From Gemmatimonadaceae bacterium (lineage in GTDB: Bacteria; Gemmatimonadota; Gemmatimonadetes; Gemmatimonadales; Gemmatimonadaceae): a stretch of 46,031 nt of DNA. The stretch is from positions 1 through 46,031 of the forward strand of contig JALOPN010000003.1 of assembly GCA_025453875.1 (NCBI GenBank), given 5' to 3'. Of the stretch, positions 1 to 46,031 are shown in pieces. The notes beneath the pieces are model-generated. The model was not told the DNA's origin and did no database searches. It saw nothing but the letters and a program-made list of their open reading frames with translations. The number at the start of each line of letters is the position of its first letter. Position 1 is the stretch's first letter. The position numbers and the translations under genes are program-made.

Positions 1-2
1 TG

Positions 3-95
3 TTGGAGGGTCCGCCCGGCGCGCGGGTCGAGCGTCTCGAGGAGCGCACCCCGTCGTTGCAGCCGCTGCCGTCTCCCTTCCAGATCGTGCGGTAA
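3..95 (+). CDS. C-terminal fragment of an upstream CDS of unknown function (partial at window edge)
   Basis: Open frame from base 3 (LEGPPGARVERLEERTPSLQPLPSPFQIVR*) ending at TAA 93-95, which overlaps the ATG of apt (TAATG). Confidence 0.45.
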   Translation: MEGPPGARVERLEERTPSLQPLPSPFQIVR

Positions 96-628
96 TGTCG
101 CTCAGTCTCGCTGAACGCGTCGCGCGTGTCGTGCGCGATGTGCCCGACTTTCCAAAGCCGGGGATCACCTTCAAGGACATCACGCCCCTGCTCGCAGATG
201 CCACGCTGATGCGTGAGGTGGTGCGCGCCATGCAGGCCCCCTTCGCTGGTGCGGGCATCACGCATGTCGTGGCGATGGAGAGTCGCGGATTCCTGTTCGG
301 CGTGCCGATGGCGCTCGATCTCGGTGCCGCATTCGTACCGGTCCGCAAGCCCGGCAAACTGCCGTGGCGCACCGCGAGCGAGCGCTACGCGCTCGAGTAC
401 GGCGACGACACGCTCGAAATGCACGTTGACGCGGTGGAGCCGGGCGCCCGTGTCCTCCTCGTCGATGACGTGCTCGCGACGGGTGGGACGGCCGCGGCCG
501 CCGCGCGACTGGTCGAGCGGCATGGTGGTGTGATCGCGGGACTGTCGGTGCTCATGGAGCTCGGATTCCTGCGGGGCCGTGACGCGCTGGGTGATCGACG
601 CACCGAAGCCGTGTGGGTGGTGCGCTAG
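95..628 (+). CDS. apt: Adenine phosphoribosyltransferase
   Basis: VRDVPDFPKPGITFKDITPLL N-terminus, ESRGFLFG, and PRPP-binding motif VLLVDDVLATGGTAAAA. Confidence 0.96.
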   Translation: MSLSLAERVARVVRDVPDFPKPGITFKDITPLLADATLMREVVRAMQAPFAGAGITHVVAMESRGFLFGVPMALDLGAAFVPVRKPGKLPWRTASERYALEYGDDTLEMHVDAVEPGARVLLVDDVLATGGTAAAAARLVERHGGVIAGLSVLMELGFLRGRDALGDRRTEAVWVVR

Positions 629-711
629 AGGCTGCGACCGCGCGCGGGTTGGTCACGTCGTCGGGTCGCATTACCTTCTCGCGAGCAGTCGTGGATGCGT
701 GCATCCGCCTC

Positions 712-786
<75 letters not shown>

Positions 787-870
787 TCCAGCGGTGGCGT
801 CGGTTCCGGTCCGGCCGATAGGTTGCGAAGGTTCGCCCTTCCGTGACCTCCCTCCCGACTACCGCTCGAC

Positions 871-2133
871 GTGAAGCTTCATAACAAGATCCTGCTCGGC
901 CTGGTGGGCGGAGCAGCCGCAGGCGTGGCCTCGAAGCTGATGCTCGGCCAATCGCCCGAACTCATGTGGGTCGTCGACAAGGTCGCGACCCCGATCGGGC
1001 AGGTGTTCCTGCGCATGCTCTTCATGATCGTCGTGCCGCTCATCTTCGGCTCGGTGACGCTCGGTGTGGCGTCGCTCGGCGATCTGAGTCGCATCGGCCG
1101 GATCGGTGGCAAGGCGATGGGGTTCTTCTTGCTGACGACGGCGGCGGCGGCGACGATCGGGTTGACGCTCGTGAACGCGATCGGCCCGGGCAAATCCATC
1201 GCGCCCGAAGTGCGGACGCAGCTGCTGGCCGAGTACGCGGGGGAAGCGACGGCGCGCGTCGGGGCGGGGGCGACGTTCGGCGTGGAGACGTTCGTGAACA
1301 TCGTGCCACGCAACCCCGTCGATTCGGCGGCGCGCGGCGACATGCTGGGGCTGATCTTCTTTTCGCTGATCTTCGGCGTGGCCCTCACGCAGTTGAGCAA
1401 GGACAAGGCGCAGCCCATTCTGGCGGTCCTCGAAGGGCTGGTCGAGGTGGTGACCCGGATCATCGGCTACGCGATGCGGCTCGCGCCGTACGGCGTGGCC
1501 GGGCTGATCTTCGGAGTCACGGTCCGGTTCGGGGCCGAAGTGCTGCAGTCGCTCGCTATGTACGTGGTGACGGTTCTCGCCGGTTTGGCGCTGCAGCTCT
1601 TCGGGGTGACCGGCCTGCTGGCGCGGTTCCTCGCGGGGATTCCGTACGGCACCTTCTTCAGCAAGTGCCGATCGCTCATGGTGACGGCGTTCTCGACCTC
1701 GAGCTCGAACGCCTCGCTGCCGGAGAACATCCGGACGGCGGAGGAGCAGTTCGGCGTGCCGCGCGAGATCGCCTCGTTCGTGCTGCCCCTTGGGGCGACG
1801 ATGAACATGAACGGGACGGCGCTGTTCGAAGGGATGACGGTGCTGTTCCTGGCGCAGGTGTTCGGCGTCGAGCTGAGTCTCACGAGCCAGATCATCGTGG
1901 TAGTGATGTCGGTGATCACGGCGATCGGTGCGGCCGGGGTCCCGGGCGGCTCGATCCCGTTGCTCGTGCTGATTCTCGAGACGGTCGGCGTGCCGGGGGA
2001 GGGGATCGCGCTCATTCTGGGGGTGGACCGGATCCTCGACATGTCGCGCACGGTGCCGAACGTCATGGGCGACCAGCTGACGGCGGTCGTGATCGCGCGC
2101 AGCGAAGGGGCAACGCTCAAGCTGGCCGACTGA
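871..2133 (+). CDS. Dicarboxylate/amino acid:cation symporter (DAACS/GltP-DctA family)
   Basis: MLFMIVVPLIFGSVTLGVASLGD, AFSTSSSNASLPENI, PLGATMNMNGTALFEG and GAAGVPGGSIPLL motifs of the glutamate transporter fold. Confidence 0.93.
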   Translation: MKLHNKILLGLVGGAAAGVASKLMLGQSPELMWVVDKVATPIGQVFLRMLFMIVVPLIFGSVTLGVASLGDLSRIGRIGGKAMGFFLLTTAAAATIGLTLVNAIGPGKSIAPEVRTQLLAEYAGEATARVGAGATFGVETFVNIVPRNPVDSAARGDMLGLIFFSLIFGVALTQLSKDKAQPILAVLEGLVEVVTRIIGYAMRLAPYGVAGLIFGVTVRFGAEVLQSLAMYVVTVLAGLALQLFGVTGLLARFLAGIPYGTFFSKCRSLMVTAFSTSSSNASLPENIRTAEEQFGVPREIASFVLPLGATMNMNGTALFEGMTVLFLAQVFGVELSLTSQIIVVVMSVITAIGAAGVPGGSIPLLVLILETVGVPGEGIALILGVDRILDMSRTVPNVMGDQLTAVVIARSEGATLKLAD

Positions 2134-2218
2134 CCCCGGCGCTCGTTATCTTTTCAGGCTGAGTTCCTCCGCGCGAGTGCGCGGGGGTCGGTCTGATCCA
2201 CTTACCGCTTCTGCTGTC

Positions 2219-2899
2219 ATGGCCTCGACCAAGCGTCCCGTTCCTGCGGCCTCCGCCACCCCCAAGCTCATCAGCGACGATCCGGTCGAGAACGCCTCGA
2301 TGTGGTTGTCGGCGAATGCGAAGCCGCTGGCCATCGCGGGCGCCCTCGCCCTCGCCGCCGGTCTCGGCGTGTGGGGGGTGCGCGCGTCGGATGCGAAGAA
2401 GCGCGCCAACGCGTCGACGGCGCTGTACGAGGCGCAGGCGCTGACGTTTGCCGGTCAGGCGGACTCGGCGCGGATTGCGCTGGAGGCGGTGGCGAGCCGG
2501 TACAAGGGGACGACGGCGGGCGAGCAGGCCGTGCTGCTGGTGGCGCAGAACCTGTTCGACGCTGGGAAGCACTCCGACGGCGTGGTTCGCCTCGAGGCCG
2601 CGAAGAGCGGCGCGTCGCGGGCGTTCGCGGCGCCGATCGAGGCGCTGATGGCGGCGGGCTACGAGGCACAAGCGAACTATGCGAAGGCCGCGGAGCACTA
2701 CGCGGCGGCTGCCAAGGTGGCAGCGAACGAGGTGGAGCGTGGCGCCTACAAGCTGGCCGAGGCCCGTCAGCTGATGGCGGCCGGCAAGCGGACGGAAGCG
2801 ATCGCGGCGTTCGAAGCGCTGCGCGGGCTGCCGGACTCGCCGTACGCCACGGAAGCGGCGGTCCGTCTGGGCGAGTTGACGGCGCAGCCTGGGAGCTGA
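2219..2899 (+). CDS. Tetratricopeptide-repeat protein with a single N-terminal TM helix (YfgM/BamD-like organisation)
   Basis: TM segment PLAIAGALALAAGLGVWGV followed by Ala-rich TPR-like helices; start chosen at ATG 2219 rather than the longer ORF start. Confidence 0.7.
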   Translation: MASTKRPVPAASATPKLISDDPVENASMWLSANAKPLAIAGALALAAGLGVWGVRASDAKKRANASTALYEAQALTFAGQADSARIALEAVASRYKGTTAGEQAVLLVAQNLFDAGKHSDGVVRLEAAKSGASRAFAAPIEALMAAGYEAQANYAKAAEHYAAAAKVAANEVERGAYKLAEARQLMAAGKRTEAIAAFEALRGLPDSPYATEAAVRLGELTAQPGS

Positions 2900-3248
2900 G
2901 GAGCGTCGCAGGTCGAGCGGCGGCCTGATCGGGCGCCGCCTCGACTGCCGGATCGACGAGATGAAGACGCCGGTCGCGTGCCCAGCACGCGGCTGGCGTT
3001 GTGCGTTTGGGGGGCGGCGACGAGACGGTGCGTGGCGCCGTTCCTGAGCCGCGAGCCGTGCTGTCAACCGCGGCCTCGTGGCGGTGGCTGTCGTTCGCGA
3101 TCGGTCTGTGGTGTGTCGCGGTGTGCGATGTCCCCGAGGCGTGGCGGCATCACGTCGTTTGCGAAGATCGAGTTTTTGACAGTACCGCCAGTAGAAGGGC
3201 ACCAATCAGCCAGTAATCGACACTATCGGTTCGGCTGCGGATCGAAAG

Positions 3249-3276
3249 AACGCCGATAATACATGTTATGTAAACT
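3249..3276 (+). other. dif: Candidate chromosomal dif site (XerC/XerD recombination site)
   Basis: AACGCCGATAA|TACATG|TTATGTAAACT: 11-6-11 architecture with ATAA-N6-TTAT core. Compared with remembered references: XerD arm 11/11 and ~22/28 overall to B. subtilis dif (ACTTCCTATAATATATATTATGTAAACT). Lies at the convergent gene-strand switch in non-coding DNA. Confidence 0.88.
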
Positions 3277-3282
3277 AAAGCC

Positions 3283-3301
3283 GGTGGATAACTGTGGACA
3301 A
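3283..3301 (-). promoter_or_regulatory. Two DnaA-box-like 9-mers in tandem next to dif
   Basis: GGTGGATAA (3283-3291) and TGTGGACAA (3293-3301); reverse complements TTATCCACC and TTGTCCACA are each one mismatch from TTATCCACA, same orientation, 1-bp spacer. Confidence 0.4.
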
Positions 3302-3642
3302 GTTCTCCACGTCGCACCCCTTGCACTTTGCAGGAGTAGCCTCAAGCTCTTTCATGCCTTGGGCTTATGGCGCTCTGCTCACGTTGTTTCTGGAGCCCGC
3401 GGCTCACGAGGATTTACCGAAGGCATCTCTCCACATTCCCACGCGAAGAAAACGCCTCAGGACTCACGTCTCGCTACGTGTGGATTTCTCGTAGCGCAAC
3501 GGTTCGTGATGCCGCCACAGAGATGCGAATAACGGTGCTCCGCAGGTCGCGCCGCGCTCAGTCGAGGACGGTCGCCCGGACGCGCTCGCGGCGCGTCGCA
3601 ACCCTTGCTGGCAGCGCCTGATGCTGGCCGCCGAGGACCCGC

Positions 3643-4539
3643 TCAGCGGTCCAGGACCAGGCGCCCGATCTGCCCCACGAACACCACACGTCCCTCGCCA
3701 GACAGCGATGGGCGCACTGCTCCGGTCAGGTCCGCCGGCGCACCGTCGGCCGGTGCAAGGCGAACGTGCACCGGCCGACCCGATCGAGTTTCGAGGGTGG
3801 CCATGCCCGGCGCCAGCCCCCATCGCGTAAGCAGAATCGCACACGCGATCGCGCCCGTGCCGCAGGCCAACGTCTCGCCCTCGACGCCTCGCTCGAACGT
3901 GCGGTAGGCCCAGCCGCCCCGACCGTCCGGCGCCACCCAGTTCACATTGGCGCCCGCTGGCGCGAGAGAGGCGTGCTGCCGTATTGGCGGTCCGTCAACC
4001 GCGACCGCAACCGCGTCGAGCGCCGCGCGGTCTGGCAGCAACAACACGACGTGCGGGACACCCACGAGCGCGAACCCGCTGCGTATCGCCTCCGCTGCGA
4101 CCGCCCCCAACGAGCCCCGCAGATCGTCGCGCACCTCTCGCACCGGCGCCACATCGATCTCGGGATGCGCCAGCTCGCGACGCGCCGTCACCAGTCCTGC
4201 GTCAGTGTTCAGCCGGACCGCGGTCGGCGCGGCGAGGCCGAGCTGGACGCTCAAGGCCGTGCTGCAAAGCGTCGCATTGCCGCACAGCTCGCCAAGGCTG
4301 CCATCCCGATTGAAGTACCGGAGTCGGATCGGGTCGGTCGAGTCACCCGGCGGTGGTGGTTCAAGTATCACGACACCGTCGGCGCCTATCCCGTTGTTCC
4401 GGTTGCAGATAGACGCAATGACCTCAGGTCGCGTGACAAGATCGGTCGGCGACGTGCGCGCGTCGAAAATGACGAAGTCGTTCCCCGACCCCGTCATCTT
4501 CGTGAACGGCACCCCCTCGAGCGGCGACAGGTCGAGCAC
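3643..4539 (-). CDS. dapF: Diaminopimelate epimerase
   Basis: VPFTKMTGSGNDFVIFDAR, ELCGNATLCSTAL, GVPHVVLL, FERGVEGETLACGTGAIACAI. Start uncertain (GTG near 4539 assumed). Confidence 0.9.
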   Translation of the reverse strand: MLDLSPLEGVPFTKMTGSGNDFVIFDARTSPTDLVTRPEVIASICNRNNGIGADGVVILEPPPPGDSTDPIRLRYFNRDGSLGELCGNATLCSTALSVQLGLAAPTAVRLNTDAGLVTARRELAHPEIDVAPVREVRDDLRGSLGAVAAEAIRSGFALVGVPHVVLLLPDRAALDAVAVAVDGPPIRQHASLAPAGANVNWVAPDGRGGWAYRTFERGVEGETLACGTGAIACAILLTRWGLAPGMATLETRSGRPVHVRLAPADGAPADLTGAVRPSLSGEGRVVFVGQIGRLVLDR

Positions 4540-4541
4540 GT

Positions 4542-5312
4542 TCAATACCGACCCGTCAGGCCCCACCAGCGCAGCCGCCACACCATCCACACGGCCTCTC
4601 GCACGATGCGCTTCGACATCTTCGATTCGCCCTCCGTGCGATCATTGAACACGATCGGGATCTCGGCGATGCGGAAACCGCGCTTCCACGCGCGGTAGCT
4701 CATCTCGATCTGGAACGCGTAGCCGTTCGACCGTACGGCATCGAGCGGGATGGCCTCGAGCACACGGCGCCTGAAGCACTTGAAGCCGCCGGTCGCGTCG
4801 CCGAGATGCATGCCGGTCACGATGCGGGCGTAGATGTTCGCGCCGTACGACAGCAGGAGCCGGGTCATCGGCCAGTTCACGACGGTCACCCTGCCCTGTC
4901 GATACCGCGACCCGAGCACGAGATCGGCGTCGCGCACCGCGCCCAGGAACTCCGGAAGGTGGGACGGGTCGTGCGAGAAGTCGGCGTCCATCTCGAAGAT
5001 GTACGCATAGTCGTGGCCAAGGGCCCACTTGAAGCCGGCCAGATAGGCGCGACCGAGCCCTTCCTTGCCCGCGCGATGCAGCACGTGCACGCGCGGGTCG
5101 GCCGCGGCGAGCTCGTCGGCCAGGCGGCCCGTGCCATCGGGCGAGTTGTCGTCCACCACGAGCACTTCAAGCCGCGGGTCCTGCGCGAGGATGCGCGGCA
5201 CGATGCGCGTGATGTTGTCCTTCTCGTTGTACGTCGGCACGATCACGAGCGCGCGTTCGCCATCGGGCACGGCGCCCTGCGGCGACCAGGGAGTGGTCCG
5301 GGCGTCAGACAC
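4542..5312 (-). CDS. Polyprenol-phosphate mannose synthase-like GT2 glycosyltransferase
   Basis: ALVIVPTYNEKDNITRIVPRIL, VLVVDDNSPDGTG, EMDADFSHDP, LVLGSRY; GTG start overlapping the upstream stop assumed. Confidence 0.88.
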   Translation of the reverse strand: MSDARTTPWSPQGAVPDGERALVIVPTYNEKDNITRIVPRILAQDPRLEVLVVDDNSPDGTGRLADELAAADPRVHVLHRAGKEGLGRAYLAGFKWALGHDYAYIFEMDADFSHDPSHLPEFLGAVRDADLVLGSRYRQGRVTVVNWPMTRLLLSYGANIYARIVTGMHLGDATGGFKCFRRRVLEAIPLDAVRSNGYAFQIEMSYRAWKRGFRIAEIPIVFNDRTEGESKMSKRIVREAVWMVWRLRWWGLTGRY

Positions 5313-7773
5313 GCACGCTCCGGCGTTCCTGCAGCACACCGGCGCCAATCCACAGGACGCCGACGAGCACCGCGAGCAGCGTGATCGTCTGACCCGTGTG
5401 GACTGTGGCGTTGTCGAACGTCAGACGCACGGACTTGGCGCCGGCGGGCAACACCACGCCGCTGATCACGTAGTCCGCGCGATCCATGGGCGCTGGCTGA
5501 CCGTCAACCTGCGCCTGCCACCCCGGGTAGTAGTTCTCCGAGACCATGAGCGTCGCACCGGCGGGCACCTCGCCCTCGATCGCGAGCTCCACGTCACCCG
5601 GCGCGTAGCGCACAACGCGTGTCCGGACACCATCGAGGGCGCCGGGCAGCTCGGTGGACTGGTCGGCGCGCGGCGCGTCCACCGACGATTCCGTCGGGAA
5701 GATCGCGGCGCGACGCAGGTCGAAACGCGGATCGAGCACGGTGGCGAGCGTCTGCTCGTCGTCGGCCTTCACGCGCAGCGGGACAACCCACGCGTAGGGT
5801 TGCTCGCCGGGGAGGCGATAGAGATGCACCGTGCTGCCGGCGGCGTTCCGCGTGGGGCCGGCGATCTTCTCCGCGCCCTCGAGCGGGAGCTCGGCGAGGT
5901 TGGTGTAGAGGAACCGGCTGTTGGTGAGGGCCCAGAAGTTCGGGTTGCCCGTGACCCCGTTGCCGGCGGCCTCGATGAGGCGGCGATAGCGACCGAGTTC
6001 GTTGCCGTGATACCCGAGCACATCGCGAATGTCGTGCGCCATGAGCGCCGATCCGCCGAGGAACGGATCACGTCGCGCGATCTCGCCACCGCCCTGGAAG
6101 CCGAGCGCGAGCACACGTCCCGGCTGCCCATCGGCGTTGACCGCGTCGATCGCGGCATCGGACGCGTACAGCGTGTTCGCGCCTTCGCTGAACATCCAGT
6201 AGTGCCGCCCCACACTCCAGAGGTCGAGCGCGACCACGGCGATGAGCAGCCCACCGGCGAGGGCTGGCGCCGGTCGTTGGCGACCGCTCCACCAGGCAAG
6301 TCCCGCCACGGCAAGCGCGATGGCCGCAACGCGCAGGCTTCCCATGAGGACGGCCGACGCGTTGGCATCGACGCGCACGATGAGCGATGGGTCGACCATC
6401 ACGCCCTCGGCGATCCGGCTCCACACGCCGAGCACCCCGAAGAGTGCGGTCACCGCGCCCGCGGACACGGCGCCGATGAGGAACCCGCGACCGAGGCGAC
6501 CGGCCAGCAATCGCTCCGCGCCGAAGGCCGCGAGCATTGCCGTCGCAAAGCTCACGACGTAGAGGATGGTGCTCGGAGCGCGGAAGAACTTCGTTCCCGG
6601 CACGATGGCGTAGACGAGATGATAGAACGGCGTGTTGCCGCCCCAGGCCCAGAGCAACGTGACGACGGCGGTCCCGAGCCAGAAGAGGGCGTGGGCGCGC
6701 GTGCGCGGTCGCGCGCCACCGAAGAGCCCCGCAGCGGCGAGCAGAAGCACGCCGACGCCGAGATACTCGCTGTGGAAGTGGATGCCGTTCGCGCCCCAGT
6801 AGTTGTCGAGGATTCCCGAGAACTGCGGGAGCCACATGTTGATCGTCTCCTCGAGCGGCATCGAGAACGAGGTGGCGTAGTCGTACCCCTTGCCGCCGGA
6901 TCGCGGCGACCAGTCCACGTACTCGAAGACGGGCGCGAACTGCGCTGCGCCGATGGCGAAGCCGATGACGATGGCCACGCCCGCGAGCAGCAGCCGACCC
7001 ACGGGACGTACCGGCGCGTCGGTCGTTGCGGTGGACGCCGATGCGATGGCGGTGTTGAGCGCGCCGGGCCAGAGCGTGACAAACAACGCGAAGGCACCGG
7101 CGGTAAGCAGCATGTACTGAAGGAGTTGCGGGTGCGGCGACAACACGCCAAGTCCGACGGTGAGGGCGAGTGCGCCCCACGCCCAGCGGCGTCCGTCGCG
7201 TAGTCCGAGCACGAGCATCCAGAGCGTGAGCGGCAACATGGCGCTCACGAAGAGCTTGCCGTCGTGACCCGGCGACGGGAACGACGCCAGCTGTCCGCTC
7301 AGCATGTACCCGACGCCGCCGATCGATGCCGGCAGCAGACCGAAGCCGGTGCTGCGCAGGAAGCCGATCGTGAAGACCCCCGCCAGGAACAGATGCAGCA
7401 CGAAGCCCCACGTCATCGCGACGTCGGTGGGGAGCAGCAACCGCAGCAGGAACGTCGGATAGTAGATGTCACCGTGCATCGCGGCGATGTACGGCATGCC
7501 GCCCTGCAGATACGGATTCCACTGCGGGAAGCCCTGCCCCGCCTTGAGCGATTCCGCCGCGAAGGCACGGAACGGATAGCCCGCGATGTACTGATCGCTG
7601 TGCGGGTTCACGAGGAAGCTGCCGCCGAGCGCCGGCCACGCCAACAGAAGCGTGCAGACCGCGCACGTCAGCAGCGCCCAGAGCCAGGCGTTGCGCGGAG
7701 TCCAATCCAACGGTGAGCCGTCAAGGCGATCCATGCGAAGCAATGCGAGAGTCGAAGAACGGGAGCCGATCAC
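5305..7773 (-). CDS. YfhO-family multi-pass membrane protein (putative polyprenyl-phosphate-sugar-dependent glycosyltransferase)
   Basis: 822 aa, many TM segments, HSDQYIAGYPFRAFAAESLKAGQGFPQWNPYLQGGMPYIAAMHGDIYYP N-terminal loop, C-terminal VSENYYPGWQAQVDGQPAP YfhO motif. Confidence 0.85.
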   Translation of the reverse strand: MIGSRSSTLALLRMDRLDGSPLDWTPRNAWLWALLTCAVCTLLLAWPALGGSFLVNPHSDQYIAGYPFRAFAAESLKAGQGFPQWNPYLQGGMPYIAAMHGDIYYPTFLLRLLLPTDVAMTWGFVLHLFLAGVFTIGFLRSTGFGLLPASIGGVGYMLSGQLASFPSPGHDGKLFVSAMLPLTLWMLVLGLRDGRRWAWGALALTVGLGVLSPHPQLLQYMLLTAGAFALFVTLWPGALNTAIASASTATTDAPVRPVGRLLLAGVAIVIGFAIGAAQFAPVFEYVDWSPRSGGKGYDYATSFSMPLEETINMWLPQFSGILDNYWGANGIHFHSEYLGVGVLLLAAAGLFGGARPRTRAHALFWLGTAVVTLLWAWGGNTPFYHLVYAIVPGTKFFRAPSTILYVVSFATAMLAAFGAERLLAGRLGRGFLIGAVSAGAVTALFGVLGVWSRIAEGVMVDPSLIVRVDANASAVLMGSLRVAAIALAVAGLAWWSGRQRPAPALAGGLLIAVVALDLWSVGRHYWMFSEGANTLYASDAAIDAVNADGQPGRVLALGFQGGGEIARRDPFLGGSALMAHDIRDVLGYHGNELGRYRRLIEAAGNGVTGNPNFWALTNSRFLYTNLAELPLEGAEKIAGPTRNAAGSTVHLYRLPGEQPYAWVVPLRVKADDEQTLATVLDPRFDLRRAAIFPTESSVDAPRADQSTELPGALDGVRTRVVRYAPGDVELAIEGEVPAGATLMVSENYYPGWQAQVDGQPAPMDRADYVISGVVLPAGAKSVRLTFDNATVHTGQTITLLAVLVGVLWIGAGVLQERRSVRV

Positions 7774-7800
7774 GGTGCAACCCGTCGCGACCCGCAGAGG

Positions 7801-8742
7801 TCACGACGGACGGGAACGGCGAGCTGGGGTGAGCGCGAGACTGATCAATCCCGGCAGCACTTCGAGCACGAGCAGCCAGAGCCGCGACGCGATCGCGAGA
7901 ATCGTCGCGTCGGTCGCCGTGACGAGTCCGAGCGCGGCGAAGGCGGCGACCATCGCCCCCTCGCGCGCGCCAATGCCGCCCGGTGCGATGAGCACCAGAT
8001 ACCCCACCAGATACGAAGCAGTCCAAATTGCGATGAATCCGAGGGTCGCGCCACTCACCGCGGGCAACAATCCGAGGGCCAGCAGGTGAAAGGCGACGCC
8101 GTATCCGACCCACGAGAGCGCGTTGATGGCCACCGCGCTCCAGATGAGGCCCGCCGGGAGCGGCTGCACCGGCTCGGTCACGCCCTGCCGACGCTGCGTG
8201 ATGGCGCGCACGACGGGTGGGAGGATCCACGGCAGGAGCAGCACACCCACCATGAACAGCGCGAGGGCGCCCCACGCCGCGATGCGATAGTTGGGGCCGA
8301 GTGCGTCGAGCACGCTGGGGCCGGCGAGGGCGACGACACCAAAGCCGGCGCCGATGTTGAGGAGCGTGCCAAGCAGTGCGGCACCGGTGGCGCCGACGGC
8401 ACTTGCCCCCTCGCGCTGGGCGAGGACGGCCAGCGCGGCCACCGACCAGATCTTGAACGGCAGATAGCGGCCGAGATTCGCGGTCGTCCACACGCGTACC
8501 GCGGCGCCGTACGGCAACGTCGTCCCCCATCCGGCCATCAGCATGCGCCAGCTCTGCACGAGCGCGGCGTAGGTGCCCAGCACGATGACGCTGGCCGCAG
8601 CGATGAACCCCCAGCGGACGCGCAGCGCACCGGCGGCCGCGCGCAGCGCGTCACGCTGCTCGACGAGTTCGCGGCCGATCCACACGAGCAGCGCGGCCAA
8701 CAACACGCCCTGCGCGAGGCGCCAGATGCGCGCGCGATTCAT
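7801..8742 (-). CDS. Flippase-like / lysylphosphatidylglycerol synthase TM-region family protein (UPF0104/AglD-like)
   Basis: ~8 TM; RVWTTANLGRYLPFKIWSVAALAVLAQREGAS and YLVLIAPGGIGAREGAMVAAF motifs. Confidence 0.82.
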   Translation of the reverse strand: MNRARIWRLAQGVLLAALLVWIGRELVEQRDALRAAAGALRVRWGFIAAASVIVLGTYAALVQSWRMLMAGWGTTLPYGAAVRVWTTANLGRYLPFKIWSVAALAVLAQREGASAVGATGAALLGTLLNIGAGFGVVALAGPSVLDALGPNYRIAAWGALALFMVGVLLLPWILPPVVRAITQRRQGVTEPVQPLPAGLIWSAVAINALSWVGYGVAFHLLALGLLPAVSGATLGFIAIWTASYLVGYLVLIAPGGIGAREGAMVAAFAALGLVTATDATILAIASRLWLLVLEVLPGLISLALTPARRSRPS

Positions 8743-9956
8743 TGGCGAGCACTCGCGGCGAGGTCTTCATCGGGCCGCTCGGGACTCGCGTACAACGCGA
8801 GGTAACGCGCCGCAACATGCGCTGGATCAAAGTGTTCAAGCGCATGTGCTCGAGCCATTTCGCCGCGTGTGCGTGTCGCGTTGAGGTCGCGGGCCGCGGC
8901 GTCGATCGCGGCGGCGAGTGCGTCGATATCGCCTGGTTCGATGAGTGTGCCACCGTGCGACGGCACGACCACGTCGGGGAGTCCACCGCTGCGATACGCG
9001 ATGACGGGTGTGCTGCACAATGCCGATTCGACCGCGACGAGGCCGAGTCCTTCTTCGTGTGACGGCATGACCGTCACGAGGGCGCGCTGATACAACGCCG
9101 GCAGCGCGTCGTGCGGCAGCGCGCCATGCCAGCGTACACGCGACGCGAGACCCAGCGTGTTCGCCTGCGCGTGCAGCGCCGCGCGATCGGGACCGTCACC
9201 GACGATGTCGCACGTGAGGTGTGAGGCGGTGCGCGCCAGTGCCGCCAGCAGCTGCCCGACACCCTTCTGTGCGTTCAGTCGGCCCACGAACAGGACACCG
9301 CCGCGATCGCGCGGTCCCGGTGTGAAGCCGTGGACATTGACCGGCATGGGGGCGACGTGGATGTCGCACCCGGGCACGATCGACGCGGCCGTGTCGGCGA
9401 GCCAGTGCGAGACGGCGGTCACGGCCTGCGCCCGATGCAGGACGGCCCGCATGATGGGATGCGCGGCTGACACGCCCTGCGCGAGGCGCACGTCGCTCCC
9501 GTGCATGGTGACGATGAAGCGCGGGCCGCCCGGCCGCCCGAGGCCGGCGGCCCAGGTGCACAGTCCCGCCGGAAACCACCAGTGGGCGTGCACGGCGTCG
9601 TACGGCGCGCCTTCGCGTCGCGCCGCCGTGATCGCCTGCTGCACCGCACGCCGTGTGTGCCAGAGCAGGCCGAGCAGCGCGAATCGACCGCTCCAGCCGG
9701 CGCGCACCGCTTCCACCATCGTGCCTTCGTACGCGAGCGTCTGGCGATCGTCGCGCGCGTAGCGCACGCGCTGCACCGGGATCCCCTGCACGACATCGCG
9801 CGACGCCAGTCCCGGTGCGCCGGGCGCGATCACATCGATCCGTGCACCTGCATTCCCGAGCGCGTCGGCAAGGCGCAAAATGAACGAGCCCGCCGGATCA
9901 CCGGCGGTTCGCGGGAAGTTGTGCGTGACGAAGAGGACGCGCGGCGACGCGGACAC
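8739..9956 (-). CDS. Glycosyltransferase family 4 (GT-B)
   Basis: VLFVTHNFPRTAGDPAGSFI, GVLFVGRLNAQKGVGQLLAAL, MPSHEEGLGLVAVESALCSTPVIAYRSGGLPDVV. Confidence 0.92.
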   Translation of the reverse strand: MSASPRVLFVTHNFPRTAGDPAGSFILRLADALGNAGARIDVIAPGAPGLASRDVVQGIPVQRVRYARDDRQTLAYEGTMVEAVRAGWSGRFALLGLLWHTRRAVQQAITAARREGAPYDAVHAHWWFPAGLCTWAAGLGRPGGPRFIVTMHGSDVRLAQGVSAAHPIMRAVLHRAQAVTAVSHWLADTAASIVPGCDIHVAPMPVNVHGFTPGPRDRGGVLFVGRLNAQKGVGQLLAALARTASHLTCDIVGDGPDRAALHAQANTLGLASRVRWHGALPHDALPALYQRALVTVMPSHEEGLGLVAVESALCSTPVIAYRSGGLPDVVVPSHGGTLIEPGDIDALAAAIDAAARDLNATRTRGEMARAHALEHFDPAHVAARYLALYASPERPDEDLAASARQ

Positions 9957-9970
9957 AGTCCGGGTCGCGA

Positions 9971-11020
9971 TCAGCGCCGTCGCGCGCTCGACGAGCCGCC
10001 CGCGCGCTCGTCGTTGGGCGCATCCTCCGATGCGCGATCCGCCAGCACTTCATCGAGGGTGCGGCGCAGGTCGCGCATCTCCGCGCGTCCCTGGGCGATC
10101 TGTTCGCCAAGCAGCCCGGTCGCGAAGAACACGCTGCCGAGCAGCAGACACGTTTCGATCAGCGTCAGCAGCGGCCGATAGCCGATGCCGCCGAAGACAC
10201 GCACGCCCACCGCCACCAGTCCGGTCAGGACGCCGACGGCGAACAACGCGGCCCCGAGCATGCCGAAGGCGAGCAGCGGCTTCTGCCCGAAGCGCAGCTC
10301 GAACCAGACGGCGAGCATGTCGAGCACGCCCACCGGAATGCGCCCCAGCCCGAATTTCGAGCGGCCGGCGTGCCGCGGATAGAGCGGCACCGGGATCTCG
10401 GTGACCGTGTATCCCTGATTGGCCGCGAGCACGATCATGTAGCGATGCCAGTCGGGACGCATCGGAAGCGCCGCCATGATCTCGCGCTTGTACGCCTTCA
10501 CGTTGTTGAGATCACGGACCGAGACACGAAACAGGCGACGGCTCAGGCCATTGTAGATGCGCGAGACAAACGCCTTCTCGTACTTCCCCTGCTTGTACCC
10601 CGTGACCATGTCCGCTTCGCCCTGCAGGATGGGGGCGACGAGTCGCGGAATGTCCTCGGGCTTGAACTGGAGGTCGGCCGGATAGAAGACAAGCGTTTCC
10701 CCACGCGCGTGCAGCCAGCCGGTACGCAGCGCTTCGGCGATGCCTCGCTGCGTCCGGTGACGCACCGCGCGCACGAACGCATACTGCTGCTGCAGCTCCT
10801 GCAGCACGGCCCACGTGTCGTCCGACGAGCCGTCGTCGATCACGACCACTTCGTAGCGGGCCGCCTGATCGGCGAACGCCGCCTGCGCCTGCTCCATGAA
10901 GAGCGGCAGGTTCTCTGCCTCGTCCTTCGCCGGCACCAGCACGGAGACGTCGAGTGATGGACGGCGCGCGGTTCGCGGCGGCGCGTCGGCGTAGCTGCTC
11001 ACGGGAGCGATTGCCGTCAT
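9971..11020 (-). CDS. Glycosyltransferase family 2 with C-terminal TM helices (ArnC/GtrB-like)
   Basis: DVSVLVPAKDEAENLPLFMEQA, YEVVVIDDGSSDDTWAVL, FYPADLQFKPEDIP, two C-terminal TM segments. Confidence 0.9.
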   Translation of the reverse strand: MTAIAPVSSYADAPPRTARRPSLDVSVLVPAKDEAENLPLFMEQAQAAFADQAARYEVVVIDDGSSDDTWAVLQELQQQYAFVRAVRHRTQRGIAEALRTGWLHARGETLVFYPADLQFKPEDIPRLVAPILQGEADMVTGYKQGKYEKAFVSRIYNGLSRRLFRVSVRDLNNVKAYKREIMAALPMRPDWHRYMIVLAANQGYTVTEIPVPLYPRHAGRSKFGLGRIPVGVLDMLAVWFELRFGQKPLLAFGMLGAALFAVGVLTGLVAVGVRVFGGIGYRPLLTLIETCLLLGSVFFATGLLGEQIAQGRAEMRDLRRTLDEVLADRASEDAPNDERAGGSSSARRR

Positions 11021-11023
11021 GCG

Positions 11024-12520
11024 TCAGACCCGCTTGCGCATGCGCGCCGGCAGAATGCCGAGTTGATCACGATACTTCGCCACGGTGCGTCGCGCGATCT
11101 GTACACCGGTACGCTGGATGATCTCGACGATCGCCTGGTCGGTGAGCGGATTGCGCGGGTCTTCACCAGCCACGAGCTTCTCGAGCTGATCCTTGATGCC
11201 GCGCGCCGACACGTCGTCGCCATCGGACGTGGAGAGCCCTGACGAGAAGAAGAACTTGAGGGGCAGCACACCGCGTGGCGTCTGCACGAACTTCTCGTTG
11301 GTCACACGGCTGACGGTGGACTCGTGCATGCCGACCGCGTCGGCGACCTCGCGCAGCGTGAGCGGCTTGAGATACTGGATGCCGCGCTCGAAGAAGTCGC
11401 GCTGCCGATCGACGATGAAGTGCATGACCTTGAGCATCGTCTGCCGACGCTGCTCGATGGCCTGAATCATCCAGTTGGCCGAGTTGAGCTTGGACGCGAT
11501 GAAGTCCTTGCTCTCGGTGTCGAAGTGCTTGCGGTCGCGCGCGAGTTCCTGATACGAGCGGCTGATCTTGAGCCGCGGCAGGTTGCCGTCGTTGAGGAAC
11601 ACATGGTACGCGCCGTCGATCTTGTCGATGATCAGATCGGGGACGATGTAGTCCTCGGTGGGCGCGGCGAAGCGCAAGCCGGGCTTGGGGTCGAGTCGCG
11701 CCACTTCGTCGGCCGCCGTCTGCACTTCCTGCACACTGATCGCGAAGCGACGTGCGACTTCACTCCAGCGGTGCGCAATGAGCTCCTCGAAGGCCTCCTC
11801 GACGAGGCGCCACGCCAGCGTCCCCTGCGCGTTGAGCGACGTGAGCTGCAGCAGCAGGCATTCGCGGAGATCGCGGGCGCACACGCCGGGCGGATCGAGG
11901 TCCTGCATCACGCGCAACATGGCCAGCACTTCGTCGTCGCTGAACGGCGTGGCGGCCGGCACGTCGAGTTCTTCGGCGGCGCGCACCAGCACCTCGTTGA
12001 CGCCGTCGCGAATCTCGTCGAGCGTCGCGGCGAGATGCCCCGCCTCATCGATGTTGCCGATGAACTCTTCGGCGAGCAACGCCTGGCGTGGCGTGAGATC
12101 GAGCAGGGCCACCTGCTCCTTCAGGTGGTCGGCGAGATCGTGCGCCGCCACCGTGACGGGCTCGTACCACTCGCGCTGCTCGGCTTCTTCGCGCACGCCG
12201 CCCGTTTCGAACCCGTCGAGCAGCACGCTTTCCCAGTCGACGTCGTCGTCGCCGGACTTCTCCGGTTCCGGTTCGTCGCCGGTCTCGGCTTCGGCAAGGT
12301 TCTCGGGCTCGGCCGTCTCTTCCCCTTCTTCGGCCGCGTCGGCTTCGTCGTCCTCGGGTTCGACCAGCTCGAGAAACGGATTGGTGAGCAGTTCCTGCTT
12401 GAGGTGCTGCTGGAGATCGAGGAGGGGCATGTACAGCAGATCCATCGCCTGGTACAGGCGTGGATTGATCTTCAGCTCCTGACGGAGCGACGTGCTCTGC
12501 TGCAAGCCCGTCTTCATCAC
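11024..12520 (-). CDS. rpoN: RNA polymerase sigma-54 factor
   Basis: Q-rich N-terminus QQSTSLRQELKINPRLYQAMDLLYMPLLDLQQHL; VADAVGMHESTVSRVTNEKFVQTPRGVLPLKFFFSS; RpoN box IARRTVAKYRDQLGI. Confidence 0.97.
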   Translation of the reverse strand: MMKTGLQQSTSLRQELKINPRLYQAMDLLYMPLLDLQQHLKQELLTNPFLELVEPEDDEADAAEEGEETAEPENLAEAETGDEPEPEKSGDDDVDWESVLLDGFETGGVREEAEQREWYEPVTVAAHDLADHLKEQVALLDLTPRQALLAEEFIGNIDEAGHLAATLDEIRDGVNEVLVRAAEELDVPAATPFSDDEVLAMLRVMQDLDPPGVCARDLRECLLLQLTSLNAQGTLAWRLVEEAFEELIAHRWSEVARRFAISVQEVQTAADEVARLDPKPGLRFAAPTEDYIVPDLIIDKIDGAYHVFLNDGNLPRLKISRSYQELARDRKHFDTESKDFIASKLNSANWMIQAIEQRRQTMLKVMHFIVDRQRDFFERGIQYLKPLTLREVADAVGMHESTVSRVTNEKFVQTPRGVLPLKFFFSSGLSTSDGDDVSARGIKDQLEKLVAGEDPRNPLTDQAIVEIIQRTGVQIARRTVAKYRDQLGILPARMRKRV

Positions 12521-13425
12521 GCGGTGCCCTCGGGAGCGGACGCGTCGGCATAGCGCGCCCGGAGACGCGCTGTGAGGGTGGGTCCGAAGTAACGCTCGGA
12601 GACTTCGTCGTCGAAGACGAGGTCGCGGACCGCGCCGGCGACGCCCACCCGACCGTCGTACATGATGTACGCCCGGTCGACGATGTCCAGCGTCTGCTCG
12701 ACGTTGTGATCCGAGATGAGGACGCCGATCCCCCGATACCGCAACTCGGCGACGATCTTCTGGATGTCGTAGACGGCCTTCGGATCGACGCCGGCGAAGG
12801 GCTCGTCGAGCATCATGAACTTGGGCTCGGTCACGAGCGCCCGGGTAATCTCCAGGCGGCGCCGTTCGCCGCCGGAGAGCTGGAATGCCTTGCTCCGTCG
12901 GAGATGCTTGATCTTGAGTTCGTCGAGCAGCGTCTCGAGGCGCTCCGCGCGTTCCTTGGACGACAGGTCGAGTGTCTCGAGGATGGCGAGGATGTTGTCC
13001 TCGACGGAGAGCTTGCGGAAGATGCTCGGTTCCTGCGCGAGGTAGCCGATGCCGCGCTGTGCCCGCTTGTACATGGGCATGCGCGTGATGTCCTCGCCAT
13101 CGAGCGAAATGCGCCCCACGAGCGGCGCGATCAGCCCGACGATCATGTAGAACGTGGTGGTCTTGCCCGCGCCATTGGGGCCGAGCAGGCCGACGATCTC
13201 GCCCTGCTTCAGGTGCAGCCCGACGTTGTCCACCACCTTCCGACCACGGTACACCTTCACCAGCCCTTCGGCCGACAGTTCACTGCCACCGGCGACCACC
13301 GGTGGCGCGGCGACGCCACCAGCGGCCGGTTCGTTCGGATCGCCGTGTTCACCGACGTCGAGCGCCGCCTCACCCGGGTAGGGCGCGTCGGCGTCATCGT
13401 TGGCAGGATCGAAGGGCACGGTCAT
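12517..13425 (-). CDS. lptB: LPS export ABC transporter ATP-binding protein
   Basis: LVKVYRGRKVVDNVGLHLKQGEIVGLLGPNGAGKTTTFYMIVGLI, LSGGERRRLEITRAL, FMMLDEPFAGVDP; ATG at 13425 overlaps the upstream TGA (ATGA). Confidence 0.95.
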   Translation of the reverse strand: MTVPFDPANDDADAPYPGEAALDVGEHGDPNEPAAGGVAAPPVVAGGSELSAEGLVKVYRGRKVVDNVGLHLKQGEIVGLLGPNGAGKTTTFYMIVGLIAPLVGRISLDGEDITRMPMYKRAQRGIGYLAQEPSIFRKLSVEDNILAILETLDLSSKERAERLETLLDELKIKHLRRSKAFQLSGGERRRLEITRALVTEPKFMMLDEPFAGVDPKAVYDIQKIVAELRYRGIGVLISDHNVEQTLDIVDRAYIMYDGRVGVAGAVRDLVFDDEVSERYFGPTLTARLRARYADASAPEGTA

Positions 13426-15257
13426 CGCGGAGGGGATCGGTACGCGGTCGAGCGGAGGGCGGGGAGAAACCAGTGTCGAGCAGCGGTGGCAACGGGGCCA
13501 CCGGGACGGCGCTCCGCCGGTCGCTCCCTCCAACTTAGCCGGGAGGGTGACAGGGCGGCGAGAGGGGGCGCATCGCTCGCGATGTCGGGTGGCACACGCC
13601 GTGCACTGTCCCGGCGCAGACTGTCACGCCGCTGGATCACGCGGCGGACCGAGTCACGGCCCGCGCTATCGAGTCCCATGGTGTCCGGTGTGACGGTGGT
13701 GCTGTCGGTCAGCGAATCGAGGATGGGCTCGAGATAGAGCCCGACGGCCTGCGAATCAACCAGCACCTCACGCATCTCGCCGTTCGCGAACTCGGCGCGG
13801 ATGCGCTTCCCCCGCACGTAGTTGATGGCGGGGGGGAGTGTGGGCCCGCGATTGGAGGGCACCTGATACCGCGAGACCGCATTGCCGGTGGCCGTGACGA
13901 GCTTCATCACGCTCCGTGGGGCGGTGTCGGGCGGCGTGGTGATCGTGTCGAACTCGGCCACGACCGTGTCCCCCATGAGCAGGTCTCGCTCTTCCGAGCG
14001 CAGCTTGAGGGTGTCCGGGACGCCCTGCGCGATCGCGCGCCCCACCGCGTGCAGCATGCGAATGCGCTGCTTGGGGAGATCCACATCGATGGAGTCGGCC
14101 TCGAGCGACTGCGTGGGCGTCTCGGCGAATGCACGGCCCGTGCCGAACGCCCACGCGCGCTGCACGAGTTGCGAGTCGAGCTGCATGGCGACACGCTCGG
14201 CGCGCATCGTGAGGTCGCGACTGGTGCCCTGCGCGCGATGCGAGGCGAGCACACGATCGAGCTGTCGATTGGTGCTGAACAAGTCGATCGTGTCGCCGAC
14301 GAGGCGGAAGGGACGCGCGGTGTCTCGCGAGAGCACGTAGGCGCCGCGCATGAGACGCGCCTGCTCCGTGACCTTGTTGAACGCCGCGGTATCTCCCTCG
14401 GCGACGATCATCTCGCGATTGATCACCACGTTGCCCCACGCCACGAGCAGCGTGTCGCCGACGTCCTCCATCTGATTGGCGGTGATGTTCACGGGCGGTC
14501 GCTCGCGCCCCGTGGAGTCCTTCTCCACCAGATTGACGGAGGGTCGATCGGGGGCGAAGAGTCGTGGCACATCACGCGCCCGTCCGGCACGAAAGTACTC
14601 GATGCTGGGACCACGAAACACCGAGCCGCTCTTGAGGTCGGTCGCCGTCACGCCACCGGTGGCGACCAGACGCTCTTCCTTGGTGAAGTAGGTCGCGGTT
14701 GGCGAGAGGACCTGCATCTTGCCCGGCTCTTCGAAGATCACGTTGCCGATGAGCAGCAGCATGCTGAGCGATTCGTACTGCTCCGCGCTGTCGGCTTTCA
14801 CGAAGTTCGCTTCGCCCTGACACTTGGCGACCACGCCGCCGCCGATGAACGCGTTGCGCGTCCCATCCGGCAGGAGATTCGTGACCAGCCGAGAGTCGGG
14901 TGGGCTGTCGTTGAAATCGAGCAGGCATTCACGTGTTGCCGGCTTGCGTTTCGGTGGTGCCTTTTTTGCGGCGTCTCGCGCAATCGAATCGCGCACGAGC
15001 GAATCACGTGCGGCGGAGTCCATCACGGGACGCGGTGGCGCGCTATCGGTCTTCGCGCTGTCGGCGCGCGCACTATCGGCGCGCGCGCTATCCGCACGCG
15101 CCGAATCGGCAGCGGGCATGGGAGCGCGCACGGAGTCGCCGGCCGCGCCATCGGGCGGCGTGGCCGGCGGCGTGCCCCGCCGTCCGCCAAAGCAACCGGC
15201 CACGATGAGGACCACGCCCAGCAGCGCGAGCCACGCGACGCGCCGAGACGGATTCAC
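13422..15257 (-). CDS. LptA/OstA-like LPS transport protein with lipobox and Asp-Ser-rich low-complexity linkers
   Basis: Signal/lipobox MNPSRRVAWLALLGVVLIVAGC; OstA-type repeats (GNVIFEEPGKMQVLSPTATYFTKEERLVATGGVTATD, ITANQMEDVGDTLLVAWGNVVINREMIVAEGDTAAFN); located between lptB and lptC. Confidence 0.82.
   Translation of the reverse strand: MNPSRRVAWLALLGVVLIVAGCFGGRRGTPPATPPDGAAGDSVRAPMPAADSARADSARADSARADSAKTDSAPPRPVMDSAARDSLVRDSIARDAAKKAPPKRKPATRECLLDFNDSPPDSRLVTNLLPDGTRNAFIGGGVVAKCQGEANFVKADSAEQYESLSMLLLIGNVIFEEPGKMQVLSPTATYFTKEERLVATGGVTATDLKSGSVFRGPSIEYFRAGRARDVPRLFAPDRPSVNLVEKDSTGRERPPVNITANQMEDVGDTLLVAWGNVVINREMIVAEGDTAAFNKVTEQARLMRGAYVLSRDTARPFRLVGDTIDLFSTNRQLDRVLASHRAQGTSRDLTMRAERVAMQLDSQLVQRAWAFGTGRAFAETPTQSLEADSIDVDLPKQRIRMLHAVGRAIAQGVPDTLKLRSEERDLLMGDTVVAEFDTITTPPDTAPRSVMKLVTATGNAVSRYQVPSNRGPTLPPAINYVRGKRIRAEFANGEMREVLVDSQAVGLYLEPILDSLTDSTTVTPDTMGLDSAGRDSVRRVIQRRDSLRRDSARRVPPDIASDAPPLAALSPSRLSWRERPAERRPGGPVATAARHWFLPALRSTAYRSPPR
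15042..15112 (-). repeat. Imperfect ~15-nt tandem repeat encoding (ADSAR)n in the LptA-like protein
   Basis: Encodes ADSARADSARADSARADSAKTDSA; + strand shows repeated gcgcgcactatcggc-type units. Confidence 0.75.
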
Positions 15258-15802
15258 TTGTTCTCGACCTGCACAGGTGCAACGCCCTTGAAGTTCCGGA
15301 TGACTCGCAGCTTGGTGAGCTGCGGATCGGATTCGAAGCCGATGCCGGTGATCTGACGCTTCGGGGGTTCGTTGAGCACGAACGCGCTGTCGCTGAAGAT
15401 CTGATTGCGCAACTCGTCGTACACGAGCTGCTGCGTTTCGAGGCGGCGGCCGTCGGCGCGCACGACGACCACATTGCCGCGCGCTTCGAGGCGATTGAGT
15501 CGCTTGTTGTACGTCCCTTCACGCGCGGTGAGCTGACCATCCTTGGCCCCGAGCGCATCGAAGAAGGTCACGTTCACCACGCGCAGCTCGAAGCGGTTGC
15601 CCCCATCGTAGGTGTAGGTGGTGTCGGCGAGCAGTTCGCCGCGCGCTGTGGACTCGTTGGTGAGGCGCATGCGCACCCCCCATCCCAGCTGTTCCGCAGA
15701 GTCGGGCAGCAGCGCATCCGCCGGTCGCGGCGCGGTACCGCTGTCGTCGCACGCCGCGGCCGCGCACAGGATCCCCACGAGCCAGAGCATCGGGCGCCGC
15801 AT
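15254..15802 (-). CDS. lptC: LptC-family LPS export protein (lipoprotein-type signal)
   Basis: Lipobox LVGILCAAAAC; VTFFDALGAKDGQLTAREGTYNKRLNRLEARGNVVVVRADGRRLETQQLVYDELRNQIFSDSAFVL; adjacent to lptA-like/lptB and kdsC/D. Confidence 0.82.
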   Translation of the reverse strand: MRRPMLWLVGILCAAAACDDSGTAPRPADALLPDSAEQLGWGVRMRLTNESTARGELLADTTYTYDGGNRFELRVVNVTFFDALGAKDGQLTAREGTYNKRLNRLEARGNVVVVRADGRRLETQQLVYDELRNQIFSDSAFVLNEPPKRQITGIGFESDPQLTKLRVIRNFKGVAPVQVENK

Positions 15803-16788
15803 CAGACGGCCCCGGCGCGCATGAGGTCGTGCAGATGCACGACGCCAACCAGGGCGTCGTGCGCATCGAGGACCGGCATTGCCATGATTCCGTGCGTCTC
15901 CATGCGGTGCACCACCGCACTGCCAAGTTCATCGTCGCGTGCGACACGCGGGTTCGTCGTCATGACCCCCGTCACGGGCACGCCGAGTGCGTCCGGTTCG
16001 CGCTCCAGCAGGCGCGCGAGATCACCAGCCGTCACGACACCACACATGCGGCTGCTCTCATCGATCACGATGGCGATGCCACGCCGACCCGCGAGTCGGA
16101 CGGTCGCGTCGCGCATTGTGGCCGAGTCGGGCACGGTTGGCAGCGGTGCGCCCTCCATGACATCGCGGACGCGCGTGAGCAGCTTGCGCCCGAGCGCGCC
16201 GCCGGGATGCAGTCGCGCAAAATCTTCGGCGCGAAATCCGCGTTCCTGCAGCAACGCGACCGCGAGCGCGTCGCCCAACGCCAGCGTGACGGTCGTGCTC
16301 GTCGTGGGCGCGAGATCGTGGGGGCACGCTTCGTCGCGTGTGCCAAGATCGAGTACCACGTCGGCGTGTCGTGCGAGCCGCGAGGCGCGATCGGCGGTCA
16401 TGGCGATCATGCGCACGCCAAGCCGCGCCAGCGCGTCAATGAGCCCCAGCAGTTCGGTAGTCTCGCCACTCTTCGAGAGCAGAATCGCGACGTCGCCGGG
16501 ACCGACAATTCCCAGATCACCGTGCACGCTCTCCACCGGATGCAGGAACATGGCGGGTGTGCCGGTGCTTGTGAGCGTGGCCGCGATCTTGCGCCCGATG
16601 AGGCCTGACTTGCCGACCCCCGCCACGATCACCCGCCCCGAGCTCTGGGCGATCAGCTGCACCGCCCGTTCGAAGTCGCTGCCGAGCGTCGCAGCCGCTG
16701 CGGTGAGTGCATCGCGCTCGAGTTCGAGCACACGTCGACCGCGGGCGATGATGTCGAGCGCTGGTTCCACGCTGACCGACGTACTCAC
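15802..16788 (-). CDS. kdsD: D-arabinose-5-phosphate isomerase (SIS + two CBS domains)
   Basis: SIS motifs GRVIVAGVGKSGLIGRKIAATLTSTGTPAMFLHPVESVHGDLG and ILLSKSGETTELL, two C-terminal CBS domains; GTG 16788 overlaps the kdsC stop. Confidence 0.94.
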   Translation of the reverse strand: MSTSVSVEPALDIIARGRRVLELERDALTAAAATLGSDFERAVQLIAQSSGRVIVAGVGKSGLIGRKIAATLTSTGTPAMFLHPVESVHGDLGIVGPGDVAILLSKSGETTELLGLIDALARLGVRMIAMTADRASRLARHADVVLDLGTRDEACPHDLAPTTSTTVTLALGDALAVALLQERGFRAEDFARLHPGGALGRKLLTRVRDVMEGAPLPTVPDSATMRDATVRLAGRRGIAIVIDESSRMCGVVTAGDLARLLEREPDALGVPVTGVMTTNPRVARDDELGSAVVHRMETHGIMAMPVLDAHDALVGVVHLHDLMRAGAV

Positions 16789-17414
16789 GACGCCGACTCC
16801 TCGCGCGACCGACTGAAGACATAGCGCTCGACCGCGCCATGCCATTCATCCCGCGCGTCGAGCAGCCCTTCGGCAAACTCTCGCACCGCGCCGTGTCCAC
16901 CAGCGCGCGCGAGTTGCCAGGTGCAACTGCGCCGCACCTCGGGCACGGCATTGCCGACGGCGACCGGGAGCGCGACGCGGCGCAGGATGGGGAGATCGGG
17001 GAGATCGTCCCCGACGAAGGCGGCTTCGTCGTCGCGGCAGCCGAGTTCATGGAGAACGCGACGCCACGCGGCAAGTTTGCGTGCCTGCGGGTCCTGCGCG
17101 AGCGCGTCCACCTGCAACTCACGCGCGCGCTGCGCGACGCTGTCCGAGACGCGGCCCGTCACGATGGCCACCTTGATGCCGCACTCCCGCAGCAAGGTCA
17201 CGCCGAGCCCGTCCTGGATGTCATAGCGCTTGAGTTCGAAGGGGATCGAGCGGCCCTCGTGGCTGCTCGCTCCCAGATACACGCCACCGTCGGTCAGAGT
17301 GCCATCGATGTCGAGACCGACCACGCGAATGCGACGCGCCAGCCCCGGGTCGAGCACCGGCGGCTGGAGTCGGATGGCGGGCAGCGCCTCGTGATCGCCG
17401 CGCGCCTCGTTCAT
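16785..17414 (-). CDS. kdsC: 3-deoxy-D-manno-octulosonate-8-phosphate phosphatase (HAD family)
   Basis: VVGLDIDGTLTDGGVYL, YDIQDGLGVTLLRECGIKVAIVTGR, FVGDDLPDLPILRRVALPVAVGNA. Confidence 0.93.
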   Translation of the reverse strand: MNEARGDHEALPAIRLQPPVLDPGLARRIRVVGLDIDGTLTDGGVYLGASSHEGRSIPFELKRYDIQDGLGVTLLRECGIKVAIVTGRVSDSVAQRARELQVDALAQDPQARKLAAWRRVLHELGCRDDEAAFVGDDLPDLPILRRVALPVAVGNAVPEVRRSCTWQLARAGGHGAVREFAEGLLDARDEWHGAVERYVFSRSREESAS

Positions 17415-18229
17415 GCGCGCACTCGCGCCCAGATGTCCACCGCACGACGCACGAGATCATCGAGCGCGTCGAGCGGCAGCATGTTCGGACCGTCGCTGGG
17501 TGCGGCGTCCGGATTCGGATGCGTCTCGAGAAAGAGCCCCTGCGCCCCCGCGGCCACCGCCGCGAGGGTCAGCGTCGCGACGAACTCGCGCGCGCCGCCG
17601 CTCGCCCCTCCCGGCCCCTGCCCCGGTCGCTGCACGCTGTGCGTGCCGTCCATGATCACCGGCACCTCACACGTCTCTCGCATCCGCGCGAAGCTGCGCA
17701 TGTCGACGACAAGATCGCCGTACCCGAAGAACGTGCCGCGCTCGGTGACGGCCAACTCGGCGCGCGACGCACGCGGCCGCGCCATCCACACCTTGTTCAC
17801 GGCGCCGAGCATTCCCTCGGGGTGCATCCATTGGCCCTTCTTCACGTTCACCGCGCGCCCTGTCGCTCCGGCCGCTTCGAGCAGATCGGTCTGTCGGCAG
17901 AGAAACGCCGGGATCTGCAGGACATCACACACCTCCGCGGCCGGCGCACACTGTGCGGGCTCGTGCACGTCGGTGAGCACCGGGAGGCCAGTGGCGGCGC
18001 GGACGCGCGCGAGGGCCGCGAGGCCCGCTTCGAGCCCGGGGCCACGCGTCGCCCCCGGGTTCGAACGATTCGCCTTGTCGAACGACGCCTTGAAGATCAC
18101 GCCGCCCGGCACATGCTCCGCGAGGCGGGCCAGATGCTCGGCGACGCGCAGATTGAGTGCGTCGTCCTCGAGCTGGCACGGCCCGGCGATGAGGAAGAGG
18201 CGATCTGGCGGAAGCAGCGGTGCCGTCAT
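17411..18229 (-). CDS. kdsA: 3-deoxy-8-phosphooctulonate synthase
   Basis: FLIAGPCQLEDD, FKASFDKANRS, LPVLTDVHEPAQ, LQIPAFLCRQTDLLEAA, VNVKKGQWMHPEGM, VIMDGTHSVQRPG. Confidence 0.96.
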   Translation of the reverse strand: MTAPLLPPDRLFLIAGPCQLEDDALNLRVAEHLARLAEHVPGGVIFKASFDKANRSNPGATRGPGLEAGLAALARVRAATGLPVLTDVHEPAQCAPAAEVCDVLQIPAFLCRQTDLLEAAGATGRAVNVKKGQWMHPEGMLGAVNKVWMARPRASRAELAVTERGTFFGYGDLVVDMRSFARMRETCEVPVIMDGTHSVQRPGQGPGGASGGAREFVATLTLAAVAAGAQGLFLETHPNPDAAPSDGPNMLPLDALDDLVRRAVDIWARVRA

Positions 18230-18232
18230 GCG

Positions 18233-20733
<2,501 letters not shown>

Positions 20734-20806
20734 GCCATTTAAGATACTGGGCTGGCCGAGCGATCGCAAACGCCGGCGTCGTGTCACACTCCGTCTTCGG
20801 ACCCCG

Positions 20807-21787
20807 ATGTCTTCACCCATCTGGTGGGTGGCGTTCAACGCCCTCATCCTGACGTTGCTCGCGCTCGATCTTGGTGTGTTTCACCGGCGTGGTCACGCCG
20901 TCGGCGTGCGGGAAGCCCTCACCTGGTCCGCCATCTGGGTCTCGCTCGCGATCGCGTTCGGGGTCGGCATCTGGTGGAAGCTCGGACAGCAGCCCGCGTT
21001 GGAGTTCTTCACCGGGTATCTCGTGGAAGAGGCGCTGTCGGTCGACAACCTCTTCGTGTTCATCATGATCTTCGGGTACTTCCGGGTACCCGCCGAGCTG
21101 CAGCATCGCGTGCTCTTCTGGGGCATTCTCGGGGCGCTCGTCATGCGTGGCGCCATGATCGCCACGGGGGCGCTCCTGCTCGAACGCTTTCACTGGGTGA
21201 TCTACATCTTCGGTGCGTTCCTCGTGATCACCGGCATTCGCATGGCGCTGTCGAGCGGCGAAGCGATCGAACCCGAGGCCAATCCGGTCCTGCGATTGCT
21301 GCGGCGGTTCATTCCCGTTACCACGCGCTTTCACGGCGAGAAGTTCTTCGTGCGCGAAGCGCTCCGGCCTGGTGAAGCGGTGCGGCGCGTTGCGACGCCG
21401 CTCTTCGTCGTGCTGGTGCTGGTCGAGACGACCGACGTCGTCTTCGCGCTCGATTCGATCCCGGCGATCTTCGGCGTCACGCGCGATCCGTTCCTGGTGT
21501 ACTCCTCGAACGTCTTCGCCATTCTCGGACTGCGCTCGCTCTACTTTGTCCTCGCCGGCGTGATCGGCAAGTTCCACCTGCTCAAGTACGGGCTGTCGGT
21601 GGTGCTGTCGTTCGTCGGCGTGAAGATGATCATTGCCGAGTGGTACAAGATTCCCATCGGCATCGCGCTCGGTGTCGTCGCGCTCGTCCTGCTCGCCAGC
21701 GTGTTGCTTTCCCTCGTGATTCCCCCGAAGGAGCCGCCGCCGACGGTGAGCCCGGACGCCACCGCCAACGACGGCGCCGCACCCTAG
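20807..21787 (+). CDS. TerC family integral membrane protein
   Basis: ATG 20807: [89 protein letters not shown]. Confidence 0.93.
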
Positions 21788-22416
21788 GCCGTCGGCGCGC
21801 CCGCGGTGGGTCGGGGGTGCGCCGCTGCGAGCGCGAGGAAGTTCGCGAGCATGGTACGCCCGGCCTCCGTCAGGATGGACTCCGGATGGAACTGCACGCC
21901 GTGCACGGGATGCTCGGCGTGCCGGAGCCCCTGAATCTCCGACGGGTCGCCCTCGGTCCACGCAGTCACAACGAGCGCCTCGGGCAGCGTTGCACGCTCG
22001 ACGACGAGCGAGTGATACCGCATCACCGTCAGCGGGGACGGAAGCGTGGCGAAGACGCTCGCCCCCGTGTGGACGACCGGCGATGTCTTGCCGTGCATCA
22101 CGCGCTGCGCGCGGACGACTCGGCCCCCGTAGGCCTCGCCGATGGCCTGATGTCCGAGGCACACGCCAAGCGTGGGGATCTGCGCTCCGAAACGGCGAAT
22201 CAGCGGCACGGAGATCCCCGCCTCGGTCGGCGTGCACGGCCCCGGCGAGATGATGATCGCCTCCGGTGACATGGTCGCGACGTCCTCGAGTGTCAGTGCA
22301 TCGTTGCGATGCACCTCGAGGGTCGCGCCCAACTCCCCGAGATACTGCACGAGGTTGTACGTGAAGGAGTCGTAGTTGTCGATGACAAGAATCAACGGGA
22401 TCGCCTCGGAGGTCAT
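21784..22416 (-). CDS. trpG: Anthranilate/aminodeoxychorismate synthase component II (glutamine amidotransferase)
   Basis: [74 protein letters not shown] 22416. TrpG versus PabA cannot be separated here. Confidence 0.93.
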
Positions 22417-22435
22417 CGCGCCGTTGGTGGTCCGC

Positions 22436-23383
22436 TCAGGGGCGCGGATGGAAGGAACGGTGCACCGTGCGAAGATACTCACGGTCAACGTGCGTGTAGA
22501 GCTGCGTGGTCGCGATGTCGGCGTGCCCGAGCATCTCCTGCACGGCCCGCAGGTCGGCACCGCCCTCGAGCAGATGCGTCGCGAACGAGTGGCGCAGCGT
22601 GTGCGGCGAGACGGGCTTCTCGATGCCCGCCATGAGCACGTACTTGCGCAGGATCTTCCACGCGCCCATGCGCGTGAGCGGCTCGCCGCGCGCGTTGAGA
22701 AACAGGACGCCCTGCCCCGCGCCACGCTCGAGCACGGGGCGCAGCTCGCGCAGATACACCGCGAGAGCACCAATGGCCGAGCGGCCGATCGGCACGAGCC
22801 GCTCCTTGCTCCCCTTGCCGAGTACGCGCACGAGGCTCTCCTCGAGCAGGACGTCGCGCACGCTGATCGTGATCCACTCCGAGACGCGAAGCCCCGCGCC
22901 GTACGCCAGCTCGAGCATCGCGCGATCGCGAAAGGCCAACGGTTCCTCGAGTCCGGGCGCGCCCAGCAGACGCAGCACCTCATCGACCGTGAGCACCTCC
23001 GGCAGCGTGCGCCAGCGCGCCGGTGTTTCGAGCCGCTCCGTGGGATCGGTGGTGACGAGCCCCTCGCCCAGCAGGATGCGAAACCACGTGCGCAGCGCGC
23101 TGACGTTGCGGCGAATCGTGGCCCCCGACAGTCCGAGATCACGCAGCGTGTAGACGTACTCGCGCAGCACACGCGGCGTCAGCGCACCCGCCGTCGTCAC
23201 GCCCTGCGAACGCGCGTACGCGGCGCAGCGGATCACATCGCGGCGGTAGGCCTCGATCGTGCGCGGTGACGCGCCCTGCTCCAGCACGAGCACATCCTCG
23301 AAGCGCCGCAGAAAGAAGCCGCGGTCGAGCGCACGTTCGTCCAGCGCGTCGACCGACGTTGCCGGAGCCTCCGACGCGCTCAT
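22436..23383 (-). CDS. xerD: Site-specific tyrosine recombinase, XerC/XerD type (XerD-like C-terminus)
   Basis: [85 protein letters not shown]; complete R-K-H-R-H-Y set. Confidence 0.93.
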
Positions 23384-24567
23384 GGCGTGGCGGCTCCACC
23401 CTCAGGCAAGCTGCGCTCCAGCAAGGCGAAGAGATTCTCGCCCATGACCTTCGCGATCGTTCCCGGCGTGAGGCCGGCGGCCAGAAGCGCATCGGTCACC
23501 TGCACGAGTTCGCTGGCGTCGAATGTGGTCGTGACGGCACCATCCCAATCCGACCCCAACGCGACGTGGTCCTCACCGGCGACCGAGATGGCGTGCACGA
23601 TGGCGCGTGCCACGCTCGTCGGCGTGATCTCGCACACTGCGCCATCCCAGTAGCCAATGCCCACCACGCCGCCCGTCGCGGCGATACGACGCAGCTGGTC
23701 GTCGGTCAGGTTGCGCGGGCCGGGACACGTCGCGGCCACCCCCGTGTGCGAGACCACCACGGGTCGCTGCGCCATCGCGAGCACGTCATCGATGAGCGCC
23801 GGAGACGCGTGCGCGAGATCGACGAGCATGCCGAGCGCTTCAAGCCGCGCAATGACATCGCGACCGAGGGGCGTGAGCCCTCCGCGCGCCTGTCCATGGG
23901 CTGACCCACCGACCTCGTTGTCGAAGAAATGGGTGAGCCCCGCCATGCGAAACCCGAGCGCGTAGAGCGAATCGACACGGTCGAGGCGGCCTTCGAGCAC
24001 CTGCAAGCCTTCGAGCGACAACGTGCCGAGCAGCACGGGCTCGCCACGAGCACGCGCCGCGAGTCCGTCGCGCAGCTCGGCACGCGTACGCACGACGCGC
24101 AGTTGTCCATTGCTGCGTGCGGCCGCATCGTCGAGTGCGTGGGCCACCCGTTCGGCGCGGGCGTACAGACTGGTCCACGTCGCGCGCGGCCAGCGCTGCG
24201 TGATGGCGAGGAGCGTGATGTTGTCGCTCGCGGCATCATTGCGCTCGTAGTTCATGCCCCGCGGCGTCTTGGACACCGTCGAGAACACCTGCAGCGCGAC
24301 ATTGCCATCGAGCAGGCGTGGCAGATCGGTCTGCCCTCGGTCATGCCGCTGCAGCGGATCGCGCAGCGACCAGAGCAGCAGGTCGTCGTGGAGGTCGGCG
24401 ATGCGCAGCGTGGCATGCAGGGCGCGCGCGGCCTCCGAGACCACGACCGGTGACGACGGTCGCTCCACCCGGTTCATGTTGGCGTCCACGACGCGCGGCA
24501 GCACGGTGAGCGAGCCCGTGAGTGCCACCACAAGGATGCCGAGCAGGAACCAGAGAATCCGTCGCAT
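23380..24567 (-). CDS. Membrane dipeptidase (peptidase M19) with N-terminal signal/TM
   Basis: MRRILWFLLGILVVALTG signal; IADLHDDLLLW metal motif, LLGTLSLEGLQVLEG, LVDLAHASPALIDDVL, VVSHTGVAATCPGPRNLTDDQLRRIAATGGVVGI, VALGSDWDG. Confidence 0.9.
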   Translation of the reverse strand: MRRILWFLLGILVVALTGSLTVLPRVVDANMNRVERPSSPVVVSEAARALHATLRIADLHDDLLLWSLRDPLQRHDRGQTDLPRLLDGNVALQVFSTVSKTPRGMNYERNDAASDNITLLAITQRWPRATWTSLYARAERVAHALDDAAARSNGQLRVVRTRAELRDGLAARARGEPVLLGTLSLEGLQVLEGRLDRVDSLYALGFRMAGLTHFFDNEVGGSAHGQARGGLTPLGRDVIARLEALGMLVDLAHASPALIDDVLAMAQRPVVVSHTGVAATCPGPRNLTDDQLRRIAATGGVVGIGYWDGAVCEITPTSVARAIVHAISVAGEDHVALGSDWDGAVTTTFDASELVQVTDALLAAGLTPGTIAKVMGENLFALLERSLPEGGAATP

Positions 24568-24651
24568 TGAGGGAATCTCGCGACGCTGCGGCGCGCTGCC
24601 AATCACCAACGCGTGGGCGGACACGCCCGCCGCGCCGCTTTCCGCGATGCG

Positions 24652-25245
24652 CTAGCGGCGACGCAGGAAGTACACGGCCGCCGCAACCGCAATCGCGAGG
24701 GCGATTCCGCCGAGCACCCGTTGGCTGCGGCCGATGGTGTCCAGCAGGACATCCGCATTTGCGCCGAGCGTGAAGGCGAACCAGGTGATCAGCCCATACC
24801 AGAGGGCTGACGCCAGACTCATCGCCACGAGCGCGCGCCCGAGGCCAACGCCGAGGGCGCCAGCGAGCGGCGGGACGATGGCCCGCACCGCCGGGATGAA
24901 TCGACTCACCGCGAGCGCCCAGAGGCCGTGCCGCGCATACTGCGCCCGCACGCGTGCCTCGGCCGCCTCGCCGCCCAGACTGGGCAGGCGTTTCGCCAAC
25001 CACGGCGCACCGAGACGCCGTCCGAGGGCGTACATGAGCACGGCGCCACCAAGATTGCCGATCATGGTGGCCGCCCACGCGCCCAGTGCCGATCCGTTGC
25101 CGCGCGCGGCGACAAAAGCGCCCAGCGCAACTGCCGTGTCCGCTGGCAGCGGGGGGAACAGATTCTCTGCGAACGCCGCCGCCGAGATCACGAGATACAG
25201 CCAGAGGCTGGGCAGCGTGCCCAGCCAATCGAGCAGGTCGGTCAC
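24652..25245 (-). CDS. DedA family membrane protein
   Basis: WLYLVISAAAFAENLFPPLPADTAVALGAFVAARG, SRFIPAVRAIVPPLAGALG, multiple TM segments. Confidence 0.9.
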   Translation of the reverse strand: MTDLLDWLGTLPSLWLYLVISAAAFAENLFPPLPADTAVALGAFVAARGNGSALGAWAATMIGNLGGAVLMYALGRRLGAPWLAKRLPSLGGEAAEARVRAQYARHGLWALAVSRFIPAVRAIVPPLAGALGVGLGRALVAMSLASALWYGLITWFAFTLGANADVLLDTIGRSQRVLGGIALAIAVAAAVYFLRRR

Positions 25246-25736
25246 CCGGCCACGAGGGTCGCGACGGCGATCACGGCGAGTCCCTCGCCCCGACCGATCC
25301 AGCCGAGGGTCTCATTGGTCTTCCCCTTCACGAAGACATCGGCGACGTCGACGCCAAGGGCCGCAGACAGACGCGCGCGCATCGCGTCGCGATGGCGGCC
25401 GATCTTGGGCTGCTCCGCGATGACGGTGACGTCGACGTTGCCGATGCGCCAGCCGGCCGCCTGCACCGCCGCGACAGCGACCTCCAACATCTCGATCGAA
25501 TCCTTGCCCTTGTTGGCGGGATCGGTGTCGGGAAAGAGTGCGCCAATGTCGCCCAGCGCGGCGGCACCAAGCAGCGCATCCGTGATCGCGTGACAGACCG
25601 CGTCGCCGTCACTGTGTCCCGCGCAGTGACGGTCGAACGGAATGTGAATGCCACCGAGCACCATCGGCCCGCCGTCGGCGAGCCGATGCGAGTCGTAGCC
25701 GATGCCTGTACGGAACGGAACGCGCGACGTGCTCAC
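25242..25736 (-). CDS. ispF: 2-C-methyl-D-erythritol 2,4-cyclodiphosphate synthase
   Basis: RTGIGYDSHRLADGGPMVLGGIHIPFDRHCAGHSDGDAVCHAITDALLGAAALGDIGALFPDTDP; GTG 25736 overlapping the mqnC stop. Confidence 0.96.
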   Translation of the reverse strand: MSTSRVPFRTGIGYDSHRLADGGPMVLGGIHIPFDRHCAGHSDGDAVCHAITDALLGAAALGDIGALFPDTDPANKGKDSIEMLEVAVAAVQAAGWRIGNVDVTVIAEQPKIGRHRDAMRARLSAALGVDVADVFVKGKTNETLGWIGRGEGLAVIAVATLVAG

Positions 25737-26779
25737 GCCGCCACGCCGTGACTCGCAGCCACTGCCGGCTCGAGCAGCGTGTAGTCCTGACGACGCTGCG
25801 CCGGCCGGAAGCCGGCGTCCACGATCAGGCGCTCCAGCTCCTCGATCGTGGTGCGATGCGTCGTGTTGGCCGCCGAGACCACGTTCTCCTCGATCATGAG
25901 CGAGCCGAAGTCGTTGCAGCCGAAGCGCAGCGCCATCTGTCCCACCTTCATGCCCATCGTGACCCAGGAACTCTGCAGGTTGGGCACGTTGTCGAGCACG
26001 ATGCGCGACATCGCGACCGTGCGCAGATACTCGATCGCATCGGTCCGCGGCATGTGCGACATCGTGGGCGTGTTCTCGGGCTGCAGCGGCCAGCAGATGA
26101 ACGCGGTGAAGCCACCGGTGCGCGCCTGCACGGCCCGCACGCGCTCGAGATGTTCGAGACGTTCGGCGAGCGTTTCCCCGATGCCGTACATCATGGTGAC
26201 GGACGTCTTCATGCCCGCCTGGTGGGCGAGCTCCATGATCTCGAGCCACCGATCGGCGCCCGCCTTCTTCGGCGCCACCTGATCACGAACGCGCTGCACG
26301 AGAATCTCGCCACCCCCGCCGGGAATGGAGTCGAGACCCGCCTGCTGCAGTTCACGAATCACTTCGGTGGCGTCGAGCCGGAAGCGCGTGGCAAAGAAGT
26401 CCACCTCGCTCGGCGAGAACCCGTGGATGTGGATCGGATGATACTGCTTGATGTAGCGCAGCAGGTCGAGGTACCACTCGAACGGGATGTACGGATTGTG
26501 TCCGCCCTGAATGAGAATCTGCTGCCCGCCGAGCGCTTTCGTTTCCTCGATCTTCTCGCCGATCTGCTCGTACGAGAGCGTGTAGCCCTCGCCGTGTTTC
26601 GGACGGCGATAGAACGCGCAGAAGCCGCAGTCAGCGACGCAGACGTTCGTGTAGTTGATGTTGCGATCGACGATGTAGCTCACCACGCCGTGCGGGTGCA
26701 GGCGTTCGCGCACCCGATCGGCCTCGAGGCCGAGTTCGAGCAGCGGAGCATTCGTGTAGAAATCGAGCAGGTCGCGCAT
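25733..26779 (-). CDS. mqnC: Cyclic dehypoxanthinyl futalosine synthase (radical SAM)
   Basis: YIVDRNINYTNVCVADCGFCAFYRRPKHGEGYTLSYEQI (CxxxCxxC), ILIQGGHNPYIPFEWYLDLLRYIK, DSIPGGGGEILVQRVRDQV. Confidence 0.95.
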   Translation of the reverse strand: MRDLLDFYTNAPLLELGLEADRVRERLHPHGVVSYIVDRNINYTNVCVADCGFCAFYRRPKHGEGYTLSYEQIGEKIEETKALGGQQILIQGGHNPYIPFEWYLDLLRYIKQYHPIHIHGFSPSEVDFFATRFRLDATEVIRELQQAGLDSIPGGGGEILVQRVRDQVAPKKAGADRWLEIMELAHQAGMKTSVTMMYGIGETLAERLEHLERVRAVQARTGGFTAFICWPLQPENTPTMSHMPRTDAIEYLRTVAMSRIVLDNVPNLQSSWVTMGMKVGQMALRFGCNDFGSLMIEENVVSAANTTHRTTIEELERLIVDAGFRPAQRRQDYTLLEPAVAASHGVAA

Positions 26780-26797
26780 GCAGACTCCGGAGGCCGC

Positions 26798-27646
26798 TCA
26801 AGCGGCCGGGAGGAAGGCCAGCGTGCCATCGGGAACGCGCCCGACGGCCACGAGTCGCCGGAAGAACTCGGTCAGTCCCGCGAGGTGCGGGTACGAGAGC
26901 CGGTAGTCCAGACCGGAAAGATAGTTCAGACAGCGGGCGGCCGGCACGCCGGTCGCCTCGGCGGCCTGCGCCGCCAGTGCAGGCAGATGCGCGAGCCCCC
27001 AGTCACGTGACGCGAGCAACGAGGCGTGCGCGCCCATGCTCTCGCGCAGCGGCGCGCGCCGCTGTGCGACCCACACCGCGAACACAAAGGGAAGTCCGGT
27101 CCACGCCTTCCACTCCGCACCGAGGTCGTACCGATACGGATAGGTCGTGCCCCACGCACCGCCCTGCTCGGCCGCGTCGTGCAGATGGAGCGCGGCATCG
27201 CCGATGACCAGACGCGCCTCGTGCGGCTCCTCGGGGAAGCGCGCGAGGTCGACGAGCTCGGCGTTGCCGGGCACGTAGTGCGGCTGCGCGCGCCACACAT
27301 TCGTGAACAACAGCTCGAGCAAGGCAACGCTGGTCATGCTGCTGCGACTCACCAGCACGCGCGCCCCGCCCAACTCGCTCGCCGGACGACGACTGAACAG
27401 CATCACGCTCTGCACCGGTCCATCGCACGTGATGGCGAGTTCCGGCAACAGCAGATAGCGCTGCGCATCGCGTGCGTACTCCACCGCCGACACCACGCTC
27501 AAGTCGAGGTCACCACGTGCCATGGCATCGTTGAGCACCGTCGGCACGCCATCCACGAGCGTCGCGTCGAGCGGCACGATCCCACGATCGATCGCCCCGT
27601 AGACCGGGTAGCAGTTGATGTACGGAATGCGACCGACGCGCAGCAC
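26798..27646 (-). CDS. mqnA: Chorismate dehydratase (menaquinone futalosine pathway)
   Basis: LRVGRIPYINCYPVYGAID, DLSVVSAVEYARD, VLVSRSSMTSVALLELLF, LVIGDAALHL, YDLGAEWKAWTGLPFVFAVW. Confidence 0.94.
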   Translation of the reverse strand: MLRVGRIPYINCYPVYGAIDRGIVPLDATLVDGVPTVLNDAMARGDLDLSVVSAVEYARDAQRYLLLPELAITCDGPVQSVMLFSRRPASELGGARVLVSRSSMTSVALLELLFTNVWRAQPHYVPGNAELVDLARFPEEPHEARLVIGDAALHLHDAAEQGGAWGTTYPYRYDLGAEWKAWTGLPFVFAVWVAQRRAPLRESMGAHASLLASRDWGLAHLPALAAQAAEATGVPAARCLNYLSGLDYRLSYPHLAGLTEFFRRLVAVGRVPDGTLAFLPAA

Positions 27647-27657
27647 GCGATGCGACC

Positions 27658-28851
27658 TCAGGCGGTGGCGAGCGCCGGCGGCGCGTCGGTCGGTGCGGGC
27701 TCACCCGTCCACGTCTCGAAGGTGCGCAGCACGCGATAGAACGAATCCCGTTCGGCCGGCACCTTGCCCGCGCCCTTGATGAGCTTGAGCAACGCGGACA
27801 GCGACATCCCCTGCGGTGTGGTGGCCCCAACCGCGTGGTAGATCTTCTCGCGCACCACGGTGCCTTCGATGTCGTTGACGCCGAAGTGCAGCGACGGCTG
27901 CGTCACGAACGGCGTCACCATGATCCAGTGCGACTTGATGTGCGCGATGTTGTCGAGGAACAGCCGCCCCACGGCGAGATTGCGCAGGTCGTCGAAGCCG
28001 GTGCTGCTCGTGCCACGACGTCCGAGGCGCTCGCCGAGCTCGTTGTCGTCCGGATGGTAGGCGAGCGGAATGTAGGCGAGGAAGCCACCGGTCTCGTCCT
28101 GCAGATCGCGCAGCATCGTGAGATGCGCCATGCGATCCTCGATGGTTTCGACGTGGCCGTAGAGCATCGTGCAGTTGGAGCGGATGCCGAGCTGATGCGC
28201 GGTGCGATGCACACCGATGTAGTCGGCCCCACCGAGCTTCTTGTCGGCGATCTCGTCGCGCACGGCTTCGCTGAACGTCTCGGCCCCACCACCCGGCATG
28301 GTGTCGAGCCCCGCCTCGCGCAGGGCGATGAGGACATCGGCCCACGACATCTTCTCGATGCGCGCGATGTGCGCGATCTCGACTGCGGTGAGGGCCTTGA
28401 TGTGCACGTGCGGCAGTTTTGCCTTGAGCGCGCGGAACATCTCCGTGTAGTACGCGAGGCCGGCCTGCATGTCGAGACCACCCACGATGTGGAACTCGCG
28501 TGTCAGTCCGCCCACCGCCTGCTCCGCTTCGGCCAGGACCTGATCGAGCGAATAGCGATACGCGCCGTCCTCCTTGGGCAGGCGCGCGTAGCCGCAGAAG
28601 ACGCACGTCTTCCGCAGCACGCAGATGTTGGTGGGATTGATGTGCTGATTCGCGGCGAAGGTGACCACGTCACCATGTCGCGCACGGTTGGCCGCGTCGG
28701 CCATTGCACCGACGCCGAGCAGGTCGGGCGAACGAAAGAGCGTGGCGCCGTCGGCCTCGGTCAGCCGCTCACCGCGCTGCAGTTTCTCCCCGATGGGGCG
28801 CAGCGCGGGATCACGAAGACGCGAAAGGTCGAACTCGACGGGCAGCGGCAT
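27658..28851 (-). CDS. mqnE: Aminofutalosine synthase (radical SAM)
   Basis: NQHINPTNICVLRKTCVFCGYARLPKEDGAYRYSLDQVLAEAEQA, FHIVGGLDMQAGLAYYTEMFRALK, DTMPGGGAETFSEAVRDEIADKK. Confidence 0.95.
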   Translation of the reverse strand: MPLPVEFDLSRLRDPALRPIGEKLQRGERLTEADGATLFRSPDLLGVGAMADAANRARHGDVVTFAANQHINPTNICVLRKTCVFCGYARLPKEDGAYRYSLDQVLAEAEQAVGGLTREFHIVGGLDMQAGLAYYTEMFRALKAKLPHVHIKALTAVEIAHIARIEKMSWADVLIALREAGLDTMPGGGAETFSEAVRDEIADKKLGGADYIGVHRTAHQLGIRSNCTMLYGHVETIEDRMAHLTMLRDLQDETGGFLAYIPLAYHPDDNELGERLGRRGTSSTGFDDLRNLAVGRLFLDNIAHIKSHWIMVTPFVTQPSLHFGVNDIEGTVVREKIYHAVGATTPQGMSLSALLKLIKGAGKVPAERDSFYRVLRTFETWTGEPAPTDAPPALATA

Positions 28852-28869
28852 GGCAGACTCCTGGAAACC

Positions 28870-28896
28870 GGGCACCACGGCCAATCCGTGGCACCC
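28870..28896 (-). promoter_or_regulatory. Interrupted hairpin in the fabF-mqnE intergenic leader
   Basis: GGG-CA-CCACGG-CCAAT-CCGTGG-CA-CCC: 6-bp stem, 5-nt loop, CA/CA internal loop, GGG/CCC closing stem; lies just upstream of the mqnE ribosome-binding site. Confidence 0.35.
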
Positions 28897-28915
28897 GCAT
28901 GGGCCCCTGCGTCCG

Positions 28916-30157
28916 TCAGTCGTGCCAGCGGCGCAGGGCGAGCGTCGCGTTGTGCCCACCGAACCCGGAGCTGTTGCTGATCACGACTTCGATCTCCCGG
29001 CGCGTGGGCGCATTAGGAGAATAGTCGAGATCGCATTCCGGATCCGGGGTTTCGTAGTTGATCGTGGGCGGCACGATCTGGTCGCGGATCGCGAGCGTGG
29101 ACGCCACGAACTCGACCCCCGCCGTGGCGCCCAGCATGTGGCCGTGGCACGACTTGGTCGAGCTCACGGTGAGGCGATCGGCATGGTCGCCGAAGACCGC
29201 GCGAATGCCCCGCGATTCATTGGGGTCGTTGAGCGGCGTGGAGGTGCCGTGCGCGTTGATGTACTGCACGTCGCTCGGTGCCACCCCGCCGTCCTCGAGC
29301 GCGCGCCGCATCGCGCGCTGCAACCCCTCGTGGTTCTCGGGCTGGCCGGTGAGGTGATAGGCGTCGCCGGTGGCGCCGTAGCCGATCACTTCAGCGTAGA
29401 TGTGCGCCCCGCGGCGCCGCGCGTGCTCCAGCTCTTCGAGCACGACCACGCCCGCCCCTTCACCGAGCACGAAGCCGTCGCGGTTTGCGTCGAAGGGACG
29501 CGACGCCGTCGCCGGATCGTCGTTGCGCGTGGACAGCGCGGTCATGTTCGCAAAGCCACCCACCGCCATCGGGGTGACGGCGGCTTCCGAGCCGCCGGTG
29601 ATCATGACATCGGCGTCGCCGTATTGAATGGCGCGGAACGCGGCACCAATCGCGTGTGCGCCGGTCGCGCACGCCGACACGGTGGCGTAGTTCGGACCGC
29701 GCGCATTGTACCGCATGGACACGACGCCGGCCGCGATATCGGAGATGAACATCGGCACGAAGAACGCCGAGATGCGCTTGGGCCCGTGCGTGCGCAGCAC
29801 GTCGTGCTGCTCTTCGAACGTGCCGATCCCGCCGATGCCCGAGCCGATGATGACGCCGGTGCGGTCGGGATCGTAGCCGCCGCCCTCGAGGCCGGCGTCG
29901 GACATCGCCTGCACGGACGCCGCCATCGCAAACTGCGTGTACCGATCGGACCGCTTCGCTTCCTTGCGATCCATGGCCACCTGCGGGTCGAACTGCTTGA
30001 CCTCGCAGGCAAAACGGACGGCGAACCCGCTCGCGTCGAACAGCGTGATCGGGGCCGCGCCCGAGACGCCCGCGAGCAGGTGCTGCCAGGTCGTCGCGAC
30101 ATCATTCCCGACGGCCGTGAGGGCGCCCAGGCCCGTCACGACGACCCGGCGCCGCAT
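28916..30157 (-). CDS. fabF: Beta-ketoacyl-ACP synthase II
   Basis: RRRVVVTGLGALTAVGNDV, NYATVSACATGAHAIGAAFRAI (active Cys), YINAHGTSTPLNDPNE, VSSTKSCHGHMLGATAGVE. Confidence 0.96.
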   Translation of the reverse strand: MRRRVVVTGLGALTAVGNDVATTWQHLLAGVSGAAPITLFDASGFAVRFACEVKQFDPQVAMDRKEAKRSDRYTQFAMAASVQAMSDAGLEGGGYDPDRTGVIIGSGIGGIGTFEEQHDVLRTHGPKRISAFFVPMFISDIAAGVVSMRYNARGPNYATVSACATGAHAIGAAFRAIQYGDADVMITGGSEAAVTPMAVGGFANMTALSTRNDDPATASRPFDANRDGFVLGEGAGVVVLEELEHARRRGAHIYAEVIGYGATGDAYHLTGQPENHEGLQRAMRRALEDGGVAPSDVQYINAHGTSTPLNDPNESRGIRAVFGDHADRLTVSSTKSCHGHMLGATAGVEFVASTLAIRDQIVPPTINYETPDPECDLDYSPNAPTRREIEVVISNSSGFGGHNATLALRRWHD

Positions 30158-30396
30158 CAGCCGGCGACCTTCGCCTCGAGGTACGCGATCGCGTCGCCCA
30201 CCGTGCGAAGCTTCTCGGCATCCTCGTCGGGAATGTCGATGTTGAACTCCTTCTCGAACTCCATCACGAGCTCGACGATGTCGAGCGAATCCGCGCCCAG
30301 GTCCTCGATGAAGCTGGCCTCGGGGGTGAGCTTTTCGCGCTCCACACCGAGTTCCTTCTCGATGATGTCCTTGATCTTCGCTTCGTGCTCCGCCAT
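30157..30396 (-). CDS. acpP: Acyl carrier protein
   Basis: [77 protein letters not shown] phosphopantetheine site. Confidence 0.98.
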
Positions 30397-30446
30397 GGGA
30401 ACGGTTCCTCGTGAATGTGACTGAAAGGTGAAGCCGGAAAAGTAGT

Positions 30447-30464
30447 CTCGGAGGGGCCTCCGAG
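30447..30464 (-). promoter_or_regulatory. Perfect inverted repeat between fabG and acpP
   Basis: CTCGGAGG-GG-CCTCCGAG (8-bp arms, 2-nt centre), followed on the - strand by ACTACTTTT; weak terminator/attenuator-like. Confidence 0.45.
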
Positions 30465-30482
30465 GGAGGGTCGTGTCGCGTC

Positions 30483-31232
30483 TCACATCGCCAGGCCACC
30501 GTCCACCACGAACACCTGCCCCGTGATGTACGACGCCTGATCGGACGCGAGGAACGTGACCATCGCCGCGATGTCGGCGGGCGTACCCAGCCGCTCCAGC
30601 GGGATGCTCGACGACAGCGCGGCCTTGGCCTCGGCCGGCATCGCTGCGGTCATGTCGGTGTCGATGTAGCCCGGGGCCACCACATTCGCGCAGACGCCGC
30701 GCGATCCCAGCTCCCGGGCCAGTGACTTCGTGAGCCCGATCAACCCGGCCTTGCTCGCCGCGTAGTTGACCTGCCCCTTGTTGCCCATGATGCCCACCAC
30801 GCTGGCGAGATTGATCACCCGCCCCGCGCGACGCTTCATCATGCCGCGACTCGCCGCGCGACAGGTCGCGAAGGCGCCGCGGAGATTCGCATCGATGACG
30901 GTGTCCCAATCCTCGTCCTTCAGACGCATGATCAGGTTGTCACGCGTCAGGCCGGCGTTGTTCACGAGCACATCGAGTGAACCAAAGTCCTTCTCGACCG
31001 CCTCGACCAGCGCCGAACACTGCGCGATCTCACCGACGTCGCACGCGTAGCCGCGCGCCGTCACGCCATGCGCGGCCGCGATCTCGGCCGCGACCGCGTC
31101 GGCTCGTCCCTGATCGCGTCCGGTCACCGCGACCGACGCACCAGCGGCAGCCAGTGACTCGGCGATCGCGCGACCGATGCCGCGTGTCGAGCCCGTGACG
31201 AGCGCGACGCGCCCGTGCAGGTCAATGCGCAT
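30483..31232 (-). CDS. fabG: 3-oxoacyl-ACP reductase
   Basis: [90 protein letters not shown]. Confidence 0.96.
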
Positions 31233-32181
31233 GTGCGGTCTCCGTGTGCAGCAGTTCGAGGAGCTTCTCGATGTCGGTGAGCGTGCCGGCCGTCATGGTG
31301 CGCACGTCGGGCGCGATGCGCCGCGCGAGCCCGGAGAGGACGCTGCCTGTCCCCAGCTCGATGTAGAGCGCCGTCGGGAAGGCCGCCACGAGGTTGCGCA
31401 TGACGAGTGTCCAATGCACCGGTGCGGTCAGCTGCTGTACGAGCAACGGACGCGCCGCCGCGGCCCGCGTGATCGCGGAGCCATCGACGTTCGCGAACAC
31501 CGGCACACGCGGATCGCGCAGCGCCGCCGCCTCGAGCGCCGCATCGAGGCCACCCGCCGCCGGCGCCATGAGCGGCGAGTGAAACGCGCCGCTCACGGGC
31601 AGGGGAAGACACCGCTTCGCGCCCGCCGCCTTGGCCAGTTCCATCGCGCGCTCCACACCGGCCGTTTCTCCCGAAATCACGACCTGCTCGGGGCTGTTGT
31701 AGTTGGCGGGCACCACGAGTCCGGCCTCGGCGCTCGCCTGCGCGCAGATCGTCTCGATGGGCGTGGTCAGCGTGCCGACGATGGCGCTCATCGCCCCCGG
31801 ACGCGACGTGCCCGTCTCGTACATGAGTTGCCCGCGACGCCGCACGATGCGCGCGGCATCGGGCAACTCGAGCGCACCGGCGACATGATAGGCGGAGAAC
31901 TCACCCAGCGAATGCCCCGCGGCCGCACGCACGTGCGGCGTGAGCACATCCGCGAGCATGGCCCAGGCGGCGGCGCTGTGCGCGAGCAGTGCGGGCTGGG
32001 CGTTGTGCGTGCGGCGCAGTTCGTCGTCGGGTCCCTCGAAGGCGAGCGCACTGATCGCGGTGCCGATGGCCGTATCGACGGTCTCGAACGCCGTGCGCGC
32101 CGCAGCGGACGCCTCGAACAGATCGCGACCCATGCCGACCTTCTGCGAGCCCTGTCCGGGCAGGAGGAGGACGATATCCAT
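31222..32181 (-). CDS. fabD: Malonyl-CoA:ACP transacylase
   Basis: IVLLLPGQGSQKVGMGRDL, AAGHSLGEFSAY active-site serine, PLPVSGAFHSPLM. Confidence 0.96.
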   Translation of the reverse strand: MDIVLLLPGQGSQKVGMGRDLFEASAAARTAFETVDTAIGTAISALAFEGPDDELRRTHNAQPALLAHSAAAWAMLADVLTPHVRAAAGHSLGEFSAYHVAGALELPDAARIVRRRGQLMYETGTSRPGAMSAIVGTLTTPIETICAQASAEAGLVVPANYNSPEQVVISGETAGVERAMELAKAAGAKRCLPLPVSGAFHSPLMAPAAGGLDAALEAAALRDPRVPVFANVDGSAITRAAAARPLLVQQLTAPVHWTLVMRNLVAAFPTALYIELGTGSVLSGLARRIAPDVRTMTAGTLTDIEKLLELLHTETAHAH

Positions 32182-32216
32182 GTTGGCGAACGAAGGTGGT
32201 GGAGGATGGCGTGCGC

Positions 32217-33169
32217 TCAGACGCGCACGACCATCGAGCCCCAGGTGAAGCCGGCGCCGAACGCGGCGAAGAGCACGAGTGAGCCGTCGGGCACCCGTCC
32301 CTGACGGCGCGCATCGGCGAGGGCAATCGGAATGGACGCGGCCGACGTGTTGCCGAAGCGGTCGACGTTGACGAACACCTTCTCCATCGGCAGACCTGCG
32401 TGCTTCGCAGTCGCTTCGATGATGCGCGTGTTCGCCTGATGCGGAATCATGATGTCCACATCGGACGGTGTGAGCTTGGCCTGATCGAGTGCGCGATCGA
32501 CGGCATCGGCCATGGAGCGCACCGCGTGCTTGAACACTTCACGTCCTTCCATGCGCACGAACTGACGGCGCTCGGCGCTGACCTTCTCACTGAACGGTTC
32601 CGCGACGCCGCCGGCGGGACGCCACAGCAGATCGAACAGATTGCCGTCGCTGCGCCCGTAGCTCGACAGGATGCCGCGCTCTCGCGACTCGGCGCGCGGC
32701 AAGGTGCGTACGTGGCGAATGATGGTGGCGCCCGCGCCGTCACCGAACAGCACACACGTGTTGCGATCGGTCCAGTCGACGATGGTGCTCAGCACTTCCG
32801 CACCAATGACGAGGACCGTTTCGGCCATGCCGGTCGCGATCATCCCTTCGGCCACCTGTGCGCTGTACAGCCAGCCGCTGCAGGCGGCCCCGAGATCGAA
32901 GGCCATCGCGCGGCCGGCGCCGAGCGCGGCCTGCACTTCCACGGCCGTTGCCGGCAGCAGGTGATCCGGCGTGGCGGTGCCGAGCACTTGGTGGACAACA
33001 CGGTCAGCGTTTCGTCCGGATCGGACACATAGCGCTGCCCGATGCCCGTGCGATCACGGATCCAGGCGTCGTTCGTATCGAGTCCCTGCTTCGCGAGATC
33101 GTCGTTGGTGACGGCGCGCCGCGGCACGGCGTAGCCCGTCCCGGCGATGTAGGCGATCGGTCGCTTCAT
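32217..33169 (-). pseudogene. fabH: 3-oxoacyl-ACP synthase III, apparently disrupted by an internal deletion/frameshift (or a sequencing/assembly error)
   Basis: N-terminal ORF 32840-33169 (MKRPIAYIAGTGYAVPRRAVTNDDLAKQGLDTNDAWIRDRTGIGQRYVSDPDETLTVLSTK) and C-terminal ORF 32217-32987 (VLGTATPDHLLPATAVEVQAALGAGRAMAFDLGAACSGW...TSAASIPIALAD...AFGAGFTWGSMVVRV) are in different frames; ~20 residues between them are missing relative to E. coli FabH. Confidence 0.85.
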
Positions 33170-34203
33170 GCGGTTGCTCCATGCTCCGAGCTGGGCACCG
33201 ACTCGGCGAGTCGACGACGAATGTGCGCCGTCATGTCGGACTCGTACGCGCGTCGGGCCACGCGAATGGCGTTCTTGATGGCCGTCGGCGAGCTCTTGCC
33301 GTGCGAGATGATGCTCACGCCGTTGACGCCGAGCAGTGGCGCGCCACCGTATTCGTCGGCGTCGAGTTCGGACAGCGATCGACGCAGCGCATCGCGATCC
33401 AGGCCGGCGCGCTTGGCGACGAGTCCGATGAGCGTGGGCGCCAACGCCTCGTAGAACTTGAGGAGTACGTTGCCCGTGAAGCCGTCGCAGACGACGACAT
33501 CGATCGGGCCACGATCACACTGCCCTGTCGCGATGTCGCGCCCTTCGACGTTGCCGATGAAGTTGAGCCCCGCGTGCAGCAGGCGCTGATGCGCCTCCTT
33601 CACGACGGCGTTGCCCTTCTCCGGCTCTTCACCGATGGACAGCAGGCCGATGGCCGGGTTCTCGCGACCGAGCAGATCCTGCGCATAGGTCGCGCCGATG
33701 CGCGCGAACTGCACGAGCTCTTCGGGCGAACAATCGACGTTGGCGCCCGAATCGAGCACCAGCACCGACTGCGCGGCCGTGGGGAAGATCGTCCCGATGG
33801 CCGGGCGCGTCAGTCCGGGGTGCAACTTGAGCGCGACCAATGAGGCCGCCATCTGCGCGCCGGTGTTGCCGGCGGACACGAAGCCGTCGGCGAGGCCATC
33901 GGCGACACGACGCAACCCGACGACCATCGAGCTCTGTGGCTTGCCACGGAGCGCGACGGCGGGCTTGTCGGTCATGCTGATGACGTCCGGAGCTTCCACG
34001 ATGAGAAGGCGATCACGGACGTGCGCGAGCGGCGCCAGCTCACCGGCCAGCAGCTCCGCGAGCTGCTGTTCGATGACGGCGGTCTGACCGACCAGATGCA
34101 GTTCGAGGGGCGCCGGCAGCTCGCCCAGCGCGAGCAGCGCACCAGCCACGGGGGCCCGGGGAGCGAAGTCGCCCCCCATGGCATCCACGCAGATGCGAGC
34201 CAA
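33166..34203 (-). CDS. plsX: Phosphate acyltransferase
   Basis: ARICVDAMGGDFAPRAPVAGALLAL, GFVSAGNTGAQMAASL, GLLSIGEEPEKGNAVVKEAHQRL, NFIGNVEGRDI, DVVVCDGFTGNVLLK. Confidence 0.96.
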   Translation of the reverse strand: MARICVDAMGGDFAPRAPVAGALLALGELPAPLELHLVGQTAVIEQQLAELLAGELAPLAHVRDRLLIVEAPDVISMTDKPAVALRGKPQSSMVVGLRRVADGLADGFVSAGNTGAQMAASLVALKLHPGLTRPAIGTIFPTAAQSVLVLDSGANVDCSPEELVQFARIGATYAQDLLGRENPAIGLLSIGEEPEKGNAVVKEAHQRLLHAGLNFIGNVEGRDIATGQCDRGPIDVVVCDGFTGNVLLKFYEALAPTLIGLVAKRAGLDRDALRRSLSELDADEYGGAPLLGVNGVSIISHGKSSPTAIKNAIRVARRAYESDMTAHIRRRLAESVPSSEHGATA

Positions 34204-34205
34204 GC

Positions 34206-34388
34206 TCAGGCTTCCTGGCCGGCCACTCGCTGCTCACCCGCGTAGTAGCCACACTCGAGGCACACGCGGTGGGGACGCTTCATCGTGCCGCACTGCGGGC
34301 ACGTCTGGATCACGATCGCGGGCGCGATCTTGTGCGTGTTGCGCGCGCGCTTCTTGCGCTTCGATGTGCGGCGCTTCGGGACGGCCAT
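34206..34388 (-). CDS. rpmF: 50S ribosomal protein L32
   Basis: MAVPKRRTSKRKKRARNTHKIAPAIVIQTCPQCGTMKRPHRVCLECGYYAGEQ; ATG 34388, zinc-binding Cys motif. Confidence 0.96.
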   Translation of the reverse strand: MAVPKRRTSKRKKRARNTHKIAPAIVIQTCPQCGTMKRPHRVCLECGYYAGEQRVAGQEA

Positions 34389-34425
34389 GGGAAACCCCTG
34401 AAAAAGTAGCGAAGAAAAAACGGCG

Positions 34426-34938
34426 TCAGTCGGTGACGTTGCGCGGGGTGCGCAGCGCCGCCCACCGGGCATCGGGAATCGCCTGCTCACAGCCACACGA
34501 TTCCACGTTGCGATCGGCACCGCAGGTCGGACACAAGCCCCGGCAGTCGTCACGACAGGTGACAAAACCGGGCACCGCCAGCAGCCACGCCTCACGGACG
34601 GCCGATCGGAGATCGATCGTGCGCGCGTTGGCGGCCAGCGGGTACACGTCGTCCTCGTCCGATTCGTCGAGCCCCGGCTCCGCGAACAGCGCCGACAGCT
34701 CGTCCGAGACGGCCGCAGTGACATCGGTCAGACACCGCCGACACGCCACCGTGGTCGCACCCGAGAGATGGCCGGAAAACCAGAACCGACCACCCCCCGC
34801 CGTCGAGAGCCGCCCCTCGACCGCCACACCATCGTGCGGACGCGAATCGGCAGATTCCCAGACGGCATCGTCGCTCGCCAGCACCCCCGACACCGGTTGT
34901 GCCTGCGCCTCGACGGCTCGAATGTCAAAGGACAGCAT
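34426..34938 (-). CDS. DUF177 (YceD-like) protein
   Basis: VACRRCLTDVTAAVSDELSALF, CRDDCRGLCPTCGADRN; upstream of rpmF as is typical. Confidence 0.88.
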   Translation of the reverse strand: MLSFDIRAVEAQAQPVSGVLASDDAVWESADSRPHDGVAVEGRLSTAGGGRFWFSGHLSGATTVACRRCLTDVTAAVSDELSALFAEPGLDESDEDDVYPLAANARTIDLRSAVREAWLLAVPGFVTCRDDCRGLCPTCGADRNVESCGCEQAIPDARWAALRTPRNVTD

Positions 34939-35014
34939 AGCCCGGAAACGTAGAGCCTCCGGAGGGCGGACACAAGGCCCGCGTCACTCCGGAGGCACTC
35001 CGACAACTCGCTGC

Positions 35015-35039
35015 GACACCGGCAGTTAGCGCCGGTGTC
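35015..35039 (-). terminator. Hairpin immediately downstream of ndk (no U-tract)
   Basis: GACACCGGC-AGTTAGC-GCCGGTGTC, 9-bp perfect stem, 7-nt loop, beginning ~7 nt after the ndk stop. Confidence 0.5.
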
Positions 35040-35045
35040 CGAGAC

Positions 35046-35471
35046 TCAGCCGCGAACCGTGTCCACGCCCGAGAAGAAGAACGCCGCTTCGATCTGCGCG
35101 TTCTCATCCGAGTCCGACGCGTGAATCGCGTTCCGACCCTTCGACTCGGCGTACAGCTTGCGCACCGTCCCCTCGGCCGCCTCGGCCGGGTCCGTCGCGC
35201 CGATCACCGTGCGCAGCGTCGCCACCGCGTCGTCGCGCTCCAGCAGCATCGGCATGCACGGGCCGCTCGACATGAACTCCACGAGCTCCCCGAAGAACCC
35301 GCGGCCGGCGTGCACCGCGTAGAACGCGCCCGCCTGCGCCGCCGACAGGTGCAGCACGCGCGCCGCCTTCACCGTGAAGCCATGCTGCTCCAGCAGGGCA
35401 AGAATGAGTCCGGCCTTGCCCGCACCGAAGGCGTCCGGCTTGATGATCGTAAGGGTATGACGTCCGGCCAT
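35046..35471 (-). CDS. ndk: Nucleoside diphosphate kinase
   Basis: [50 protein letters not shown] (active-site His). Confidence 0.95.
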
Positions 35472-35475
35472 GTGA

Positions 35476-36375
35476 TCAGGATCCGATGAGCTTGCGAACG
35501 ATGTCCCCGCGCGTGAGAAAGCCCACCAACAGGCCCTCCCGCACCACCGGCACCCGTTCGACGTCCTTGTTGAGCATGAGGGAAGCGACCTCCGCCAGCG
35601 GCTGATGCGGCGCGACACACAACACCTGTCGTGTCATCACGTCCCGCACCGTGCGGCGCACGGCCGTCCCCGGTGGTCCTCCGAGCGGAGGGCCACCGGC
35701 TCGGGGAAGGTAATGACTCAGGAGGTATCGCAGCAGTTCCCGTTCGCTCAGGAGACCGATCACCCGATTCGCCTCGTCCACGACGGGCAGCGCCCCCACG
35801 CCGGAGCGCCGCATGTCGAGCACGGCGGTCCGGAGCGTGGCGTCCGCCCCGATCGACCGGGGATTGGTCGTCATGAGGTCGCGGACCGTGAGCTGCGGTT
35901 CGAGCACCGCGTCGTGCCAGACGGCGCTCACGGCGAGCGCCTCCGGGGTGTCGGCGTGCTCGAGGGCGGTCGACAGCTCGACCTTTTGCCACAGCCGGCT
36001 GAGCGCCCCCACGACCTGCAGATGGCGGGCGGCATCGCGACGTGGTGCGAGGACCACCGCCACGAGGCGGCCGCACTGCGGCTTCTCCCCGTCGCCGAAA
36101 TCGCGACAGACCGGTCGCGATGCGACGCCCACGGCGAGGGCGAGCGTGGACGCGGCGTCGGTGCGATAGTGGAGCACAAAGCCGCGGCCGCCGTGGCCGA
36201 GCACGTCCTCGGGCCGCGCTTCTTCGACCCGTTCGCGCAAGGCGTCCGGGTCGGCCACCACGCCATCGGCCGCGAGCGCTTCCACCAACGCCAATCCGGC
36301 GTCGGCGAGCGTCGTGGCCGAGAGCGGCACGAGACAGCGAGCCGGGGTGAGCAGATCGGTCAACCGCATGGTCAC
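35476..36375 (-). CDS. PTS EIIA (PtsN-like) domain fused to two CBS domains
   Basis: N-terminal [32 protein letters not shown]...[14 protein letters not shown]...LAVGV...[26 protein letters not shown] aligns by eye to PtsN; then [38 protein letters not shown] and [39 protein letters not shown] repeats. Confidence 0.75.
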
Positions 36376-36398
36376 CCCGGCCGCGCTGTCTGGACGCG

Positions 36399-37271
36399 TC
36401 AGCGGAGTCGCGCCGAGATGAGCTCGACGAAGTCCACCGGACGCGAGGCGACGCCCATCCCGGCCGCCTTGAACGCGTCGATCTTCTCGGCCGCCGTGCC
36501 CGACGAGCCGGAGATGATCGCGCCCGCGTGCCCCATGCGGCGCCCTGGTGGCGCCGTCTGGCCGGCAATGAAGCCCACGACCGGCTTGGTCATGTGCTCC
36601 TTGATGAACGTCGCGGCCTCCTGTTCATCCGTGCCACCGATCTCGCCCATCATGGCCACGGCCTTGGTGTGCGGATCGGCTTCGAATGCCGCCAGGCAAT
36701 CGATGAAGTTGGTGCCATTGATCGGATCGCCACCAATGCCGACGCACGAGCTCTGCCCGATGCCGGCGCGCGTGAGCTGATGCACGATCTCGTACGTGAG
36801 TGTGCCCGAGCGGCTCACGATGCCGACATTGCCCGGCGTGCAGATGCGCCCCGGAATGATGCCGACCTTGCTCGCGCCCGGCGTGATGAGCCCCGGGCAG
36901 TTCGGCCCGATGAGCCGCGCGCCGTGCTCCTTCACGAAGGGATACACGCGCGTCATGTCGAGCACGGGGACGCCTTCGGTGATGCACACGATGAGCTTGA
37001 TGCCGGCCGCGGCCGCTTCCATGATCGCGTCGGCCGCGAACGGCGGCGGCACGTAGATCACGGTGGTGTTCGCACCGGTGGCATGCACCGCCTGATGCAC
37101 CGTGTCGAAGATGGGCACCGTGCCTTCGAACACCTGACCACCCTTGCCGGGCGTCACGCCGCCCACGACGCGCGTGCCGTACTCCATCATCTGCTTCGCA
37201 TGGAACGAGCCGTCGCGACCCGTGATCCCCTGCACCAGCAGCGTGGTGTCCTTGTCGATGAAGATGCTCAT
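36399..37271 (-). CDS. sucD: Succinyl-CoA synthetase subunit alpha
   Basis: [77 protein letters not shown]. Confidence 0.97.
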
Positions 37272-38413
37272 TACGCGGCCTCCCCCTTCGCGAGCGCGAC
37301 GGCGCGCTGCACTGCCTCGTCCATGTCGGACGACGCCGAGAAGCCGTTGGCCTTCAGGATCTCCATCGCGATTTCCTCGTTGGTGCCGGTGAGGCGAATC
37401 ACGATGGGCACGGTGAGCGGGTTCTGCTTCGTGGCCGTCACGATGCCGTTGGCCACGTCATCGGTGCGTGTGATGCCGCCGAAGATGTTGAACAGGATGC
37501 ACTTCACGTTCGGATCGGACGTGATGATGCGCAGCGCATTGACCACCTTCTCCGGATTCGACGAACCGCCGATGTCGAGGAAGTTGGCCGGATCACCGCC
37601 GTAGTACTTCACGAGGTCCATCGTGGCCATCGCGAGACCCGCGCCGTTCACCACGCAGCCGACGTTGCCGTCGAGCTTGATGAACGTGAGATTCGCCTTG
37701 CGCGCATCCACTTCGCTCGGCGCCTCGGAGGATTCATCACGCAGCGCGGCAATGTCGGGACGCCGATCGAGTTCGTTGTCGTCGATGACCATCTTGCCAT
37801 CGACCGCAACGAGTTCGTTGGTGGGCGTGACGACGAGCGGATTGATTTCGGCGAGCGAGCAGCCGGCGTTGATGAACGCCGTGTAGAGCTGCTGCATGAT
37901 CTTCGCCGCACCGCGCGCGAGCTTCGCGTCCGGATACAGGAAGAAGCCCATGCGCAACGCCTCGAACGGCAGCAGGCCGTAGCGCGGATCGACCGGCAGA
38001 TAGAGGATCTTCTCGGGCGTGGTCGCGGCCACTTCCTCGATGTCGATGCCGCCTGCGGCGGACACCATGAACACCGCCTTCTTCGTGGCGCGATCGACGA
38101 TGATGCCCACGTACGCTTCCGACGCGATGTCGGCCGCAACGGTGACCAGCACCTTCTCGACCGTCAGCCCCTTGATGTCCATGCCGAGAATGGCTTGCGC
38201 CTTCTCGCGCGCATCGGCGGCGGTCTTGCAGAACTTCACACCGCCGGCCTTGCCGCGACCGCCAGCATGTACTTGCGCCTTCACCATCACGGGCACGCCA
38301 TACTCGGTGGCGATCGCCTCGGCTTCATCGGGGGTAATCGCGACGCGCCCGGGCGGCACGGGCACGCCCGCCGCTCGCAGCAACTCCTTCGCCTGGTACT
38401 CGTGCAGATCCAC
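37271..38413 (-). CDS. sucC: Succinyl-CoA synthetase subunit beta
   Basis: [94 protein letters not shown]. Confidence 0.97.
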
Positions 38414-38451
38414 GCGTTCTCCGGTGTCTGGGGGGTGTCAACCAGTCTCGT

Positions 38452-38481
38452 ATGCTACCTAGCGGTACATACCGGGGGCAA
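38452..38481 (-). promoter_or_regulatory. Candidate sigma-70-like promoter upstream of sucCD
   Basis: - strand TTGCCC-(18 nt)-TAGCAT between the UPF0182 stop and sucC; overlaps a near-palindrome (tatgctacc-tagc-ggtacata). Confidence 0.3.
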
Positions 38482-38520
38482 CACACGCGCTGCGGTGGCG
38501 TCGCGTGGCGGCCAACGCCG

Positions 38521-41067
38521 TCAGGGGACGCGGCCGAGGGAGCGCCCGAGACTGTCCATGGTGGCGCCGAAGCGCAGCCAGTCGCCACGCTGCATCGCCT
38601 CGCGGGCGGCCTCGTACAGGCGGCGTGCCTCTCGCGTGCGCGCACGATCATCGAGCGGTGCGTTCGACACATCGTCGGATGTGTCGGGGCGACGCGGTGT
38701 GGCGGTTCCGAGGGCCGATGCCCCGGGCAAACGGTCCGGCGAACGCACCGCCAGCGCCGCTGTGTCGGTGGCGATCGCGAGCGCGACGAGCCGAGGTGCC
38801 CCACCCTCGCTCGAGAAGGCCGGTCGCGCCAGCCACGGGCGTCCGGCCACGATCATCGTGCGCAGCGTGCCCGCGGACAGTGGCCCATCGCGCTCGCCCG
38901 CAACGGCGGTCACGCTGTCGAAGACGGTGCCGAGGCGCGACGTGAGGGCACTCCAGCGCGGCCGCGGTTCATCGAGCGCTCGCCAGCGCGGCCGGCGATC
39001 GACGCCCCCACGCGCCACGAAGGTTCCCACGAGCTGGTCGGTACCGTCGATGAGCGGGAGCGACCAGCTGATCGCCCCGTCGGGCTCCTGCCACACCGGG
39101 AACGGCTCCAGCCCCGGCAGACTGTCGGGCACAAAGCGCGGGGCGCTCCCGGTGGTGCGCGAGCCGACGCGTGCAAACGCACGCACGGTGGCGTAGCTGC
39201 CGTCGGTCGGAATGGGGAGCAGAGCACGCAAGGTCGGCGGCAACGCATCGGCGCCGATCACGAGGCCCGGCAGCAGGCGAAACCAGCTTCGCGAGAGGGC
39301 GTCGGGTGCGTCCACGCGCACGATTCGCACGGTGCCCGTCTGCGCGTCGACGAGTGCGGTGCCAGCCAGTCGAAAATAGCTGTGGGCACTCCCGGCCGCG
39401 TTGAGCCGAATGCTCAGCGGGTACCACCCTGACGCGGCGTAGACATCGACGGCCCAGAAGAGACGCTCCGCATCGAGGACGGGGGTGATCGTCCGCCCCT
39501 GCACGAACGTCGGCAGCAGTCGTTGCAGCCGCGCACGCACATCGCGGTGCATCACCACGGCCGCGTTCGGTGACGGCATGCTCGAAAGCAGCGCCGGATC
39601 GCGCGTCGCCCAGGCGTGCGCCAGTCGGACGCCCAGCCCGTCGAGTCGCACCGATGGGATGCCATCCACCGGGAATGGTGCAGCGGTGTTGATGGAATCG
39701 GTCGATGCGGACGCCGCAGTGCGCAGGCGCGGTTCAGCATCGACGGCGTCCACGAGCCGATAGCCCGTGAGGTCCGGCGCGACCAGAGGCTCTGGCAGGG
39801 CCGTGCCTCGCAACGCGGGATGACGCGCGATGAAGGGCGCGCCCAATGCGTCGGTATGCGTACCAGCCAGCAGGCGCACATCCCACACGGGCGCGACCGA
39901 CTGCGAGCGTGTGACGATGACCGCATCGGGACCGCCCGGACCGGGCTGCCACACGGGACGCGTCACCACGGTGACGTCTTCGGTCCCCGCAGGACGCCAC
40001 GCAGCCACCGACGCGGCGTCCCACACGGTGAGGCGCGCCACATCCGCCAGCGGTGCGGCGGGCGCGCTGTCGGTACGTTCGTCGCTCACGATCTCATCGA
40101 CGGCGTAGGCGCGGCGCGTGAAGATCGCGCGCGTCGCGTCGTAGTCGCTGCGGCGTCCTTCGGGCAACGCGAACCAGCCGGCGCGCTCGGCAATGCCGGG
40201 GCCGGCCTGTCGCACGCCCAACGCCCCCACGAGCACGAGGGACACGGTCACGAACGCGGCGCGCACCTGGCCAATCCAGCCCGTGCGCAACACGATCAGC
40301 GCGGCGGCAAACGTGGCCACCGCCAACGCGAGATCGACGCGTGTGGTGAAGCGATGATCGATGGCGGTGAAGGTGCCGTCGAAGCCGCTGCCCCAGAGCA
40401 ACAGCTCGTACGCATCGAGTCGGTAGCTCCACGAGAGGAGAATCAGCACCAGCGAGCCGAGCACGGTGAGGTGCCGCCGCACGTGGGTGCGCGCGATGAG
40501 CTGACGGCCTTCGAAGCGCAGACTGCGCGTGAGTGCGTAGAGCACCGTCACGATGGCCGCCACGATCACCAGCGACACCAGCGCCCACGTGTAGAGCGCC
40601 CCTTCGAACGGCAGCCAGTGCACGTAGAAGCCGAGATCGCGCTGGAAGAACCCTTCGTACTCGCGGAAGGGTTCACCGCGCCAGACTGCGGTCAGCAGCG
40701 TCCAGTCATCGAGTGGCAACGTGAGCACCACACCGACTGCGGCCGACGCGAGGAAGGTGATGCGAAACAACTGTCGCGCCGTGAGCATCTCGACGAGTTC
40801 GAGATCGGCGACGCGCGTGGGCACCGCCACCGATTGAATCGTGAGCCGCACGGCCCAGAGGTTGGCGAAGGCGAACGCGGTCCCGAGCACCCAGGCGCCG
40901 AGCTTGAGCGCGAGGGTCGCCATGAGCTGCTCTCGCCAGAGGCGTGATGCGCCCATCGCCGCGTACCATGACTGCTCGACGATCACCGTGCTGAGGCCGC
41001 GCCCCACGAGGAGCACGGCCGCGAGCACGGCGACGATCAGGGCGACCGTGGACTTCCCACGAATCAC
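38521..41067 (-). CDS. UPF0182 family large membrane protein
   Basis: N-terminal TM region with WREPFREYEGFFQRDLGFYVHWLPF-type motif (WRGEPFREYEGFFQRDLGFYVHWLPF), long soluble C-terminal half, 848 aa. Confidence 0.88.
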   Translation of the reverse strand: MIRGKSTVALIVAVLAAVLLVGRGLSTVIVEQSWYAAMGASRLWREQLMATLALKLGAWVLGTAFAFANLWAVRLTIQSVAVPTRVADLELVEMLTARQLFRITFLASAAVGVVLTLPLDDWTLLTAVWRGEPFREYEGFFQRDLGFYVHWLPFEGALYTWALVSLVIVAAIVTVLYALTRSLRFEGRQLIARTHVRRHLTVLGSLVLILLSWSYRLDAYELLLWGSGFDGTFTAIDHRFTTRVDLALAVATFAAALIVLRTGWIGQVRAAFVTVSLVLVGALGVRQAGPGIAERAGWFALPEGRRSDYDATRAIFTRRAYAVDEIVSDERTDSAPAAPLADVARLTVWDAASVAAWRPAGTEDVTVVTRPVWQPGPGGPDAVIVTRSQSVAPVWDVRLLAGTHTDALGAPFIARHPALRGTALPEPLVAPDLTGYRLVDAVDAEPRLRTAASASTDSINTAAPFPVDGIPSVRLDGLGVRLAHAWATRDPALLSSMPSPNAAVVMHRDVRARLQRLLPTFVQGRTITPVLDAERLFWAVDVYAASGWYPLSIRLNAAGSAHSYFRLAGTALVDAQTGTVRIVRVDAPDALSRSWFRLLPGLVIGADALPPTLRALLPIPTDGSYATVRAFARVGSRTTGSAPRFVPDSLPGLEPFPVWQEPDGAISWSLPLIDGTDQLVGTFVARGGVDRRPRWRALDEPRPRWSALTSRLGTVFDSVTAVAGERDGPLSAGTLRTMIVAGRPWLARPAFSSEGGAPRLVALAIATDTAALAVRSPDRLPGASALGTATPRRPDTSDDVSNAPLDDRARTREARRLYEAAREAMQRGDWLRFGATMDSLGRSLGRVP

Positions 41068-41112
41068 GCGCTGTGCGTCCGGCGACAGGTCGGTGGCATG
41101 CGCGCGTCGCGC

Positions 41113-42480
41113 CTAGTGCGTGCTGGGCGTCGGATCGACGCCTCGGCTGCGCAGCCACTGCTCGAACACGCCGCGAATCTCCTGCAGCCGTTCCTCGGTG
41201 CGCGCCACCGGCTGCGTGTTCGACGCACGAATGAGCCCCCAGCCGTCGCCGAAGAGCACACGCACACCGTCCACGTCCAGCACGTCGTGGTGCGCGCGGA
41301 AATGCGCAACGGCGTCGGCGACGATGCCGAACTTGATCGCGTCGTCGGTGTCGACGCGAATCTCCGGCGTGGCCACGAAGTGCGGCACGTCGGCGAGGAG
41401 CGTGCTGATGGAGGCGTCGGCGTCGGCGAGAATGCGCAGCAGGCGGGCGGCAGCGTAGAGCGCGTCGTCGTGCCCGTAGAAGCCTTCCTCGAAGAACATG
41501 TGCCCCGACATCTCACCGGCGATCGGTGCGTGCGTCTCCTTCATCTTGTCCTTGATGAGGGAGTGCCCGGTCTTCCACATCACGGCGCGCCCGCCGGCGC
41601 GCTCGATTTCGTCGGAGAGGGCCTGCGAGCACTTCACGTCGAAGATGATGGGCTGCCCTGCTCCGGTGCGCGCGAGCACGTCGCGGGCGTAGAGAATGAG
41701 CAGGTGATCGCCCCAGATGATGCGGCCCATCGCGTCCACCACGCCGATGCGGTCGCCATCGCCATCGAACGCGATGCCGAGTTCCGCGCCGTCCCGATGC
41801 ACGGCCGCGATGCAATCCGTGAGATTCTCCGGGACGGTGGGGTCGGGGTGATGGTTGGGGAACGTGCCGTCGCTCTCGGTGAAGAGCCCCGTGGCGTCGA
41901 GTCCGAGCCGCGCGAAGAGCTGCGGCGCCACGAGCGCACTCGCGCCGTTGCCGCAGTCGTAGACCACGCGCATGCGACGCGCGAGCGGACCGGTGCGCTG
42001 CACGATGTCGTCCACGTAGCGATCGATCACCGCGACGTGGCGCACATCGCCGTGCGCCGAGGCGTCGACCGCCGGCGCATTCGCGAGCGTGTACAGGCGC
42101 TGAATGCCGTCGCCGTGCAACGAGCCGCTGCCAACGCAGATCTTGAAGCCGTTGTACTCGGGCGGATTGTGCGAGCCGGTGATCTGGATGCCGCCCACCA
42201 CCGGTTCGTGATGCAGCGTCCAGTACATGAGCGGTGTCGGCACCACGCCGATGTCCACGACATCGCGACCGGCCGCCGTCAGACCACGCACCAGCGCGTC
42301 ACGCAGCGCGTCGCCGCTCGGACGATTGTCGCGCCCCACCACCACGGCGCCCGCGATGCCGCGTTCGCTGAGCAGCGCCGCGTAGCCGCGGCCAATGGCC
42401 TCCGCCACCGCTGGTGTCAGGTCGCGGCCCACGATGCCGCGGATGTCGTACTGCCGAAAGATCGAAGCGTTCAGGGACAT
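41113..42480 (-). CDS. Phosphomannomutase/phosphoglucomutase (alpha-D-phosphohexomutase)
   Basis: IFRQYDIRGIVGRDLTP, GGIQITGSHNPPEYNGFKI active-site loop, AFDGDGDRIGVVD metal loop, GEMSGHMFF sugar loop; ATG 42480. Confidence 0.95.
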   Translation of the reverse strand: MSLNASIFRQYDIRGIVGRDLTPAVAEAIGRGYAALLSERGIAGAVVVGRDNRPSGDALRDALVRGLTAAGRDVVDIGVVPTPLMYWTLHHEPVVGGIQITGSHNPPEYNGFKICVGSGSLHGDGIQRLYTLANAPAVDASAHGDVRHVAVIDRYVDDIVQRTGPLARRMRVVYDCGNGASALVAPQLFARLGLDATGLFTESDGTFPNHHPDPTVPENLTDCIAAVHRDGAELGIAFDGDGDRIGVVDAMGRIIWGDHLLILYARDVLARTGAGQPIIFDVKCSQALSDEIERAGGRAVMWKTGHSLIKDKMKETHAPIAGEMSGHMFFEEGFYGHDDALYAAARLLRILADADASISTLLADVPHFVATPEIRVDTDDAIKFGIVADAVAHFRAHHDVLDVDGVRVLFGDGWGLIRASNTQPVARTEERLQEIRGVFEQWLRSRGVDPTPSTH

Positions 42481-42508
42481 GCGGAGCGAAAGCGGAAGGA
42501 AGTCGGCC

Positions 42509-44029
42509 TCAGGGCGCGGCCGACGCCGAGCCTCCGCTGCCGGATGTGAGGGTCGCCGCGACCGTGGGACCGGGTGCGAGCGTGCCACCGGACGCCAAAC
42601 GGGCAGCCGGCGTGGGATAGACGCCCAACACCAGCAGGACCGTCACACTCACGACCATCACGATACCCGAAAGGATCGGGGTTTGCACGGGTGCGGCGAC
42701 CTCGGCAGGCCGCGCCCGGTTGAACATCGCCGCGATGGCGCCGAGGTAGTAGCCGGCCGACACCACACTCGCGAGCACGAGGACGATGGCCAGGACGGTC
42801 AGCGGACTCGGCGACGCAAGCGCCGCCTGCAGGACGTACCACTTGGCGAAGAAGCCGGCACCGCCCGCGATCGGGAACCCGAGGAACGCCAGCAGGCACA
42901 CGGCCAGCACGGCGGCGAGACCGGGCCGAACGTGCCAGAGTCCGGCCAGGTCCTCCAGCGTCACCGGCCGATCCTCCTGCTCGGCGACCACGCCCAGCAC
43001 CGCGAAGGCGCCGAGGGTCGCAAGCGTGTAGACCAGCAGGTAGAACACCAGCGTCGACGCGGCGCGATCGGAGTACGCGAGCACGGCCACGAGCAGGTAG
43101 CCGGCGTGCGCGATGCTCGAATAGGCCAGCATGCGCTTGAGATTGGATTGCGCGAGGGCCACGACATTGCCGAGCACCATGGTCGCGGCGGCGAGCCACC
43201 AGAGGACGGGGTGCCAGTGCGCGATGGCCGGTCCGAGGCCCTCGGCCAGCACGCGCCAGAGCAGCGCGAACGCGGCGGTCTTCACACCGGCCGCCATAAA
43301 AGCCGTGATCGGCGACGGCGCGCCGTCGTACACGTCGGGCGTCCAGAGGTGGAACGGCACGGCGCCCACCTTGAACGCGAGACCTACCAGCAGCAGCGCC
43401 ACGCCCACGAGATACAGCGGACCGGCCGAGGCCGCACCGATCGCGGCGAGCCGCGTGTCGCCCACCGCGCCGTACAGCAACGCAATGCCGTAGAGCAGGA
43501 AGCCGGACGCGAAGGCGCCGAGCAGGAAGTACTTGAGTGACGCTTCGGCGCTGCGCGCACTGCGACGATTCGCACCGGCGAGCACGTACACCGCGAGCGA
43601 CATGAGCTCGAGGCCGATGTACAGGAACATCAGGTCACGTGCCGCCGTGACAATCATCATGCCGCTCAACGCGAGCAGCATGAGGACCGGCAACTCGGCC
43701 TGATAGGCCCGCGTCCGTCCGTGCTCCGCATCGAGCAACGCCAGCGCACCCGCGGTGCCCAGCAGCAACACGAGGTCCATCGCCCACCGGAACCCGTCGC
43801 CCGCGAGGCGACCGTCGTCGGTGGCGCCGTCACCACGCATCCACGCGAGCACCACGGTGGCGGCGGTGACGAGCACCACGCCGATGGCCCAGCGGGTCGT
43901 CAGCTGCGTGGGTGAATACCGCTCACCGCGCCACGCGCTGGCCAGCAGCAGGATGAGCGCGCCCACGAGCAGCGTGATCTCCGGCAACAGCGCGCTGAGC
44001 AGCGCGCCAGGATTGGCGATCGTGTTCAT
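42509..44029 (-). CDS. nuoN: NADH-quinone oxidoreductase subunit N
   Basis: LMSLAVYVLAG, SLKYFLLGAFASGFLLYGIALLYG, GLAFKVGAVPFHLWTPDVYDGAPSPITAFMA, LAQSNLKRMLAYSSIAHAGYLL; ATG 44029. Confidence 0.95.
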   Translation of the reverse strand: MNTIANPGALLSALLPEITLLVGALILLLASAWRGERYSPTQLTTRWAIGVVLVTAATVVLAWMRGDGATDDGRLAGDGFRWAMDLVLLLGTAGALALLDAEHGRTRAYQAELPVLMLLALSGMMIVTAARDLMFLYIGLELMSLAVYVLAGANRRSARSAEASLKYFLLGAFASGFLLYGIALLYGAVGDTRLAAIGAASAGPLYLVGVALLLVGLAFKVGAVPFHLWTPDVYDGAPSPITAFMAAGVKTAAFALLWRVLAEGLGPAIAHWHPVLWWLAAATMVLGNVVALAQSNLKRMLAYSSIAHAGYLLVAVLAYSDRAASTLVFYLLVYTLATLGAFAVLGVVAEQEDRPVTLEDLAGLWHVRPGLAAVLAVCLLAFLGFPIAGGAGFFAKWYVLQAALASPSPLTVLAIVLVLASVVSAGYYLGAIAAMFNRARPAEVAAPVQTPILSGIVMVVSVTVLLVLGVYPTPAARLASGGTLAPGPTVAATLTSGSGGSASAAP

Positions 44030-45663
44030 CGCGCTTCCTCCAGCGATCCGCGCGCGCTGCCAATGGTGAGGGGCTTCGAGCTCGCCGCCGCGGTGGTGGC
44101 GCCACGCGCCGCATCGACACGCGCGATGAGCGCCGCCGATGCACGCTCCATGCGCTGCAGCACCGGTTGCGGCGCCACGCCGAGCCACAGCATGGCCACC
44201 GCAAACACGGCCAGCACGCCGAGTTCACGACCTCGCAGATCGCCCATCGTGCGCGCCTCCGGGGCCGCGGCCTGCGCCGGACCGAAGAGCACCAGCTGCA
44301 CGGCTCGCAGTGCGTAGACCGCCGCGAAGATCACGCCGGTCGTGGCGATGCCGACGAGCCACGGCTCGCGTCCGAAGGAACCGATGAGCACGAGAAACTC
44401 GCCCACGAAGCCGTTGGTACCGGGAAGGCCGACGGTGCTCAGCATGGACAGGGTGAGCATCACGGCGAACAGCGGCATGATGCGCGCCAGTCCGCCGTAG
44501 GAGGCCAACGTGTCGTGACCGCCGCGCTCGCGCAGCACGCCGGCGAGCAGGAAGAGCGCACTCGTCGTGATGCCGTGATTGACCATGATCATGACGGCGC
44601 CCTGCACCGCCGTCTGCGTCAGCGCAAAGCAGCCGAGCATGATGAAACCGAGATGGCTGATGCTCGAGTACGACAGCACCTTGCGCAGATCCGGCTGCAC
44701 CATCGCGACCAGCGCGCCGTACACGATCGCGATCACCGAGAGGATCAGAATGACGCTGCGCATGACCTCGTGCGTGGCCGCGAGCGGGAAGAGCGGCAAG
44801 GCGAAGCGCAGGATGGCGTAGGTGCCCACCTTGAGTCCGAGCACGACCGCACCGATCACGGGCGCTTCGAACTGGGCATCGGGCAACCACGTGTGGAACG
44901 GCACGAGCGCCGACTTGATCGCGAAGGCGAGGAAGAAGGCGGTGAAGAGCCACAGCTGCTGCGATTCGCCGAGGGAGAGGCGCAGCAGATCGTCGAGATG
45001 GAACGACGTGGCGCCGCCCTGCACGTACAGCGCGGCGATGGCCGCCAGCATGAGCAGCGACCCGAACATCGTGAGGATGACGTACTTGATGGCGGCGCGC
45101 GTACGTCCGCTCGCGCCCCAGATGCCGATGATGAAGTACATCGGAATCAGCATCAGCTCCCACGCCAGGTAGAACAGCAGCAGGTCGAGCGCGGTGAACA
45201 CGCCCACGAGTCCGCTCGTGAGCGCGAGCAGCAAGGCGCCGAACGTCGGTACGCGCGTCGCGATCTGACGCCAGGTCGCGAGCAGCGCGAGCGGCATCAG
45301 GCACGTGGTGAGCACGAGCATGGGCAGCGAGATGCCGTCCACGCCGAGCGCGAGGCGCGCACCAAGATCGGGCAGCCACGGAAGATTGATGGTGAGCTGC
45401 CATCCGTCGGCGGTGCCGTCGAACGTGAACCACGCCAGCACGCCCAGCGCGGCTTCCACGAGCAGCACGAGGAGCGTGAGAACCCGCGCGTCGGGCCCAC
45501 CGGAAGCGAGCGCGTCGGCGGGCATCGCATCGAGCGAGGTGCTCGCGCCGGCGGGACGGACATCGCGCCCGACGAGGCGTACGATGACTGCACCGATCAG
45601 CGGCCAGAGGAGCAGCGCCGGCAACAGCCAGCCGCCGACCTGCGAAGCAAGGGCGTTGGTCAT
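44026..45663 (-). CDS. nuoM: NADH-quinone oxidoreductase subunit M
   Basis: LLFYLAWELMLIPMYFIIGIWG, AFAIKSALVPFHTWLPDAQFEAPVIGAVVL, MVQPDLRKVLSYSSISHLGFIML, FVGEFLVLIGSF; a TTG at 45669 is an alternative start. Confidence 0.95.
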   Translation of the reverse strand: MTNALASQVGGWLLPALLLWPLIGAVIVRLVGRDVRPAGASTSLDAMPADALASGGPDARVLTLLVLLVEAALGVLAWFTFDGTADGWQLTINLPWLPDLGARLALGVDGISLPMLVLTTCLMPLALLATWRQIATRVPTFGALLLALTSGLVGVFTALDLLLFYLAWELMLIPMYFIIGIWGASGRTRAAIKYVILTMFGSLLMLAAIAALYVQGGATSFHLDDLLRLSLGESQQLWLFTAFFLAFAIKSALVPFHTWLPDAQFEAPVIGAVVLGLKVGTYAILRFALPLFPLAATHEVMRSVILILSVIAIVYGALVAMVQPDLRKVLSYSSISHLGFIMLGCFALTQTAVQGAVMIMVNHGITTSALFLLAGVLRERGGHDTLASYGGLARIMPLFAVMLTLSMLSTVGLPGTNGFVGEFLVLIGSFGREPWLVGIATTGVIFAAVYALRAVQLVLFGPAQAAAPEARTMGDLRGRELGVLAVFAVAMLWLGVAPQPVLQRMERASAALIARVDAARGATTAAASSKPLTIGSARGSLEEAR

Positions 45664-45665
45664 GG

Positions 45666-46031
45666 TCAACGCACCGTGAAGGCGGCCAGCATCACGAGCA
45701 GGCCGATGGTGAACGCCCAGGCGTAGCGACCGACATCACCACCGCCCACCCAATCGTGCGCCGCGCCGGCAGCGCGTGCCAAGGCGCGGCTCCCCTGCAC
45801 GAAGAGTGACTCGAGGGCGCGATCGATGCCGCGCCACAAGACCGAGTCGGACAGCCACGCGAGGGGACGGACCACGACGCGATCGAGTCCGGCGTCCACG
45901 CGATAGGCGTCATGCAGCAGCGCGGCGACGCCCTGCTCCGCCGGCGCGTCCGCCTTGGTTGGCACCGGTGCGCGATACCGGGCGAACGCGATCGCGATGC
46001 CGACGCACGCCGTCGCGATGGCCGTCCCGAT
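45666..46031 (-). CDS. nuoL: NADH-quinone oxidoreductase subunit L, C-terminal part (truncated by window edge)
   Basis: Frame open to the window edge; C-terminus HDAYRVDAGLDRVVVRPLAWLSDSVLWRGIDRALE...RYAWAFTIGLLVMLAAFTVR, adjacent to nuoM-nuoN. Confidence 0.82.
   Translation of the reverse strand: MGTAIATACVGIAIAFARYRAPVPTKADAPAEQGVAALLHDAYRVDAGLDRVVVRPLAWLSDSVLWRGIDRALESLFVQGSRALARAAGAAHDWVGGGDVGRYAWAFTIGLLVMLAAFTVR

Follow-up and report, generated by a model that had tools for sequence, protein, structure and literature searches.

A Gemmatimonadota dif site adjoined on its XerD side by a helically phased array of DnaA-box-like repeats

We analysed a 46,031-nucleotide stretch of DNA from a Gemmatimonadaceae bacterium (the window) and place the chromosomal dif site of this member of the Gemmatimonadota, with near certainty, at positions 3249–3276. 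Directly to its right lies an array of short DnaA-box-like repeats in constant helical register with the XerD-binding arm, and that this array is real and under selection we regard as practically assured. The dif site as such is an ordinary, expected feature of a known kind, since one was already predicted for the single Gemmatimonadetes genome then available (Kono et al. 2011, PMC3025954). The array beside it is the new part and is unreported before; a literature search of open-licence papers for DnaA boxes at dif found none. The first-pass annotation of this DNA had correctly read the 28 bp as dif, and it had taken them to be the whole element. In fact, on the XerD side conservation across the order continues for about another 25 bp, and the conserved array immediately right of the 28-mer (3283–3301) had been missed.

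The dif site and its setting

The 28-mer, AACGCCGATAA-TACATG-TTATGTAAACT, lies on the + strand of the window, with exactly the layout and position first proposed for it. It consists of an 11-bp XerC-binding arm (AACGCCGATAA, 3249–3259, assigned from the layout), a 6-bp centre (TACATG, 3260–3265) and an 11-bp XerD-binding arm (TTATGTAAACT, 3266–3276), with an inner ATAA/TTAT palindrome. Its length, its 11+6+11 organization, its ATAA-N6-TTAT core and its terminus position are those of the dif/XerCD systems of E. coli and B. subtilis, and XerC, XerD and FtsK-gamma are likewise encoded, here in relatives. The XerD arm is identical to the E. coli arm at 9 of 11 positions and to the B. subtilis arm at all 11; the latter match reproduces the one originally claimed. 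The XerC arm agrees with either species at just 6 of 11 positions. Among 55 family members the ATAA of the XerC arm is invariant and its outer part variable; the XerD arm is near-invariant in family f1 and reads TTATGTTAAG[TC] in family f2. The centre is 6 bp long in all relatives compared, a length imposed by our search patterns.

Scanned at up to 3 mismatches, the window contains the 28-mer once, with 0 occurrences expected in shuffles. Our own genome is a 2.96-Mb MAG of 410 contigs, 64% complete, of which the window is contig 78. The genome-wide copy check proposed with the original reading gave a single copy there as the sole good match, the next two sites having 3 mismatches and no dif layout. 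The site is non-coding, as had been stated, and occupies the gap between an ORF ending at 2899 (+ strand) and dapF, the next gene to its right, which encodes diaminopimelate epimerase (3643–4590, − strand; TIGR00652, 154.7 bits, cut-off 114.65). An Rfam search of the window returned a tRNA as its sole match. The contrast between an AT-rich core and a GC-rich background also held up, the 28-mer having 32% GC against 52% in the 250 bp around it and 64–72% per kb across the window.

Comparison with the dif sites of related genomes, another of the checks suggested at the outset, recovered orthologous sites across the family and the phylum. Of 71 family genomes searched with a family-specific pattern, 55 yielded one dif each; a relaxed pattern, which matched the control hardly at all, located the site in 161 of 200 genomes of the phylum. 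One copy per chromosome is the rule; a few other fragmented drafts contain two, one of them usually at or near a contig end. dapF is the neighbour of dif in several lineages.

Terminus position was measured in complete relatives, our own genome being a fragmented MAG. The dnaA-to-dif distance amounts to 41.6%, 45% and 48% of the chromosome in three of them (G026, G051 and G020, respectively), which places the site opposite dnaA/oriC, where the first-pass annotation had expected it. The skew was taken from samples along the relatives' chromosomes, and in G026 the 20-kb sample that holds dif has a skew of +0.069 in its first half and −0.012 in its second, so that the skew changes sign there; we quote only this genome, the sampled skew of G020 being weak and noisy. 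Polar FtsK-orienting motifs converge on dif in the G026 samples. Forward and reverse copies of GGGNAGGG, a motif borrowed from E. coli to whose polarity GC skew contributes, stand at 12:4 in samples before dif and at 2:18 in the eight samples that span 1.94–3.88 Mb (counts read off a table). In the window alone, with 7 sites, this polarity is weak.

The tyrosine recombinase expected to act on dif, XerD, is encoded within the window itself (22436–23383, − strand; TIGR02225, 337.9 bits, cut-off 329.6). XerD was present in 15 of the 15 genomes checked and FtsK-gamma in 14, and a second Xer recombinase, of XerC type, is found in most relatives. A search of our draft MAG found XerD and did not find XerC or the FtsK gamma domain; both are present in same-genus genomes, and they are probably missing from the draft through its incompleteness. 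With XerC and XerD activated by FtsK, the site at 3249–3276 would serve to resolve chromosome dimers to monomers as the cell cycle ends. We also observed that xerD and dif form a conserved gene-site linkage at the terminus (3249–23383 in the window), the distance between them being 17–30 kb in 12 genomes of three families, our own included, and 55 kb in G229. Streptococci likewise have a recombinase gene linked to its dif; there, however, a single gene, xerS, lies immediately adjacent to difSL (PMC5357621), whereas here about 20 kb separate xerD from dif, and most relatives have the XerC-type enzyme besides.

A phased array right of the XerD arm

The array consists of 9-mers of the form TGTGGANAA, which read TTNTCCACA on the other strand and resemble DnaA boxes. 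In the window, box 1 (GGTGGATAA, 3283–3291, + strand) has one mismatch to TGTGGANAA and begins at offset 6 from the end of dif. Box 2 (TGTGGACAA, reverse complement TTGTCCACA; 3293–3301, + strand) begins at offset 16 and matches TGTGGANAA/TTNTCCACA exactly, as no other 9-mer on either strand of the 46 kb does. A possible third box, inverted and with one mismatch, follows at 3303–3311 (CGTGGAGAA, − strand); inverted copies are enriched 24–70 bp from dif, without a fixed place. An RNA hairpin of box and inverted box was rejected on inspection, the variable base of the copies being mismatched in the window and the loop lengths varying.

When the 55 family members are aligned on dif, two blocks of information stand out, dif itself and a block that starts 5–6 bp right of the XerD arm and is a direct repeat of TGTGGANAA. 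Conservation in this alignment stops about 25 bp from dif, and the left (XerC) side has none up to 400 bp. We counted copies with at most one mismatch at 92 loci, comprising the 55 family members, family f2 and further f1 loci. These copies fall at offsets 5 (23 copies), 6 (24), 15 (51), 16 (31), 25 (3) and 26 (1), over a background of about 0.01 copies per position from 60 bp outwards. Every one of the 133 copies in the first 49 bp is in phase 5/6 modulo 10, i.e., one helical turn apart, and 90 of the 92 loci have at least one in-phase box. The box-1 offsets (5/6) are filled at 47 of the 92 loci and the box-2 offsets (15/16) at 82, where 0.03 would be expected from the genomic background. One of the two boxless loci, L112, is unlikely to be the true dif of G056, the genome it comes from, which has a better copy, with a box, elsewhere.

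The exact dif-plus-box pattern occurs in 50 of 200 genomes of the phylum and in 0 of the control. Matches come from families f1, f2, f4 and f6 (the order and two further families), and among the same 200 genomes none come from f5, f7, f8, f9 or f10. Since f5, f7, f8 and f10 have dif and lack the array, the array is not essential for dif. A stricter pattern with TGTGGATAA, applied to 84,980 named species, matched 18 loci, 12 of them in Gemmatimonadota; the other six (Lachnotalea, Peregrinibacteria, Ignavibacteriales, Larsenimonas, Paenibacillaceae and Margulisiibacteriota) seem to be scattered occurrences, four of which nevertheless have real dif-like arms. At the dif of E. coli, by contrast, the surrounding 601 bp hold no TGTGGANAA box, and the main text of Kono et al. 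2011 (PMC3025954) makes no mention of DnaA or of flanking elements at dif.

Two viral contigs also contain dif-like sites followed by TGTGGATAA/TGTGGATA boxes (L193:7600–7790, with two such sites 106 bp apart, and L194:1684 on the − strand), which suggests elements using host Xer. A dif-like palindrome of Peregrinibacteria (L204, ~1800–1850) has TGTGGATAACC boxes on both sides.

Candidate binders of the array

In Gemmatimonadales dif is a compound site, in which one to three direct repeats of TGTGGANAA-N, one helical turn apart, follow the XerD arm, the first starting 5–6 bp and the second 15–16 bp beyond dif. Taken as a whole, the proposal of a compound dif with a phased array acting as operator for DnaA or a DnaA-like protein is one that we hold to be probable, with some reserve, from the sequence comparisons. 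For the narrower claim that the binder is DnaA itself, the balance tips only slightly in favour.

Several occurrences of the box bear on this choice. In the dnaA promoter of the family, the same 9-mer core overlaps the −35-like TTGAC, and the origin region at dnaA-dnaN in both G020 and G034 contains the 9-mer again; in relatives the dnaA-dnaN region contains TCCACA repeats, a DnaA-trio-like CTACTGCTACTAC and an AT-rich stretch and is likely oriC. On the G020 chromosome (5.3 Mb, 72–73% GC) there are 11 copies, three at dnaA/oriC, one at dif, three downstream of parB (a gene identified by eye from its protein sequence) and four elsewhere, and the cluster at dnaA/oriC favours DnaA as the binder. 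In relatives, domain IV of DnaA is canonical and includes GGRDHSTV; our own incomplete MAG yielded no full-length dnaA. In G139 (family f5) the 9-mer is doubled before a ribonucleotide reductase gene.

The boxes at dif fit TTNTCCACA, the core that the same family has at dnaA/oriC. Their third base, however, is mostly C/G (TTCTCCACA, TTGTCCACA), not A/T as at the dnaA promoter, and we therefore file them as DnaA-box-like and not as DnaA boxes. The DnaA boxes of E. coli oriC are separated by 2-bp gaps, and the 10-bp period of the array is tighter. DnaA-box clusters outside oriC, such as datA, DARS1/2 and DnaA-regulated promoters, share the match to TTNTCCACA; what differs here is that the boxes keep a fixed distance from a recombinase arm and follow the helical turn. 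We rejected a KOPS-like nature of the box, which occurs in 19–67 copies per genome and lacks strong strand polarity.

Further occurrences of the box lie away from dif. In genus g1 and in G026, the region that separates fpg (formamidopyrimidine-DNA glycosylase) from a divergently oriented gene for a putative methyltransferase holds a 10-bp doublet of TGTGGANAA-like boxes (L224:2020–2050, L225, L226, L228, L229). Directly downstream of parB in G020 and G034, TTNTCCACA-like boxes form a group of three, and a distance of 10 bp separates two of these (L221:1935–2026, L227:2000–2095).

We also noted a protein of 717 aa that has two AAA+ domains of DnaA type but lacks DnaA domain IV (L046:97–2250, − strand, G000:C155). 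Similar tandem-AAA+ proteins are present in most box-bearing genomes checked and absent from most boxless ones. The association with the box has a Fisher p of 0.0002 on hand-tallied counts, and we treat it as only a lead because the genomes are not independent.

Rival readings and a possible role

Given the C/G third base at dif and the 10-bp doublet before fpg, a regulator other than DnaA is possible, and the array could then be the operator of a lineage-specific XerCD accessory factor, much as PepA/ArgR or ArcA play the accessory part at plasmid cer and psi. A fixed helical phase with the XerD arm is what such a factor would need, the doublets at fpg and near parB show the same period, base 3 at dif departs from the dnaA-promoter box, and other families of the phylum do without the array, though DnaA is present in all. 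The 9-mer is nevertheless the DnaA-box core, concentrated at dnaA/oriC in G020, and no candidate protein was found. The resemblance to cer (ColE1) and psi (pSC101), which also join a recombination site to accessory protein sites, is likewise partial. The accessory DNA of cer adjoins the XerC arm; here the array adjoins the XerD arm, and the site is chromosomal. At cer, moreover, PepA and ArgR bind about 180 bp of accessory DNA (PMC5357621), whereas here conservation ends after about 25 bp, which consist of short direct repeats. On balance we regard an accessory factor of this kind as somewhat doubtful.

The remaining readings are less probable still. DnaA-box-like sequence at the terminus is also what would be seen if the boxes were a DnaA titration or inactivation site, similar to datA or DARS, that came to lie at the last-replicated locus beside dif by chance. 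We think this improbable: one to three boxes are few for that purpose, and titration needs no fixed spacing, which at 90 of 92 loci is kept to 1 bp modulo the helical turn. An ordinary dif whose flank is merely inherited with its neighbourhood, for example the dapF 3' region, and has no function would fit with dapF being the neighbour in several lineages. It is very hard to reconcile with flanking sequences that differ widely, with bases between XerD arm and boxes that vary freely (information near 0) beside conserved boxes, or with a phase that survives the skipping of the middle box, the next one still falling in register (offsets 6 and 25). As for the possibility that the sequence belongs to oriC and is not dif at all, an AT-rich core followed by DnaA-box-like repeats might invite it; we give it almost no credence, the oriC-like features of relatives (TCCACA repeats, the CTACTGCTACTAC trio and the AT-rich stretch) lying between dnaA and dnaN, with the site 42–48% of the chromosome away at the switch of skew from + to −.

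Returning to the reading that we prefer, DnaA or a DnaA-like protein bound to the array would sit on one helical face beside XerD and could touch XerD or bend the DNA towards it, so that the recombination site would sense the replication initiator. It is the constant helical register with the XerD arm that leads us to prefer contact with XerD, or a set DNA bend, over simple titration of DnaA. That the bound protein gates Xer recombination is a tentative suggestion drawn from this geometry. The specific version, in which DnaA in helical register beside XerD gates dimer resolution, possibly with the tandem-AAA+ DnaA-like protein as partner, is similarly speculative.

The usual picture of chromosomal dif is of 28 bp that suffice on their own and are controlled by FtsK. 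Were a phased operator to extend dif throughout an order-level lineage, control would gain a second layer there. Should DnaA prove to be the binder, one protein and one short DNA stretch would link initiation with the end of the cell cycle, and DnaA gating of dimer resolution, if true, would tie the control of initiation directly, at the molecular level, to the last segregation step. For genome annotation, dif plus array provides a sharp signature by which dif can be marked in drafts and MAGs of Gemmatimonadota, in which position is unusable.
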